64,000 nucleotides of DNA. Source: Schoenoplectus triqueter. Its lineage: Eukaryota; Streptophyta; Magnoliopsida; Poales; Cyperaceae. Shown piece after piece: positions 1-64,000 of this stretch (positions are counted from its first letter, which is position 1; each line of letters begins with the position of its first letter). Under the pieces are notes generated by a model that had not been told where the DNA came from, searched no databases, and was given only the letters and a program-made list of their open reading frames with translations. A program made the translations under genes and the position numbers. Location of the stretch: positions 124,001-188,000 of the forward strand of contig CAXKVV010000040.1 of assembly GCA_964058805.1 (NCBI GenBank). Reading direction: 5' to 3'.

Positions 1-1803
1 CTATCTTGAGATGACCCGATCTGACGGCTATCAATTATTGGTGAGATCTCTCTCCTTCTCAGCGAATTTCTTCTAATTTCGTTTGTACTTGTACATTTGT
101 GTTTTTGCTTATTTTGAACAATAATACAGGGTGAAGAATCTGATGCACTTAGCAAGATAGAGAAGCAAGAATATCTTGCGATGGCAGATTTCCTATCAAC
201 TTATGGCCTCAACTCTTTAATCATGAACATGCGTAATGCTGCTTCTCAGGTTCTGAAAATGTATGCTCTCTCTTTCTTTCTCTCTCTCTCTCTCTCTATC
301 TATCTCGAGCTTTAAACCCTAAAGTCCTTTTTAATTGTGTAACTTTACCTAAATGGTTTTGCTAGTTTTGGTTGTATGCCTGTATCTGATGGAACATTGA
401 AGTTCATTCATTTGCAAATAGCACCAGAATTTTTGTCAATACTTAGTGGCATATAGCACACAATGATGAATTAGAAGCAACAATTGTTGCAAATATACCT
501 CAAAAGAAAATAATGTTACAAGTAGAACTCACATCTGTTGTGGCATGCAGGCAATCCAATTAAAATTGTTGGATTGAATCTAATCAGATAGTTTATATTA
601 GCAGTCTAATCAAATTGAACTGCTTGATAAAATAATGGAATAGCCATGCCATAACTATAAAAAGCAATTGTGCTGTCTTGAAAATAACTATCTTTTTTTT
701 TAAGAAAGCCCATAAGCATCAAATGTTAACTGTGTCAAGAATAAATTCTGCAAATAATAACAATTTTGCCCCTCAAATTGAGCTAAAATCATTTTATGCA
801 TATTGGCAGGTAATGTTATTACCAAAGTACTGAAGATTTGTAAATTCTTTAATGCAAGTATAGTAAAATTGTCATGGTTTTTTAAAATGCATTACAATGC
901 AGAATAGACATTCAAAAGGGCACTAGTTTTTAAACTTAATGAGCTAAATATAATAGCCAACAAAAATTTCAGGAAGCAGCTAAACAGTAAGTTCAGCATG
1001 GAAACACTTCAAGAAACAATGATGGAAATACTGGACTTGTTCATGGGTGTTGGATCGGATCTGGTTGTGTTCAATTGGGTTGACTATATCTTGCCAGAAA
1101 CTGCAGCCCAGTATAGGGAGATGTCAGCTAGCGCTGATGACTCTTCAACTCTTCTCATGGACTTCACCAAGCTTGAACAGCTAATTTCTGAGACACGTGA
1201 AGTTCTTTCAAGGTTTTCTTCATCTCGTTAATTGTTACAAGTGATTTGTTTGTTCTCTTTTTTTGAGTAAAATGAGCGAGGGGTGTAGAAATGATATTCC
1301 TTTCTTTTTAATAAGAATACCTAAGATATTTGGTATTCTTGTAGTACAACTGTACAAAGTCGCCTTTTATTTTCACGCATCTCCCTGACAAGTATAATTA
1401 GAGCACTATACCGACTTTATGATATACAAAAGCATGCAGAACAATAATAGGTGAACAATAATTGGAGAAACATGTTTTTACTGTAGTACAAATTTTGCAA
1501 ACCACACTAGAGATTAATCCTTCATAATTTCATACTCATCACCATTATTACACTTGCAGCTCGGATTTTAAGACGGTTGTGGAGATTTCCCTTAGAAAAG
1601 GGGTCGACTTATTGGTAGAAGAAATGAAGGGCACCCAAGTCAATGAGGCAATTCCATTGGCCAAGCTGTTGCCACGTGTTGCCCAGCTAAGCACACCACT
1701 TCTAGAAGAACCTAATAATAACAAGTTCATTCAATTGCTAAGAAATGCACCTGAAGTGCAGCTTTTCTACACTTTTCTTTATGCAGATATTCCTCGTGAA
1801 TAA
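1..1803 (+). CDS. PEX3: Peroxisome biogenesis protein 3 (PEX3), 3' part
   Basis: Four exons can be read: 1-40 (first full codon at 2), 130-260, 973-1212 and 1560-1803. All have GT-AG borders and the frame is continuous, giving the C-terminal 217 residues and a TAA stop. PEX3 is the peroxisomal membrane anchor that receives PEX19 with its membrane-protein cargo. Plant PEX3 has about 365 residues, so the N-terminal membrane anchor lies left of the window. Seen: GVGSDLVVFNWVDYILPE in exon 3 and, in exon 4, LLPRVAQLSTPLLEEP followed by IQLLRNAPEVQLFYTFLYA, which match the conserved PEX3 C-terminus. Intron 2 has a CT-repeat near 270-300. No frame damage is visible, so the gene looks functional. 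The alternative of an unrelated helical protein is unlikely given this tail. Confidence 0.9.
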
Positions 1804-3378
1804 ATATAAGTAAGAATTTCAGTTTGTGGTGTGTGTGTATGTGTGAGTGGATTTGTCAATTTTGTGGGAAATTTTACTTGTATACAGAAAGAAGTGATTA
1901 ACTTATGTCAGTTTTAAGATAAAATTAAAACCCTTGTAAAACAGCAGCTTGATGGTTTCGTTTGGAATGCGTCAATAGATATTATTCAATCTGGGGGATA
2001 TTTGGGAAAGTAATACTTCGTGTTTTTGAGAAGGCCTTTCGTGATGTTTTTTTTTTTTTGTGTTGTATGCTTTTGTGCTTTGAGAGAGGGAAGTGTGACA
2101 AATGCTGGGCGAGGTGAGACGGAGTTAATTGAATTTGACAATTTGTTCATAGATTAGCTTGTTAATTAATTGACTTGTTTCTTTTGAGCCATGCTACATT
2201 GTTAAGAAAAAAAAAGGAACTTTGAGATCCTTCCGATCTAGTAACAATGCTCTCCATATATCTATTGAACTGGAATCCTGAACACTGTTGTTAGGATTCT
2301 AGGACTACTGATTTACAATGTCTCAGTTTGTATTGTGACTTTGTGAGTGACATTATAATTATAAGCATGCCTACCATAAAGAATCACCAATGGAAATCAT
2401 GTACTGCATGCTGGCAATCTAGAGCAGTAAGTTCTGGGGGCTTATAACTCCCTCTTTGTTATTCTTCGTCATTCTCCTCTCATCCTCTCTTTGGGGCGAA
2501 ATCCATATCCTTTCAACAGTTTACCAGGTCACATGTACCAGTTAACTTAGTGTCAATACTTCATGTAGCTGGTTGTTTCATGGCCACTTCTCTCACTCTC
2601 AGTCTCTCAGGTAACCATGTTAGACTTTGTGCAACTAGCCCCTCACTGCAGTGATCATTAAGAAGTGCTGATGATAGTTTCAGCCGCATAATCACAATGC
2701 AGATCATCTAAGGATTTGTGCATTAGTTCCTACAGCAGCAGGTCAGCTTCATTCAAAAGTGTACAGAGTCATCATTCTATACCACTCTAGTGGCTGTTTA
2801 TCATTTTCTTCTTGATCTTCTGTTTCTTCTCTTCTTTCTTCCTTCTATGGTGTTTGTATTGCTTTTGTTTCTTTTCCCTCTTTCTTCTCTTGTATATGTT
2901 TGCTTTTACATAATTCCACAGTTGGCATTTGCCTATTACAATATTACATAATTCCTTGAAAAATATAAGATAATCATTAGCATATATTGCTAATGTTATT
3001 CAGATTCCCAGAAAAAGCTTATCATATATGATGTACTTCTTTTTTAGGTCAATCATATATGAAATATCATTCAAGTCAGTCAAAAAAAAAGTTAAAAATT
3101 GTTGCATACAATTACTCAGAAAAGAAAACATAAACTAGAGCAGTTGCTGACAGCATCAACCAAAAGACAGAGCAATAAGCTAAATTTATCATAACTTGCT
3201 ACTACAACAACAAAAGCCTTTAGCCCCAAATAGGATAATGTTTTGTTGTTAATCATAACTTACTACAAGCTAAAAATTATCTTTTGTTGTGTACATGATC
3301 AAATTGATATGCATTCTGAGACTTCATCATATTGGATAAATTTTCAAGAAAACTACATACTAATACTAAAAGCAAACT
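1804..3378. other. Intergenic, between convergent PEX3 and MED9
   Basis: Downstream sequence of both genes, AT-rich with pyrimidine tracts around 2820-2890. No convincing coding sequence is seen. The only recognisable element is a short retroposon tail at 3200-3236, listed separately. Confidence 0.6.
3200..3236 (-). repeat. RTE/Au-SINE-type 3' tail fragment
   Basis: On the minus strand the sequence reads CCTATTTGGGGCTAAAGG followed by CTTTTGTTGTTGTAG. This is the 3'-end signature shared by plant RTE LINEs and Au-type SINEs (TTGGGACTAAAGGCTTTGT plus a TTG tail). The body of the element is not recognisable, so this is a truncated insertion. Related tails occur at 6006-6049 and 61963-62029. Confidence 0.6.
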
Positions 3379-4972
3379 TCATATACTACTAGAATTGATG
3401 ACCTCTTCGATGCTGTTTCTGTACTTGTTTGTGAGATCTCTGCAATGAGTAAGACTTTATTATCATTGAAAGAAAATAATATAGATTCTTTGGTTAAAAG
3501 TTATCAATTAGATTAAAATACAAACCTTCTTTGGTTCAGTTGTTGCATGGTTTCCTCAAGTACTCTCTTTTGTCCTTCAACAGTCTACAAATGTTTCAAT
3601 GCCAGATGCATGTGGATCAATTATTATCTAAATTCATAGGAAAAACTTGTAATATTCTTTGGAAAGAGAAAAACCATAGTATGATTTTGCTTGCATAAAC
3701 AGAAGTATATACAACAAATAATAAAAAAAGACTTGCGATATAAATTTAAAGCCTATGTCCTTCTTATTACAAACGGGGGATTTCTCTTTACTCTTTAGCC
3801 ATGTAAATTGAAAGAAAAGAAATAAAGACAGGGAAAACCCGTAACTTACCATGGACTTAGAGCTGATAGTACCAGATATGGAGTTCAGCAACTGTTGGCT
3901 TCTTGAAAATTGACTTGTTAGTTCCTCAACCTAAGTTAGAAGTTAAGTTTCTAATTAGGATGTTAATATACATCAAAGTAAAAGGAAAAGGCCATAATTG
4001 AAGGTTAATGGAAACACTCATGTAATTTTGAGAAAGGAGAAGTTCATTCAAAATAGAAGATTCACTGAAAATTTCTAACTTGTTGGATCACTAATTCACT
4101 CATCACTATATCTAAAACAACTAAGTTAAAAAATCATGTTGATATGGCCCAACTTAGCCAATGCATCAGTTCAGCTATCATACTTGCACTAGCACCTAAT
4201 GACTGTTATGCTGTCAGATATTAGATCTAAAAAGAAGGTGATCCAACTTAGCCAATTGCAAATAAACAAAATATAAGTGCTTAACAGTACACAGGGTCTA
4301 TTGACAAAGAAAGAGGGCTAAAATTTAATAATAAATTATGATACAGTTTAGGAGAAACAAACCAATGCATCGAAGTGTTGATCCCTTGATCCTGCTTCTA
4401 TCCCATTTGCTAGTTTTTCCACTAGCTTCAAATCACAATTGAAACAATAATAATAATAAGAAGAAGAAAATGCACAATACTTATTGCATAGTGCATACCA
4501 GTCACAATGACTCTGGTATGTGCACAGCAGTACAGAACCTGTACCAGTTTTCATCCTTATGTGTTAGGTGTTATATGGACTAATTTAGGTTAGAATATCC
4601 ATCCACGGAAAATATTTTCACCTACTAAAAGTATTCAGTTGTGTGACCTACAGTTGCAGTATGGTCCCTCTTAATCTGTACTTGGAAAATACAAATTTTA
4701 GACAAGTCCGAGGGCATAAATGTCAGTATTCCAAAGAATGAGAAAGTAATGAAGAAAGACGGTTGATTAGAGGAAAATACAGGTAGGAGGTGGAAGTGCG
4801 AGGCGAGGGAGGCATGCTGAGGGTGGGGTTGGTGCTGCTGCTGCTGCTGTTGCGGCAACTGAGTTTGCTGTAAATGGGATTGCTGGAAGTGCTGTTGCTG
4901 GAACTCATGCCCGGCGGAGTTCCCCGGAGTAGGGACCACCGTCCACTTCCCGCCTCCGTACTGCTGTTCCAT
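3379..4972 (-). CDS. MED9: Mediator complex subunit 9 (MED9)
   Basis: Five exons on the minus strand: 4781-4972, 4363-4425, 3850-3930, 3526-3584 and 3379-3439. All splice in frame to a 151-residue protein ending in TGA. MED9 is a small middle-module subunit of the Mediator complex, which bridges transcription factors and RNA polymerase II. Seen: start MEQQYGGGKWTVVP, a Gln/His-rich stretch at residues about 25-55, then SLASHFHLLP-LVEKLANGIE, and a C-terminal helical part with QQLLNSISGTISSKSM, TVEGQKRVLEET and YRNSIEEVI. The order and motifs match plant MED9. The Gln tract is shorter than remembered for Arabidopsis. Reading through the first donor gives a longer ORF that departs from the family, so the spliced form is preferred. 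A GA-repeat lies just upstream at about 5000-5020. Confidence 0.9.
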
Positions 4973-5480
4973 TTAACGCGATTGTGGTGACTGGAGAGAG
5001 CGAAAGAGAGAGAGAGAGATGCGCTAAATCTTCAACGGGGAAGAGCCCGATGTACCGAGAATTTAATTAGGGAAACAGACGAGGGACGATCCTCCAAAAT
5101 TAGCGACAATCGTAGGCTTTTCTGTCGGAGAGAATTTATATTTTTGGTCCCTAAAATTTTATATATAAAACAATCAAATGAGTTTTTTAAATTCATTAAT
5201 TATTTCGAATAAAACATTCTCATTGATCAAATTATCTTCTTTTTTTAAAGTTTAAGACCAAATTATTTTTTACATCAAAAATTCAAAGACTTATTTATTA
5301 TGTCTTAAAGTTAAGAGACTAATTTTATTTTTCTAAATAAGTTTAAAGAAAAAACTTAGTTTTATTTTTCTAAAGTTCAAAGATCAGCTTAATATTTAAA
5401 AAAAAATCAACACAAAACGTGAATTCTCTCTTTTTTTATACGCGATATTTCAATCCTTTTTACCCTATTCAAGAGAAATT
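4973..5480. other. MED9 upstream region and AT-rich spacer
   Basis: Holds the GA-rich 5' leader and presumed promoter of MED9 (about 4980-5110), then AT-rich sequence with repeated 'ttggtccctaa' and 'aagtttaaagactaa'-like phrases typical of decayed transposons. No gene is seen. Confidence 0.5.
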
Positions 5481-6049
5481 AGTCCAACATCGTTTGCGAT
5501 GGTTTGATCATATTTAACGAAGGTCTCCTGAAGCACCAATACGCAAAGTCGTCCTAAAAACACAAAGAAAGGAAAAGATCGACCGAGATTGACATAGGAA
5601 GAAGCAATAAAAAGATATTTGAAGGAATGAAATATATTCAAAGAGCTTGTTTTGGATAAAAGTACTTGGAAGATGACGATTCATATATCTGAATTATGAT
5701 TTAGGAGTTAGAGTCTAGTAGTATAGTTATAGACTTCATATTCTTAAATTTTTAGAATTTTAGCGTTTAAAATTTAGGATTTAGAAATAATTTTTATAAT
5801 AAAGATTTATTATTATATTATTATTATTAGCATATTATCAGCATCATTATTATCATATTGTCATCACCATTATCATTATCATTTTTATTTATTTTTTATT
5901 ACTATTATTTTTTTTCTTTTTTTTTCTTTTTTCTTTTTCATCATACTCATTATTATCATTGATATTTGAGATATTTGATCTTATGTTTTTCAATGGGTTT
6001 CATTTCTAGCCTACCCCAATTTATTTGGGATTAAAGGCTTTGTTGTTGA
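5481..6049 (+). mobile_element. Decayed RTE-type LINE, 3' end
   Basis: Plus-strand reading at 5481-5680, with frameshifts and stops, gives LRWFDHI, RRSPEAPIRKVVLK, then pieces like DRPRLT-EEAIKRYLKE and LDKSTWKMTIHI. This resembles the C-terminal end of plant RTE-clade LINE reverse transcriptases (LRWFGHVQRRP, APVR, GRPRLTWEE). The sequence ends at 6006-6049 with CTAGCCTACCCCAATTTATT and TGGGATTAAAGGCTTTGTTG, the typical RTE/Au 3' end with a TTG tail. An ATT/TTC-rich stretch at 5800-5960 separates the two parts. No intact ORF remains. Confidence 0.7.
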
Positions 6050-6463
6050 AGTATTTCAATCCTTTTTAGAAACTAAAAGGGACCCATTTGTTGTGATAAT
6101 TATATTATAACTAAATTATACATGTCAATAAGACATAATTTATATTTAAATTAAATAAGGACCCTTAAATTTTTAAATAAAAATCAATCAAACCTTAAAA
6201 TAAAGGTACAATTTATAAAATATAGCAAATTTTGTTACAGATTTCTAGTGGGCCGTTTCTTTTTTATAGGAAAGTTAAAACAATTGTGGTTAATTTACTC
6301 TATAGACAACAACTATTTTTTAAATGTTCTTTATTAATGCATGATAAATATGAATTAATTAAAGAGAAGATATAAATATGCACTAGTTCATCTTCAGGTG
6401 CAATAAAATGAACGAATTCAATTCCTACGTACTTTATAATCTAATATATTTTTTTGTATATTA
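6050..6463. other. AT-rich spacer
   Basis: AT-rich sequence between the LINE tail and the MITE. No coding sequence or structured repeat recognised. Confidence 0.5.
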
Positions 6464-6870
6464 AAATGCATTATGGTGCTTTACAAAGTAAAAAAATATT
6501 TTTATTTTGACATGACATTTCATATTTCAACGACTCAAACAGTCAATCTAAATTACTAAATAATTTATTATGTCAAAATATTATGGAATATTAAATTTCA
6601 TGAATTTTTTAGCTTTCTAACTATTTTTTAAATTATTTTTATAAAAAGTCTTGTTTAACATAAGAAAATAATCTATTCTAAGACTATTTTTAAAAATAAT
6701 TTAAAAAATAATTAGAAAACTCAAAAAATTATAAAATTTAATATCTCATAAGATTTTTAACATAAAAAAATATTGAGAAACTTTAATTGACCATTTGAAC
6801 TGTCGGAATATAAAATTTTATGTCAAAATAAAAATAATTGTTTACTTTGCAAAGCATCATAAATAATCTC
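6464..6870. mobile_element. Foldback MITE, family A
   Basis: A long imperfect inverted repeat. The left arm begins around AATGCATTATGGTGCTTTAC and AAAGTAAAAAAATATTTTTA. The right arm ends with ATTGTTTACTTTGC AAAGCATCATAAAT. Arms run for most of about 400 bp, including AACGACTCAAACAGTCAAT near the left and ATTGACCATTTGAACTGTCG near the right. It shares the ATGGTGCTT(T/C)..CAAAG/CGAAGC end design and a downstream TTCAAAC-type motif with the better preserved element at 43392-43794. No coding capacity. Confidence 0.7.
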
Positions 6871-7941
6871 TTTATATATTTGCGTTTATGGTGCCAATAA
6901 AATATCCATAAATAATTAGAATCAAAATCATTCTTTTCTCCTCACTCCTCGTCATCTAGGTTTATGATCTCAAAAAAATATCGTCGTTATTTTCTAAAAA
7001 TGGAAATCTTATATATATAAGAGAGCTTAGTTTGGACGCTATATATAGCAATATTTAATCGATGTTACGGATTTATATTATTTTAAGTTTAAATAGTCAC
7101 TCTGAATTATTTAACATAATCTTCATATATAAATTTTGCTGCAGACCCAACTTTTAGATTCCTTTTACTACATTTTTGTTTAATTATAAAATCACTTGAT
7201 TTTTAGACATTACAAACCATTCAAAAATGAGCTTTTTAGATATTTAAAATAATAATAATAAATCTTACAAAAATATATAATCTGGCCTGCAACAAAATCT
7301 ATATACAGATATCATATGATCATATATTTTTTGTGATTTACTGTATTTCTTAAAGAATTTATTTAAAAATATTCCCAGAAAAATTTTAGCATCTTCCAGA
7401 CATTTCGCTTTTTTTTTTCAAGCCCTGTGTTTTGACATTATGTTCCATGGCAATTTTGTATTTTTGTGATTTTTAAGTATAATGGAATTCTATTTGAAAA
7501 AAAAAAGTATAATGGAATTTTATTACCACCCTGACGATGAACTGATATATATGGTAAGAGAATTTCTGATATTCCATGTAACCGTCGAAGCCCAAATGCC
7601 TAAAGTATAAATGGATAGAGTGGAGTGTGTGTATTTTTTTATTTTTTATTTTTTGGAGGGAGGAGGAAGATCTGCAAAATTTGTCCGATGGCTTGCTAAT
7701 TTTCAATATGCTTTCTTCATTTAAGCAGTTGTTTGGTTTCCGAGTTACCAATAAAATCACATTTGCATAGGCTTCTGATAATTATGTTGTATTGAGCTGA
7801 ATGTGGCCATCTTTCCTTCATGCCTCCTGCGTGTTTGTGGACCGAGTATCCATCTCTTTTAATATCCGAGTGTATGACAAACACATAATAATAAGAAACA
7901 CATACAATAAAAAGAGGTGCCCAGAGCCACAGACCAAAAAT
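6871..7941. other. AT-rich spacer
   Basis: No gene supported. AT-rich with several short poly-A/poly-T runs. Open frames here are short and lack recognisable domains. Confidence 0.5.
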
Positions 7942-8052
7942 AAAAATAATTAATAAATATTTAATTATTTTACACGGGTCGGATCGGGTTCGGATCAAAA
8001 ATAATAATAAAATAATATGACCCGACCCGAACCCGACCAATTGAAACCCCTA
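7942..8052. mobile_element. Truncated hAT-type MITE, copy of the 47.1-kb element
   Basis: The first 48 bp, up to the ACACGGGTCGGATCGGGT core, are identical to a stretch inside the element at 47065-47418. Its right end CCAATTGAAACCCCTA is a variant of that element's CCATTGACACCCGTA end. The left half is missing. Confidence 0.6.
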
Positions 8053-8067
8053 GGTGGCAGTAGTGCG

Positions 8068-8632
8068 GTTCTCCCCCAGAATTTTTTAGTAAATAAAAAA
8101 AATAGTCCATTTTTGAATAATTATTTGTTTTTTAGACGCACAAGCTCAGATTCAAGTGAAAGTTTCGGATCTGGAGTATTGTCTCAGGACCAGTTTTTTT
8201 TTTTGTCTTAATTGTAATTTAGCAGAGGTGATTGTAATTGAGTGCGGCGTGCACACCAGCAGAGATCTCCATGGATTTTATTATTCTTTTTTGTTGTTTT
8301 TAGGTTTTGTAGATTGGTATACCAAAGTTTATTATTTGTAAGAGATGTTTAAGCCAAGGGAAATATATGGACGCGAATTAGTTGCTTTTAATATTTGTAA
8401 GAGTTGTTTAATCCATAGAGTTCTCAACTGGTGCATACGTCGCACTCAATTACAACCATCCCTGCTCAACTTACATTAAATAATTACAATTGCCCTTCTT
8501 AATTACAATTAAAATAAAATAAAATAAAATAAAATAATAAGACTTTGCCTAGTGCGTCTAAAAAACAAGTGATTGTCCCCAAATTCGGCTATTTATTTTT
8601 TTCATTTACTAAAAAAATGTTTTCCCCCTGCT
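8068..8632. mobile_element. Foldback element with long imperfect arms
   Basis: Paired blocks in inverted order: ATTTTTTAGTAAATAAAAAA (left) with CATTTACTAAAAAAATG (right); TTTGTTTTTTAGACGCAC with GTGCGTCTAAAAAACAAG; GTAATTGAGTGCGGCGTGCA with TGCATACGTCGCACTCAATT. A short (AAAAT)n run lies in the right arm near 8510-8535. A fragment of the outer arm (TTTTTTTAGTAAATGAAAAA) recurs at about 48771-48793. The size (~560 bp) and absence of coding sequence suggest a non-autonomous DNA transposon; the superfamily is not clear. Confidence 0.65.
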
Positions 8633-9408
8633 GTTGTTCTAATTTTTATATGCTAAGCTGTTACTTTATTATTATTATTTTCTCAATCCTTGCTTTTGCG
8701 CTTGACTTGGATTTCAGTTAATGGGAGATGTCATTTTAGGTGTCTAATTTTCCTGTCGGTTGAGCTACTATTTGAACTACAATTCTTTTGGTTTATTTTG
8801 CTCTGAGCCTCTGATGTCACGTTCGTTATTATTTTATTTGCCTCTTCTATTTGAAATAAAACGTTGCTGAATCGTTGCCTTTTGATTTCAATCTGTTTTG
8901 TAAATTGTAAAGTTCCACCTGTTGTGTGATTGTTCTCTCCTTGTTTTCTGAGTTCACTTTCTTTCCAGTTTCAAGCAATCGCCACTCGGTGCATTCCCAA
9001 AATAAAACATACATGAAAGGTGTCCATTACCTGCTATTTTTCTCCTTCTCACTTTTCTTGCGATATATTAAACGGCACAGAGGAATGCCTGCTTCCCAAT
9101 TGTTCCTTGCCAAAATCAGCTCGCATCATTATGCACTACATGGTAACTGATATTCTGATGAAGTTGAACCTGGTTGCAGTTGTTGCTGCCCTTAAAAGTG
9201 ATATGAGACACATCAGCACGTGCCGCGTCCTATTTCTATCTTACACTCTAGACATGTAAATCAGCTAGTCTGATTCCTGAAATGCATTTCTTGGAATGAA
9301 AGACAATATGCGACTTAAGTAGAGTATGGACTCCAATTCTCATAGTTTGTCAGAGGAAACATGACCGACCTTGATCATACAACAAAATTAAGAAAGAAAA
9401 TGCAAGAA
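8633..9408. other. Region downstream of the PP2C gene
   Basis: Presumed 3' flank of the minus-strand PP2C gene. Short open frames at 8926-9259 have no recognisable domain and are not supported as genes. Confidence 0.5.
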
Positions 9409-12400
9409 CTAGTGCTTAAATACAATAACAATAGCAGTGCAGTTATCTCTGCATCGTCTTTCTCGGACTGCTTCTCGGACAAGGCGCCGAACTGTTGTTG
9501 TGGCTGATGATGTTTCCTGACAAAAAAATGATTCTTTTTAATAATATTTAACTCGACAAATATGGATAAAAACTTATGGATCAATGGACATGTCTTGGTT
9601 GTCTTTACCTTCAACTGTTTCTGAACATACTCAACTGCGTCACTTGGTCCAAATACCTGGACAGTAAGGGAAAGTAAAGAGTTAAGTTTTAAATTAGGCT
9701 TTAATTTGATCCCCTATATAAGTAAAAAAAAACATTAAAAATAAAAATAAATTAATACCCCCCAGAAGCCATCACAACCAAGTATTACAAATTGGTCTCT
9801 CTCAGTAAGTTCAAAGCAGTGAATATCAGGAGTAGAAATAACTCCAACCTGCATAAGTTCGTCAAATTTGTTACAACACTCAAAAATAAACTTTAAGAAG
9901 TGAAATTTCATGGCGCAGTATGGAATTGGTATAAAAAAAGTTGGTTTCAGCATTTTCTTATTCTCATGGTTGTCAACCCTAATTAAACCAAATGTATAAA
10001 ACCCTGAAAAATAGTGACATACACAAAGAAAACGGCTGTACAAGACATCCAGATTGTTTATAATTGACTAGGTAAGAAATTTTGGGAAACAAAAATGGAA
10101 CTATAATGATAGAAAACCTTTTTAAATTGACGATCACCAAAAGCTCTAGAAACTTCTAGCCGTCCTTGTAGCCTTCCATTGGAGCCAACCGTACCTCCAG
10201 CCTTTATTTTTATCGTAATGCAATAAACAATATTTTAATTTTTGAGGCAAAGTAGAGGTAACGAGTCCTAAAACTACATTTGCTAGTTAATTTCGTTTTT
10301 TTTTTCAAATCAAGAGACCTTTTGAATGCGGGCACGTTCTTGGGGAAAGATAGCCTTATGTTCTCTTGTAAGAACAATAGATTTCAGTATGGTTTCTCCT
10401 TCAGAAGTAGTAGAAGAACGTGCCAATACTGCTTTTGCATCTCCAACATTTGCAACTATTGCCTGCAACGAATGGGATACCACACAGAAGTCAACAACTG
10501 AGATAAAAGAACAAAGATATGATATCTGGAGTGTGACCATCTCGGGGCAAGTTATAATGCCGTAATATTAAAGAAGTGTAATGAAATCAAGAATTAAACC
10601 TACAATAATTTTCAACACCTAAGGCAACTTCGTTATGGAAAATGTTTCAGGGAACTTTTAATTTAGAAGCAGGAGAAAGAGAGAAAGGGATAGAGGAAAA
10701 CTGACAGTTTGTCCCAAGACCCAGAGGCAAACAGCTGTTGCACCATCTTGCCAGTGTCCTGAAATTGACGCAATAAATTATTTTAAAATATAAAAAAAAA
10801 TTGTGGTCTCAAATTACAATTGCTATCTGTGTATGTAAGAATGAGAAGAAACATTATTAACCTTTTTCACTCTCTTTAAGTAAAGACTCATCAGTTCTCC
10901 TGAATCCTATGTGATAAGTTTACTTCAAATTGTTTATCAAGATGACTAAAAGGAAAATACAAACTAAAATTGCTTTTTTTCCTTTTTGTAAATGAAAATT
11001 CCCTGGGAGGGGGTTGGGATCTCTCTTCAATACCTTCAAGAATGGCCTTTTTTGCCACTTTTATGTCCATCTAAACAGTAACAAAAAAAAATTAGTCAAA
11101 TCATTATGAGACTTATGTTTTCATATGCACATTATTATTGCAGGTTTTACAGACTTTTACTATTAGAGTCTCTGATAGAAGTCACATATGTGAACTAAAA
11201 GATGTTCTCAAACATCTCTTTCCCACATAAGTGCAACAATTCCTTTTTGTCTTCAAGATTCAAACTTCTATTTTCTTCTCCTGTCATATTTTTTTTGTAG
11301 CAGCAGGTGAAAAGCCTACTATTTGATTTTATTAATTAGAAGTAGAAAGAGTTACAGAGATGGAAGAAGATACATAGGGAAGGAAAGCAATGAAGTCAAA
11401 AGTTACAGTTTGTATTTCTACCCTGATTGAACTACCCTAAGGTTCATATCAGTTCTGCTCCTACCTCCTGTTATAATTTAGGAATGGTCATAATGCAATG
11501 CTAATACCATATGTTGTGGACAAAGTGAAATGCTTCTAAGCTACAGGATTGTATATACAATTTTGGAAAGGAACATGGGCCAGCACTATATTGTGTCACA
11601 ACTGAATGTTATTTCCTAATATTTAATAACTTCTTTTAGAATTGCAAATGAAAAAGAAAAGCTAGTTCCTAAAGTATTACAACAGAGCAGTTTGGAGTTC
11701 TCCGTAAACCATTCACAATTTCACATGGCTATGTTATGTAAATTTGAGATCACATCTGATATTTAGGAAAGGAAACAAAAAATCAAAAATAAAGAAATGG
11801 GCAACAGACCAACTCACGTGGTAAGCCTGCTGCAAGTACATTGGCATGTAGGTTATTCAGTGCAAACTCTGCTGCCAAGCGGCCTCCATGTCCATCATAT
11901 ATGGCAAAATATGCACATCTCAAATACAAAAATTCGGAAGGAAAAAAGTCTTATTAGAATAATTACCAATTCGGGATTTATGTGTTCTGTAAATGAAACG
12001 AATAGAAAAATACCAAACTTGGTTTTAAGTTCCAATTTTATATTTCTATGGAGTGATTGACATGCAAATAAAAAATTGTTAGAAATTTACAAAATCATAA
12101 AGATCATAGAAATTGTACCTCAATTTTCCAGAACGTTCACAACTGGCATCAGGAAGCAAGACCCAAGCATCCTCCATGGTATGCCTACACCCTTTATCTT
12201 CAGCAGCATCCGCTTCAATGTGAGTGAGTTTCCTCGCATCCCCACCTAATGCATCTTCTGATTTGCTTGTAATTTGAGGTACTGAAGAACCACATTTGTG
12301 CAGATCAGAGCATTCGCCATCCTTTTTCTCTACTGCTTTATCCTTGTCATCATCGGATTTTGACCTCTTGAGAGAAGGATCTTCATGGATAGCTTCAGCT

Positions 12401-12420
12401 TGGCGCTTATGGGGAGTCAT
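9409..12420 (-). CDS. Protein phosphatase 2C (PP2C 8-like, At1g18030 type)
   Basis: Ten exons on the minus strand: 12119-12420, 11810-11918, 11034-11070, 10862-10906, 10706-10758, 10319-10462, 10118-10201, 9759-9848, 9609-9656 and 9409-9516. They splice in frame to 339 residues plus stop. PP2Cs are Mg/Mn-dependent Ser/Thr phosphatases. Seen in order: a charged N-terminal extension with a KRSKSDDDKDK patch (possible nuclear signal), AEDKGCRHTMEDAW (phosphate-binding Arg and first metal Asp), YFAIYDGHGGRLAAEF (metal Asp), WQDGATAVCLW, NVGDAKAVLARSS, LTREHKA, GRLEVSRAFGDRQFKK, VILGCDGFWGVFGPSDAV (metal Asp) and a C-terminal CRDNCTAIVIVFK (metal Asp). All catalytic residues are present and no frame damage is seen. 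The overall layout resembles Arabidopsis PP2C 8. A role in ABA signalling should not be assumed, as that is the property of clade A. Confidence 0.92.
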
Positions 12421-14186
12421 TCTGGATACAGATTAGAATAAATTCACATTAAAGATCCTAAATTAATAAGAAAAACCGGGAGAATTTGCAATATCTTGCT
12501 CAAAATTTCTTATCGTGTGATTGTTTGACAGCTAATCCAAGAAACTGTAAATAAGGGGCTTCTGATGAAAGTAAAACTAATCTGAGAGCAGCTCTTATAA
12601 CTGATGGATTGATTAACCAGCAAGAAACGGCGCAAAGGAAGTTCTCACCTGATTGCTTTTCGATCGATGGAGAGAGGAGAAGTTCAGACTCAGTCGGGGT
12701 TTTGAAAAGGAAAAAGAAAGTGTCTAGTCAGAAGTCGAAACTCATTAGCGGATCTATTTTATCTCATTATTGGATAATTGGAATCTCAGAAGCGGATTTT
12801 GGATAAGGTTGTGGGCCTTGTAAGGGATTTGGGCTTTGTTTCGTATTGGCAAGTGGATAATATTGCATGCGATACCTCCAGCCGTGGAAGACGCAAAATG
12901 GTTTTTATAATTAAAAAAAAAAGATTTGCGTCATTGATCGTTTTCGGTTTCAGTGAGAAAATGATAGTTCATATGGAATATACTAGGATCATCCATGTGT
13001 GATGTGTGTACACAAAGATTCAAGGTTATGAAGTACGTAGTGTGAGGGATGTAAATTAAGGAATAAAACTATACATAAAATGGTTGGGAATCATATATAT
13101 TTATTATGTGTGCATGGAGTAGCAACTGATAACAGCAGAGTCAAGGGTCATCTGTTCTTAATTCGCATTCGTAAATTGCATCCTAATAGAATATTGGTGG
13201 TTGGTTTCAATATATAACATTGCTCGCAGCTTGCTTTCGTTAAGTCAAGCCTTGGTCAACTTACTAGGCAAATATTTTATATGAGAGAACTACATGGAAA
13301 TTTTGCAATCCAACTCAGCAATAGTTATTATTAGCTAGCTTCCTGGGAAAATTTTAAATTCTGAATCTTTGATGCAGGAAATTTCATACTTTATATCAAG
13401 ATTCAACCCCGTGCAGTCTAACAAGTTTTCTATATATAGGTGGAGCACAGCAATAGAAATAACTTGTGGCATCTTTGTCTCTGTTACTCAGATTATTATT
13501 ATTACTACTACTACTATAATAATAATAATAATAATTATTATTATTATTATTATTATCGGTACTATTATTATTGTTATTATTTTCAAATAACGCGTGCTCT
13601 CTACTATTCTGCCCATTTCTTTGGATTTACCCTGATTTGCTCGTAAGGTGTTTCTATTATTAGCATGTTTTTCGCCCTTTTGGGGCAGGTCTCTGTAATT
13701 AATTTGTTTTTTTCTCTTCTCCTTTGCTTTGTATGCTGCCTCCTAATTAAATAGTTCGAGCAAATATATATCTGCTGCTATAATTGTCTGTTTTATTATT
13801 AATATCAGCCTATTTTTTTTTTTTTTGGAGATATGGTAGGCTTTGTATCAAAATTCTTTTAAAACAAGATGTCCCAAATATCCATCCCTTTCATCTGTCT
13901 CCATTCCTTTTAATTATCAGTGCCTGTGTTATAATCTTTCCTATAAGTGAGCAAGTTACATTAATTTAATTATCTTGCTGCTGTTATGTTTCGTCGAAAA
14001 AATTTGTGTATATATATATCTAATTAGTAGCTAGTATATAGATTGGGGTAGCTAGTTATTATTGGCTTATATATAAAACCATAACTTTTTAAACATTTTT
14101 ATTCGTATCTCTTTCTTTCCATGCCCCATTAAAATTTCACCTTTTGTCAAAAAAAAATCAAATAATAGCACTTCTGCCAGAAAAAA
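12421..14186. other. Intergenic: PP2C 5' flank and upstream region of the CC-NLR ORF
   Basis: Contains the PP2C leader and promoter (about 12421-12900), AT-rich spacer, the microsatellite at 13490-13590, and putative promoter sequence just upstream of 14187. Open frames at 12609-13002 have no recognisable domain. Confidence 0.5.
13490..13590. repeat. ATT/TAC trinucleotide microsatellite
   Basis: Compound run of TTA, CTA, ATA and ATT units. Homopolymeric Ile/Tyr 'proteins' read from it are artefacts of the repeat. Confidence 0.85.
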
Positions 14187-15140
14187 ATGAGTGACGAACT
14201 CAGCTCGGCAGTGGTTAGTGAGGTAGTCAGCAGAGCAATTTCTTTCCTCACTGGTAAATGCAACGAATACAAGGGCATTGACGAGCGGATAGCCCGTCTG
14301 GAGATGCTACGTATAAAGATTAAAAGTGCTGTTGAGGTCTCAGAAGTATTTGGTATCGACATCGAACCGCTCCATGAATGGCAGCAGAAGCTCAAGGAGG
14401 CTTTGTGTGAAGCGGAGGAGACACTCCATGACTTCAGGAAGGATGGAATATCTCTTCAAGAAAAGATAATTTGTACAGTTGAATGCAGGTCACCTTCCTG
14501 TGATCAGTCGATGCAAAGAGAAGAGCACGATGATGGTGAAAGTCTGGTGTATCTAACTCCCAATCTCGGGGAACCCACCAATTGTCAAGCTGACATGGAA
14601 GCAAAGTTACGCCTCGCAACAACCTTGAAGCATCTTTTCTGTCGCGTACTTGGACTCATGAACCACACAACAGATCATAGCCCCTGGCCTGCAATTTTGG
14701 AGCGCTTATCTGCTTTTGCTCGAGTACTGGATCCGAGAACTTTTAATTCGTTGAACCCTCTAATGATGGTCGATAAATACTTGGAGAATGATGAGAAAGT
14801 GAGCAAGCTGATAAAAACCACGGAGAAGCTTGAGAAAATAGCCGGGGACATAGGCGACTTCATTGAGTTGCTCAAGCTGCAGTCAAAGCGCAAGATGAGT
14901 AGGAAGAGGAGGAGGAATGTTCGGCATCATCCACATCAAGGCCTCCTTCTGGTTGTCTCTCTCAGATTGCCAGCCCATGGTTTTCTTTTCCATGGAGAAG
15001 ACCGTTGTCTCCGTGATATCAACCTATCTGTGGTAGCAGCACTCTACCTACTAGAATTTATCACCTGTCACTTTATTGGATTCATGCTATCAACATCTTT
15101 TCAATCGTTTTCTATTTTCTGCGATCTGAAGATCGTCTAA
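14187..15140 (+). CDS. Coiled-coil (Rx_N-type) NLR-like protein lacking NB-ARC and LRR
   Basis: A 317-residue single-exon ORF. Residues 1-110 look like the Rx_N coiled-coil domain of CNL immune receptors: start VVSEVVSRAISFLTGKCNEY, then ERIARLEMLRIKIKSAVEVSE, then HEWQQKLKEALCEAEETLHDF, matching the usual 'W L..L..A.YDAED.LDEF' segment. Residues about 150-235 are helical with conserved-looking charged heptads (LIKTTEKLEKIAGDIGDFIELL). No P-loop, RNBS, MHD or LRR follows, either in the ORF or in the next 3 kb. After about residue 238 (KRKMSRKRRRNVRHHPHQ) the composition changes to hydrophobic, and another frame reads Glu- and Ser-rich and ends sooner. A late frameshift is therefore possible. 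It is either a CC-only helper-type protein or a truncated NLR. Confidence 0.65.
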   Translation: MSDELSSAVVSEVVSRAISFLTGKCNEYKGIDERIARLEMLRIKIKSAVEVSEVFGIDIEPLHEWQQKLKEALCEAEETLHDFRKDGISLQEKIICTVECRSPSCDQSMQREEHDDGESLVYLTPNLGEPTNCQADMEAKLRLATTLKHLFCRVLGLMNHTTDHSPWPAILERLSAFARVLDPRTFNSLNPLMMVDKYLENDEKVSKLIKTTEKLEKIAGDIGDFIELLKLQSKRKMSRKRRRNVRHHPHQGLLLVVSLRLPAHGFLFHGEDRCLRDINLSVVAALYLLEFITCHFIGFMLSTSFQSFSIFCDLKIV

Positions 15141-15312
15141 CAATATCACACCCAAGTTATATTATTTATTTCTGCTTGTGTTCAAGTTCATTTTGTATTT
15201 CTCTGTATAAAAAAAGTGAACATATATACATTAAATTTACTTTAATGCATATTTAGTTGTTTATTATTGTCCAATTTACTTTGATTGCATTGGTTGAGTT
15301 TGGTTTTGGATG
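15141..15312. other. Short spacer
   Basis: AT-rich 3' flank of the CC-only ORF. Nothing recognised. Confidence 0.4.
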
Positions 15313-15994
15313 TTGAAATTAATTATTATTAATTACAATATGTATGGGCTTATATGTAATTAATATATAATATTATATGTAATAAATATATATTATATAA
15401 TAACCTGTCAAATTATATCCGTTATGAAGTGATCAAATTATGTATTATTATTCGGGTTTAATATGTGTCATGAGAACTGAGCCCTTTAATGTGTAGAATG
15501 CGTATTAATAATTTTATGATTTAGTGATGGTCTAAATTATATAAAGTTTGATAATAATGCAAATTATGTTATTGGTCTCTGGAGAACACAACTATAGACA
15601 ATTTTATGATTAAGTAGCGAACTCATTAAGAGAGATTTAGAAATGATATGGACCCGCTAAGAAAAATAAATGCTCTCAGTTATGGGCGTCCGTTATATAC
15701 AGTGAGATTGTTGATTTTCGAAATCAATTTTCTCATTCTCCACTTTTCTGGCAACTTTTTATTTTCCAATAGAATTCATCTCTCTCTGAGACAGAGTTTC
15801 AGAAGAGAAAAAAAACTGTCTGCGCCGGTCTTCTCAATCGCTCCTCGGATTAGAAGAAAATCACTAGAAAGCTAAAGGAGTCTGGTGATCAATGGAGTTG
15901 TATCTCTCTGGAAGACCGACAGTATGGATCAAGGTAATCTAATTTATGATTAGAGGTTCATATAGGATCACAACCATAAAGAAATCCTAACAAT

Positions 15995-16007
15995 TGGTAT
16001 CAGAACC
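15995..16007 (+). other. Retrotransposon primer binding site (tRNA-iMet)
   Basis: TGGTATCAGAACC, complementary to the 3' end of plant initiator methionine tRNA with one change from the common TGGTATCAGAGCC. It sits two bases after a CA that can close an LTR. Confidence 0.75.
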
Positions 16008-17575
16008 TACTCTAGTTGAACCGTTAAGATCTGATTCGAAAATTTCTCAGAAATTTATATATTTTTTAATTGGATCTGTTCTATTAATCAAATAGTTTAT
16101 GAATAATTCTAAAATTTATATATCTGTTTGTTAGAATTGAAATTTCCATAAATTAAAATCAAGATTGGCAATCGGTTTCGAAAATCAAGTTTATCAATTT
16201 ATCAGAATTCAGAAAATTGAAATATTTCAGAAATTGATTGGCCAACAAAGTACTTTCCGAATTATATATTATTAACTATCAAATTTCATGATTCTGTTAA
16301 GAAAGTGTGAATTTCTGATCTATATTCCGCTAGGGTTATTTTTTAATCAGGTTAAGATCAGTTGTTGTCGGTTATGTAAATGGGCGGTTATGTAAACTGA
16401 CGGTTTTTCAAAAGAGCGTTGCCCCTTAAACCCCCGCCCGCTTTAAGAAGCCCATTTTGTATTACATGCCTAACTCTTTTTTGCAGAAAGATTATGAGAT
16501 AATATGACTATGTTGCCTTGTGTGAAAATTATAATGCATGAATGATTGATGTGTGTAAGCGGTCTAAGGTGTCCATTAATTATTTTTATTTTTGATGACT
16601 TACATGTCACATAAGTATGTATCATTTTTAGGACTTGTGTAATTTTTATTTATTATTAGGATAGTAGTTTGATAAGAATGAGAGAATTTCATGAAGGACA
16701 TGATGATGATTGTTGTGAAGAGGATTCTTACAAAGATGATCATCATGTCTTGGGTCATACTATCTCACTTATAAATTGATTTATGTTAATTATTTGGTAT
16801 TGATTGCATGAACTCATGAATTGATATTTAGGTTAAACCAACATATTTAAAATATTTATTCAAATAATGTTAAATCATTATGAAGGCTTCGGATAAAAAT
16901 ATATATTTTTAAAATAATTAATAAAAATATCATCTTACCAAAGTAAGCTCTCATATTGGCGTTAATTATTTATCAGACTTGTATACAGAAGATATACATA
17001 TAATATGTGATTCTTGGACTGACCCAAAGAAAAGACAATAATCACTTATTATATATAAACAGATTGTAGTAATATATAGGTAATGATCAATAAATTTTAG
17101 GTGTAATTAGTTAATTGGGTCAAACGAATGTTGACTAATTGACATCAAATGGATCGTTATATATAATTATTACGCATAATTATCTTAGAATAATAATTGA
17201 TTCCAAAGAACACTTATTATTCGAGGATACTTAGTTGATGGAATATGACTTATTTTGATTTAATATTATAATTCAGACATTTAATTCGTTATATTGCATA
17301 TTTTTTTAGTAAAAATTACTGATCTTATTGTTGTTACACTTAACATCTTCTTTGATTTATCGATTTGCAAAACAATCTTGAATTTTACAATTTGTTTTGT
17401 TGAGTTTTGTGCAGGGATTAATATGCAAATGAACTAGTGGACAAGAACCAATACTAGTACTGGGATACAAGAACTTAATCAAGACTGCACTAGGCTTAGG
17501 TTTAGTAAAACTCAAACTGGGTTGAATTGGTCAAGAGAAATTGAGCTTAAACAAAAAGAAAAATGCTTCTGCCCA

Positions 17576-17940
17576 GTGAATCGTTATAACGGTTAAGTAA
17601 CCGTTATAACGATTCATCTCGATACTAAAAAATACTCTAAGACAGAAACATTCTCAAAGAAACCAGAGTGAATCGTTATGTAACGATTATTGAACCGTTA
17701 CAACAATTTGTAAAATGTATAACGATTCTGTAATCGTTACAACGATTTTATGAAACGTATAACGATTTGATAAATCGTATAACGTTTCAGCTCAGTTGAT
17801 CAAACGGCTATACGACAGATCAACGGGAAAATTTCTCTGACAATCCTACCGTTTGAAACTTAATCCGTTATAACGATTTGTAAACCGTTGTAACGGTTTT
17901 GTAAACTGTTATAACGATTGGTAAATCGTTATAACAGTTC
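17576..17940 (+). repeat. Cluster of CGTTATAACG palindromes (MYB-site-like)
   Basis: About a dozen copies of AACCGTTATAACGGTT-like motifs, many self-complementary, in about 365 bp (for example 17582, 17606, 17668, 17866, 17890, 17912 and 17930, approximate). They lie just upstream of a TATA box. The core CCGTTA/AACGG fits the plant MYB consensus CNGTTR. Spacing is irregular, so this is not a simple tandem array. Confidence 0.75.
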
Positions 17941-17978
17941 AGAGCGAAAAAGTAAGTTATGCTTGGTTTTCAGCTCTT

Positions 17979-17987
17979 TATAAAAAG
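17979..17987 (+). promoter_or_regulatory. Putative TATA box of the LTR-like block
   Basis: TATAAAAAG in a good context (CTCTTTATAAAAAGGGGG), 40 bp after the palindrome cluster and before a CTCCTTTCTCC initiator-like stretch. Confidence 0.55.
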
Positions 17988-18529
17988 GGGGACCATCTCC
18001 TTTCTCCTACTATTGTTGAATACACTTGCAAAATACATTCTTACAGCTATAATTAAAGAGCTTTGAGAAAACCTTGCTATACCTAGCTAAAGCTCAAGAT
18101 CTTTGATCTAAACTTGTTCTAAACACTTGTGAGATTTGCTCCATTGCTAAATCTACTTCTAACGTTTGCTACTTCATTAACTTTAGGCTTTGTCTCTCAT
18201 CCTTTGTGTGTAAGAGGACAAAGTTCGACCTTGTATAGGACTTGTATTTGGTTAAATAGATTGGACCGACTTTATTACAGTTAGACGGGAAGCCGGGGAC
18301 CTGAGGAGTAGGCGCATAACACCGAATCTCGTTACACCGCGTGTCAACTTAATCTTTTGATTGAGCATTTCTAAACTCTTTCTCTTTACTTTATTTCATA
18401 TATTTGGTTTAAGAAATTGCTTGTGCTTGATTGTTGTAGAATTTATTAAAATTGCAATTTAACCCTTGTACTTTTTACTAATTGACCAAATTAGTATTAT
18501 TAGCGGTAATTAAGGGTTACAATTGTCGA

Positions 18530-19597
18530 CATCAATAGCATTTCGATGCTGACAGGTTCTAATTATAAGGAATGAAAAGATATCTTAGAGATTATTTTTG
18601 GGTGTCTTGACCTGAGCATAGCGTTATAACAGGCTAAACCACCTGTACTTGCTGCAGATAGTCCTGAAAATGTGCAAAATGCGTATGCACGGTGGATGAG
18701 GTCAAATCGCTTATGTCTTAAGGTAATGCAAATGATCATTCCTAAAAGTTTTAGGGGACATGTTTCTGATTCCACTCTAGCCTTAGACTATCTTAAAGAA
18801 CTTGAACAGAGATTTCTTAGGAATGAGAAGACTGAAATAGACATTCTGTTAAACAAACTCTGCATAATGTAGTATAATGACAGAAATAATGTAAGGGAGC
18901 ACATTCTTGAAATAATGAATACCGCTTCAAAAATTGAAGACACATAAATTGAAAATATCTGAAGATATGTTAGTCTATTTGTCTTTCAACTCTCTTCCCA
19001 CTTCTTTTGGGCAGTTCAAGGTGAGCTACAACTGTCAGAAGGAATCATGGATAATCAATGGGCTCATCTCACACTATGTTCAAGAGGAAGAGCGTTTGAA
19101 GACGGACAAGAGCGAGAGCGCAAACATTACTTCCACATCTAAGGGAAAAATAAAAATTAAAACGTAAAGTCAATTCAGATGCTGTAACTACAAGTTCGCA
19201 AAAGAAATCCACTAAGGACAAGAAATCGGTTATCAAGACAGAGCCGGATAAGAAAAATAAAGGGTGTTTCTTTTGTGGATCCGAAGGGCACATGAAGAAA
19301 AATTGTACCAATTATCACACATAGCGTGCAAAGAAAGATATTTTTTCTCTTATTTGTGAAGAAATTAATTCAGTTTCAGTTTCAATAGACACATGATTGA
19401 TAGATTCGGGTGCAACCACTCACATATTTGTGTCTATGTAGGATTGCCGAAGTTACCGTAAGCCAAAAGATGATGAAAAATACATTTATGTAGGCGATGA
19501 TAATAAGACAGAAGTTAAAGTAATATAATATTTTAGATTACTTATGAAAACTAATTTATATTTAAATTTGTCTGATATTTTTATTGTGCCGTATTAT
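18530..19597 (+). pseudogene. Copia gag-protease remnant
   Basis: Reads as copia Gag with several stops and at least one frameshift. Segments are MLTGSNYKE, DILEIIFGCLDLSIAL, PPVLAADSPENVQNAYARW, RSNRLCLKVMQMIIPKSFRG, DYLKELEQRF, then after a frameshift near 18934 ISEDMLVYLSFNSLPTSFGQ and FKVSYNCQKESWIINGLISH. A CCHC zinc knuckle (CFFCGSEGHMKKNC, from 19265) is followed by LIDSGATTHI (about 19396), the aspartic protease active site, and NLYLNLSDIFIVP of the pre-integrase region. No integrase follows. Clearly non-functional. Confidence 0.85.
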
Positions 19598-19612
19598 TTA
19601 GCAATAAAGCAG

Positions 19613-20976
<1,364 letters not shown>

Positions 20977-22549
20977 TCAACCAAAACCTGAGACTTGCAT
21001 TGCCTTGTCTTGAGAGGGAAGTTTTTTTTTCTCAGTCATTGGTGATGTAGGTGCTAATGTTGCTTTTCGTAGTATTATTTAAATGTTTGGCAGTTTTGAT
21101 TGTTGGGTACTCTTTTTTGTTGATCATCTCTTTTATATGACAATATCTCATCCGATCAGTACTTTAGTATTTCTTGTTTTACTGGAACTGTGTTTATACA
21201 ATGCCAATGATCTCTCATCTTGAGCTGGTTGTTATGTTTTGGTTGCCTCTTAACTGCAGGGTAGTAGATTGCCATGCTTGTGTTTTTCACTGACATTAAC
21301 AAAGATGGTTTGTCAATGTTTCTTTTAATGAGTCAGTGTTTTAAATGCAATTGGATGTTCTTTTCCTGTTTGTTTGAAGGGAGAAGTTTGTGATCTTGTC
21401 AAGCTAGTGAATGGATCGACACATAAATTTGTATTAGAGTTTTCCTTTTTCTGCAAGTAAGTTCTAGTGACAACGGATTCTTAGATTGTACAAGTCTACA
21501 AGGTCATATCTGGACTAAAATACAAACTTGTTTACCAGACAGTACCCCACCCCATCTCCAATTCGCAATCATCGTTGGTGACTGATTTTATTCGAAGGCT
21601 CAAGTCAGTCTAGATGTCCCCCCGATCTCAAATTCTCTGCGGAGAATTTCTCCAGATTTTCTTATGAGCAACAATCTCGCTATTGCATTAGTTAACCATG
21701 TTTTCTATTGTACAACAACACGAGAGAGAGAATGTATTTGCCAAGTACATCACAGATCTGTGTATGAAATCGACTTTAGTTGGTCTCCATCCCATGACCT
21801 TGCACAAGTTAGAAAGTAAAGAGAAATTAAGATAAATGACAAACTGTAAAATAATCGCAGAAATGATGAAATATATAAATGTCTATTTATTAGTTTTTGG
21901 ATTTATAAGAGGAAAGCAATATGACAAGATATAATGAAAAGGTTAATAGGAAAGGACAAAAAGAAAATTTGCAACATATAAGATGTACTTCACTATATTT
22001 CAGATCCAAAAGTAGTTCTTTCCTACAATCCATTAGGTCTAACATTGACGTTCAGATCTGCAATATTTGAAAGTAAGTTGATTTTGGCATCAACATTTTG
22101 TGTGTAAATAACAATTAAGAGCGTGAGAACCAGTACAACTGATTTGTTACCAAGGGTCTATAATTGGTAATTACTGCTACCTAATTTTGTTAAATATACT
22201 TTATTAATATAACAAGGAGGGAGACCAAAAGAAGCAGCAAAATAAGAGTAGAGATGACTGCATTGAGCTGAGAGGTTGTAAAATGTACAGAGGATTGAAG
22301 ATTACAAGTGTTTGTGGAAGGCACAGAACACTAATTCTGCTATAAAGTGTCAATTTATTTTCCATTCATGAAGTCAATAAATAGTAGTAATTCTTGCTTT
22401 TGAAAAGCATATGAAAGCCTGTACCAACATTTTTTTTGATACATCATATGATATTATTGCACTTTGCATCTTCCTTCAATCCTCTTTGAAGAAAGGAAAA
22501 AAAGGAATTTATGCCTCTTATTGTAACCACTCAAGACTCTGGCAGAAAC
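20977..22549. other. Ubiquitin-RPS27a 3' flank and intergenic
   Basis: A T-rich 3' UTR is expected in the first 250 bp. The rest is AT-rich without a recognisable gene or repeat. Confidence 0.5.
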
Positions 22550-23545
22550 AAACCTGAGGTAAGAGAGGAATGATTACCAAGGTGGTCATAATGCTGCCTT
22601 CTTTGTTTACCAGATCTGGGAAGGTTCGGTCGAGGTGGCAAACTCCTCTTGCCACAGCCAGCCAGCTCCATTAACTCCAGGTTTTCTACCCTGGAACAAT
22701 TGGCTGCAACCTTCACCTTTTCTTTCTCCTTAGCTGCAATCTTCGCCATGATTGTTCTCATATTAACTGCTTCTTTCTCTTTTCTTTCTAAAGTATGACT
22801 TGCATGTTGACAACGCAAGGCTCCTGCCTCAGAAGGAGGTCTAAGCCTAGAAGTTCCTGCAGCCTCATAAAAGTGTTCTTGCCAAAAAATTGAATGGCAA
22901 ATTTCCTTGCTATCACATAATTTTCTTTAAATGCTGCATACAAATCCGAATCCTTCTCTGGTTTAAGTCTTTCTCCTCGACATGCAAGGAATTGTCAAAA
23001 GATGCACATGCCATGAACAACACTATAAATACAGCTCTCATGGATAAGCTTGAATTTGAGTCTGGCTTCGGCTTTGGAATTTTGGAGAATCTAATGGGGC
23101 GGTGGCATCACTATCATGCACATGTACTCGAGAGTGAATATTAGATGAGCATGGATGTGAAAAAGGGTTGTTCAACTTGACACTGAACTTCATTCCTTTC
23201 GTCTGTGTCTTTGACTTTGAACTGAGCTCCAGCTTTTTGGTTTGAGTCTGGCTCGGGGTAGGAAATTTTGGAGAATCTGATGGAGCAGTAGCAATGTAGC
23301 ATCACCACCATGCACATGTACTGGAGAGTAAACATTAGTTGAGCATGGATGTGAAAAGGGTTGTTCAACTTGACATTGAAGGTGCAGAAGAGGCATGTAG
23401 CGGGCAACATAAGAGTCATAATCATCGAGAGTACAGCCTGTGAAAGCATCAGGGTTGCCAACCAGCATGAAATGAGAACTGGAGAGGTCCTCGTGAAAGT
23501 CTAATTGAGATGGCAGCGAAGATGGCGGTTGTTGACCTCATTGAT
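22550..23545 (-). pseudogene. Unrecognised coding fragments with an internal tandem duplication
   Basis: Two coding-looking stretches on the minus strand. The 5' one (about 23545-23050) reads SQLDFHEDLSSSHFMLVGNP, DAFTGCTLDDYDSYVARYMP, then a segment with NNPFSHPCSS and HVHDSDATAPLDSPKF that occurs twice (about 23052-23215 and 23242-23385). Frames change between the copies. The 3' one (about 22860-22615) reads RLRPPSEAGALRCQHASHTL, then ERKEKEAVNMRTIMAKIAAK and LMELAGCGKRSLPPRPNLP, and ends at a good GT donor. I do not recognise the family. The duplicated unit with frame breaks suggests a decayed gene rather than a working one. Confidence 0.45.
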
Positions 23546-24114
23546 CACCTGCGAAGACATTATTTGAATTGATAATTAATTTGTTACGCTAGTTTTAGGA
23601 TCCCATGGATCAATTAGAGGGCTCAAGATGCAGAGAGATGGGGGCAGCCTGGCATAGGGTTGGGAACGCACTGCCCATTACTGCTCCTGTAATGGTACTT
23701 CATCCCACAATAATCACTTCTACATAGCCTTTTAGCCTGTGTGCTGGTAATTCCTCCATCACAAGCACATTCCTTTCACTCTGTTTCCTCAACCTTCAGT
23801 GAATTGTTCTGCCGTTAAAAGATCATGCATGAACTGAGATTAGATATAAACAATAACGTTCCTTGCATTAATCTGCCTTAATCTCAATAACACCAAACAA
23901 CAACTAGTCCTAACTTTATTTGAACGCTTTCCAGCAAACATAATAACCTGATTAGGCATGGACAGAAGAAGGTATGGAACATAATAGATTCTCTAGGTTT
24001 TGAACTCCCAACTGTGTGCCTTTCAAAAAGCAAATCTAGAAAGTAGACTCGTAAGCAAGTCCGGGTGAACCCGTTCATGACTCGGAGAAGCATGAACGGT
24101 TTGATTTTTAGGAA
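23546..24114. other. Intergenic
   Basis: No gene supported. It could include the left end of the PIF/Harbinger-type region, but no terminal repeat could be fixed. Confidence 0.4.
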
Positions 24115-24692
24115 ATGAGACATGAATTGGATGAACGCACTGTTGAAGGGCGTAGAGAGGATGAGCCAACAACTGGGCAGCAGCATTCTGCAGGAACTGG
24201 CGGGACGGGCAACAAGAGTACAAGTTCGAACAAACGAAAGTCAACTGAAGTGCCTGAAGGATCACGGAGTCAGCGTGCGAAGAAATCAATCATGGACAAC
24301 CGAGCCACATAAGAAGGAAACTTGGTTGCTATGGGTCACCTGGTAAAATCAAGTGATCGTTTAGTTGAGCAAAACAATGAATTCATTGCAATACAACATG
24401 AAAAAATTAAGTTGAACGAACGAGCCATACCTCCAGAAATAGTTGATGTACTGCATTTCTATGGGCTGAGCATACAACAAAGGAGAAAAGTTATGAAGGC
24501 CTTGGAAGACCCGATGGACTTTAGGGTTTAGGGTTTATATGGATTCTACTCCAGAGGAACAAAGGGATACCATCGGTGAATATATTTCGGGCTGGTACCA
24601 ACCACACACTGGAGATATGCATCCCAATCCGACAGCCAATGGGAGTACTTTTTGCTTTTCCAATTTCATGCTCTAAGAACCACCATATTAGT
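24115..24692 (+). pseudogene. PIF/Harbinger ORF1-like protein, C-terminal remnant
   Basis: Frame from 24115 reads RHELDERTVEGRREDEPTTG, a Ser/Thr/Lys-rich stretch with NKRKSTEVPEGSRSQRAKKS, a TAA stop at 24310-24312, then in the same frame LVKSSDRLVEQNNEFIAIQ, PPEIVDVLHFYGLSIQQRRK and VMKALEDPMDFRV. At about 24520-24535 the sequence AGGGTTTAGGGTTTATATGG holds a duplicated 7-mer. Beyond it another frame continues as YMDSTPEEQRDTIGEYISGW to a stop at 24692. This layout (basic/serine-rich linker, then a helical C-terminus) resembles the Myb/SANT-like ORF1 protein that accompanies plant PIF/Harbinger transposases. The SANT domain itself is not seen, so the assignment is an inference supported by the transposase at 28-29.8 kb. 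Confidence 0.5.
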
Positions 24693-26164
24693 TACTGTAA
24701 TATTATTGCCGTAGTAGAGAAATATAATGTAGTTACATTTGGTGTCTGTTTCTATGTAGTATTTTAGGAGAGCAAGTATTAATTTTCATGTAGCAGTCGA
24801 ACTAGTGCAGTGTTGTAGTTGAGGTCGTTTAATTTTAATTTTCATGCAGAGTATTTATTTTTAGTAGTCCAACTGTAGCAGCAATGTACCAACAAATGAG
24901 TTGGTACATTTTGTTATAAATGAAGTTGTACCAGTATATTTTTTTTATTATAAATTAAGTTGTACCAGTATACATTTTATTATAAGCTAACTTTTAATTA
25001 TGTTATGCTATAGTTCATGTTCTTTGGGGTATTAGCTCCTCAACCTTCTATTATTTTGTTTTGCTTGGCGTAAACTTTTTATAATTTCTGTTACATCTTG
25101 TGGTACCAGCATTGATATGGGTTTGTTGTGAGCAACTAGCAGAAAATGTCAGACTGGTAAGCATGCTCCCCAATAAAATTATTCAAAACATCTTTTAGAA
25201 GCAGTTGCTTGCATTAAAGACGCTCTTAATCCAAATGAGGGAAATGTTGCAGCTACCAAGACAGTCGTTCAAAGAAAACTAGGCACGGACATAACAATTA
25301 CAAAGAGTTGGAATAACATTGTGATCAGGTGCTACAATATATGTTTGCAAATTAAAATTGTATAGCTAAACTTAGGTAATTACGTGGACAACTAGTTATC
25401 CGTTGGAACAGATATTAAAGAGCTCTAAAATCTTTCAACTCAATCTCTTGTCCATGCAAATTTGACTTTTGCATCCTTTTTCTTAAAAAGAAAGCAATCA
25501 AAGTCTGGAATTGCGGCTGTTACCATCAGCTTGAGGGAACAGTAACAGCCTTCTTTATTGGAAAATTTTATTCGAAATTACATACAAGTTAAACTGAACA
25601 CCTGTTAATTGGGTATTGCCTACATTCAAATTATCTATCTATAATAAAAAGAATGAAATGAAATGCTAATGTTCTACACATTATTAGACAATGAAACAAA
25701 TGAATGCTTCATCAATCCCCAGTGCTACTATATCTTTCCATGCCTCTTCACTTGAAAAAGATTTTCCGAATCTCCCAATCTGACAATTCACAGAAAAAGC
25801 GCCCCCCTAGAATACATCTTCATCTAAAAGGTTTCATCTGTCGGGCCCCGCTATTGGATCCAACCAAGTTCTTCTTCGCAGCCAAGTATACAACCCCATA
25901 AGGTGGTCTAAGGCACTGCAGCACATTAGAAATTACAAAACTGATTACATTTAAATCACCAAAACTTAAATAAGGCAACAGCAGCTATTAATTAGCGTTA
26001 ATGAGCTATGCTGTACTAATTAACTGATTTGCATGGCAAGTACCAGGTCCATACTCTGTCATACCAAGATATAGCAATTAATGTACCAGTACCACTGTTA
26101 CAAAAAATTGAAATTTCTTAGGACACTGCAACAATCCCATAACAGGACAGGACTGGTACCATGT
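24693..26164. other. Interior of the Harbinger-type region, mostly non-coding
   Basis: AT-rich, with repeated GTACCAG/TTGTACCAGTATA phrases (for example near 24890-24975). An exon-like stretch at 25201-25365 (+) reads AVACIKDALNPNEGNVAATK then TVVQRKLGTDITITKSW before a stop; its family is not recognised and it may be another captured fragment. Confidence 0.4.
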
Positions 26165-26868
26165 TCATAAGATGCTCCAAACTTTATTTCCAAACACAAA
26201 ATACCATTTCCCAGGTGTATTTTGAGGCTCTACATTGAAAAGAAACAAAATATACGAGTACCAGTATGAGCACAAACGAACCTTTGTTAGAAGTGCATAA
26301 AGCTTTCTCAGAGATGTAACTGAGTAGGGCAAATCCGAAATCAACACCACGTCATAACCGCCATCTCCTTGATCCATCTCACTGCCCCTCTCCCAAGCAC
26401 GTTTCATGACAATTTTCTTGACCTCCTTCTGACACTGCCACTTTCAACTCTACTACCATCATGACTACTCCCCGCATCAGAACCAACAAATCCTCCTCTG
26501 AGAAGTTAAATCCTGCGCTCAAAGAAATGCACTGTAGAGGCACCCTGGAATTATTGTTTGCCTTAGTAATTAATATGAACAAATTCAACAGAAAAACAAT
26601 GTTATTTGCAAATCCTTGTATAATGTAAAGTACCTTGAGGCAAGCAAAAATGCCAGCTAAACCAGACCCGCAACTCAGCTATGTAAAGAATTATAAAGAG
26701 TGTAAGAAGCTTCCTACTTAATCGAGGCAAAGCAGAAACTTTACTTTTGTCAATATGTAAAGAGGCTCATCATTTCCTGATTTCATATAAAATAACAAGA
26801 AACCGTAATAGAACAAAAATAAAAGGGTAATGACATACCTCAAGAACCTTTTTGCCCCTGAAACTAAG
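26165..26868 (-). pseudogene. Histidine protein methyltransferase 1 (METTL18/At2g43320-type) fragment
   Basis: Minus-strand pieces in the right order for this SAM-dependent methyltransferase: QLSFRGKKVLE (about 26865-26838), an exon LSCGSGLAGIFACLK (about 26690-26634, SAM-binding motif), LSAGFNFSEED, then in a second frame FVGSDAGSSHDGSRVESGSV and RRRSRKLS, and in a third frame RAWERGSEMDQGDGGYDVVL and ISDLPYSVTSLRKLYALLTK (ending at 26282). At least two frameshifts and a stop are present. The true N-terminal part is missing; the preceding exon is joined to an unrelated clathrin-assembly tail. It lies between the two Harbinger-type ORFs, which suggests transposon capture. Confidence 0.75.
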
Positions 26869-27336
26869 CTGGCCAGTGCTAGGGCATTTCTGTTATCCAA
26901 TTCAGTTGCAGCAGGACTGGGTTCATTCAACCCTAATGAAAACATCAAAATGGTCAGTTCAAGCTAATAATATTGTTTTTCCACAGGATTTTGTTATGAA
27001 GCAATCAGCATCAGCCATCCAAATTGCTTTGTTTGACCCTAAATTGAGCATCTATACCTCAATCAGTTGGGAATCAGTTTGTTGCCAAAATCAGAATTAT
27101 CAAAGTAAATACACAATAAACCCGATGAATTCAATCTAGCATAATAAATCCTCAATTTGCCTAAATAAGCGTCAGTGTCAGAAGCTGTTGATATGAACTT
27201 ATTTTAACACATTTAACATTCTGGGGGCATTGAGAAATACCAGAAAATCTGTTGGTTCCACTTTAGGAGGTTCTTCTTTGACTGGTTCAGGTTCTGGTTC
27301 CGGTTCCAGTTCTGCTAGGGTAACTCGTTCAGACAT
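26869..27336 (-). pseudogene. ANTH-domain clathrin assembly protein, C-terminal fragment
   Basis: Two exon-like pieces on the minus strand. 27336-27241 reads SERVTLAELEPEPEPEPVKE then EPPKVEPTDFL. About 26932-26869 reads GLNEPSPAATELDNRNALAL. Together they give the acidic linker and the DLLGLNE...ELE..NALALA tail typical of plant AP180/CALM-type (ANTH) clathrin adaptors. The intron between them has lost one G at the donor (CTGGTATTT). The reading runs directly into METTL18 exon sequence without a break, making a chimera. The ANTH membrane-binding domain itself is not seen. Confidence 0.6.
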
Positions 27337-27378
27337 CCCTTACAAAGCCCAATTATAATGTAGTATATTTGCACTTAC

Positions 27379-27458
27379 CTGAAGGTGTCAATTTTAGCAT
27401 TCTTCCCAGCCTTCAGTGCAGCCTCCAACAAGGAGAAACCATCATCAACTCCATGCAT
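27379..27458 (-). pseudogene. Isolated exon-like fragment, family unknown
   Basis: Minus-strand reading MHGVDDGFSLLEAALKAGKN AKIDTF, ending at a perfect AG|GTAAGT donor (27379/27378). It does not splice in frame to the next piece at 27336. It may be a third captured exon; no family recognised. Confidence 0.35.
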
Positions 27459-28027
27459 TTGCAAGCAAGAAAATTACCATTTAGAAAAGAAAAAGATCAC
27501 AGTAACTACAAATTTAACTGTAAAGACAACTTATTTAAAAGATAGTAGAAGATATACCTGTGAAGGATTAGTTGATTAACGCTATGCTGGCCATGGCAAT
27601 TACACAAATCAAACTAAGAAGTAGCAAAGAGGGTACTAATTTAGATAATTTCTTTTAATAGAATTAAATACAATAAACTACTCAGAGAAGAAATGGTTAT
27701 GGCCATATGAGACCTACATCCACAAAAACTCCAAAGCAAAATAGGCTACACATTGCCTACACAAGTGCGAAGAAAACAAGAAAAAATTCAAATACAATAT
27801 AGATTAGCAATACATTTCTGCCATACTACTCAGATAGCCTAAACATTCCCTATACTAGTTCAAATTTTCATGACCTCAACTCCAGCTCCTAATTTTATAT
27901 CAAAAGCCTCTATCTGAAGTTTGACCTGTTAAGAGATGTATTAGTCAAAACAGGTTTAGAAGATAATTAATAAGTGGTGTTGTCATCAGCAAGCAAGGAA
28001 ACACCCACCCCATAGCCATCTTGCTAA
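27459..28027. other. Non-coding interior of the Harbinger-type region
   Basis: AT-rich sequence. No coding stretch recognised. Confidence 0.4.
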
Positions 28028-29846
28028 TTAATTTGCACGATGCGCCCAAAACCAATCTCTCATCTCTTGTCTAATGTTTACACCTATTTCTGTTGCATCT
28101 ACATCAATAGATGCTGTTGTGATTGGATCCAGACCTGCTTCATCTTCTTCATCACTATCTTCGTTATCTTCTTCTGACGTATCCATTGGAACCCTAGTGG
28201 TTGGCACCTCAGTATGTTTTCTGATGAAGTTATGAAGGATGCAACATGCTATGATGATCTTGCACTCTCTTATAATCATAAGGCCTCATGAACTGTAGAA
28301 TCTTGAACCTTTTTTTCACAGCTCCAAATGTCTTCTCCACGATGTTTCTTAGTTGGGCATGTCTGTGGTTGAATAGATCTTCGGGAGATAAATATCGGTT
28401 TGCTCTAGAGCGTCTTCTAAAGACAGCTAGGTGATACGGGTGGTTACGATATGGAGTTATGAAATTTCTTGTATTTGCATAACTCGAATCAGCAAGATAA
28501 AACCTATCTGGTGGGACGGAAAACTTAAATCTGGACAGTGCTCATCGCAGGACAATATTATCATGAGCAGCACCCTCCCACCCTGCAAGTACGTATACAA
28601 AATTACCATTGAAGTCTACAGCAGCCAAAACATTATGAGCCATGAAGTGTTTTCTACATCGCCATTTTTCCTTGTCTTGCTCTTCTGTGGGGGGAATGCA
28701 AGGAACATAAGTTCCGTCTATTGCTCCGAGGGCATTCTGAGTTATAACTAGTTATTAATATTAGCAGAAAGAAAATTTTATTGTTGTAATGTTTCAATCA
28801 GAAGGATCTATGCCAGCATGCCAAAATTTTGAAAATAATTATTCTAGGTTTATTTATATGGATGACAAGATGTCCTTGTTTTAAGCTGCGGCTTCATATA
28901 TAGATGAAAAAAATAACACTATTCATGGATTTCCTTTTTCACTTAACAACACTTAACCACAATCATTGTCCATTTCCAAAAAAAAAAATATTGCAACTTT
29001 TATATATACATTTGTCTATCATAATTATATTTTTGTTTAATATATGTTAGCTGCAGTCATCAATTAAATTTCACTCAATTATATACTGATGATTAAAGCA
29101 TACAAGGTTAAATGCGGAACTGACTGATATGACCTTAAGTACATGCTGGAACTGGTATAATGAATTATTCAATGCTATCTCACCTGTTGTGTTGCATGTG
29201 CTGGTTGTGAGTTACATCAAAACTGGTACTGGCTTGAAAGCATTAATTCAAGCATCCTCAATCCGATTTAATTTATGCTTATGCATCTAGATTCAAATGA
29301 AAACACAAAAAATTGAAACGTCACTAATACTATAAAGATAATGCTGACCTTAAAAGGAGAAAAACAAGAATCTTTGGAGACTTGTGCATGTAATGGTGTG
29401 TTCACTCCCGGTAGTATGATGTACTCACGTTGCATACGGAGTACACTACGCAACACATCTTTGAAGCATCTATGAACCATCTCCAAGGAATGCTGAAAAT
29501 CCTCACCCACTTTTCTCATCGTCATTGAATGGCCAAGTATCTGCAAAAACATTCCGATTTGTTCTTCTACTGAAACTTCATCTGTTTTTAGAATTCCCTT
29601 CTGCACTACTTCATCACAGAGGATCCTGAAGGTCGTTGGAGTCATTCGAAACAAGTCCAAACATCTCTGAGGATGCCCTTGCAAAATATCCATAATTAGA
29701 CTTCTCCCTGTGAATGGTCTATCATTTCTGATTCTTCGAGCCTCTTCCTTTGTAATTGCCAAAACACCTTGTATAACTGTGTTTATGTTGGTGATTACTT
29801 GCATATTGTTTCTCATGATAAATGCAAAATCGTCATCACTATCCAT
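28028..29846 (-). pseudogene. PIF/Harbinger transposase (DDE_4, HARBI1-like), lightly damaged
   Basis: Two exons on the minus strand: 29846 to about 29350 (ending FSPFK, GT donor) and about 28743 to 28028. Exon 1 carries the HTH-containing N-terminal part (RPFTGRSLIMDILQGHPQRC, LDLFRMTPTTFRILCDEVVQ, MTMRKVGEDFQHS, MVHRCFKDVLRSVLRMQREY). Exon 2 holds the catalytic core: ALGAIDGTYVP (first Asp), GWEGAAHDNIVLR (second Asp), FYLADSSYA, and RNIVEKTFGAVKKRFKILQ (Glu). It ends in IIIACCILHNFIRKH and an acidic tail closing with MRDWFWAHRAN. Damage seen is one TGA just after NIVLR and a one-base frameshift after MRPYDY. The DDE triad is intact, so the copy is young or only recently dead. Confidence 0.9.
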
Positions 29847-30646
29847 TATCTACAAACAATGAAAAACACAATAAAATTGTAACGGAATGCATTAGGCAGT
29901 AATTCAAAATTAATTTATTGATTTATAACTGAAATACCACTCAATCGTCCTAGATCGTGCTAGTCTTCATACTTTAAAATTTTAAATTATGTGCTGTCAG
30001 TTAATCATTTAATTATTTTTATAAGGTAAATAAAATGGTAATTACTGTTAAATAGACCTATCTCGTCTATCATAGAATGATAAGAACTGTAATCTGTGAA
30101 TGACCAGATATATAACTGGAGGTACCCGTTTCTAAAGAAAGGGAGATGATTCAACACAATTTACACTCCCAGAATTTCAGCATATTATAAGTGCCTCTTC
30201 TAATTGGCTTCGTTATCACTAATGAATAGATTTTCCCTTGATTTTTTGTATTTCGAACTGCCTCTTCAGCATATTAGGTACCCACAGATTACACATTTTT
30301 ACCACTGACTATGATTATCAAAAGAAAACATAAGTGAAATGAGAAATGAAATTTTACTGTAAATTAAAGCCGAAATAAACTATATTAGTTTTAAGAGAAT
30401 CAAGGAATCAAGCACAGAGATTAAATTTGACTTGGTTCTTGTTTAAAGAACAAACAATAGAGTTCTGAAATTTCAAAAATGTACAATGAATCACATATTA
30501 AGGAAAGATTAAGCGACACAAAAAATTAATAACATTTCAATCAGCAGAGATTAGATACCAAGCAAGGAGGGATTAAGCCATTAATGGCCAAATTTGATAA
30601 GAAAAAAAAATGAAAAGAACAATAGCGAAAAAGAGAAAGTAGATAC
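29847..30646. other. Transposase upstream region
   Basis: AT-rich sequence upstream of the transposase start. No coding sequence recognised. Confidence 0.4.
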
Positions 30647-30754
30647 CAAGCGGATGTGGTCTCGCGTCGCCACACTAGTCACGGGGAAGCGCACCCAATC
30701 TGACGCGCCTTCAATTTCAGGGGGGAGGATGTCAGAAGAGGCGATAGCAGCCAT
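30647..30754 (-). pseudogene. Isolated first-exon-like ORF, family unknown
   Basis: Minus-strand ATG at 30754 opens MAAIASSDILPPEIEGASDW then VRFPVTSVATRDHIRL, 36 codons, followed by a GTATCT donor-like site at 30646. It has higher GC than its surroundings. It could be a first exon whose partner is lost, or another captured fragment at the edge of the Harbinger-type region. Confidence 0.35.
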
Positions 30755-31384
30755 TAGCGGTACCAATACAGTCGGTACCGAGGAGGAAATACATTTAAAG
30801 AAACGGGCAGATGAAGGGAGCGGTCAGTTAATATTTGAAGTTCGGGCAGGGGCGGCAAAAGGATCTGTCCGTTGAATTTAAATTACGGACAGCAACGTTC
30901 GCGCAAACGAATTTGAACGATGGACGATTCACGCAAGCTGACGTGGCATTCATACAGCAATTAGCGATGGATTCTTTATCAATTTTCTTGTTTCTTGTTG
31001 CGTTAGTTTCGCCTATAAATAGGCTATTAATTCCTGTAAATGGATTATGGAAAAGTTATTGAAAAGTATTAGTTCTGCCAACTCATTTTCTAGCTTAAGC
31101 TTCCGCCACTGTTTATTTTCTGAAAATTCTTCAAATTGAATCTTAATTTCAAGGAAATTCTTTCCAGAACACACTCCTTTCATCCGTTGTGTTACAGAGG
31201 AGGAAAAAAGGTTTCACTGGGGATCAAACGAAACCCACGAGACACGAACCAAGAACAGGAAAGAGGAGCGACCAGCGTACTAGGTCGAACTTTTAATTTT
31301 GCTCAAATTGTAATGAGAAGGGATCGGTTGAGGATTGGTTATCTTGACAACTAGGTGTTGAAATAAATATAAAAAATTCTAAAT
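30755..31384. other. Possible outer edge of the Harbinger-type region
   Basis: Contains the palindrome GTCCGTTGAATTTAAATT-ACGGAC (about 30858-30881) and a GC-richer stretch with GGTACC sites (30760-30780). No intact gene; short open frames have no recognisable domain. Confidence 0.4.
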
Positions 31385-31565
31385 TCTAAAAAATTATAGA
31401 TATTTGATTGTAATTTAAATTTTATATCATTTTATTATTATTTAATAATTTATTAAAAATATTAAATTTTTATATAATTTATACTGGTCTCAATTTAACA
31501 ATATTTATTTGATGAATTATCATAAGATAATGACATTATATGAAATTTGAATGACTATTAATTTA
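31385..31565. mobile_element. MITE family B, short copy
   Basis: Contains AATTTAAATTTTATAT, AATAATTTATTAAAAA and ATTATATGAAATTTGAATGA in an inverted layout. In reverse complement it aligns over about 160 bp with 44828-44995 (ATTGTTAAATTGAGACC versus CTGTTAAATTGAAACCG). No coding capacity. Confidence 0.5.
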
Positions 31566-33497
31566 GGAGGCTGATAATAGTCCCCAATCTTTTATCCCCA
31601 TAAAAAATCCCCAAATTGACCGTGAGCGTCAAACCCAATAGTCAGCGACTCAGCGATAAAAAGTCTCTTGACTAACGCGCCTATTCAACTCTTTCCCGAC
31701 ACTATTTATATATACATCTTATGTTATTTACATATTTTGTAATGATAATTTATATTTATTCTTATAGCAGTGCACTTTATTTATATGTGTTGTAATAAAA
31801 CTATAACTGTCAACATGTTAGTCCTACTGATCATTTTTACAGAGCGACATGGTCTCGCTGAAGCATGTTATTTCTAACTGCATATTCTGTTTATATTAAT
31901 CATTAACCCTGTAAATATATATACAAACACCTGTAAAAAAAACATGTAAGAACATATATGTGGATTAAAAACACTATTTATATTTGCATGTACAATAGAT
32001 TAGATACGACACATGCATAGGTTCCTCGTTTCTTCTAACGTCCAATTTATACTAATTTTTATGACAATTTACACATAGAAAATAGCAAATGTGTTGGTAT
32101 ACAACATCTTATATATAGTTTGACGCACGGCCTTTTGATAAACAAAACTATTTATACCGATTAATATGATAATTTACACTTTGTTGCACTTTGATTAACA
32201 TAAATGCAAATAATTATTATTATATTGTATCTGATATGATATATATATAGTATAGTACCTATAACTGTTATCAACCGCTATTTATATTTGACTGTATAAT
32301 TTGTTATATACGACACATGCATAACTTCTTATTGAAGAGAGTTGAAAACATATTTCAATTGAGTAGAAACAAAAACAAACGCTAGTAATCGCTGCATGTA
32401 CCATGGAGGCCAACTATGATTTTTCTGATATGCATAACAATGAACATTTTTTGGGGAAAATTGCCTAATATATATGAAAAATACGGACATGGGTCGAAAA
32501 TGACCATTTATATTTTGATTCGGCGAAATAGGAGAGAGGGAGAAATGAGTGATAAGAACGTGAATGAATAAATTATTTTAAAATTTGAAATTGGTTTACG
32601 AAAAGATGTCTCAAATTTTTGTTGACGAAAAAAAGTATAACTGTAGTCAATTTGGGTAATTAGTCAATGAGGATGAAAGTTGGGAACGGATGGATGGAGA
32701 TAAATATAATATTCCATTAATTTATAGGTATAGGTAGAATAATATAATTATAACTTTTTCCATTTTAAATTTTTTATATTTATGTAAATATTTATTATCA
32801 AAATTGACAAAACAACACATTTTCACATATTATTGTAATCCGTATGAGCTGTCATAAAATATAAAATTATATTTTATGGCAGCGGATATATTTTTGTATT
32901 ATTCTTCTGTAGAATGAAAATATTTATTTGTATGATCGGATCCTGAAATCTGTATCTGTTAAAATACCTTTAACTGTTCACTTTATCATCTACGGTACTA
33001 GAGAGATATATACCCTGGGGTTTGGGCATTTAGAAAATATATTATCGTCAAATTGTATGAAGAACTTGCAATTTTACTTAAATACAAATTGTAGGGAATC
33101 ATATTTTCCAACTGAAACGAACAGCCCACTATACGAAACAAAATTGATGATCTCTATGGAACTTTTGTGGGAAAGTAAGTTTCATCATTATCAAAAAAAA
33201 TATTTTATTTATATATAAAGATAAATACTGCTAAAACATATGATAAATACTACATAAAAGTATCGAAATTTCATTACATAAAAATAATGAATAGAAAATT
33301 AAGTCTCAGATTTTTATTACTCACATTCTATTTATTTTTTTATAAATTTATTAGTGAAATAAGTCTAAAGTACTTTTATAAACATAATTTGCCACAAACA
33401 ATTAAATATAATTAAAATTTATTTTTAAATCATTTTATTTAATAAAATTATATGATCATTATTATACAAATGATTTTGTTAGTAGTGAAGCGCGGAG
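31566..33497. other. AT-rich spacer with degenerate repeats
   Basis: No gene. A block around 31968-32030 (CTATTTATATTTGCATGTAC then TACGACACATGCATAGG) recurs at about 32275-32330, and weaker relatives lie near 31690, 32045 and 32145. Confidence 0.5.
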
Positions 33498-33519
33498 TAG
33501 TGGTTTGCTTATACTCTCT

Positions 33520-33920
33520 GGGTACAACCCGTTCCCGCCTATTCGTGCCTGTTATTCGGGTAATCTTACTGGTGCCCGGGTATAGGCGGGTACATGGGTA
33601 CGGGCATGAGATGGGCCGATCAGCATTTTTTCGAAAAAAACCTGTTTGTACCCGTACCCGCCTACCCGCTGGGTACAATCTGTGTACCCGCCGCCCGTAC
33701 TTGTCAACCTGCCGCCCATACTTGTCTACCCGCCTACCCGTACCCGCGTAGTAGACTTTTGCTGGCGGGTACCGCAGGTACGGGCCGGGTACACCCGTGA
33801 CGGGTGACGGGTGGGGCAGGCACGAACACAGCGGGTAGACGGGTACGGCGGACACGAGTAGACGTTTTTTTTTCAAAACCGTACTCTTCCTGTTTCATAC
33901 CCTTGCCCGTCGCGAGTGCA
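33520..33920. repeat. Left subterminal CCCGTACCC/GGGTACGGG cluster of the hAT element
   Basis: Dense, both-strand copies of TACCCG, CCCGTACCCG and GGTACGGGC motifs in a strikingly GC-rich patch in an otherwise AT-rich region. In hAT elements such as Ac, subterminal short motifs bind the transposase; that role is inferred here. Confidence 0.75.
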
Positions 33921-34673
33921 CGGGTACGGGTATGAGATTTTTTTTGCTGTTTTTTTTTCTTTTGTTGTTTTTATTTTATAAATATATTTTTTATTTTATA
34001 ATGTCATAAAATCTGAATAATATCATTTCGTCTAAGTACAAATCTAAACGTTCATTTTAAAAAATAATATATTTTCTAAACGTTCATTTTTTTGAATTAT
34101 TTTAAAAATAATAGATTAAATCAAAAAATATATCAAAAATTTAAAATGAACATTTAAAAATTAATTAATTTAAAATGAACGTTCAAAAATTTTAAATGAA
34201 CGTTTAAAATATAAATAAAAAATATATTAAATCAATTAATTTAAAATAGTAATATATAAATAAAAAAATTATTAAATCAATTACTTTAAAAATAATTTTG
34301 AATTATTTTAAAATAATGGATTAAAAAAATAAAAGTTACCCTTCTCCTTTATTTCGAACTTGGAACCGGCTATGTAAAATAACATAGGTGGAGTTCTAAC
34401 TTTTTTTATTAGTAGTTTTCTTTAAAAACTAATTGAAATATTTAAAAATTTATAATTTAAGAAATAACCATAAAGATTAAAGGAGGTTAGAGATTAATAC
34501 CGACACTGCCTTCTATCTATATAATAGTTCACATTCATGTATCATTGCTCGCTCTCTTCCGCACCATCTGAATCCAAATTATACCCCGGGCATGACTCGG
34601 TGCCACTTTCTTCAGTCTATACTCCGAATGATTGTGGTTGATCTCGATATTGATTGCGCTCCTCAGCATCAAT

Positions 34674-35210
34674 CTAATCTTTCAAGCACTCAAGTGTCTC
34701 AAAAATATGTTCACCAAATTTACTACGTTTATCGAAGAGAATCATGTTCATCGAACTAAAGCAACTTTCAGAAAGGACAATTGACATGGGTACGGCAAAT
34801 ACGTCGCGGGTCATCATCGCCAGCGTTGGATAGCCCCTTGCATTTCTCTTCCACCACGTCATGATGTCAACATCTTCATTTTCATTGAGCATCGATATAT
34901 AGCTCAATAACTCCTTTGTGGATGTGTGCGGTGTGCTTTCCGATTAGAAATATGTTAATAATCCACCACTGCTAGTGCTACTGGAAGTGAAACTATTAAA
35001 AAAATAATTAGTAGATAAATAATGTAGATATTATAAATAATAAAGATTAAAAACACATGTAATTTATATTCTAACCTAGGGGGCGCGGCGGGACGAAGAC
35101 GGATTTTGGTTGTCAACCATTCTTGAGTTGTATATGTTAAACATCTCATCGAACTTCGAATTCACGTATGCCTCCACCTCGGTGTTGGATAAATGTAGAT
35201 TATCTTTGTA
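34674..35210 (-). pseudogene. hAT transposase C-terminal part (dimerisation domain)
   Basis: Minus strand: NLHLSNTEVEAYVNSKFDEM then FNIYNSRMVDNQNPSSSRR (about 35195-35080), an intron-like gap, then STSSGGLLTYF, a stop, STKELLSYISMLNENEDVDI, MTWWKRNARGYPTLAMMTRD, VFAVPMSIVLSESCFSSMNM and FEHI-like FGEHIFETLECLKD up to the stop at 34674. The WW-x-N-x(3)-YP-x-L-x(2)-M-x-RD and SESCFS block is the hAT C-terminal dimerisation motif. The catalytic region upstream is cut by the LTR at 35216. It contains at least one premature stop. Confidence 0.85.
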
Positions 35211-36231
35211 CGTTTTGTTAAACCGTAAATTTTAATTAAGAAACTAATGATAATTAAGATAATAATGTCAATGATTTAACGTAATCTAATAAATAACTCA
35301 ACTCAATGTTTAATGGAATATATATATATATAAATAATTAAATAAATAATAAATTAAGCTAGTTTGAAATATAAGTAGTCGAAAAAGATTTAGAATTTTA
35401 TACCGAAACCCGAAGATCAAATTAAAATGAGAAATAAGAATATTAGTAAAAATCACAAATTTTTAATTTAAAATAAGAAATAACGTAACACCATAATTTA
35501 TAAAACTAAAACCTAGTAATCTCATTAAATTATGTTAGGTTATGAATCATAAATAAAGCAATGAAGGTTCAAGTTTATTTACGATATCATCCAAAGGATT
35601 TCAAATAAAAATGATCAAATTGAATGAACCAATAACGTTAGATAATAACTTAATGGTAGTTTAGATTGTTGTTAAAGATTGGATAAATCATACTTTAATT
35701 AAAGAAAAGCCACAAATCAATTTCTGATATTCCCACAAAATCTACTCTAGAGTTCTGGCCACAGAAAATCCTACCCCATAACCCTCTCTCTCTTCATTAA
35801 CCCTCATTTAATACCCATTACCTCTCACAAACCTACTCTCTCTCTCTCTTCATTTAAACCCGTTAACACTTTCTCTCTCTGTCCTCTGAGGCGCAATTAA
35901 TAGCGCTGGTATTTTTCTCTCTCTCCCTCTGAATCCGGCGCCTCTTCACCTTTCCCCCCTCTGTCTCTCTCTCTGGCGACGCGATTCCCCTTATCCCCTC
36001 TTTTGCTTTCTCCGTCGAGCCATCACTCTCAGTCTCTCACACTCTCTCTCTGACGAGAGAGGTCGCCCTCCTTGACTGTCCTCCGTACTATGGCCGACTA
36101 TCCCCTACCCCCTCCGGGCTGTCCCGTCAAAGCCCGGACCAGTCACGTCTAGTGACCGTGCTTTACCCCGCTCCCTCTGGCTCACCCCCTTGCTACCCCT
36201 CTGCCTCTGACACCCTGACAGCCACCTCCTC

Positions 36232-36239
36232 TATAAAAC
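36232..36239 (+). promoter_or_regulatory. Putative LTR TATA box
   Basis: CCTCTATAAAACCCCC, in a pyrimidine-rich GC context about 1 kb into the solo LTR, the expected position for the U3/R border. Confidence 0.55.
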
Positions 36240-37985
36240 CCCCTCCTGGCCCCCCTTTCTCGGTCTGGTCATTTTTGTTACTCATGCGTTGAGATCTAAC
36301 ACTGATAAGAACATTTTTGTCAATTTCTGAGAATTTTGAGAAAGGGAAGAGGTCGGAGGTGGTGTGGAGGAGGAGGCGACCCCAGACCCCCCTTTTTGCT
36401 GCCTCGATTTTTGCCCTGTGTAGTTCCGCCGCTTGCCTCTTTGTTTTCTGGTAAAAACCCTAGAACTTGGTACTGTTCTTTGCTGGTTATTTGCTGTATT
36501 TTGTGAGATTTGTCTGTGTGGCATTCCCTGGTTCTTGTTTGGCCGATTCTCCCTTTTCTGTGGGTATCCACCCGATGCTTGTGATCCGCCAGCACTCTGG
36601 TGTGGTCCGGGCTTGGGCTCATACCATATTGTTGCTTTGTGCCTGGCAGTGCCTGCTATGATTGTTTAAATTCCTTACTGTGATTTGATCTGTTAAACCA
36701 CTGATATACTAGGTAGTTTGGCACTGATTATGGATTTGCCTGTATTACCCTTGTTGCTGGATATGTCATTGATTTCATACCTTGTCCGTTCGTGAGCTTT
36801 GGTACTCTGGTACCAAATTGGTACCAGTGAAGCGAGGCCACAGATGCATGGCTTTGATTCTCTCTGTTGTTTGCTGCCTGATTCCTGGTCTTGTGCTGTC
36901 GTTTTGTATCTGGGATTTTTATTTGGTGCTGTACTTGGTCACTGTCTTGATGTTTGCCTCTGAAATTGTGGCTGTGCTGATTTTACCCCCTTTGTACTGC
37001 TAGTGGTTGCTGTATCAACCTTTACTGTATAATTTGGCTGCTGGATTGTTGATTTCCAGTGCTGTGGCCGGCTTAAATTAGGTTGCATGTGTGGTTACTG
37101 GGCTGTTTGATTTCTGTGTTGTTGTTGGCTTGAATTGGGATTACTGGGTTGTGCTGGTAATGCCACCTCTGTACCAGGTTGTTGCAAATCTGGTACCAAC
37201 TGAGTACCTTACTACCTTTGTCTTGCTGGCACTTTTGTTGACTTGTTGCCTGTCCTGTGTTCTGTGCTGGTTGTGGTTGGCTCTGTGTTTTGTTTACTCG
37301 ATTTGGGTTGATTTCTCTGTTCTGGTCTATTGCTGGTAGGGTGTTCTATTAACTGGTTTCAATCATGTTGTGGCTAACTTGGAAATAATTAAATTTAGTT
37401 GTGCCTAAGCTAAATGGGTAGGAATGGAATATTAACAAGAAAGATCTGGCCCAAACCAAAAATCTTGGACTTAGAGGAAAATCATTTTTGGGCCGGGAGA
37501 TAAAATATAAATGAACTTATGACTTAATTAGGATTAGGAGAAATTAAACAAGGCCCAATAAGTTAAAAGACCCAACATAATAAAGTGATTAAAATTAAAT
37601 GTGACTAATGAATTGGAAGCCGCCCCGAAAGGTTTGGCGGTACCCATTATTAATAACGTAAACTTAAAGATCGGGAAATGATTATATTCCCTGACTGCCC
37701 CCGATTCGGGATATCGGTGCATTGGCACCAATGATTGGTAGTCAGCGTATGATCCCGAACATTAAAACACCAACACAGTAATAAAACGATAATAATTTTC
37801 TTAAATTATTTACTTCTTCTTATTTTTAATTTTTTCTTTTAAGTTTTCTTTTTTTTTTAATTTATTTTAAACTATTTTTGCTAATTTATTTAAATATAAG
37901 GTTAAGTAGTTATATACATATACATAATAATAAAAGTAAAATTAATAAGAAAAGATAATTAGGATATAATGAATATATATACGAG

Positions 37986-38018
<33 letters not shown>

Positions 38019-39428
38019 TAATCAATTTCTCTATTTTTAGATTTAAAAGAACATTAGAAATAAAGAATAGATATATATAAAATAACAATATATATTAATT
38101 AAATCTTTTATTTTTGAATAAGCAAAAGAATACTAGAATAAAATATTACATATATTATATATTATATATTAATCAATTTCTCTATTTTAAATTAATAAGA
38201 ATAATTCTAAATATATTATATATATAATATTATATATTAATCAATTTCTCTGTTTTAAAATTAATTGATTTAAAGATTTAAATCAATGAACTCGGATTTA
38301 AAATAGAGAATGAACGTATAAGAACGATCGAGAATGATAAACACAATTTAACGGATCTATAAGCGGGCAACTGAAATTTCCGACGCCGCATGTATGCAGC
38401 AGAAACGCTGCCGAAATTTCAAGAAGAGACGATAAAACCCGAATAAATGTTTAATTAAATTATCAATCTAATCCTATTACTAATTAGTAAATCAAGTAAA
38501 ACTAATAAACATCTAATTTAAATTAATTAGGTGATACAGTCGACTCGGATCCCCTCGCGGAGTACGAGGTCATCCCCGACCCGACGTACGCGGACACCGA
38601 CCCCGAGGCCGGTGTTCTACCTCCGGAGTAGAGCGACTCCGCGATCCTCACCAGCACTCCCAGGTACGGTTTCCTGGGATTCATCTTCTTTCTTCAGAAT
38701 TAGGAACCCAAACCGAAAATAAAATGTTTTTAAAATAAATCTGAATTGCGGTGTTTTTGTCCAAATTAACTAGAGACTAAATCTGACCTGTCATTTGCAT
38801 CCGGTAAATTGACCAGCATATTTGAGACATACCCGCATTTACATGTCATATCATGTCATATTGCACGTAGACAGGATAGGAGTAGGATCTCGGGAAATAG
38901 TCCCGAGATAGGAACAGATAGATTCAAATAATTTAAGTTGTAGATTATAATTATTAGGAAAATATTATTATTATCACTAATTATTAATTAAGTCAGGTAG
39001 TTAATCATGCATTAAATGCATGGGAGTGCTGAGAGGCGGACCGGGTAATTCTCAGTCGGAGTTGCCTTGCATAACCAGACCGTTGTGGTTACGTACGGTG
39101 ACCCATAGGCCCGTGGGACCCACCGGTCTGTATATGCACTGCGCATCCTCGCCTGTCGGGTTATCCACCGATCCCGTCATTTGGCGGGTTCGGCTGTGTC
39201 GGAGTGTTTTCTTTTGATCTTTATCTTATTATTATTCTTTATATGATTAAATTTTCAATCCAAATTTGAGCGATTTAGGATACCGTGTACTTCAGTATTT
39301 AGTGTGGGCGGCCATATCCGAGACTGGAATCTATTTCGTGATACTCTATTATTATATTTATCCGGCGTATTTAGGATCCTAATATTGTCCGAAGGGCTTT
39401 CTCCTTTGGCCCGTAGTTGGTACAGAGA

Positions 39429-39850
39429 AAGTCGGGATGCGGTCCACTGGCCTTAGTGGGTACAGTGTAGGCTCCCCTTTGTTATATTTCGTTTTGACAC
39501 TTTTACGGGATGCGGTCCTCTGACCCTTGGTTGGTACAGTGTAGGCTCTCATTTGTTTCCGATTTGTTAATTCACGGGTAGTTATCTCCTTTTTACGATA
39601 TGGCAACTGAAGACATATTATATCCTTTTGTTTATATTTTGGAAGGTGAATTACGAGATTCAGCAGACCAGAGTACGTGCTTATAGCCGTTCACTCTCCT
39701 AGGGCGTTATCGCCTCGGGAGCCCGAATTGTCGTTTGTGCGGCGTTGTCGCTGCACAAACATAAAGTCCTAAGTTAGTAAGTTGGGCCCTGGTAGTGCCC
39801 GCTTAGGCAAGGTCCGAGTTAGTAAGTTGGGCCCTGGTAGTGCCCGCTCG
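39429..39850 (+). repeat. Two short duplications inside the solo LTR
   Basis: GGGATGCGGTCC...GGTACAGTGTAGGCTC occurs twice, about 75 bp apart (39433 and 39508). AGTTAGTAAGTTGGGCCCTG then GTAGTGCCCGCT occurs twice in tandem (about 39770-39800 and 39818-39848). Confidence 0.8.
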
Positions 39851-40704
39851 GGATGAGTCTGGTAAATTTACAAATTGGGTATTTATTACGGGTGTTTGAC
39901 TCTCGTAGCTCATACTTTATATTATATTATTATTTCCACAGAATTTTCTATTTCGGGTTTTCTTTACCATATCATATCATATCATGTAGGTCAATGTGCA
40001 TAATAATATTATTATATTCACTTATCAATATTGCTTTCGCTGTTCAAACATCAGTATCGGTTTTTGGGTCCAGTCTAGGAAAGAAGATTAAATCTTAAGG
40101 CTGGATCTAAATCCGTACTGAGTAATTTTTAAAATTACTCACGTTTCCACGGTGGTTGTGGGATCCAGGTATTTCAGGTTCGGGATTTTTTTTTCTTGGA
40201 GCGAGTGCTAGGGACAGTCCTGCGCGATGACAGGGATGCTTCGCTGCATTGGCATGTGAGCTGGGTAGTCAGTTAGGATCCATCGGGTTTTTGAGTCTTA
40301 TTTCTTTCTTTTGGGTTTTTATTTGAGAGATTGCTGCCCATTCCGATGGAGCTAGCCCCCGCCTATGTGGGCGTTGTATTCTCTTTGTTCATTCTGGACT
40401 GTATGGTCATGTATTCTTATTATTATTATTTTGTTATTTCTGTGATTGCCTTATTTTATTCATTTAGCCTTTCGTACGCACGTCTCGTCGTGCGTACGTG
40501 GCGGGATTAAGCACCCTAACCCGATTCTTTTATTTCTGGGGTGTGACACGTTTGAACCATTCTGATTGTGTAAAACTTCTTGTATACCAGGGATCACAAA
40601 GGATACATTACGAGTTATGATTTTCCTAGACAGAACTTTCCTTAGACATTGTTTTTTCACAGTATTGCAACAGTTCTTACTAGAGAAAACCATTAAAACG
40701 TCAT

Positions 40705-42395
40705 AAACAACCTATTACAAATAAATGATCTAACAATTTATACAAATTAAATCTAACATACAATTTAAATTTTAAAATAAATCTAACATACAATTTAAAT
40801 CTAACCTATTCAAAATAAATATAATTACTTCACATATTCAAAAAAACTAAAAATAACCTATTTTTTTAACCTATTAAAATTAAATCCGAATTTAAAAATT
40901 AAAATCTAACCTATTCAAAACAAATATAATTACTTCACATATTCAAAAAACTAAAAATAACCTATTTTCTTAACCTATTAAAATTAAATCCGACTTTAAA
41001 AATTAAAATCTAACTTATTCAAAACAAATATAATTACTTCACATATTCAAAAAAACTAAAAATAACCTATTTTCTTAACCTATTAAAAATAAATTCGAAT
41101 TTAAAAATTAAAATCTAACCTATTCAAAACAAATATAATTACTTCACATATTCAAAAAAATAATTCTAACCTATTTTTGTAACCTATTAAAAATAAATCC
41201 GAATTTAAAAATTAAAATCTAACTTATTCAAAATAAATATAATTACTTCACATATTAAAAAAACCAAAAATAACCTATTTTCTTAACCTATTAAAAATAA
41301 ATCCGAATTTAAAAATTAAAATCTAACCTATTCAAAACAAATATAATTACTTCACATATTCAAAAAACTAAAAATAACCTATTTTCTTAACCTATTAAAA
41401 TTAAATCCGAATTTAAAAATTAAAATCTAACCTATTCAAAATAATTCTAATTACTTCACATATTCAAAAAAATAATTCTAACCTATTAAAAATAAATCTG
41501 AATTTAAAAATTAAAATCTAACATATTCAAAACAAATTTAATTGCTTCACATATTCAAAAAAAAAAATAATTCTAACCTATTTTTGTAACCTATGAAAAA
41601 TAAATCCGAATTTAAAAATTAAAATCTAACTTATTCAAGACAAATATAATTACTTCACATATTCAAAAAACTAAAAATAACCTATTTTCTTAACCTATTA
41701 AAAATAAATTCGAATTTAAAATTTAAAATCTAACCTATTCAAAACAAATATAATTACTTGACATATTCAAAAAAATAATTCTAACCTATTTTGTAACTTA
41801 TTAAAATTAAATCCGAATTTAAAAAATAAAATCTAACTTATTCAAAATAAATATAATTACTTCACATATTAAAAAAACAAAAAATAACCTATTTTCTTAA
41901 CCTATTAAAAATAAATCTGAATTTAAAAATTAAAATCTAACCTATTCAAAACAAATATAATTACTTCACATATTCAAAAAAACTAAAAATAACCTATTTT
42001 CTTAACCTATTAAAATTAAATCCGAATTTAAAAATTAAAATCTAACCTATTCAAAACAAATCTAATTACTTCACATATTCAGAAAAATAATTCTAACCTA
42101 TTTTCATAACCTATTAAAAATAAATCAGAATTTAAAAATTAAAATCTAACATATTCAAAACAAATCTAATTACTTCACATATTCAAAAAAAAAATTCTAA
42201 CCTATTTTTATAACCTATTAAATATAAATTCGAATTTAAAAATTAAAATCTAACCTATTCAAAATAAATCTAATTACTTCACATATTTTAAAATAATTCT
42301 AACATATTTTCGTAACCTATTAAAAATAAATTCGAATTTAAAAATTAAAATCTAACATATTCAAAATAAATATAATTACTTCACATATAAATTTA
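40705..42395. repeat. 16-copy tandem array of ~104-bp units
   Basis: The phrase ATTACTTCACATATTC recurs at 40827, 40932, 41036, 41141, 41244, 41349, 41453, 41544, 41652, 41756, 41859, 41963, 42068, 42172, 42276 and 42378 (phrase starts counted from ACTTCAC; the copy at 41544 reads GCTTCAC). Mean spacing is 103-104 bp; one interval is short (91). Units are AT-rich with CTAACCTATTCAAAA and AACCTATTAAAAATAAATCC segments and differ by small changes. No coding sense. Located inside the hAT element where the transposase 5' part would be expected. Confidence 0.95.
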
Positions 42396-42689
42396 AATTA
42401 ATATAAACTAAATTTATAGAGAATAATATAACATGAAATAAATGTAACCTTTAAATCTCGCCGAAAAATCTTGCGAGAGACGCCGAATTTTATAATTTCG
42501 ATACCTTCATAATTCTGTTAGCGTATTTTTATAACTATATTTTTTGGAACAATAAATTTAAAATTGAGAATAATATTATATTGAGAGAATAAAAGATTGA
42601 GAGATTGAGAGAAGGTGAAAATGTTGAGAGGAATATGGGTATATTTATAGAGTTTTGATTGGAGGGAATAAAAAATGAAAAAAACAGCA

Positions 42690-42965
42690 GCTTAACGGGT
42701 CCAAGCGGGTTAACGGGTTTCAAGGAGAATTTTTGTGGGTCACGGGTAGACGGGTACGGGTACGGACGGGCGGGTAGACGGGTACGGGGTACGGGCGGCG
42801 GGTACACAAGTTGTATCCGATGGGTAGACGGGTACGGATACGAGTACCCGTCTATACACGTGTACGGGTACCCATCTATACACGAGTACGGATACGAGTA
42901 CCCGCCTATACACGAGTATGGATACGAATAAACCGGGTAGACGGATACGGATTGTACACGGAGTA
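42690..42965. repeat. Right subterminal CGGGTA cluster of the hAT element
   Basis: Many copies of CGGGTAGACGGGTACGGGTA and CGAGTACCCG(T/C)CTATACACG in the last 300 bp of the element, in mirror position to the left cluster at 33520-33920. Confidence 0.8.
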
Positions 42966-42987
42966 TAAGAAAACCACTAGCGTGGAG

Positions 42988-43391
42988 TATATTAATTAAT
43001 TAAAATAAACACAGATATTGATAGAGTCTTCCCACTATCACATCCGTCTGAACAGTGAACGATGCCGAAGGAAGGACGAAGGTGAAATTGTGAGAATAAA
43101 CAAGTTTCGCATCTACCAAGGTTGGTGAAAGATTTAATTTAATATTTTATAATCAATTAATCATGTTGTATTTAAAAAGTAAAAATCATAAATTAAACAT
43201 GTTTTTTTTAAAATAGTAAAAATCATTGAATCTTTATGTATAATTGCCAGAAAGAGTTTTTGGTGCTTAATTATAAGGCAGCAACAGAATGAATAGTAGA
43301 TATTTAATTACGCCACATCCATTAATTTACAACACGTAATTAATTTTCTAATATATATTAATAAATAAACTGATCTTCTGCACGCAGAGAG
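42988..43391. other. Spacer between hAT element and MITE
   Basis: AT-rich, no gene or repeat recognised. Confidence 0.4.
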
Positions 43392-43794
43392 AGAGTAATG
43401 CTATGGTGCTTCGCGAAGCAAAAAAATTTTTGTGCTTCGCGTCCGTATCTCGAATTTAAAAGTTCAAACGGCTGATCTAAACCGTTGAACATCATCTTCA
43501 TATTGAAATATCCTTGGAGATCAAATTTTATATTTTTTTGATTTTTTTGATATTTTTTAGATGGGTACAAAGTTTGTTGATCTAAAGATTTCTGCACCAT
43601 CCAAAACAAGCGACTTTGTACCCATCTAAAAAATATCAAAAAAATTCAAAAAAATATAAAATTTGATCTCCAAGGATATTTCAATATGAAGATGATGCTC
43701 AACGTTTGGATCGGCCGTTTGAACTTTTAAATTCGAGATACGGACGCGAAGCACAAAAATTTTTTTGCTTCGCGAAGCACCATAGCATTACTCT
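43392..43794. mobile_element. Foldback MITE, family A, well preserved
   Basis: Nearly perfect inverted repeat over the whole 403 bp. Left arm starts AGAGTAATGCTATGGTGCTT then CGCGAAGCAAAAAAATTTTT. Right arm ends with GCTTCGCGAAGCACCATAGC then ATTACTCT. Inner parts also pair (TTCAAACGGCTGATCTAAAC with GATCGGCCGTTTGAACTTTT; GATGGGTACAAAG with CTTTGTACCCATC). The end itself contains the palindrome TGCTTCGCGAAGCA. No clear target duplication was found next to a left GAGA run and a right TATA run. Arm identity suggests a recent insertion compared with the 6.46-kb copy. Confidence 0.9.
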
Positions 43795-44150
43795 ATATAT
43801 ATATATATATATATATATTCTATCTCTCTGTGTATAATTTTTCTAAATCAAACCTTGATAGGCAACTGTATCTGTATGTATGGAAGATGATCAGGCTATT
43901 CGAAATCCGCTCTTATTATTTCGAAAATAACATATATATAATCAAGTATATATATGTGGAACTCAAGTACCTTACAGATAACAATGTACACAGTATATCA
44001 TATAATGAATAAGGAAATTAAATATGAACACGAAATAATTAAACACGGTAAAACATACAAATAAATGCACAATATATATTTCAATCATCGTCGATCATTA
44101 TTATTCTTTCATCTGGAGGCAATCTCATAAGAATTACGGCGAGTGGTTGA

Positions 44151-44336
44151 TCAGTACTTAAGCAGGTAGCCAACGGCGAGAGCGGCAAGCGAGGCGGCAG
44201 CAGCGAAAGCCGGGATGGTGGCCACAGCATCTGACGTCTGGGGACTTGGTGCATTTGCCGTCTGAGCTGTCACTGTGGTGGCCGAGAAGACGACGGCCAT
44301 TGCGAACAGGAACAATTTGAATGCCGGTGCCTCCAT
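44151..44336 (-). CDS. Arabinogalactan peptide (AG-peptide)
   Basis: A 61-residue ORF with the standard AG-peptide plan. An N-terminal signal peptide (MEAPAFKLFLFAMAVVFSAT to about residue 25, ending TVTA) is followed by a very short mature part QTANAPSPQTSDA with Ala-Pro and Ser-Pro sites for hydroxyproline O-arabinogalactosylation. A hydrophobic C-terminal tail (IPAFAAAASLAALAVGYLL) then directs GPI-anchor addition. The product is expected at the outer face of the plasma membrane or in the wall. On the minus strand a TATATAAATA box lies about 135-145 bp upstream of the start codon (44467-44478). A second AG-peptide gene lies 3.8 kb away on the other strand. Confidence 0.85.
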   Translation of the reverse strand: MEAPAFKLFLFAMAVVFSATTVTAQTANAPSPQTSDAVATIPAFAAAASLAALAVGYLLKY

Positions 44337-44466
44337 TAATTGGTTGTGTTGCTTTTCTTGATCTCGTCTTCAAATAAATATATATATGTTTTCTAATTTA
44401 CTGAAGAGAGCTGATTATATAGAGATGCTTTGTTGAATGTATGTGAATTCAAGGAAGAGCATCTTA

Positions 44467-44478
44467 TATTTATATAGT
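44467..44478 (-). promoter_or_regulatory. Putative TATA box of the 44.2-kb AG-peptide gene
   Basis: Minus-strand ACTATATAAATATAAG, in the right position and orientation for the gene starting at 44336. Confidence 0.5.
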
Positions 44479-44777
44479 ATAAAACAAAGCGCGTTTTTGT
44501 GGAATTGTTCAAGCTGCCCTGCCCGTAGGCTGTAGCAGTCATAGTTTTATTATTAATGCATGTCTCTCAAGGTGAAGGACAACGACTTCTTTAAATTATT
44601 ACTATTTTCTTTCAATTCTAAGACACAGATTTTATATATATTCTCCATCGACCAGTAAGTTAACGTCACGTACTTGAATAATTAAAATCAGGTAGACTAC
44701 AAGGCTACCTTTTTAATTTCTATTATATATCCTGTTGTATATATTTTTTATAAAGGGGAGGGATGACTTGACAACTA

Positions 44778-45002
44778 CTATTTTGATAATAAAATTTTAA
44801 ATAAAAATAAAAAATATATAAATATTTTTTTTGCTTATAAGATGATAATGATTTAAATTTTATATAATTTTATTATCGTTTGATAGTCCGTCAAAGACTG
44901 TTAAATTGAAACCGTTATAAATTATATGAAATTTTAATGGTTTTTAATAAATTATCAAATGATAATAAAATTGTATGAAATTTAAGTCACTCAATCTATA
45001 AG

Positions 45003-45043
<41 letters not shown>

Positions 45044-45098
45044 CTAAAATATTTATAATATTTATTTAAAAATCATTGTAAACATTATCAAAATAACC
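44778..45098. mobile_element. Foldback MITE, family B
   Basis: Left arm ATTTTGATAATAAAATTTTA pairs with right arm ending AAACATTATCAAAAT. The inner arms TTTAAATTTTATATAATTTT and AAAATTGTATGAAATTTAAG also pair. A (TA)n run of about 36 bp (45005-45042) interrupts the right arm. Related in sequence to 31385-31565 in opposite orientation. Confidence 0.65.
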
Positions 45099-46134
45099 CA
45101 TTGTAAGAATCCCTTCCCTTTTATAAAATGAAGATGCATGATAAATATTGTCAAACAGCAAAAGAACAGCTGGCATGACATATACACATGTCGCGTCGCA
45201 TTGAAGCTGTTAATGCTGAATTCATCCATTTTTTTTTTGCCAATTAAGAATATTGGTAATTAAGAAGTTAAAGAACTTGGAGCAAGATCTCCAGCTTTTC
45301 TTTAAGACATGTTAGGAATGCTTTTGTTTAACAATTATTTCATCAAAATAATCTTAAAATGTATTAAAAACTCCATGAATTATCGTGGCTTCAAGACGAA
45401 TTATAGATCTGTGTAGCCTTGCAATATCTGATTTTTCTTTTACCACAAAAGAGATGTGATTTTTTTTCGTTTCATATATAATTTATATAGGCACTTTGAA
45501 TTAAAAAAAAATACATAGATTCTATACAAATTAAGTTACCAACCCTCTCCTACGTCCTCACCACCGAAGAAAAAAGAAAGAAAGAAGCAAAAAAAAAAAA
45601 AAAAGGATGGTAAGGAGTAAGGACTCAAGGGGTTGTGACATTGGACAGTATACCTAGCTACATCACGTTGAATTTGATTGATTACATATATATGCTATAT
45701 GGAGACAAGATCGGCATTATTTTAATTGTAGCTTTCAATGGAAAAACAAAGAATGGATCGATGTGCCATCAAAAAATATTTCTTTGACTTGATCCAGCTG
45801 CATCTTGCTGGAATGGTAAATATATAAATTTTTGTTTTTAATTTGCATGCATTTGTCGAAATAGTAATTAATCGAAGAGGGGGTTCCAGTTGTTCAAATT
45901 GTGTATGCGAGGAGATGTCACAAATATTTTTTTAATTTATATTTTAATTTTTTCACAGTCATATTTCGAATACAGACGTTGAATTTGTTAAGTTTTATGA
46001 TAAATATATGTTCATAAAATTTTATAATTTTTTATAATTATTTTATACTAAATCAAATGATATAAAAATTAAATTTATTCAAATTAATCATATATAGTTA
46101 ATTGGATTCATTATTTTATTACTATATGATCTAG
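45099..46134. other. AT-rich spacer
   Basis: No gene supported. Contains an A-run near 45588-45605 and AT-rich decayed sequence. Confidence 0.4.
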
Positions 46135-46411
46135 CAGCGGCCGAGCCACGTTTGGGCAGGAGGGGGGCACCGAACCCCCTAGAATTTTTTTTAAATAGAC
46201 TTGTGATTTATTTTATTTTTCAAAAATATGCTTAATTCTAATAAAAAATTTATAAAAATATGCTCTACTCTAAAAATATTTTTAAAAATACATCTGAAAA
46301 GGTACTTTCATTATAAAAAATTATAAGATATATTTAACTTTTAAAATAATTATAGTATTATACTTATAATAATTTTTTGACCCTCTATCATAGAGGCTGG
46401 CTCCGCCCATG
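46135..46411. mobile_element. hAT-type MITE with perfect 8-bp TSD
   Basis: Ends CAGCGGCCGAGCCACG and GGCTGGCTCCGCCCATG, variants of the common CAGGGGCGGAGCCA hAT terminus. Flanked on both sides by TGATCTAG (46127-46134 and 46412-46419). 277 bp, AT-rich interior with AACCCCCTAGAATTTTTTTT near the left end, no coding capacity. Confidence 0.85.
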
Positions 46412-47064
46412 TGATCTAGTATGAAATGCCTTTCAAAAAATCATAAATTTTACAAGCATACATCTTCCATAAATTTTAACAAATTGAATGGCTTTGATTT
46501 ATAATTTGAGTTATAAAAGTTTAAAATATAAATTATAAAGTAAGCCTGTGACTTTTTAAGTTTTTATGGTACATAGAAATCGACGTTGAAACCCTCCTCT
46601 TTATTGAAACACTACGCGAGGTTAGATATTTGAAATAAACAAATAAGCAATGCCCAAGCTTAAAAATATTAATTAACTATGGTTTATTGAGATATTCACG
46701 AGGTTGCTCAAATTTAATTTAAATACTACGTTGACCTTTAACTTTCTGCATGCACGTAGCTATCAGAATGTTTTCTCACTATTTGCATCCCATATTCTAT
46801 TCATTGTATAGTTATAATTAAAATAAATGGAAGAGGAGTTTGTCAAAATATGAATTTTCCCTCTCTTCTCTTTTAAATAATTGGCAGTATCTTTTCTGGA
46901 GCATAAGATCACCTCGAGCTCAAACACTAAACAATTTGTGTTGAACCAAGCATTTTTTTTCGTTTTAGTGCAGAACCGAACTGATAATTAATTTAATTAA
47001 AAATGTATATATATATATGCATTGGCCATAGTTGGCTTGGTTTTTAATTAGTCCCGTTACCTCA
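46412..47064. other. Spacer
   Basis: AT-rich, no gene or repeat recognised. Confidence 0.4.
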
Positions 47065-47418
47065 TGGGGTGTCAATTCTTGATCCGACCCGACGGGTTAA
47101 TCTCACCTAATCCGACATGATCCGAAAATAAATAGGTTGGATATGAGTTTAATTATATTTTTTTGAAGTAATTTTATGATTTAATAATAATTAAAGCTTA
47201 AATATACACTAATTAAGATTAATTATAAATTAATTAATAATTTATTGCTTAAAATTATATAAAAATAATTAATAAATATTTAATTATTTTACACGGGTCG
47301 GATCGGGTCGGGTATGGATAAAAAAAATTACCCGAATTTAATCGGATCGGATTCAGATCAGAACAAAATAAAAATAAAATAAATAAACCCGACCCAACCC
47401 GATCCATTGACACCCGTA
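47065..47418. mobile_element. hAT-type MITE rich in CCCGACCCG motifs
   Basis: Left end TGGGGTGTCAATTCTTGATC, right end CCCGATCCATTGACACCCGTA, inverted relative to each other. Flanks share TACCTCATG (left 47058-47066, right 47420-47428). A pair TTACCTCA/CTACCTCA immediately outside the given ends fits an 8-bp duplication; exact ends are uncertain by two bases. Inside, GGTCGGATCGGGTCGGG and mirrored ACCCGACCCAACCC lie near the right end. A truncated relative lies at 7942-8052. Confidence 0.75.
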
Positions 47419-48123
47419 CTACCTCATGTCCTCATCTCAGTTGTCAACCTTTTGCCGTTTTCTGTTAAAAAAAAACGCTCTGGATTAAATGCAGGCGCAA
47501 GGATCACATCAAGTTGGTCGACTTAAGAATTAATTAATTTAACATGTTTTTATACAAGCATATATACGTAAAAATATTCTCAAATCAAAGCTTCAATTAA
47601 GTCATCTTGGAGTTGTGATACCAGTTCTGAGTTGGTATCTTTAGGCTGATTAAATTTACAACTTAACGCATTTTAATCGTGTTAAAGGCGCCATATTTTT
47701 CAAGTAAATTATTTTTAGGATACAATACTGCTGAGCCCAATTCAATAGAGGGCTACAATAAGTTCTATCGGTGCTATTACTATTTTAGTCTCTATATTTC
47801 GTTATTAAATATATTATCTACCTTTAAATTTTTCAGGTCAATTAATTGATAGAAACCAATTAATATTATGTCGCGAAGAATTAGACAGACCTTCCGCGTT
47901 TTACATTTAATTTTATATTTTCTTGAAAAGGACTATTTTCATGTAAATGTATTATTCCTTGGCATTATTTGGCATCTATCCTTCAAAAGTAAATTTCCTA
48001 TAAATTCCATGCTTTGTATCCGGCTGCAGACAGGCTCCAATTGTCCCAATTTCACAAAGCATCAGTTACATTACTAGTTACTCCACACAAGAAGAAAACA
48101 CAGAGGAGAGTAAACAGTGAGTC
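47419..48123. other. Upstream region of the 48.1-kb AG-peptide gene
   Basis: AT-rich. Presumed promoter in the last 300 bp and a purine-rich leader (AAGAAGAAAACACAGAGGAG). No other gene. Confidence 0.4.
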
Positions 48124-48312
48124 ATGGAATCTGGCATGATGAAGCGATTTCTCAGGGCGCTTGTCATGTTCGCTGCCGTGACACTCATACCGGCGGAGGC
48201 TGCAAATGCACCGGCCCCATCACCGTTGTCGGCGTCAGATGCAGCAACTGCCATGCCGACATATGTTGTCGCTGCCTTTCTCGTGGTGCTTGTTCTCAGC
48301 TACTTTTTCTGA
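48124..48312 (+). CDS. Arabinogalactan peptide (AG-peptide)
   Basis: A 62-residue ORF: signal peptide MESGMMKRFLRALVMFAAVT through AEA (about residue 26), mature core ANAPAPSPLSASDAATA with classic APAPSP hydroxyproline/arabinogalactan sites, and a hydrophobic GPI-signal tail (PTYVVAAFLVVLVLSYFF). It resembles the Arabidopsis AGP12-14 group. The start was chosen at 48124 because the signal peptide follows directly. The frame starting at 48117 is a shadow. The product is secreted and GPI-anchored, probably acting at the cell surface; no specific role can be read. It stands divergent to the AG-peptide at 44.2 kb. Confidence 0.88.
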   Translation: MESGMMKRFLRALVMFAAVTLIPAEAANAPAPSPLSASDAATAMPTYVVAAFLVVLVLSYFF

Positions 48313-48870
48313 GATAACTAATAAATTGTGGCTTATTTCTTTTGTGTATGCTATTGCTAGCTGCTATATATTCTCAGTTCCTTATTTCAATGCATGGAGC
48401 AGTAATAATTTGGTTTAGTTTGTGAATGACTTGATTTCTTACCTATGTATGTGTGTGTGTGTGTATTAAATTTATTTGTGTAATGCTTTATGAAATAAAA
48501 TATTACTGAGCAACTATATGAGCTTATATATTTGCTTGGATGTTTTGACATAAATAGAGTTACGGAATGGTTTTGATATTTCTTTTCATGAGAAGCTACA
48601 ACAGCACACCCAAAGAGCTTTGTTGCTACAAACTAGCTCTTATATTATCCTAAGCTGAATTAATGGAGAGAGATTTTTGTTAATTCATACATGTAGAAAA
48701 ATTATTGTGATAGCAGTAGTTCTGTTGGTCGTGTTATGGATTATGGAATGAGGAAGGATGGAGGTAGGATTTTTTTTTTAGTAAATGAAAAAAAACACTA
48801 AAACTGCTCAAAAACATCTGATCTTTTGCAGTCTTAACCTGGATCAAGTTTCAAACTCGGTTTCAGGTGC
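48313..48870. other. 3' flank of the AG-peptide gene up to the MULE
   Basis: Includes a GT-repeat at 48448-48466 and, at 48771-48793, TTTTTTTTAGTAAATGAAAA, the arm motif of the foldback element at 8.1-8.6 kb. No gene. Confidence 0.45.
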
Positions 48871-51800
48871 CGGGACCGAGTTTGAAACTCGATCCCAGAT
48901 TTTTTTTACGTTTGTGTGTATTTAAAAATGACAGGAAGCTGAGACTGAGTTTAAAACTCGATCCAGCTTCCTTGGACCGAGTTTTAAACTCAGTCCCAGC
49001 TTTCTGATAATATATAGCAACACCCTGCCCATTTCTTCTTCATCTTCTTTCAGCCAACCATTTTTTTAAAATCGTCATTATTACTGTTGCAAGAGCTTCC
49101 AACTGAAATTTTCTTTTTCGACAGATCCAGAGCCGATCCATATTCACCACTCTCGTCTCACCAACATTGTAAGTTTTTTTTTCTATTTGGACTATTAGTT
49201 TTTGCTCTAAAATTAAAATACACTAACAGTATGATTTATTGTTCATATTGTAGAGACGAAAATATTGCTGATCAATGTGTATCACTGAGATTAAATTCTG
49301 AACACTTCAACTGGCGTGGGTTACGACATTCGTGCCGCGTGCACATTTTCTGCCAACGAGATAATAAATCTTCGTGACTTGAAGAGGCAGATTCATGCTG
49401 GTTTAGAGCTGCTCCATAACCAATTCACCATCAACATTAGTGCATGGGTCAACACTGCAACAACAGGTTCTGGTGATTTTTTTATAGCTTATTTGGGATT
49501 ATTTCTGATGAAATTTGGGGAATGATTAAAACAACAGCTCCGTACCAATTACCCCAGTATAAAACACTGGAGCTAGTAGTTGAATCTGAACCAATATCCG
49601 GATCTGACAACTATAATCCGACCAATATTCCTGAAAATAGAAATCCAGTCATGGCTAAGGAAAGAACCCACTCTCGAGCTCAGAAGCAGCGATCATCCCG
49701 TGCTCCGGTACAAAATGTGGATGTGGATGAGGATAACGAAGAGGAAGAGTGGCACCTGGATGCCGAGGATAATGAAATTGAGAATGTGATGGATGTTGAA
49801 GAAATAGTTAAAGAATGGTAAATGTCTATTCCTTTTATTAATCGGGGTATGAAGCACACGTGTACATAATTTGTTGATAATACGTCTATGTCGTATGCAG
49901 ATGAGCCACATTTTCGCAAACCACATAGAATTGATGAACAATTTGGAGTCGGTCAACAGTTTAGTACAAAATCAGAGTTGAAAGTGAAAATCACATATTT
50001 TCATGTTCAATGGAATATAGAATTGGAGGTAACAAGTAGCAACAAATCAAAGTTAGTGATGAAATATAAAGATTCTAACTGTCCATGAAGGATGTATGCC
50101 ACACCCAATAAAACGGGTATTTGAGATATCAGAATAAATATGCTTGAGCACTTTTATTTTGGCAGTGCTACTAGGGTAGACCACAGACAGTTGACTTCCA
50201 GACTGATAGCAGATATTATTAAGAATTGGTTGAGAGAGAACTTTGAAATGACAGTTAAAGAAGCAATGGGATTGGTAAAACAAAAGTTCCTCATAGTACA
50301 ACCGAGTTATAATAAATTATGGAGAGGAAGGGAACTAGCAATTGCATATCTCTTTGCAACCATACAAAGTTTCACATATGGCACAAAATACATCATAGAG
50401 ACATCACCCTCAATAAAGTTCGGTATTGAAATTTTTGATCGTATTGCATGAGTATTTGGTCCATGTATTGCAGCATGACCTTACTTACGGTCAGTTTTAA
50501 CTATCAATGCTGGATTTTTATCGGGTTGGTATGTCAGAAAACTATTTATGGTATGTGGTTATGATGCGGAGCAACAACTACTATCACTTGTATTTACTGT
50601 CATAGCAGGTGTGAAAAGTGTGTCAAATTGGGGTTGATTTATGTAGTGGGTGTGTAAAGAGGTTATCGGTCTTGGTAAAATTATCATTATCTCATATCAA
50701 CATTTAGGTATAAGGGTAGTATTTGTGAGACCAGATTTTGGATTGTAGGAATCAGCAGACGAAACTGTTCACCGTTATTACACTCAACACATTGTACAAA
50801 ATGTGTATAAGGACTGCCATATAAAAATAATAAAATCTCTTTTCAAACAAGCTGCAAGACATAAAAAGCCATGAAGGTACAAAAAATATATGAAAAAAAT
50901 TAATAATATTATACCGCATCCTATAAATTCGTCAGAAAAGCAGAAATCATCCAAGAAAATCTTCCAATGGAATAAGTGTCCAATAGAATGACATGAAATA
51001 ACAAAAACTGCAATAACCAACCTGTCACAGCTGAGGAAGTGTCAACCGAAAAATTTCTTACGAGGAGTTAACCCCAGAGCAAATGGCTGCATTGCATCAA
51101 AAAAGATAGGTACAACATCTAGACAGCGGTCTCAATCGCTGAGGAATAATGATAAGCAACGGTTCAAAATCATTGAACAACGTGTTCAGAATCGCTAGAC
51201 AACTTTCGATATGTGCTATCATCGAGAACACGTGGCACAAATGTGTTGAGTGGTTCTATAAACATTGAGAAGTTACAGCGGTTTGGGAAGTCCAATGTCT
51301 GATATTCTCACACAAAATCACCGAACTGATAAAACATCGCGGTGATAAGGGAAGAACTTACGATGTCGTACCACTGAATTGGGGTATCAACAACTATGAT
51401 GTTTACAACATAAATGAATTTATCGAGACGATAATATTCTATACTTCATAATTTAAGCATTAATTTATAATTTCTATTTGAAATAATAGAGACAAATGGG
51501 TGAAATGAAAAATGAGGTTGAATTAACGATGTCAGGAATTGATAATTGTTGGTGTCAGAAACCGTAATTGACCGGCATCCCATGCAATCACTTGCTTGTT
51601 ATTTGTTAATTCAGAAGGCTGAATTACACTAAATACGTTAGTCCATATTATACCATCCAGTATTACATTAACACATGATCTGATCATTAGCATAGTTATG
51701 AAAATAGATGAGATTGGCCAATGATCTTATCATTACGCCAGATCTAGTAAAAATCAACAAAGGAACGAGAAAGAAGATACACATTCTAATAATTATAGAT

Positions 51801-52127
51801 GAAATGGAGGGTCGTATCAACAGGATGCTAACTCGAGGTCGAGCTCGTTCCAACAGAGCATGATTTAGATTACTAGTCTGTTTATATTTTTTAACGTTAT
51901 ATTTGTCAGAATAATTGAATTTTAATTGTTGTTGTAATATTTCAGTTTGTTTGACATTATTTTAGAACAATATATTTATCATGCTTATATTTGACTTTGT
52001 AAATCATTATTTTAATTCTTGTTATAATATTTTAGATCAATTTACTAATTGTTGTACTTTGTTTTCAATATTACACACAAACGTAAAAAAAATCTGGGAC
52101 TGAGTTTCAAACTCGGTCCCCGGTCTC
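48871..52127 (+). mobile_element. Decayed Mutator-like element (MULE) with terminal inverted repeats
   Basis: The left end contains GGGACCGAGTTTGAAACTC then CCCAGATTTTTTTTACGTTT and GTGTGTA. The right end near 52070-52127 is its reverse complement (ACACAAACGTAAAAAAAATC, TGGGACTGAGTTTCAAACTC, GGTCCC) with about two changes in 46 bp. Two further copies of the AGTTTNAAACTCGGTCCC motif lie inside the left end (48860-49005), so the left terminus is compound. A decayed MULE transposase lies between. No convincing 9-bp target duplication could be fixed. Confidence 0.8.
49250..51860 (+). pseudogene. MULE transposase (FLYWCH-like DBD, MULE domain, SWIM finger), decayed
   Basis: Ordered pieces in changing frames: GYDIRAACTFSANEI and RDLKRQIHAGLELL; DEIWGMIKTTAPYQLP; an acidic linker (DVDEDNEEEEWHLDAEDNE); a DNA-binding region (EPHFRKPHRIDEQFGVGQQF, FSTKSELKVKITYFHVQWN, LVMKYKDSNCPWRMYATPNK); then FEMTVKEAMGLVKQKFLIVQ and SYNKLWRGRELAIA. 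Next come remnants of the catalytic part (LTINAGFLSGWYV, LFMVCGYDAEQQLLSLVFTV). Near the end, NCWCQKP and LTGIPCNHLLVIC form the SWIM-type zinc finger common to plant MULE/FAR1 proteins. Numerous stops and frameshifts; non-functional. Confidence 0.8.
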
Positions 52128-53047
52128 GCTTGAGTTTGGTTTGATTATTTTAACAGTTCGGTTTGATTTTTTTTTATTTTTTCAATGATTTACTTCGGTT
52201 CAACTCGTAAATAATTTGATATTAGTTATTTTAATATATTTTGATTATAAAATCAGTAAAATATAGATAAAGATTTTATGCTATGATCAAGATTTTAAAA
52301 AATGGAAAGTTTTAACTGTTTTAACCATTTTAACGATTTTGACAGACTCCGGCGTTAAGGTTTTGAGAAAAAAACGGATTTAACGAGTTTTCTATGATTT
52401 AACCATTTTCTCTCACGTTAAAACCGTGATTTTTTTTGAAAAAACGCATTTAACGACTGAATTTTTTGTTTAAAATCTTAATAGTTAGTGACTATAAATT
52501 TTTATTTTCTTTTTATTTTTTGAATGTAAATTAATGTCCTAATAAAAATATAAAGCAAATTCATATATAATAGTTTAGTATAATTTAAAAAATTTAACTT
52601 TTAAGTACTTAATTAATATTATAATTATTATTTTTTACTTAATTTAGTTAATTATTAAGTACTAATGATATTATAATATATTTCTTAGCCTTTCTAATTA
52701 TGAATTAGTAGGTAAAAAGTGATTGACCATTTTTTAATTTAATGGCCGTGTAAAACCGTTAATCATTAACTGGTCACCTCACCATTAATAGTCGTTAAAC
52801 GTTTTTTAAAAGCTTGCCTATGATAATGTAAAAATATTAATTTTTTAAAATTTTATTATAAACTTAATAAATATTAATTATTTTAATGCTAGTTATATAT
52901 GATTATATAAAAATAAGTATAAAAATTATAATTATTGAATTCATCTGAAGCTCGACCTTAGCCCAAGTTTGAATCAGTTCGGCCCAGTTTTAGCTCGGTT
53001 CGATTTTAACTCGAGTTCAATTTTTTTTAGCTCGATTGAGCTTGAGT
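52128..53047. other. Flank with decayed hAT-like sequence
   Basis: Contains GGTTTGATT/CGGTTCAACTCG and, near 52950-53040, AGCTCGGTTCGATTTTAACT and AGCTCGATTGAGCTTGAGT. These are phrases typical of another old GC-skewed DNA transposon into which the 53.0-kb hAT inserted. Ends not resolved. Confidence 0.4.
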
Positions 53048-53470
53048 TAGGTGTGCAAATTAATTTATGCGACCGTATTTGATTTGTATCGAAAAATAAA
53101 ATATGATATTTTGTATCCGAATATCCGGATGAAAAATGATACAGAAATGATTTTTAATCTTATTTATCTATATCTAAATACTATATATATAATATTTTAA
53201 TATATATTATATAGAAAAAATATTATTCATCACTATAATTGAATATATATTATTAATTTTAAAATTTTAAAGTAAAAATATATATCTAAATAAAGAATAA
53301 TATTAAAAAAATTATTTTATTTTACATTTCTATAGATTTTATATATTTTATATTTATCTTTGATAATTTATATATATTATCTACTTTCATATATAAAATT
53401 ATCCGTGTTTATATTCCAAAAATTAAAATAAATATTAATATAATTGTGACCCGATCTATTTACACCTCTA
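53048..53470. mobile_element. Small hAT-type element with perfect 8-bp TSD
   Basis: Ends TAGGTGTGCAAATTAAT and CTATTTACACCTCTA (hAT-like TAG-GTGTGCAAA terminus), flanked by GCTTGAGT on both sides (53040-53047 and 53471-53478). 423 bp, AT-rich, non-coding. Confidence 0.85.
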
Positions 53471-53690
53471 GCTTGAGTTCAATTAAGTTCGCTAGTTTGC
53501 AGCCCCTTACTGATATGTAGATGTCCGGTACGTTATGTCTTGCAACTTCTCATTGATGGGCTGATTTGGGCCTCACTTATGATGTTGATGGGCTGAATAA
53601 TCTTCTCTATTATACATAATCATCGTCTCGCTTTCGGAACCCTAAACCCTCTGCTCTTGCACAGTTGCACTTCAGAGAAACCGTGCATCA
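53471..53690 (+). promoter_or_regulatory. Promoter/leader of the GeBP-like gene
   Basis: Contains GATGGGCTGATTTGGGCCTC (53555-53574) and GTTGATGGGCTGAATAATC (53584-53602). These TGGGCC/TGGGCT site-II-like motifs are followed by CCCTAAACCCTCTG (about 53640), a telo-box-like motif. The small hAT ends only 220 bp from the start codon. A partial copy of this promoter sits at 60646-60680. Confidence 0.5.
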
Positions 53691-54638
53691 ATGGCAGCGA
53701 AGAACGAGGCGACGCCGTTGCCCCCGAGAGACCGTGAATCCAAGAAACGTAAGGTGACGCTGCTTCTCATGGGCGACGACGTGAGCGAATCCTCCAAATC
53801 AATACCGGAGGAGGAGGTGGTTTCCTTGTTGCAGAGGCAGAGCCAGAATAAGAGTGCCGATTGCAACTCCGAAGCATTCAGCGAGCAAGAAGAAGGAGAA
53901 GAGCAATATGGTGATGCAGATCGAGATGAAGAGAGAGAACAAAACGACAGGAGGGAAGAAGCAGCAGCTTCGACTCGCCGACTGACCTGGGATAGTCCCC
54001 CAATTAGATCCAGCGAGAAAGGCGCGCAGGTAAACAAGACATCCAACTCATCAAAACCGAACCCTGTGATCGCTCTTTGGAAGAAGGAAGATGAGGAAAT
54101 TTTGCTCCAAGCCATAGATCAGTATTATGAGAAACATGGCAAACTTCCTTCTAGGAGGAGTGGCTACGGCGCTCTCCTCCCTGCTGTGCAGGGTCGTCTC
54201 TCCTTTGCACCCACCATGATTCATATCTACAACAAGTTTCGCGGTTTCAGGGTAGCCTACAACGAGCTCCTCACCATGCCATCTGAATCTCAGACTTTGA
54301 TTTTCAAACAGAATGAAGAAACCAAGCAGAGGTTTCTGATGTGGCGCAAGTGGCTTCTTAATGAAACTGAAACACGAGAAGGTAAGGAAGACAACTCACC
54401 GTGTGACTACTCATGCCTCTGCAAAGTCATAGATGAGGCTGCCAAAAGCGATCCGCTGTTCACCGACCTCTCTGCCCACTCCAACTCAGTCGACTTGATA
54501 AAGTTATTAGGGCAGGCCCAGGCAAGAGAATTGGAAACAAAGCTCAAGAAGTGCAAGTATGAACGGATGAAATTGAAGGTGGAGGAGATGAAGTTGGCAG
54601 CAGAGGCTGTCAATATTATGGTAAAAAAAATGGGTTAG
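53691..54638 (+). CDS. GeBP/GPL-family (DUF573) DNA-binding protein
   Basis: Single-exon ORF of 315 residues, typical for the plant GLABROUS1-enhancer-binding-protein family. Residues 1-115 are a low-complexity acidic region with an early basic ESKKRKVTLLL nuclear-signal-like patch. Residues about 126-222 hold the conserved domain: ALWKKEDEEILLQAIDQYYE, KHGKLPSRRSGYGALLPAVQ, LSFAPTMIHIYNKFRGFRVA, and FLMWRKWLLNE, matching the usual 'lWs.eDEi.lL.g...f...G..P' and 'K...L..K...' pattern. The C-terminus (ELETKLKKCKYERMKLKVEE then MKLAAEAVNIMVKK) is a leucine-zipper-like coiled coil, as in GeBPs. It probably acts as a nuclear transcription regulator. Reading frame intact; it may be functional. Confidence 0.85.
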   Translation: MAAKNEATPLPPRDRESKKRKVTLLLMGDDVSESSKSIPEEEVVSLLQRQSQNKSADCNSEAFSEQEEGEEQYGDADRDEEREQNDRREEAAASTRRLTWDSPPIRSSEKGAQVNKTSNSSKPNPVIALWKKEDEEILLQAIDQYYEKHGKLPSRRSGYGALLPAVQGRLSFAPTMIHIYNKFRGFRVAYNELLTMPSESQTLIFKQNEETKQRFLMWRKWLLNETETREGKEDNSPCDYSCLCKVIDEAAKSDPLFTDLSAHSNSVDLIKLLGQAQARELETKLKKCKYERMKLKVEEMKLAAEAVNIMVKKMG

Positions 54639-57088
54639 TCATCTGTGAAAGGAACTGAGATTTGTATCCTCTTTGCTTTGATGCTTTTATGTCATTTTGC
54701 ATTGCACTTAATATTGGTTGGACTAATGTGATACTGCTGACTACTAGCTATATGGTTTGAACTGAAGCACTTAGTATGCAACGCTGATTAATGCTCGTCT
54801 TTGTATAGTTGTTTTCATTCTAGGCCTGAAATTAAATTCTGATTGTATGCTTCGATTTTCATCAGGATTTTAGTTTAGAAGAAATCTGAACTATTATTCT
54901 TGTTTGTTCCCAAATCTCATTATTGGCTATGTTTGGATGGGCGCCCTTCCTTTGCGGAGATCTCTGCCGCCGGTAGATCCGAATAGCTCTTTTTAATCTA
55001 AATGTTTATGAAGAATTTAAATATGAATTTTGATGCACGAAAAATTTACTAGTATTAAATCAGGACCGTTGATCGATTATCAGATGATTTATAATAAAGA
55101 ACCCCATGACTCTACAAAGGATGTGAGTTCATGTTTGGATGAGGTGAGATTAGTTCTATTTTAAGAACAGCACACTAACCTAAAAAACTGTAATCTAAAC
55201 ACGATTTAAGAATTCGGGTTAGCTCTAGAAAAGTGTTATTCTACTAACTCATTGGAAAGGTGATTAGTGGTGTAGTGCATAGACATCGTCATTAAGGTTC
55301 GGGATAAACTTTTCAAGGGCTGGTCTAATGGGTTTACGAGAGGGTCGGATAAAGATTGGGTTTGATAAGGGTTTTTAGAGGGTCAGGTTCAAAGGGCTTA
55401 ATTTTTAAGGGGTGAGCCGGTCCTTACTAAGTTCTCCGGACTCTAAGGGCCGGATAAGGGTCGACGGATAAGGGTTTGATATTTTTTTTATGATCACATA
55501 TTTTTTTTAATGTTAATTTATATTTGTATAAAAATATTAAATTATTTTTTATTTTGACATTTTATTTTAATTTTTCTGTTTTTTTAAGTTTTTAAGTGTA
55601 ATTAATATAAAATATTAAATATTAAAAAAATGGTCAGGTAAGGGTCGGAAAGAGTCGGATTAGAAGAGCTTGCTTTTTGAAGATTGAGTTCAGTCGTTAC
55701 CATTAGAAAGGATTGGACTGGACTTGTGAGGGTCGGATAAAAGTCAGATTTTTTGAAAGGCTGACTGGATCGAGTTCAAGATTCGAGCCCTTAAAAGACT
55801 ATGTCGAATAGTGCATTTATAAAAAATTTCATTAATATTAATATAATATAATTTTTATAAATATAAATATTAAATAAATTAATAAAAAATAATTATTTAT
55901 TTTATTTATTCTCTTTACTATTCTTAAGTTATCATTCAAATAATATTTTACTAATTCTAATAATAAAAAATTAACATTCTTCTTATATTTTTCAAAATAT
56001 CACTAATATCGTACTATTCTCATTTACTAACTAATCCTCTCACCATCCAAAAACGCTATTATTTATGCTCAGGTTATCATGTGAATATAACTTAGGCGAA
56101 ATTGGTTCAACTAATGATGTGGTTAGATGCTATGCTACATACCTAATCCCTTAGATTCATTAGCCCCCATTAAATTCTCCCTTTGGCAGAAGCACACTTT
56201 GTATCAAAAGAGTTAGGTTGGTTTGGCAAATTAAGGAATAACTTTGGAAGGATGGTAATTTTGGAAGAGAGATAAAATAATATCATTTTAAAAGAGTGGT
56301 ATTTTTAACTATTCGGAAAAGCAAAAGTATTGTTTGACAGTTGTTAATCAGAATAGTTAAATTATGTACAATTATGATACTAACCATTATGATGATGATG
56401 ATGATGATGATGATAAAATAATCATAATAATAGTAAAATGATTAAAATAATATAATAATATAATCATAATCATAATAAATAATAATAATAATCATGGTCG
56501 TAATCATAATAATAATATAATAATAAATAGTCATGATAATAGCTTGATATATCAGATTGGTACTCTTCCGCATTGTTTTACTTAGTCTAAAATTTATTTG
56601 ACAAATTAATTCATCAGAATAGCAATACTATTCTACTTTTTGCTATTTCATGAAGTACCAAACGGACCATTATGAGTTGTGATAATCAAAAGTATTTTGG
56701 TGATTAACACTTCATTTATTCTCATCCCCTACTCCTAATAAAAGGATATTAAAAAAGCAAGTCAAAAGCTCTATCTGTCAGTAGAGCATATCAGTAATGA
56801 TCTTTAATCACAATCGTGAATAGAATTTCCCAGTTTTTCGGTTCTAACTGGTCTAGTTGATCCAAATAGAAAAGCAGCATTTTTTTTTCTCTCCTCTCCC
56901 ATATCGCCACAAATACCCTCACTTTCCTTGTCCCTGCCCCCACCCTGGTTATAAAAGAAGCCCTTCCGGCTTTCCCTCTTCCCGTTTGTGAGATATTGAG
57001 AGGAGAAATTGTAGAGGGAATGAGATGAGAGAGAGGGCTACGGTGGTCTCTGCTTGGAGGAGGCAAGAAGAGATACCAATGACTCAGT
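54639..57088. other. GeBP 3' flank and TE-rich spacer
   Basis: 55308-55799 looks like a decayed DNA element: ends CTTTTCAAGGGCTGGTC and GAGCCCTTAAAAG are inverted, and the interior has repeated AGGGTCGGATAA(A/G)GGTC phrases. Similar phrases recur at 63590-63720. 56385-56520 is a compound GAT/AAT microsatellite. No gene is supported. Confidence 0.45.
56385..56520. repeat. GAT/AAT compound microsatellite
   Basis: Run of ATGATG units followed by interrupted ATAATA units. Confidence 0.85.
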
Positions 57089-57303
57089 TGGGGCTGTTGA
57101 TGAGACTTTTTTGATCGTTTATTTGATCTGTATCGTATTCAATAAGATGGTTATAGATAAAAATTTATTTTCGTTAGATCATCGGGTATGGATATAGGTA
57201 TAGATAAGAAAAAAATTTGTTAACTTATCGGATATGAATATGAGTAAGGGGTTTTCGTTACCCGTTTTTCATTGGGTAAATTATATAAATATATATAGTT
57301 AAA

Positions 57304-57715
57304 GAGTAAAGATATCGTAAGCTTAAATTCACGAAAGTCTTCTATGAATTTAACTCAAAAAATATATCAAATCCTCTCCAAATTTTAATTTATCATGCTC
57401 ATTAAATTCTTTATATGAAAATCTCGTGTGATGCAAAAATTTGGAGTGTTTTGAGGTTTTTAAGTCATCGTTTTTAATTTTTAAAAATGATGTTTAAACA
57501 TTGAATATTTTATTATTATTTTTATAGTTGATTTTCAAAAATTAAAAACTATGACTTAAAAAACTCAAAGCACTCCAAATTTTTGCATCGCATAAGATTT
57601 TCATGTAAAGAATTTAATGAGAATGATAAAATAAAATTTGAAAATAATTTATTGTACTTTTTGAGTTAAGCTCACGGAATGCCTCTGCGAGTTTAAGCTC
57701 ACGGTATCTCTACTC
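57304..57715. mobile_element. Foldback MITE, family C, nested
   Basis: Left arm GAGTAAAGATATCGTAAGCT then TAAATTCACG. Right arm GTTTAAGCTCACGGTATCTC then TACTC. Pairing extends through TTAACTCAAAAA..., ATCATGCTCATTAAATTCTT..., and GATGCAAAAATTTGGAGTG / CACTCCAAATTTTTGCATC. About 410 bp, no coding capacity. Exact target duplication unclear (GTTAAA is near both ends). Confidence 0.85.
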
Positions 57716-57907
57716 ATGGTTAAATATATAAAAATATATATTATATATTAGTATATATTTTTTATAACAATTAACATGAAAAAATTATATGATTTTTTTA
57801 TATCTAAAATATTAATTATTATTGCACTTTATTAGTATATTTATTTAATGCTATTTATTTGTTTAAATCATATATTTTTTTCATTGAATTATTTTTATTT
57901 TTATCCG

Positions 57908-58056
57908 TTATCTGCCGCCTAGCTGGACGAGTGGATTCAGTAATGGAGTTGACAAAGAAAGCTGCTTTGCAGTTCCACTCGACTCGCCCGGGAGTTCAGG
58001 TCTTTAGTGTCCGCTACCTAAGACCGTTGCAACCAAGCCTATCTGTTCGTTATTGA
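57908..58056 (+). pseudogene. Exon-like fragment inside the hAT element
   Basis: Plus strand reads RLAGRVDSVMELTKKAALQF then HSTRPGVQVFSVRYLRPLQP before a TGA. It is much more GC-rich than the AT-rich surroundings. The family is not recognised. It could be a captured exon carried by the element. Confidence 0.4.
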
Positions 58057-58371
58057 AAATTTTTAATGGGTAAAGGTAGGATATGGATAAAAAAAATAAT
58101 GGATATGAATAAAATATGGATAAAAAAAAAATTTAATAGATATGAATATGAAAATATCTCGACCCGTACCCTACCCATTAACAACCCCAGACTCAGCCTT
58201 CCTCTCTGCTTTTGCCTTTGGAGCTCACCTTGGTATTTGTCCGCTGAGCCCCTTTTTTTTTTATTAATGGTACTTCCATACAATTATCTTTATTTCTACT
58301 ATTTTATTTTTTCCTTATATTTTTTTATGTATACTTCATTTAGTACAATGCTTCCTGTATGCACGTATGGT

Positions 58372-59187
58372 TAGGGATGGCAATTGAGCCTATGATTTAG
58401 TGGATCCGTTCGAATCCATTCCGGCCTGATGTCAACCCGTCCGGTCCAATCAATGAACGCCCAGGCCATCTTACGGGCTAGGACGGATACAAATTTGGAG
58501 TTAGACCCGCCCGTCCGGCCCAAACTAATTATATATATATATATATATCAATATATTCTAAAAATTATTTAGAATCTTAATATAACACTAATATTATTTA
58601 AGTTATATTAATCATTTAGTGATGATATTATTATATGAATAGAAACACTAATATTTTTAAAATTTATAAATGTGAAAAATATAATTCAATAGACACCTTG
58701 ATACTTTTTTAGTCATATTTTTTAACTCGAAAATTCAATCAATACAAAAATATTTTTTCTAAAACCATAACAATTATATCTATCATTTTTATATTTTGAT
58801 CTCTTTCAAAAACAGAACATATTAATCTCATAAATTCATATTATGAAGGTTAGTTGCTGAAAAGTTTTAGACCTCTAAATATTTTTCTAATCATAACTTT
58901 GTACTGAAAAATTATATTAATATGAAGTAAAATTTTGTAGATTCATAACAATAAAATCTATAACTTTTATATTTTAAGTTTTTTCAAATTCATAATCTAC
59001 GATGCTAAAAAAAACGTTTCTCAGCCGATTTTAAAAAACTGCGCTGCAGAACGGGTCGCAGGCAGGATGGGCCGTGACTTTCAGACCCGGAGGTATGGAC
59101 CGAGCAGGTCATGTATATAATTTTATTGGACGGACCGGATCACGGAATTGACGTTTTACCCATTTACCCGGCCCATAACCATCTCTA
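58372..59187. mobile_element. hAT-type element (816 bp) with 8-bp TSD
   Basis: Ends TAGGGATGGCAA and ATAACCATCTCTA (inverted TAGRGATGG). Flanks CGTATGGT (58364-58371) and CCTATGGT (59188-59195), 7 of 8 identical. Subterminal GC-rich motifs (CCCGTCCGG, ACGGGCTAGGACGG, GGACGGACCGG). No transposase is recognisable. It lies only 175 bp beyond the 57.1-kb hAT's TSD. Confidence 0.8.
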
Positions 59188-59195
59188 CCTATGGT

Positions 59196-59717
59196 TGTTG
59201 TATGAATGGATTTTTTTTATTTGTGAGATGGTTCTATACCGATGATTTTCTATGTTGATTTAGATTGAAGATTTATATAATATAATTGCTTGAGCTGCTT
59301 GTGTTCCAGTTTACTGGTGTACACTTTGTAGATTGGCAGAATTGGAATTTGTGAGCGGCAGGTCCATTTCCATTACAAGTTGATGAAAAAAAATATGCAC
59401 AAAGGATATTGACATCACTCTTCTTCCTTTCAGGTAGAAACACCTCAATCCATGCAATCTCAACATCGGACATGCTAAATCGACAAAAAAAATGGTGAAA
59501 AGAGCACCAATATATATAGTTTGTTTGATGGTTCTGATTTGATTTCCTTTTTCTCATACTTTTTATGGAATTTTGATTTTCATTATGAAACTGCACTAAT
59601 GTTGTCGAAATGCCAGATTAAGCTATTGAATTATACCAGATTTTAAGCTAAATTAGTACTGCCCGTGCTCCAGTTATACTAGATTTTGATGCTTGATTCA
59701 TTGAATAAATAAGTTAT
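59196..59717. other. Spacer
   Basis: No gene or repeat recognised in either strand. Confidence 0.4.
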
Positions 59718-59906
59718 TTGCATCATGCTTTGTATTATGAAACTGTTGATCATCTTGCAACTCAGGTTAATTATGAAGCAGCTGATCATCTTACAACTCA
59801 GGTTAATTATGAAGCAGCTGATCATCTTACAACTCAGGTTAATTATGAAGCAGCTGATCATCTTGCAACTGTGGTGCGAATGGGCAGAGATGACATTGTC
59901 GCATAA
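59718..59906 (+). pseudogene. ORF with four in-frame 12-residue repeats, family unknown
   Basis: A 62-residue open frame. A 36-bp unit (CTGATCATCTTACAACTCAG then GTTAATTATGAAGCAG) is repeated about four times at 59741-59873, always in frame, giving ADHLTTQVNYEA repeats. It is followed by ATVVRMGRDDIVA and a stop. The last and first units differ slightly (LATQ, LATV). No family recognised and no promoter-like start; it may be a remnant of a gene that extended further (see 60404-60590). Confidence 0.4.
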
Positions 59907-60403
59907 GGACCTCACAATAAAGGCTATAGAGTCGTGCAATTGGCAACTACTGAATCATCAGTTGTGGTTAAAAAGAGTTGTAATCTGTTTACTTTATATT
60001 AGTTGTCTTTATGAAAGGTTAGGCATGTTGCCTAGCAATGTCGTCTTTCTGAAAATTCTTTTTTTCTTATTAGTTTGTTGGCTCTGGTGTTGAGTTGGTT
60101 TGTTAAAAAACAAATCATATATGAAAAGCAAAATATTGATTCAGTATTTGTTTGATTAAAACTCTGGAATTAGTAGAGTTGCTCATAATATGCCCAAGCA
60201 CCTGCACACAAATTCACTTTTTCTGTTCTGACTGGCTGATGCCCAGTTACTAGTGTTTATAGTGTTAGTACTAGTTTATTACTTTGGTAATTTTGTTCAT
60301 TGTATTTTGTACACTCTCTGAGCTACAACACACCATTTCTTTCTGTAAGGTTTAGCCAAGAAATTTAATCTACTAATTCTTCTGTAATTATTTAGCTGCT
60401 GCT

Positions 60404-60590
60404 GGAGGAAATGAGCAGGCGCATGATGAAATTGCGCAAATCACCGGGACTCTGAAACTTCTATGTAGATTTTAGAGGAGAACCTTGGCACATTAGAGTC
60501 AACTGATGTTGTTTATAAGAGAGGTCTTGAGCTGAGAATTGCCACTTCACTAATCATTCTCAACTATGCTCTTCTAGAGGTAGAAAAAAG
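60404..60590 (+). pseudogene. Degenerate exon, family unknown
   Basis: Plus-strand frames read AAGGNEQAHDEIAQITGTLK, then after a one-base shift ILEENLGTLESTDVVYKRGL, ELRIATSLIILNYALLE, ending at a GT donor-like site (GAG|GTAG). It looks like a helical exon with one frameshift. Family not recognised. It may belong with the repeat ORF at 59.7 kb. Confidence 0.4.
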
Positions 60591-60604
60591 GATAACAACT
60601 TCTT

Positions 60605-61962
60605 ACTAGATGGGGCTGATTTCGGTTTTGTTTTCAAGTGCAGTTTGTGGGCCTGGGTTATGATGTTTATGGGCTGAATTTTTTTTTTCCTTGTTCATCA
60701 TTTCATTTTCTTAGCCTTCTTGCACTTCAAACTATTAGCCTATTAGAGCATCACTACTTGTAGTTGCACAAATTGAGTTTACCAGATTATATTTAATAGC
60801 ACCAGATGAGCTTAGTTGCAGCTCGGCTGCAACTGTCACACTTTCGTGATTACATATAATTTGTACATCTGGGATGATGTGTTTATCAAATACTATCAAT
60901 TAATTGACTTAAAGAAAAGGATAATAATAATATGATGAAAGATACAAGTTCAAGTGGTAATACCATTTTGCAATGGCAGTGGCAAAAGGTCCCTAATGAA
61001 AAGATTAAAGAAAACACAATCGATTTCATCAAAAAAAAAAATCATGACAATATACCATCAAATTTACAAACACGCCTTTGAATTCACTATTTTACATATA
61101 GCAAAAAGATATCAAATGTTATGAGTTTCAAAACATATTATATTAATGTTCATAGATTAAAAAAAATGATGAACCATTTAGCCATCAATGTCATACTTGG
61201 TCTCCCTCACTTCAGAGTTTCCCATGTAATAATAGTTGCCAACCAGTATATTGTAGCTAGCAAAGACTTTTACCTAGCAGAAAATGAGATTGAGATGTAA
61301 TCATTATTCATTAGTCACAAGTATATTAAAAGGCGGTGCATGCCAGATCAAATATTGGTGAATTTCAGTTCATAAAATGATACTTGAATTTTCAAGTATA
61401 TGTGCGTATTTGTAATAGAAATAAAGAAAAATATTTCTATTTTAAAAAGTTAAATATATTTTTTAAAATCTACTAAATTGCATCCATTATATGAACTCTG
61501 AATGGAGGTAAGCGCCTCCTTTGACATGCTGCAAATTGCAGCGTAGAGAAGCTAACTTTGTGGCCCACCTATGAGCTAATTTGGGCAGGAGGCAAAATCT
61601 AGATCATGTAGGTTTTACATTTCCTTTGTTTCCAGCTGTAAGTTGATACAAATGCTGTAATTCTGTAATGTTTGATTTCAATGAAATGGCATCTAAGAGT
61701 AGTTTGAGAAAAGAAAAGAAAAAGTTACAGCGTAGAGAATCCCAACCCTTCATTAAATCAATGATCTAGATTCTCTCTACTTTAATTTTGCATCTCACGT
61801 GAGTACAATGTGCCCAGTTCGAAACCCTTTCGCGTTTGTCCCTCTCTTCCTGTGCTTCAAATTGGCTCCAGCAATGACTATTAGCCTGTAGAGATGTTTT
61901 TTAGTTTGTTATATTGCTATTAGTCTCGTTTTTAACTTTTATTTTCTGATTCGATTTCATTT
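60605..61962. other. Spacer with a partial copy of the GeBP promoter
   Basis: 60646-60680 (GGGCCTGGGTTATGATGTTT then ATGGGCTGAAT) matches 53571-53601 at 27 of 31 positions. The rest is AT-rich, with no gene. Confidence 0.5.
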
Positions 61963-62029
61963 CTAGGTTAGCCCAATTTATTTGAAATTAAAGACTTTAT
62001 TATTGTTGTTGTTGTTATTGATTCATTCT
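61963..62029 (+). repeat. RTE/Au-SINE-type 3' tail
   Basis: CTAGGTTAGCCCAATTTATT then TGAAATTAAAGACTTTATTA and a (TTG)n tail, closely like the tail at 6006-6049. Confidence 0.7.
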
Positions 62030-62348
62030 CTTTTAAGGTTACAATACAGTACATGGTCTCTCATAAGTATTACCTTAAAAAAGAAATAAAAGAGTAAAGG
62101 CTAATTTAAAAATCACTGGTACAATAAAAAAGCTACGATACAAAGAGCAAAATAAAGTCCTACTATTCTTCATTACTTCCTGAAAACAAGTTTCATTCAC
62201 TAATCACTTCTTGTGCTAAAGCATCAAAATTGGTTTTGACGTGTTCTCTTAAGAACTGATTGCAACTCCATTCCATATTACAAATCATTGGATAACATCT
62301 CCCTGAGATTCCGCTCAACTGTTGTATTTACGAGTTCACATCTGCTGA

Positions 62349-62466
62349 CATAGAAGTGATGGCAGGGCCCTGCCATTGAGTCAATGGCAGGTGGGGCCCA
62401 CAAAATAAGAGGGGTGGGGCCCATCTGCCATTGAGTCAATGGCAGAGCTCTGCCATCACTTCTATG
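62349..62466. repeat. 118-bp nested palindrome (mini-MITE)
   Basis: Arms CATAGAAGTGATGGCAG and CTGCCATCACTTCTATG close a hairpin. Each arm itself contains the palindromes TGGCAGGGCCCTGCCA (or TGGCAGAGCTCTGCCA) and TGCCATTGAGTCAATGGCA. The centre is ACAAAATAAGAGG. Confidence 0.9.
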
Positions 62467-62687
62467 GCAGCGATAAAAAAAATTTCTTTACAAGATTTCA
62501 TATTTAAAATTTTTTATATAATTCTTTCATTATTCATAATATTAAATATTTTTTCTCAATAAAAAATAATCAGACAATTCAAAAAGGATCAAATTAATAA
62601 AACTTTAACCTAAAAATATTATTTTTCAAAATTCAAAGAGGGTCAGATGAACCCCCTCCCCCCTTCTACTCTAAATCCGCCACTGCA
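62467..62687. mobile_element. Right end of a hAT-like MITE
   Basis: Ends GATGAACCCCCTCCCCCC then CTCTAAATCCGCCACTG, the common plant hAT-MITE terminus (CAGTGGCGGATTTAGAG in reverse complement). The left end is not found, perhaps replaced by the palindrome at 62349. Confidence 0.5.
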
Positions 62688-62697
62688 CACAATCATA

Positions 62698-62779
62698 TAA
62701 TAAATGCACCGTTATCCTATACCTACCCATATATCAGAACTGATATATGGGTAGGCAAAGGATAACAGTTCATTTATTA
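62698..62779. repeat. 82-bp near-perfect hairpin
   Basis: 40-bp arms (TAATAAATGCACCGTTATCC ... CTACCCATATATCAG and CTGATATATGGGTAG ... GGATAACAGTTCATTTATTA) around a 2-base loop, 36 of 40 pairs. Confidence 0.9.
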
Positions 62780-63397
62780 GATAATTGGCAGTCTCTCCCA
62801 AGTAAAATTGTTAATCTGTCAGTATCATAACTGCACACACCATGGCAGCCTCAAATATTATCCATATCATGAACTGTACTGGCACCAATCAATGCTTACT
62901 GGTATAACATCATGGTACCTGATCAGACCGTTGTACAAGTTGACTGGGTATCAATACCGTTAGGAGAAGGGGTGAAATAAAGGATCAGGATATAAGGGTT
63001 TGTCTTCTTTTAAGTACTCTACGGCTTGTTAATTTAATTCGTCAGATTTGTATACGTAAGAAAAATTCGTAATTCGTTCAGTATTTAATTCGATTTTATA
63101 TTTCAGTTTAGTTCAAAATAATTTTAAATTAAATTCAAATTCTAAATAGTTTGATTTGTTTGCGGTCCTAACTGTTATTGATGACAAGTTCATATAGAAT
63201 TTATTTTAAAGAGTGTACTCTAGGGATATGAATTCAGAATATTTATGGGCAAAATGAGAGATGTTGGGAAAAGAGGAGGAGAAAAGGTTTCTTCAATTTT
63301 TTTTAATTATTAGATTTCTTCACGGACGGGATTTATGCTTTTGAAGACCTTCCAAATACAAAATAGATCCAGGCGACACAGGGATCCGGATCCACCG
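62780..63397. other. AT-rich spacer
   Basis: No gene supported. Confidence 0.4.
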
Positions 63398-63519
63398 GCA
63401 CGGTGCGGCGCGGCACGTGGTCCGTTCGATCACTTCGAGATTCGTACTAATACTTTAATATTCAAGTTAACACGAATCTTTTAGTGATCGAACGGACCAC
63501 GTGCTGCGCCGCACCGTGC
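63398..63519. repeat. GC-rich hairpin with AT loop
   Basis: Left arm GCACGGTGCGGCGCGGCACG then TGGTCCGTTCGATCACT and AGATTCGT. The right arm is its complement with one mismatch in the first 37 bp. Loop of about 26 AT-rich bases (63446-63471). Weaker pairing (CCGGATCCA with GAATCCGG) extends outward to 63386 and about 63542. Confidence 0.9.
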
Positions 63520-63545
63520 AACGCGATAGTGAATCCGGGTCCGGC

Positions 63546-64000
63546 AACACAGAGGGGTTGTCGAAGCCGTGAAGCTAAATAGGTATTGTGTGGCTGGATT
63601 TAGAGGGTTTATCGGATTTGAAAAAAATCTTTAGAGAATTAATTTTAAAGGACTTGATTTTTGAGGGTTAATCTAACCCTTATTCGACTATTCGAGTCAT
63701 AAGGACCGGGTAAGAAACGAGTGAGAACAAAATTTGTAAGACATTTTATCATTTTTAATTATTTTTATTTTTTCTCAGAATTTTTAAATATAATTAAAAT
63801 ATAACACAAATATTAAAAATAAGTAAAATTTAGAACTATAAATGTAAAAAATAATATATTTTGGAATAATTTCTTAATTTTCAGAATTTAAGTATAATTA
63901 GAACATAAAAATTTGAAAATAATCGATTTTAAAAAGATTTTAAGAGTTTAGGAAGAATTGGATTTGATAAATTGAGTTTACCATATTATTAGATTAATAG
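63546..64000. other. AT-rich end of window
   Basis: Contains GGGTTTATCGGATTTG/GAGGGTTAATCTAACCCTTA phrases related to the decayed element at 55.3-55.8 kb. No gene. Confidence 0.4.

Follow-up and report, generated by a model that had tools for sequence, protein, structure and literature searches.

Gene capture by PIF elements is already known from grapevine and maize, and the locus presented here is clearly a new example of it. In grapevine, Pifvine-3 elements bear transduplicated genomic sequence with captured host fragments, exons together with introns, beside their own genes (PMC2528002). There, the extra sequence forms a long 5' region outside ORF1 and the transposase and some captures are common to several copies, whereas the element described here carries its capture in the spacer between ORF1 and transposase, was found once and is truncated. 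Concerning maize, Gisby and Catoni reported Pack-PIF elements with gene scraps of 163 bp and 58 bp (PMC8903248). The short host-gene scraps stacked in the PIF elements of Zm-Pack-PIF cluster #18 resemble ours, but these elements are short, multi-copy, TIR-bearing and of the Pack-TYPE, which is defined as non-autonomous, and the mechanism proposed is the fusion of neighbouring insertions (PMC8903248). In animals, Pack-TIRs are TIR transposons whose interior likewise holds captured fillers, and their breakpoints show microhomology; gap-filling and FoSTeST models involving template switching and microhomology have been put forward for them. These animal elements are recognised through their TIRs, and the authors name the plant case as worth exploring (PMC8277862). 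The initial annotation of our locus regarded gene capture as less well known for Harbinger elements than for MULEs and Helitrons; judging by the grapevine and maize papers, it is less unusual than that (PMC2528002, PMC8903248). No earlier description of this particular element was found in literature searches on Pack-PIF or on Harbinger capture in Cyperaceae. Beside grapevine and maize, it offers a well-resolved multi-gene PIF capture in which two donor loci were located, a related copy has a different spacer and one junction can be read; it can be used for comparing capture models, namely gap-filling with template switching versus fusion of neighbouring insertions.

The Harbinger backbone and its surroundings

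The locus lies in a 64,000-nucleotide stretch of Schoenoplectus triqueter DNA, the whole of which was analysed and is referred to as the window. Own-genome searches covered an assembly of 82,091,230 bp in 2086 contigs, cited below by their C numbers. The backbone and the features on its right-hand side are the following:

24066..24985, plus strand: PIF/Harbinger ORF1 remnant (C-terminal part) and downstream sequence, 85.7% to C1383 (L053)
27550..30550, minus strand: gene of the PIF/Harbinger transposase, introns and flanks included, with its DDE_Tnp_4 domain split in two; homologous to C1383
30551..30729, unstranded: G+C-rich, exon-like sequence right of the last family homology
30730..31196, unstranded: solo Ty3/gypsy LTR with GAGGA duplications at 30725-30729 and 31197-31201
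31315..31565, unstranded: foldback MITE-like repeat, present in many places in the assembly (own-genome search)

Both backbone blocks have their closest relative on C1383, where the counterparts of 24066-24985 and 27550-30550 stand in the same order and orientation (86-91% BLAST identity). More distant copies of the family are located on C677 and C1872/C1571, the last two being identical across 4,235 bp. The ORF1 block is identical to C1383 in 798 of 912 ungapped columns (27 gap columns, 12.5% divergence), and the transposase block at 27550-29964 in 2138 of 2353 (104 gap columns, 9.1% divergence). At the ORF1 position C1383 has an open frame of 255 aa, for which Pfam matched no family, and in the window this frame bears a stop at 24310-24312; the name ORF1 is based on position and on homology within the family. 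A decayed ORF1-like gene on the plus strand had been proposed from the sequence, and both the homology to C1383 and the open frame found there bear this out. The neighbouring transposase had been described as nearly intact. Its DDE_Tnp_4 domain (Pfam PF13359) is indeed encoded on the minus strand, in frames 28542-28751 and 28230-28541 (E-values 8.8e-9 and 4.3e-12, both above cut-off), but an in-frame stop interrupts the gene at 28542-28544, the frame shifts near 28270, and the conserved C-terminal portion is read in a different frame at 28028-28285. The C1383 transposase is likewise divided among several frames. A DDE_Tnp_4-type transposase with a second gene, ORF1, alongside it assigns the element to PIF/Harbinger.

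A further hallmark of PIF/Harbinger elements is a pair of TIRs with a 3-bp TTA/TAA target-site duplication (TSD). Neither a TIR nor a TSD of the window element was found on either side: inverted-repeat searches around both ends led to weak arms only, and a scan of 16 kb for the 15-base terminal motif of the family gave 17 matches with 4 mismatches, none convincing. Family homology ends at 24066 on the left, inside the ORF1 coding sequence, and at 30550 on the right, approximately 480 bp short of the C1383 terminus. There, about 480 bp past the last homology with the window, C1383 presents the terminus-like ...TTGCCAAACGGACCC and then TTA; this is the one end of the C1383 copy that can be read (...GCCAAACGGACCC and then TTA), as the contig stops before the other. 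In C1872, motifs resembling a terminus occur on both sides, but their flanks, TAA and TTA, are not a direct repeat. Since a terminus was found on neither side and the left homology starts inside ORF1, the window element appears to be truncated or rearranged. It is probably a dead, truncated PIF/Harbinger transposon, and it is from the flanking Harbinger genes that we infer the membership of the pieces between them in one mobile unit.

On the right-hand side, 30551-30729 matched the window itself only in the own-genome search. After in silico removal of the LTR, the sequence beyond 30550 was compared with the right ends of C1383, C677 and C1872, and the top six matches per contig were all weak; the best of these (E-value = 8.5e-5) came from within the foldback repeat, while those from 30550-30729 covered 25-40 bp with E-values of at least 0.13. 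An exon-like piece at 30647 had been listed within the region and as being of unknown origin. No donor was found for it; it abuts the solo LTR and lies beyond the last family homology at 30550.

The solo LTR has TG...CA ends, a 5-bp TSD and a full element elsewhere, on C568. It is identical to the two LTRs of that element in 436 of 465 and 435 of 465 ungapped columns (a divergence of about 6.3%). The two matches sit 5 kb apart and form the LTR pair of a single Ty3/gypsy element, with RT, RNase H, integrase and chromodomain between them, ATAAT at both outer ends and, after the first LTR, TGGTATCAGAGC, which we take to be primer-site-like. The LTR is a later insertion and not cargo; a captured promoter with first exon, considered for the C568 match at 30.7-31.2 kb, was ruled out. 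A query of 30560-31660 returned at least 63 matches with 40 of 857 candidates scored, mostly to the foldback repeat and many on both strands.

Host-gene pieces between ORF1 and transposase

The insert between the two backbone blocks extends over 24986-27549 (2,564 bp), of which 1,602 bp (62%) could be attributed to an identified kind of source. It consists of the following parts:

24986..25750, unstranded: left part of the insert, matching the window only in own-genome searches, with an exon-like open frame at 25201-25331 (plus strand)
25751..26874, minus strand: fragment of METTL18-B, a histidine methyltransferase homolog, covering residues 111-349, introns included
26870..26874, minus strand: GGCCA overlap, common to the ANTH donor and the codons of METTL18 residues G111-Q112, a microhomology at the junction
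26870..27312, minus strand: ANTH (AP180-type clathrin assembly) fragment covering an intron together with portions of the acidic-linker exon before it and the exon after it
27313..27454, minus strand: exon-like piece (approximately 27379-27454) followed by a GTAAGT splice-donor-like site, with no other match in the assembly
27455..27494, minus strand: SCAMP gene scrap of 40 bp across an exon/intron boundary, 98% to C1745:25084-25123 (E-value = 1.1e-10)

The C1383 spacer at this place measures 1.37 kb and lacks the identified pieces; the best match between it and the insert (E-value = 0.034 over 36 bp) is unconvincing. Neither this spacer nor the corresponding stretch of C1872 had a further match in the assembly, and the chimera itself was seen there once.

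The ANTH fragment matches C204:10183-10625 at 94.4% by BLAST (420 of 441 ungapped columns identical, 4 gap columns), a divergence of 4.8%. Pfam recognised ANTH in three of the five C204 exon frames submitted, in one case with a score under the curated cut-off; the acidic-linker frame hit a low-complexity family, also too weakly for its cut-off, and the last frame had no match. Judged by its sequence, the C204 gene is the donor or very near it, since it continues past the matched piece on both sides. The intron present in the ANTH copy indicates that DNA, rather than spliced RNA, served as its template. For the 40-bp scrap, whose exon/intron boundary was read by eye, the spliced neighbouring exons of the C1745 gene match Pfam SCAMP PF04144 (E-value = 2.1e-21). 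With E-values of 5.1e-51 (for the portion of the ANTH piece queried) and 1.1e-10, a chance origin of the C204 and SCAMP matches is unlikely.

The largest piece of the insert is that of METTL18-B, which extends to the stop codon. When the Rhynchospora breviuscula and Carex rostrata proteins served as tblastn queries, residues 111-349 aligned in pieces, while residues 1-110 had no significant match in the whole 64 kb window. Residues 138-144 (GASTVHF) are followed within about 10 bases by residue 216 onward, so approximately residues 145-215 have been deleted; additionally, the frame changes within the GASTVHF exon and an in-frame stop occurs in the last exon. A tree of 25 rows, in which 23 proteins chosen out of 166 accompanied the window piece and the C24 gene, placed the fragment with METTL18-B of R. 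breviuscula and C. rostrata (support 100/99). Its position just outside the pair of these two species has weak support (91/60, with 43% of its row filled), and would not be expected for a simple recent copy of a Rhynchospora-like gene. Apart from the window piece, the assembly yielded a single METTL18, a paralog on C24, whose protein is 93% identical to that of Rhynchospora tenuis (the best among 120 listed of 718 matches) and groups with it in a separate clade from the window piece. This paralog was rejected as donor, having a DNA identity of 72-86% over four short pieces and belonging to the other clade. A direct METTL18-B donor was found neither by DNA nor by protein search of the assembly, which may be incomplete.

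The ANTH and METTL18 fragments run directly into each other. Read on the minus strand, the junction in the window is GCACTGGCCAGCTTAGTTTC and the ANTH donor has GCACTGGCCATTGTTCC; the METTL18-B residues GQLSF start at 26874. The GGCCA overlap fits microhomology-guided joining. Microhomology could be read at this junction alone; the far ANTH end runs into a repeat rich in GGTTC, and the remaining junctions adjoin sequence for which no source was found. The ANTH and METTL18 frames are one base apart at the joint and the ANTH exon start is without one G present in C204, so that no fused protein is encoded there. With the frame differing at the joint and the METTL18 frame broken, the chimera as it stands cannot encode an ANTH-METTL18 fusion and is most likely without function; the METTL18 and ANTH exon matches at this locus should not be annotated as a gene. 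An intact gene with this order was not seen either: C204 runs on into ANTH-type sequence and sedge METTL18-B proteins have their own N-terminus.

The identity of these two fragments and their direct contact, already recognised by the initial annotation, stand on the C204 donor gene with the ANTH domain in its exon frames, and on tblastn, the translations and the tree. Its call for intact donor genes was answered in part, with C204 for ANTH and C1745 for SCAMP, whereas own-genome searches of the possibly incomplete assembly located none for METTL18-B or for the pieces at 25201, 27379 and 30647. Among the frames of these three short pieces that were submitted to Pfam, none matched a family above cut-off, and of the two pieces compared with PDB one had no match and one a weak match (E-value = 0.51). 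A plasmid collection returned no match. The left part of the insert, 24986-25750, may include METTL18-B 3' untranslated sequence.

Origin of the chimera

These data make it likely that parts of host genes (METTL18-B, ANTH, SCAMP and the unassigned pieces) were acquired as DNA copies in the ORF1-transposase spacer of a Harbinger element that is now dead. An origin of the captured pieces from at least three unrelated host genes, introns included, is supported. The idea of a Pack-type Harbinger element with pieces of several genes thus holds in its main part, capture within the backbone, through the C204 and C1745 donors, the METTL18-B clade, the flanking genes and the unrelated C1383 spacer. The label itself is not established, mainly because the element looks truncated or rearranged. 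Host-gene fragments are present and flanked by Harbinger genes, but no TIRs or TSD were found and a broken transposase sequence is present, while Pack-TYPE elements are by definition non-autonomous.

The several unlinked sources, the 40-bp scrap and the 5-nt overlap suggest template switching during repair synthesis. The pieces would have been copied in as a break or gap within the element was mended, with switches between templates at short homologies; GGCCA at the ANTH/METTL18 joint and the short SCAMP filler of 40 bp are traces to be expected from such switching. Fusion of neighbouring insertions, as proposed in the maize study (PMC8903248), is a possible alternative that explains several unlinked donors less well. 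Capture of the host pieces probably took place after the window element had split from C1383, since divergence amounts to 4.8% between the ANTH piece and its donor, against 9.1% between the two Harbinger copies in the transposase block.

Among other explanations, the METTL18 piece could be the remnant of a native METTL18-B gene at its own locus, around which debris of transposons and genes accumulated, only ANTH and SCAMP having been captured. Its size, its extension to the stop codon and the detection of only the C24 paralog elsewhere in the assembly would agree with this, though the assembly may simply lack the intact gene. We consider this distinctly unlikely, as the piece sits between two genes of a single Harbinger backbone, starts exactly at the ANTH junction with the GGCCA overlap and is not accompanied anywhere in the window by a significant match to residues 1-110. 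Pack-MULEs and Helitrons typically carry such multi-gene chimeras, and a second mobile element of this kind, already loaded with gene scraps, might have inserted between ORF1 and transposase, in agreement with the sharp homology borders at 24985 and 27550. However, the best inverted repeat between the two 200-bp borders is 14 nt, a length reached by 15.5% of 200 shuffles, and C1383 has an unrelated 1.37-kb spacer and not an empty site, which leaves this insertion quite improbable. Finally, it is very improbable that the ORF1 and transposase parts are independent Harbinger fragments with the chimera brought between them by an unrelated rearrangement, since, despite two truncated outer ends without a TIR found and unequal divergence from C1383 (12.5% versus 9.1%), their order and orientation are those of C1383, the closest relative of both.

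A bolder extension of capture in the backbone, which we regard as unlikely, is that the ORF1-transposase spacer acts as a capture pocket, repeatedly refilled with host DNA during break repair while both genes are left usable. If so, host exons could travel with an autonomous element and be rearranged by it. Single-copy, unrelated sequences lie beside the transposase in the window, C1383 and C1872, and would, on the pocket reading, be three different fillings.

METTL18 proteins of Poales

In the METTL18 tree the Poales proteins split into two clades, which suggests that two old paralogs of this gene exist in the order:
Clade A: R. tenuis, the paralog on contig C24 of the same assembly, Juncus and Paspalum
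Clade B: R. breviuscula, Carex and several grasses

Harbinger-related sequences

The window also holds another element, whose ends resemble the terminus of the Harbinger family and which is likely a Tourist-type derivative:
56216-56669: MITE-like element, ends GGTTGGTTTGGCAAAT... / ...CCAAACGGACCA, TTA on both sides
Two contigs that carry more distant copies of this family, C1872 (L056) and C1571 (L057), show complete identity to each other over 4,235 bp, suggesting that they are duplicated contigs in the assembly.

Flanks of the transposon region

On the left, two stretches at 15305-17330 (80%) and 18524-19595 (89%) match positions 12056-15123 of C204, the contig with the ANTH donor gene. Window 15305-19595 is probably an LTR retrotransposon, because a frame within the matched C204 segment resembles, by eye, a copia-type gag. 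Adjoining the transposon region is a further gene-like stretch:
19766-20976, + strand: putative ubiquitin-S27a (RPS27a) fusion gene, from frames read by eye
A local direct duplication is also present in this flank, at 23055-23380 (spacing ~190 bp, 81-96% identity). On the right, another repeat adjoins the MITE-like foldback repeat; it begins at 31558-31660, runs onward and presents up to 96% identity to several contigs (C516, C316, C1826).
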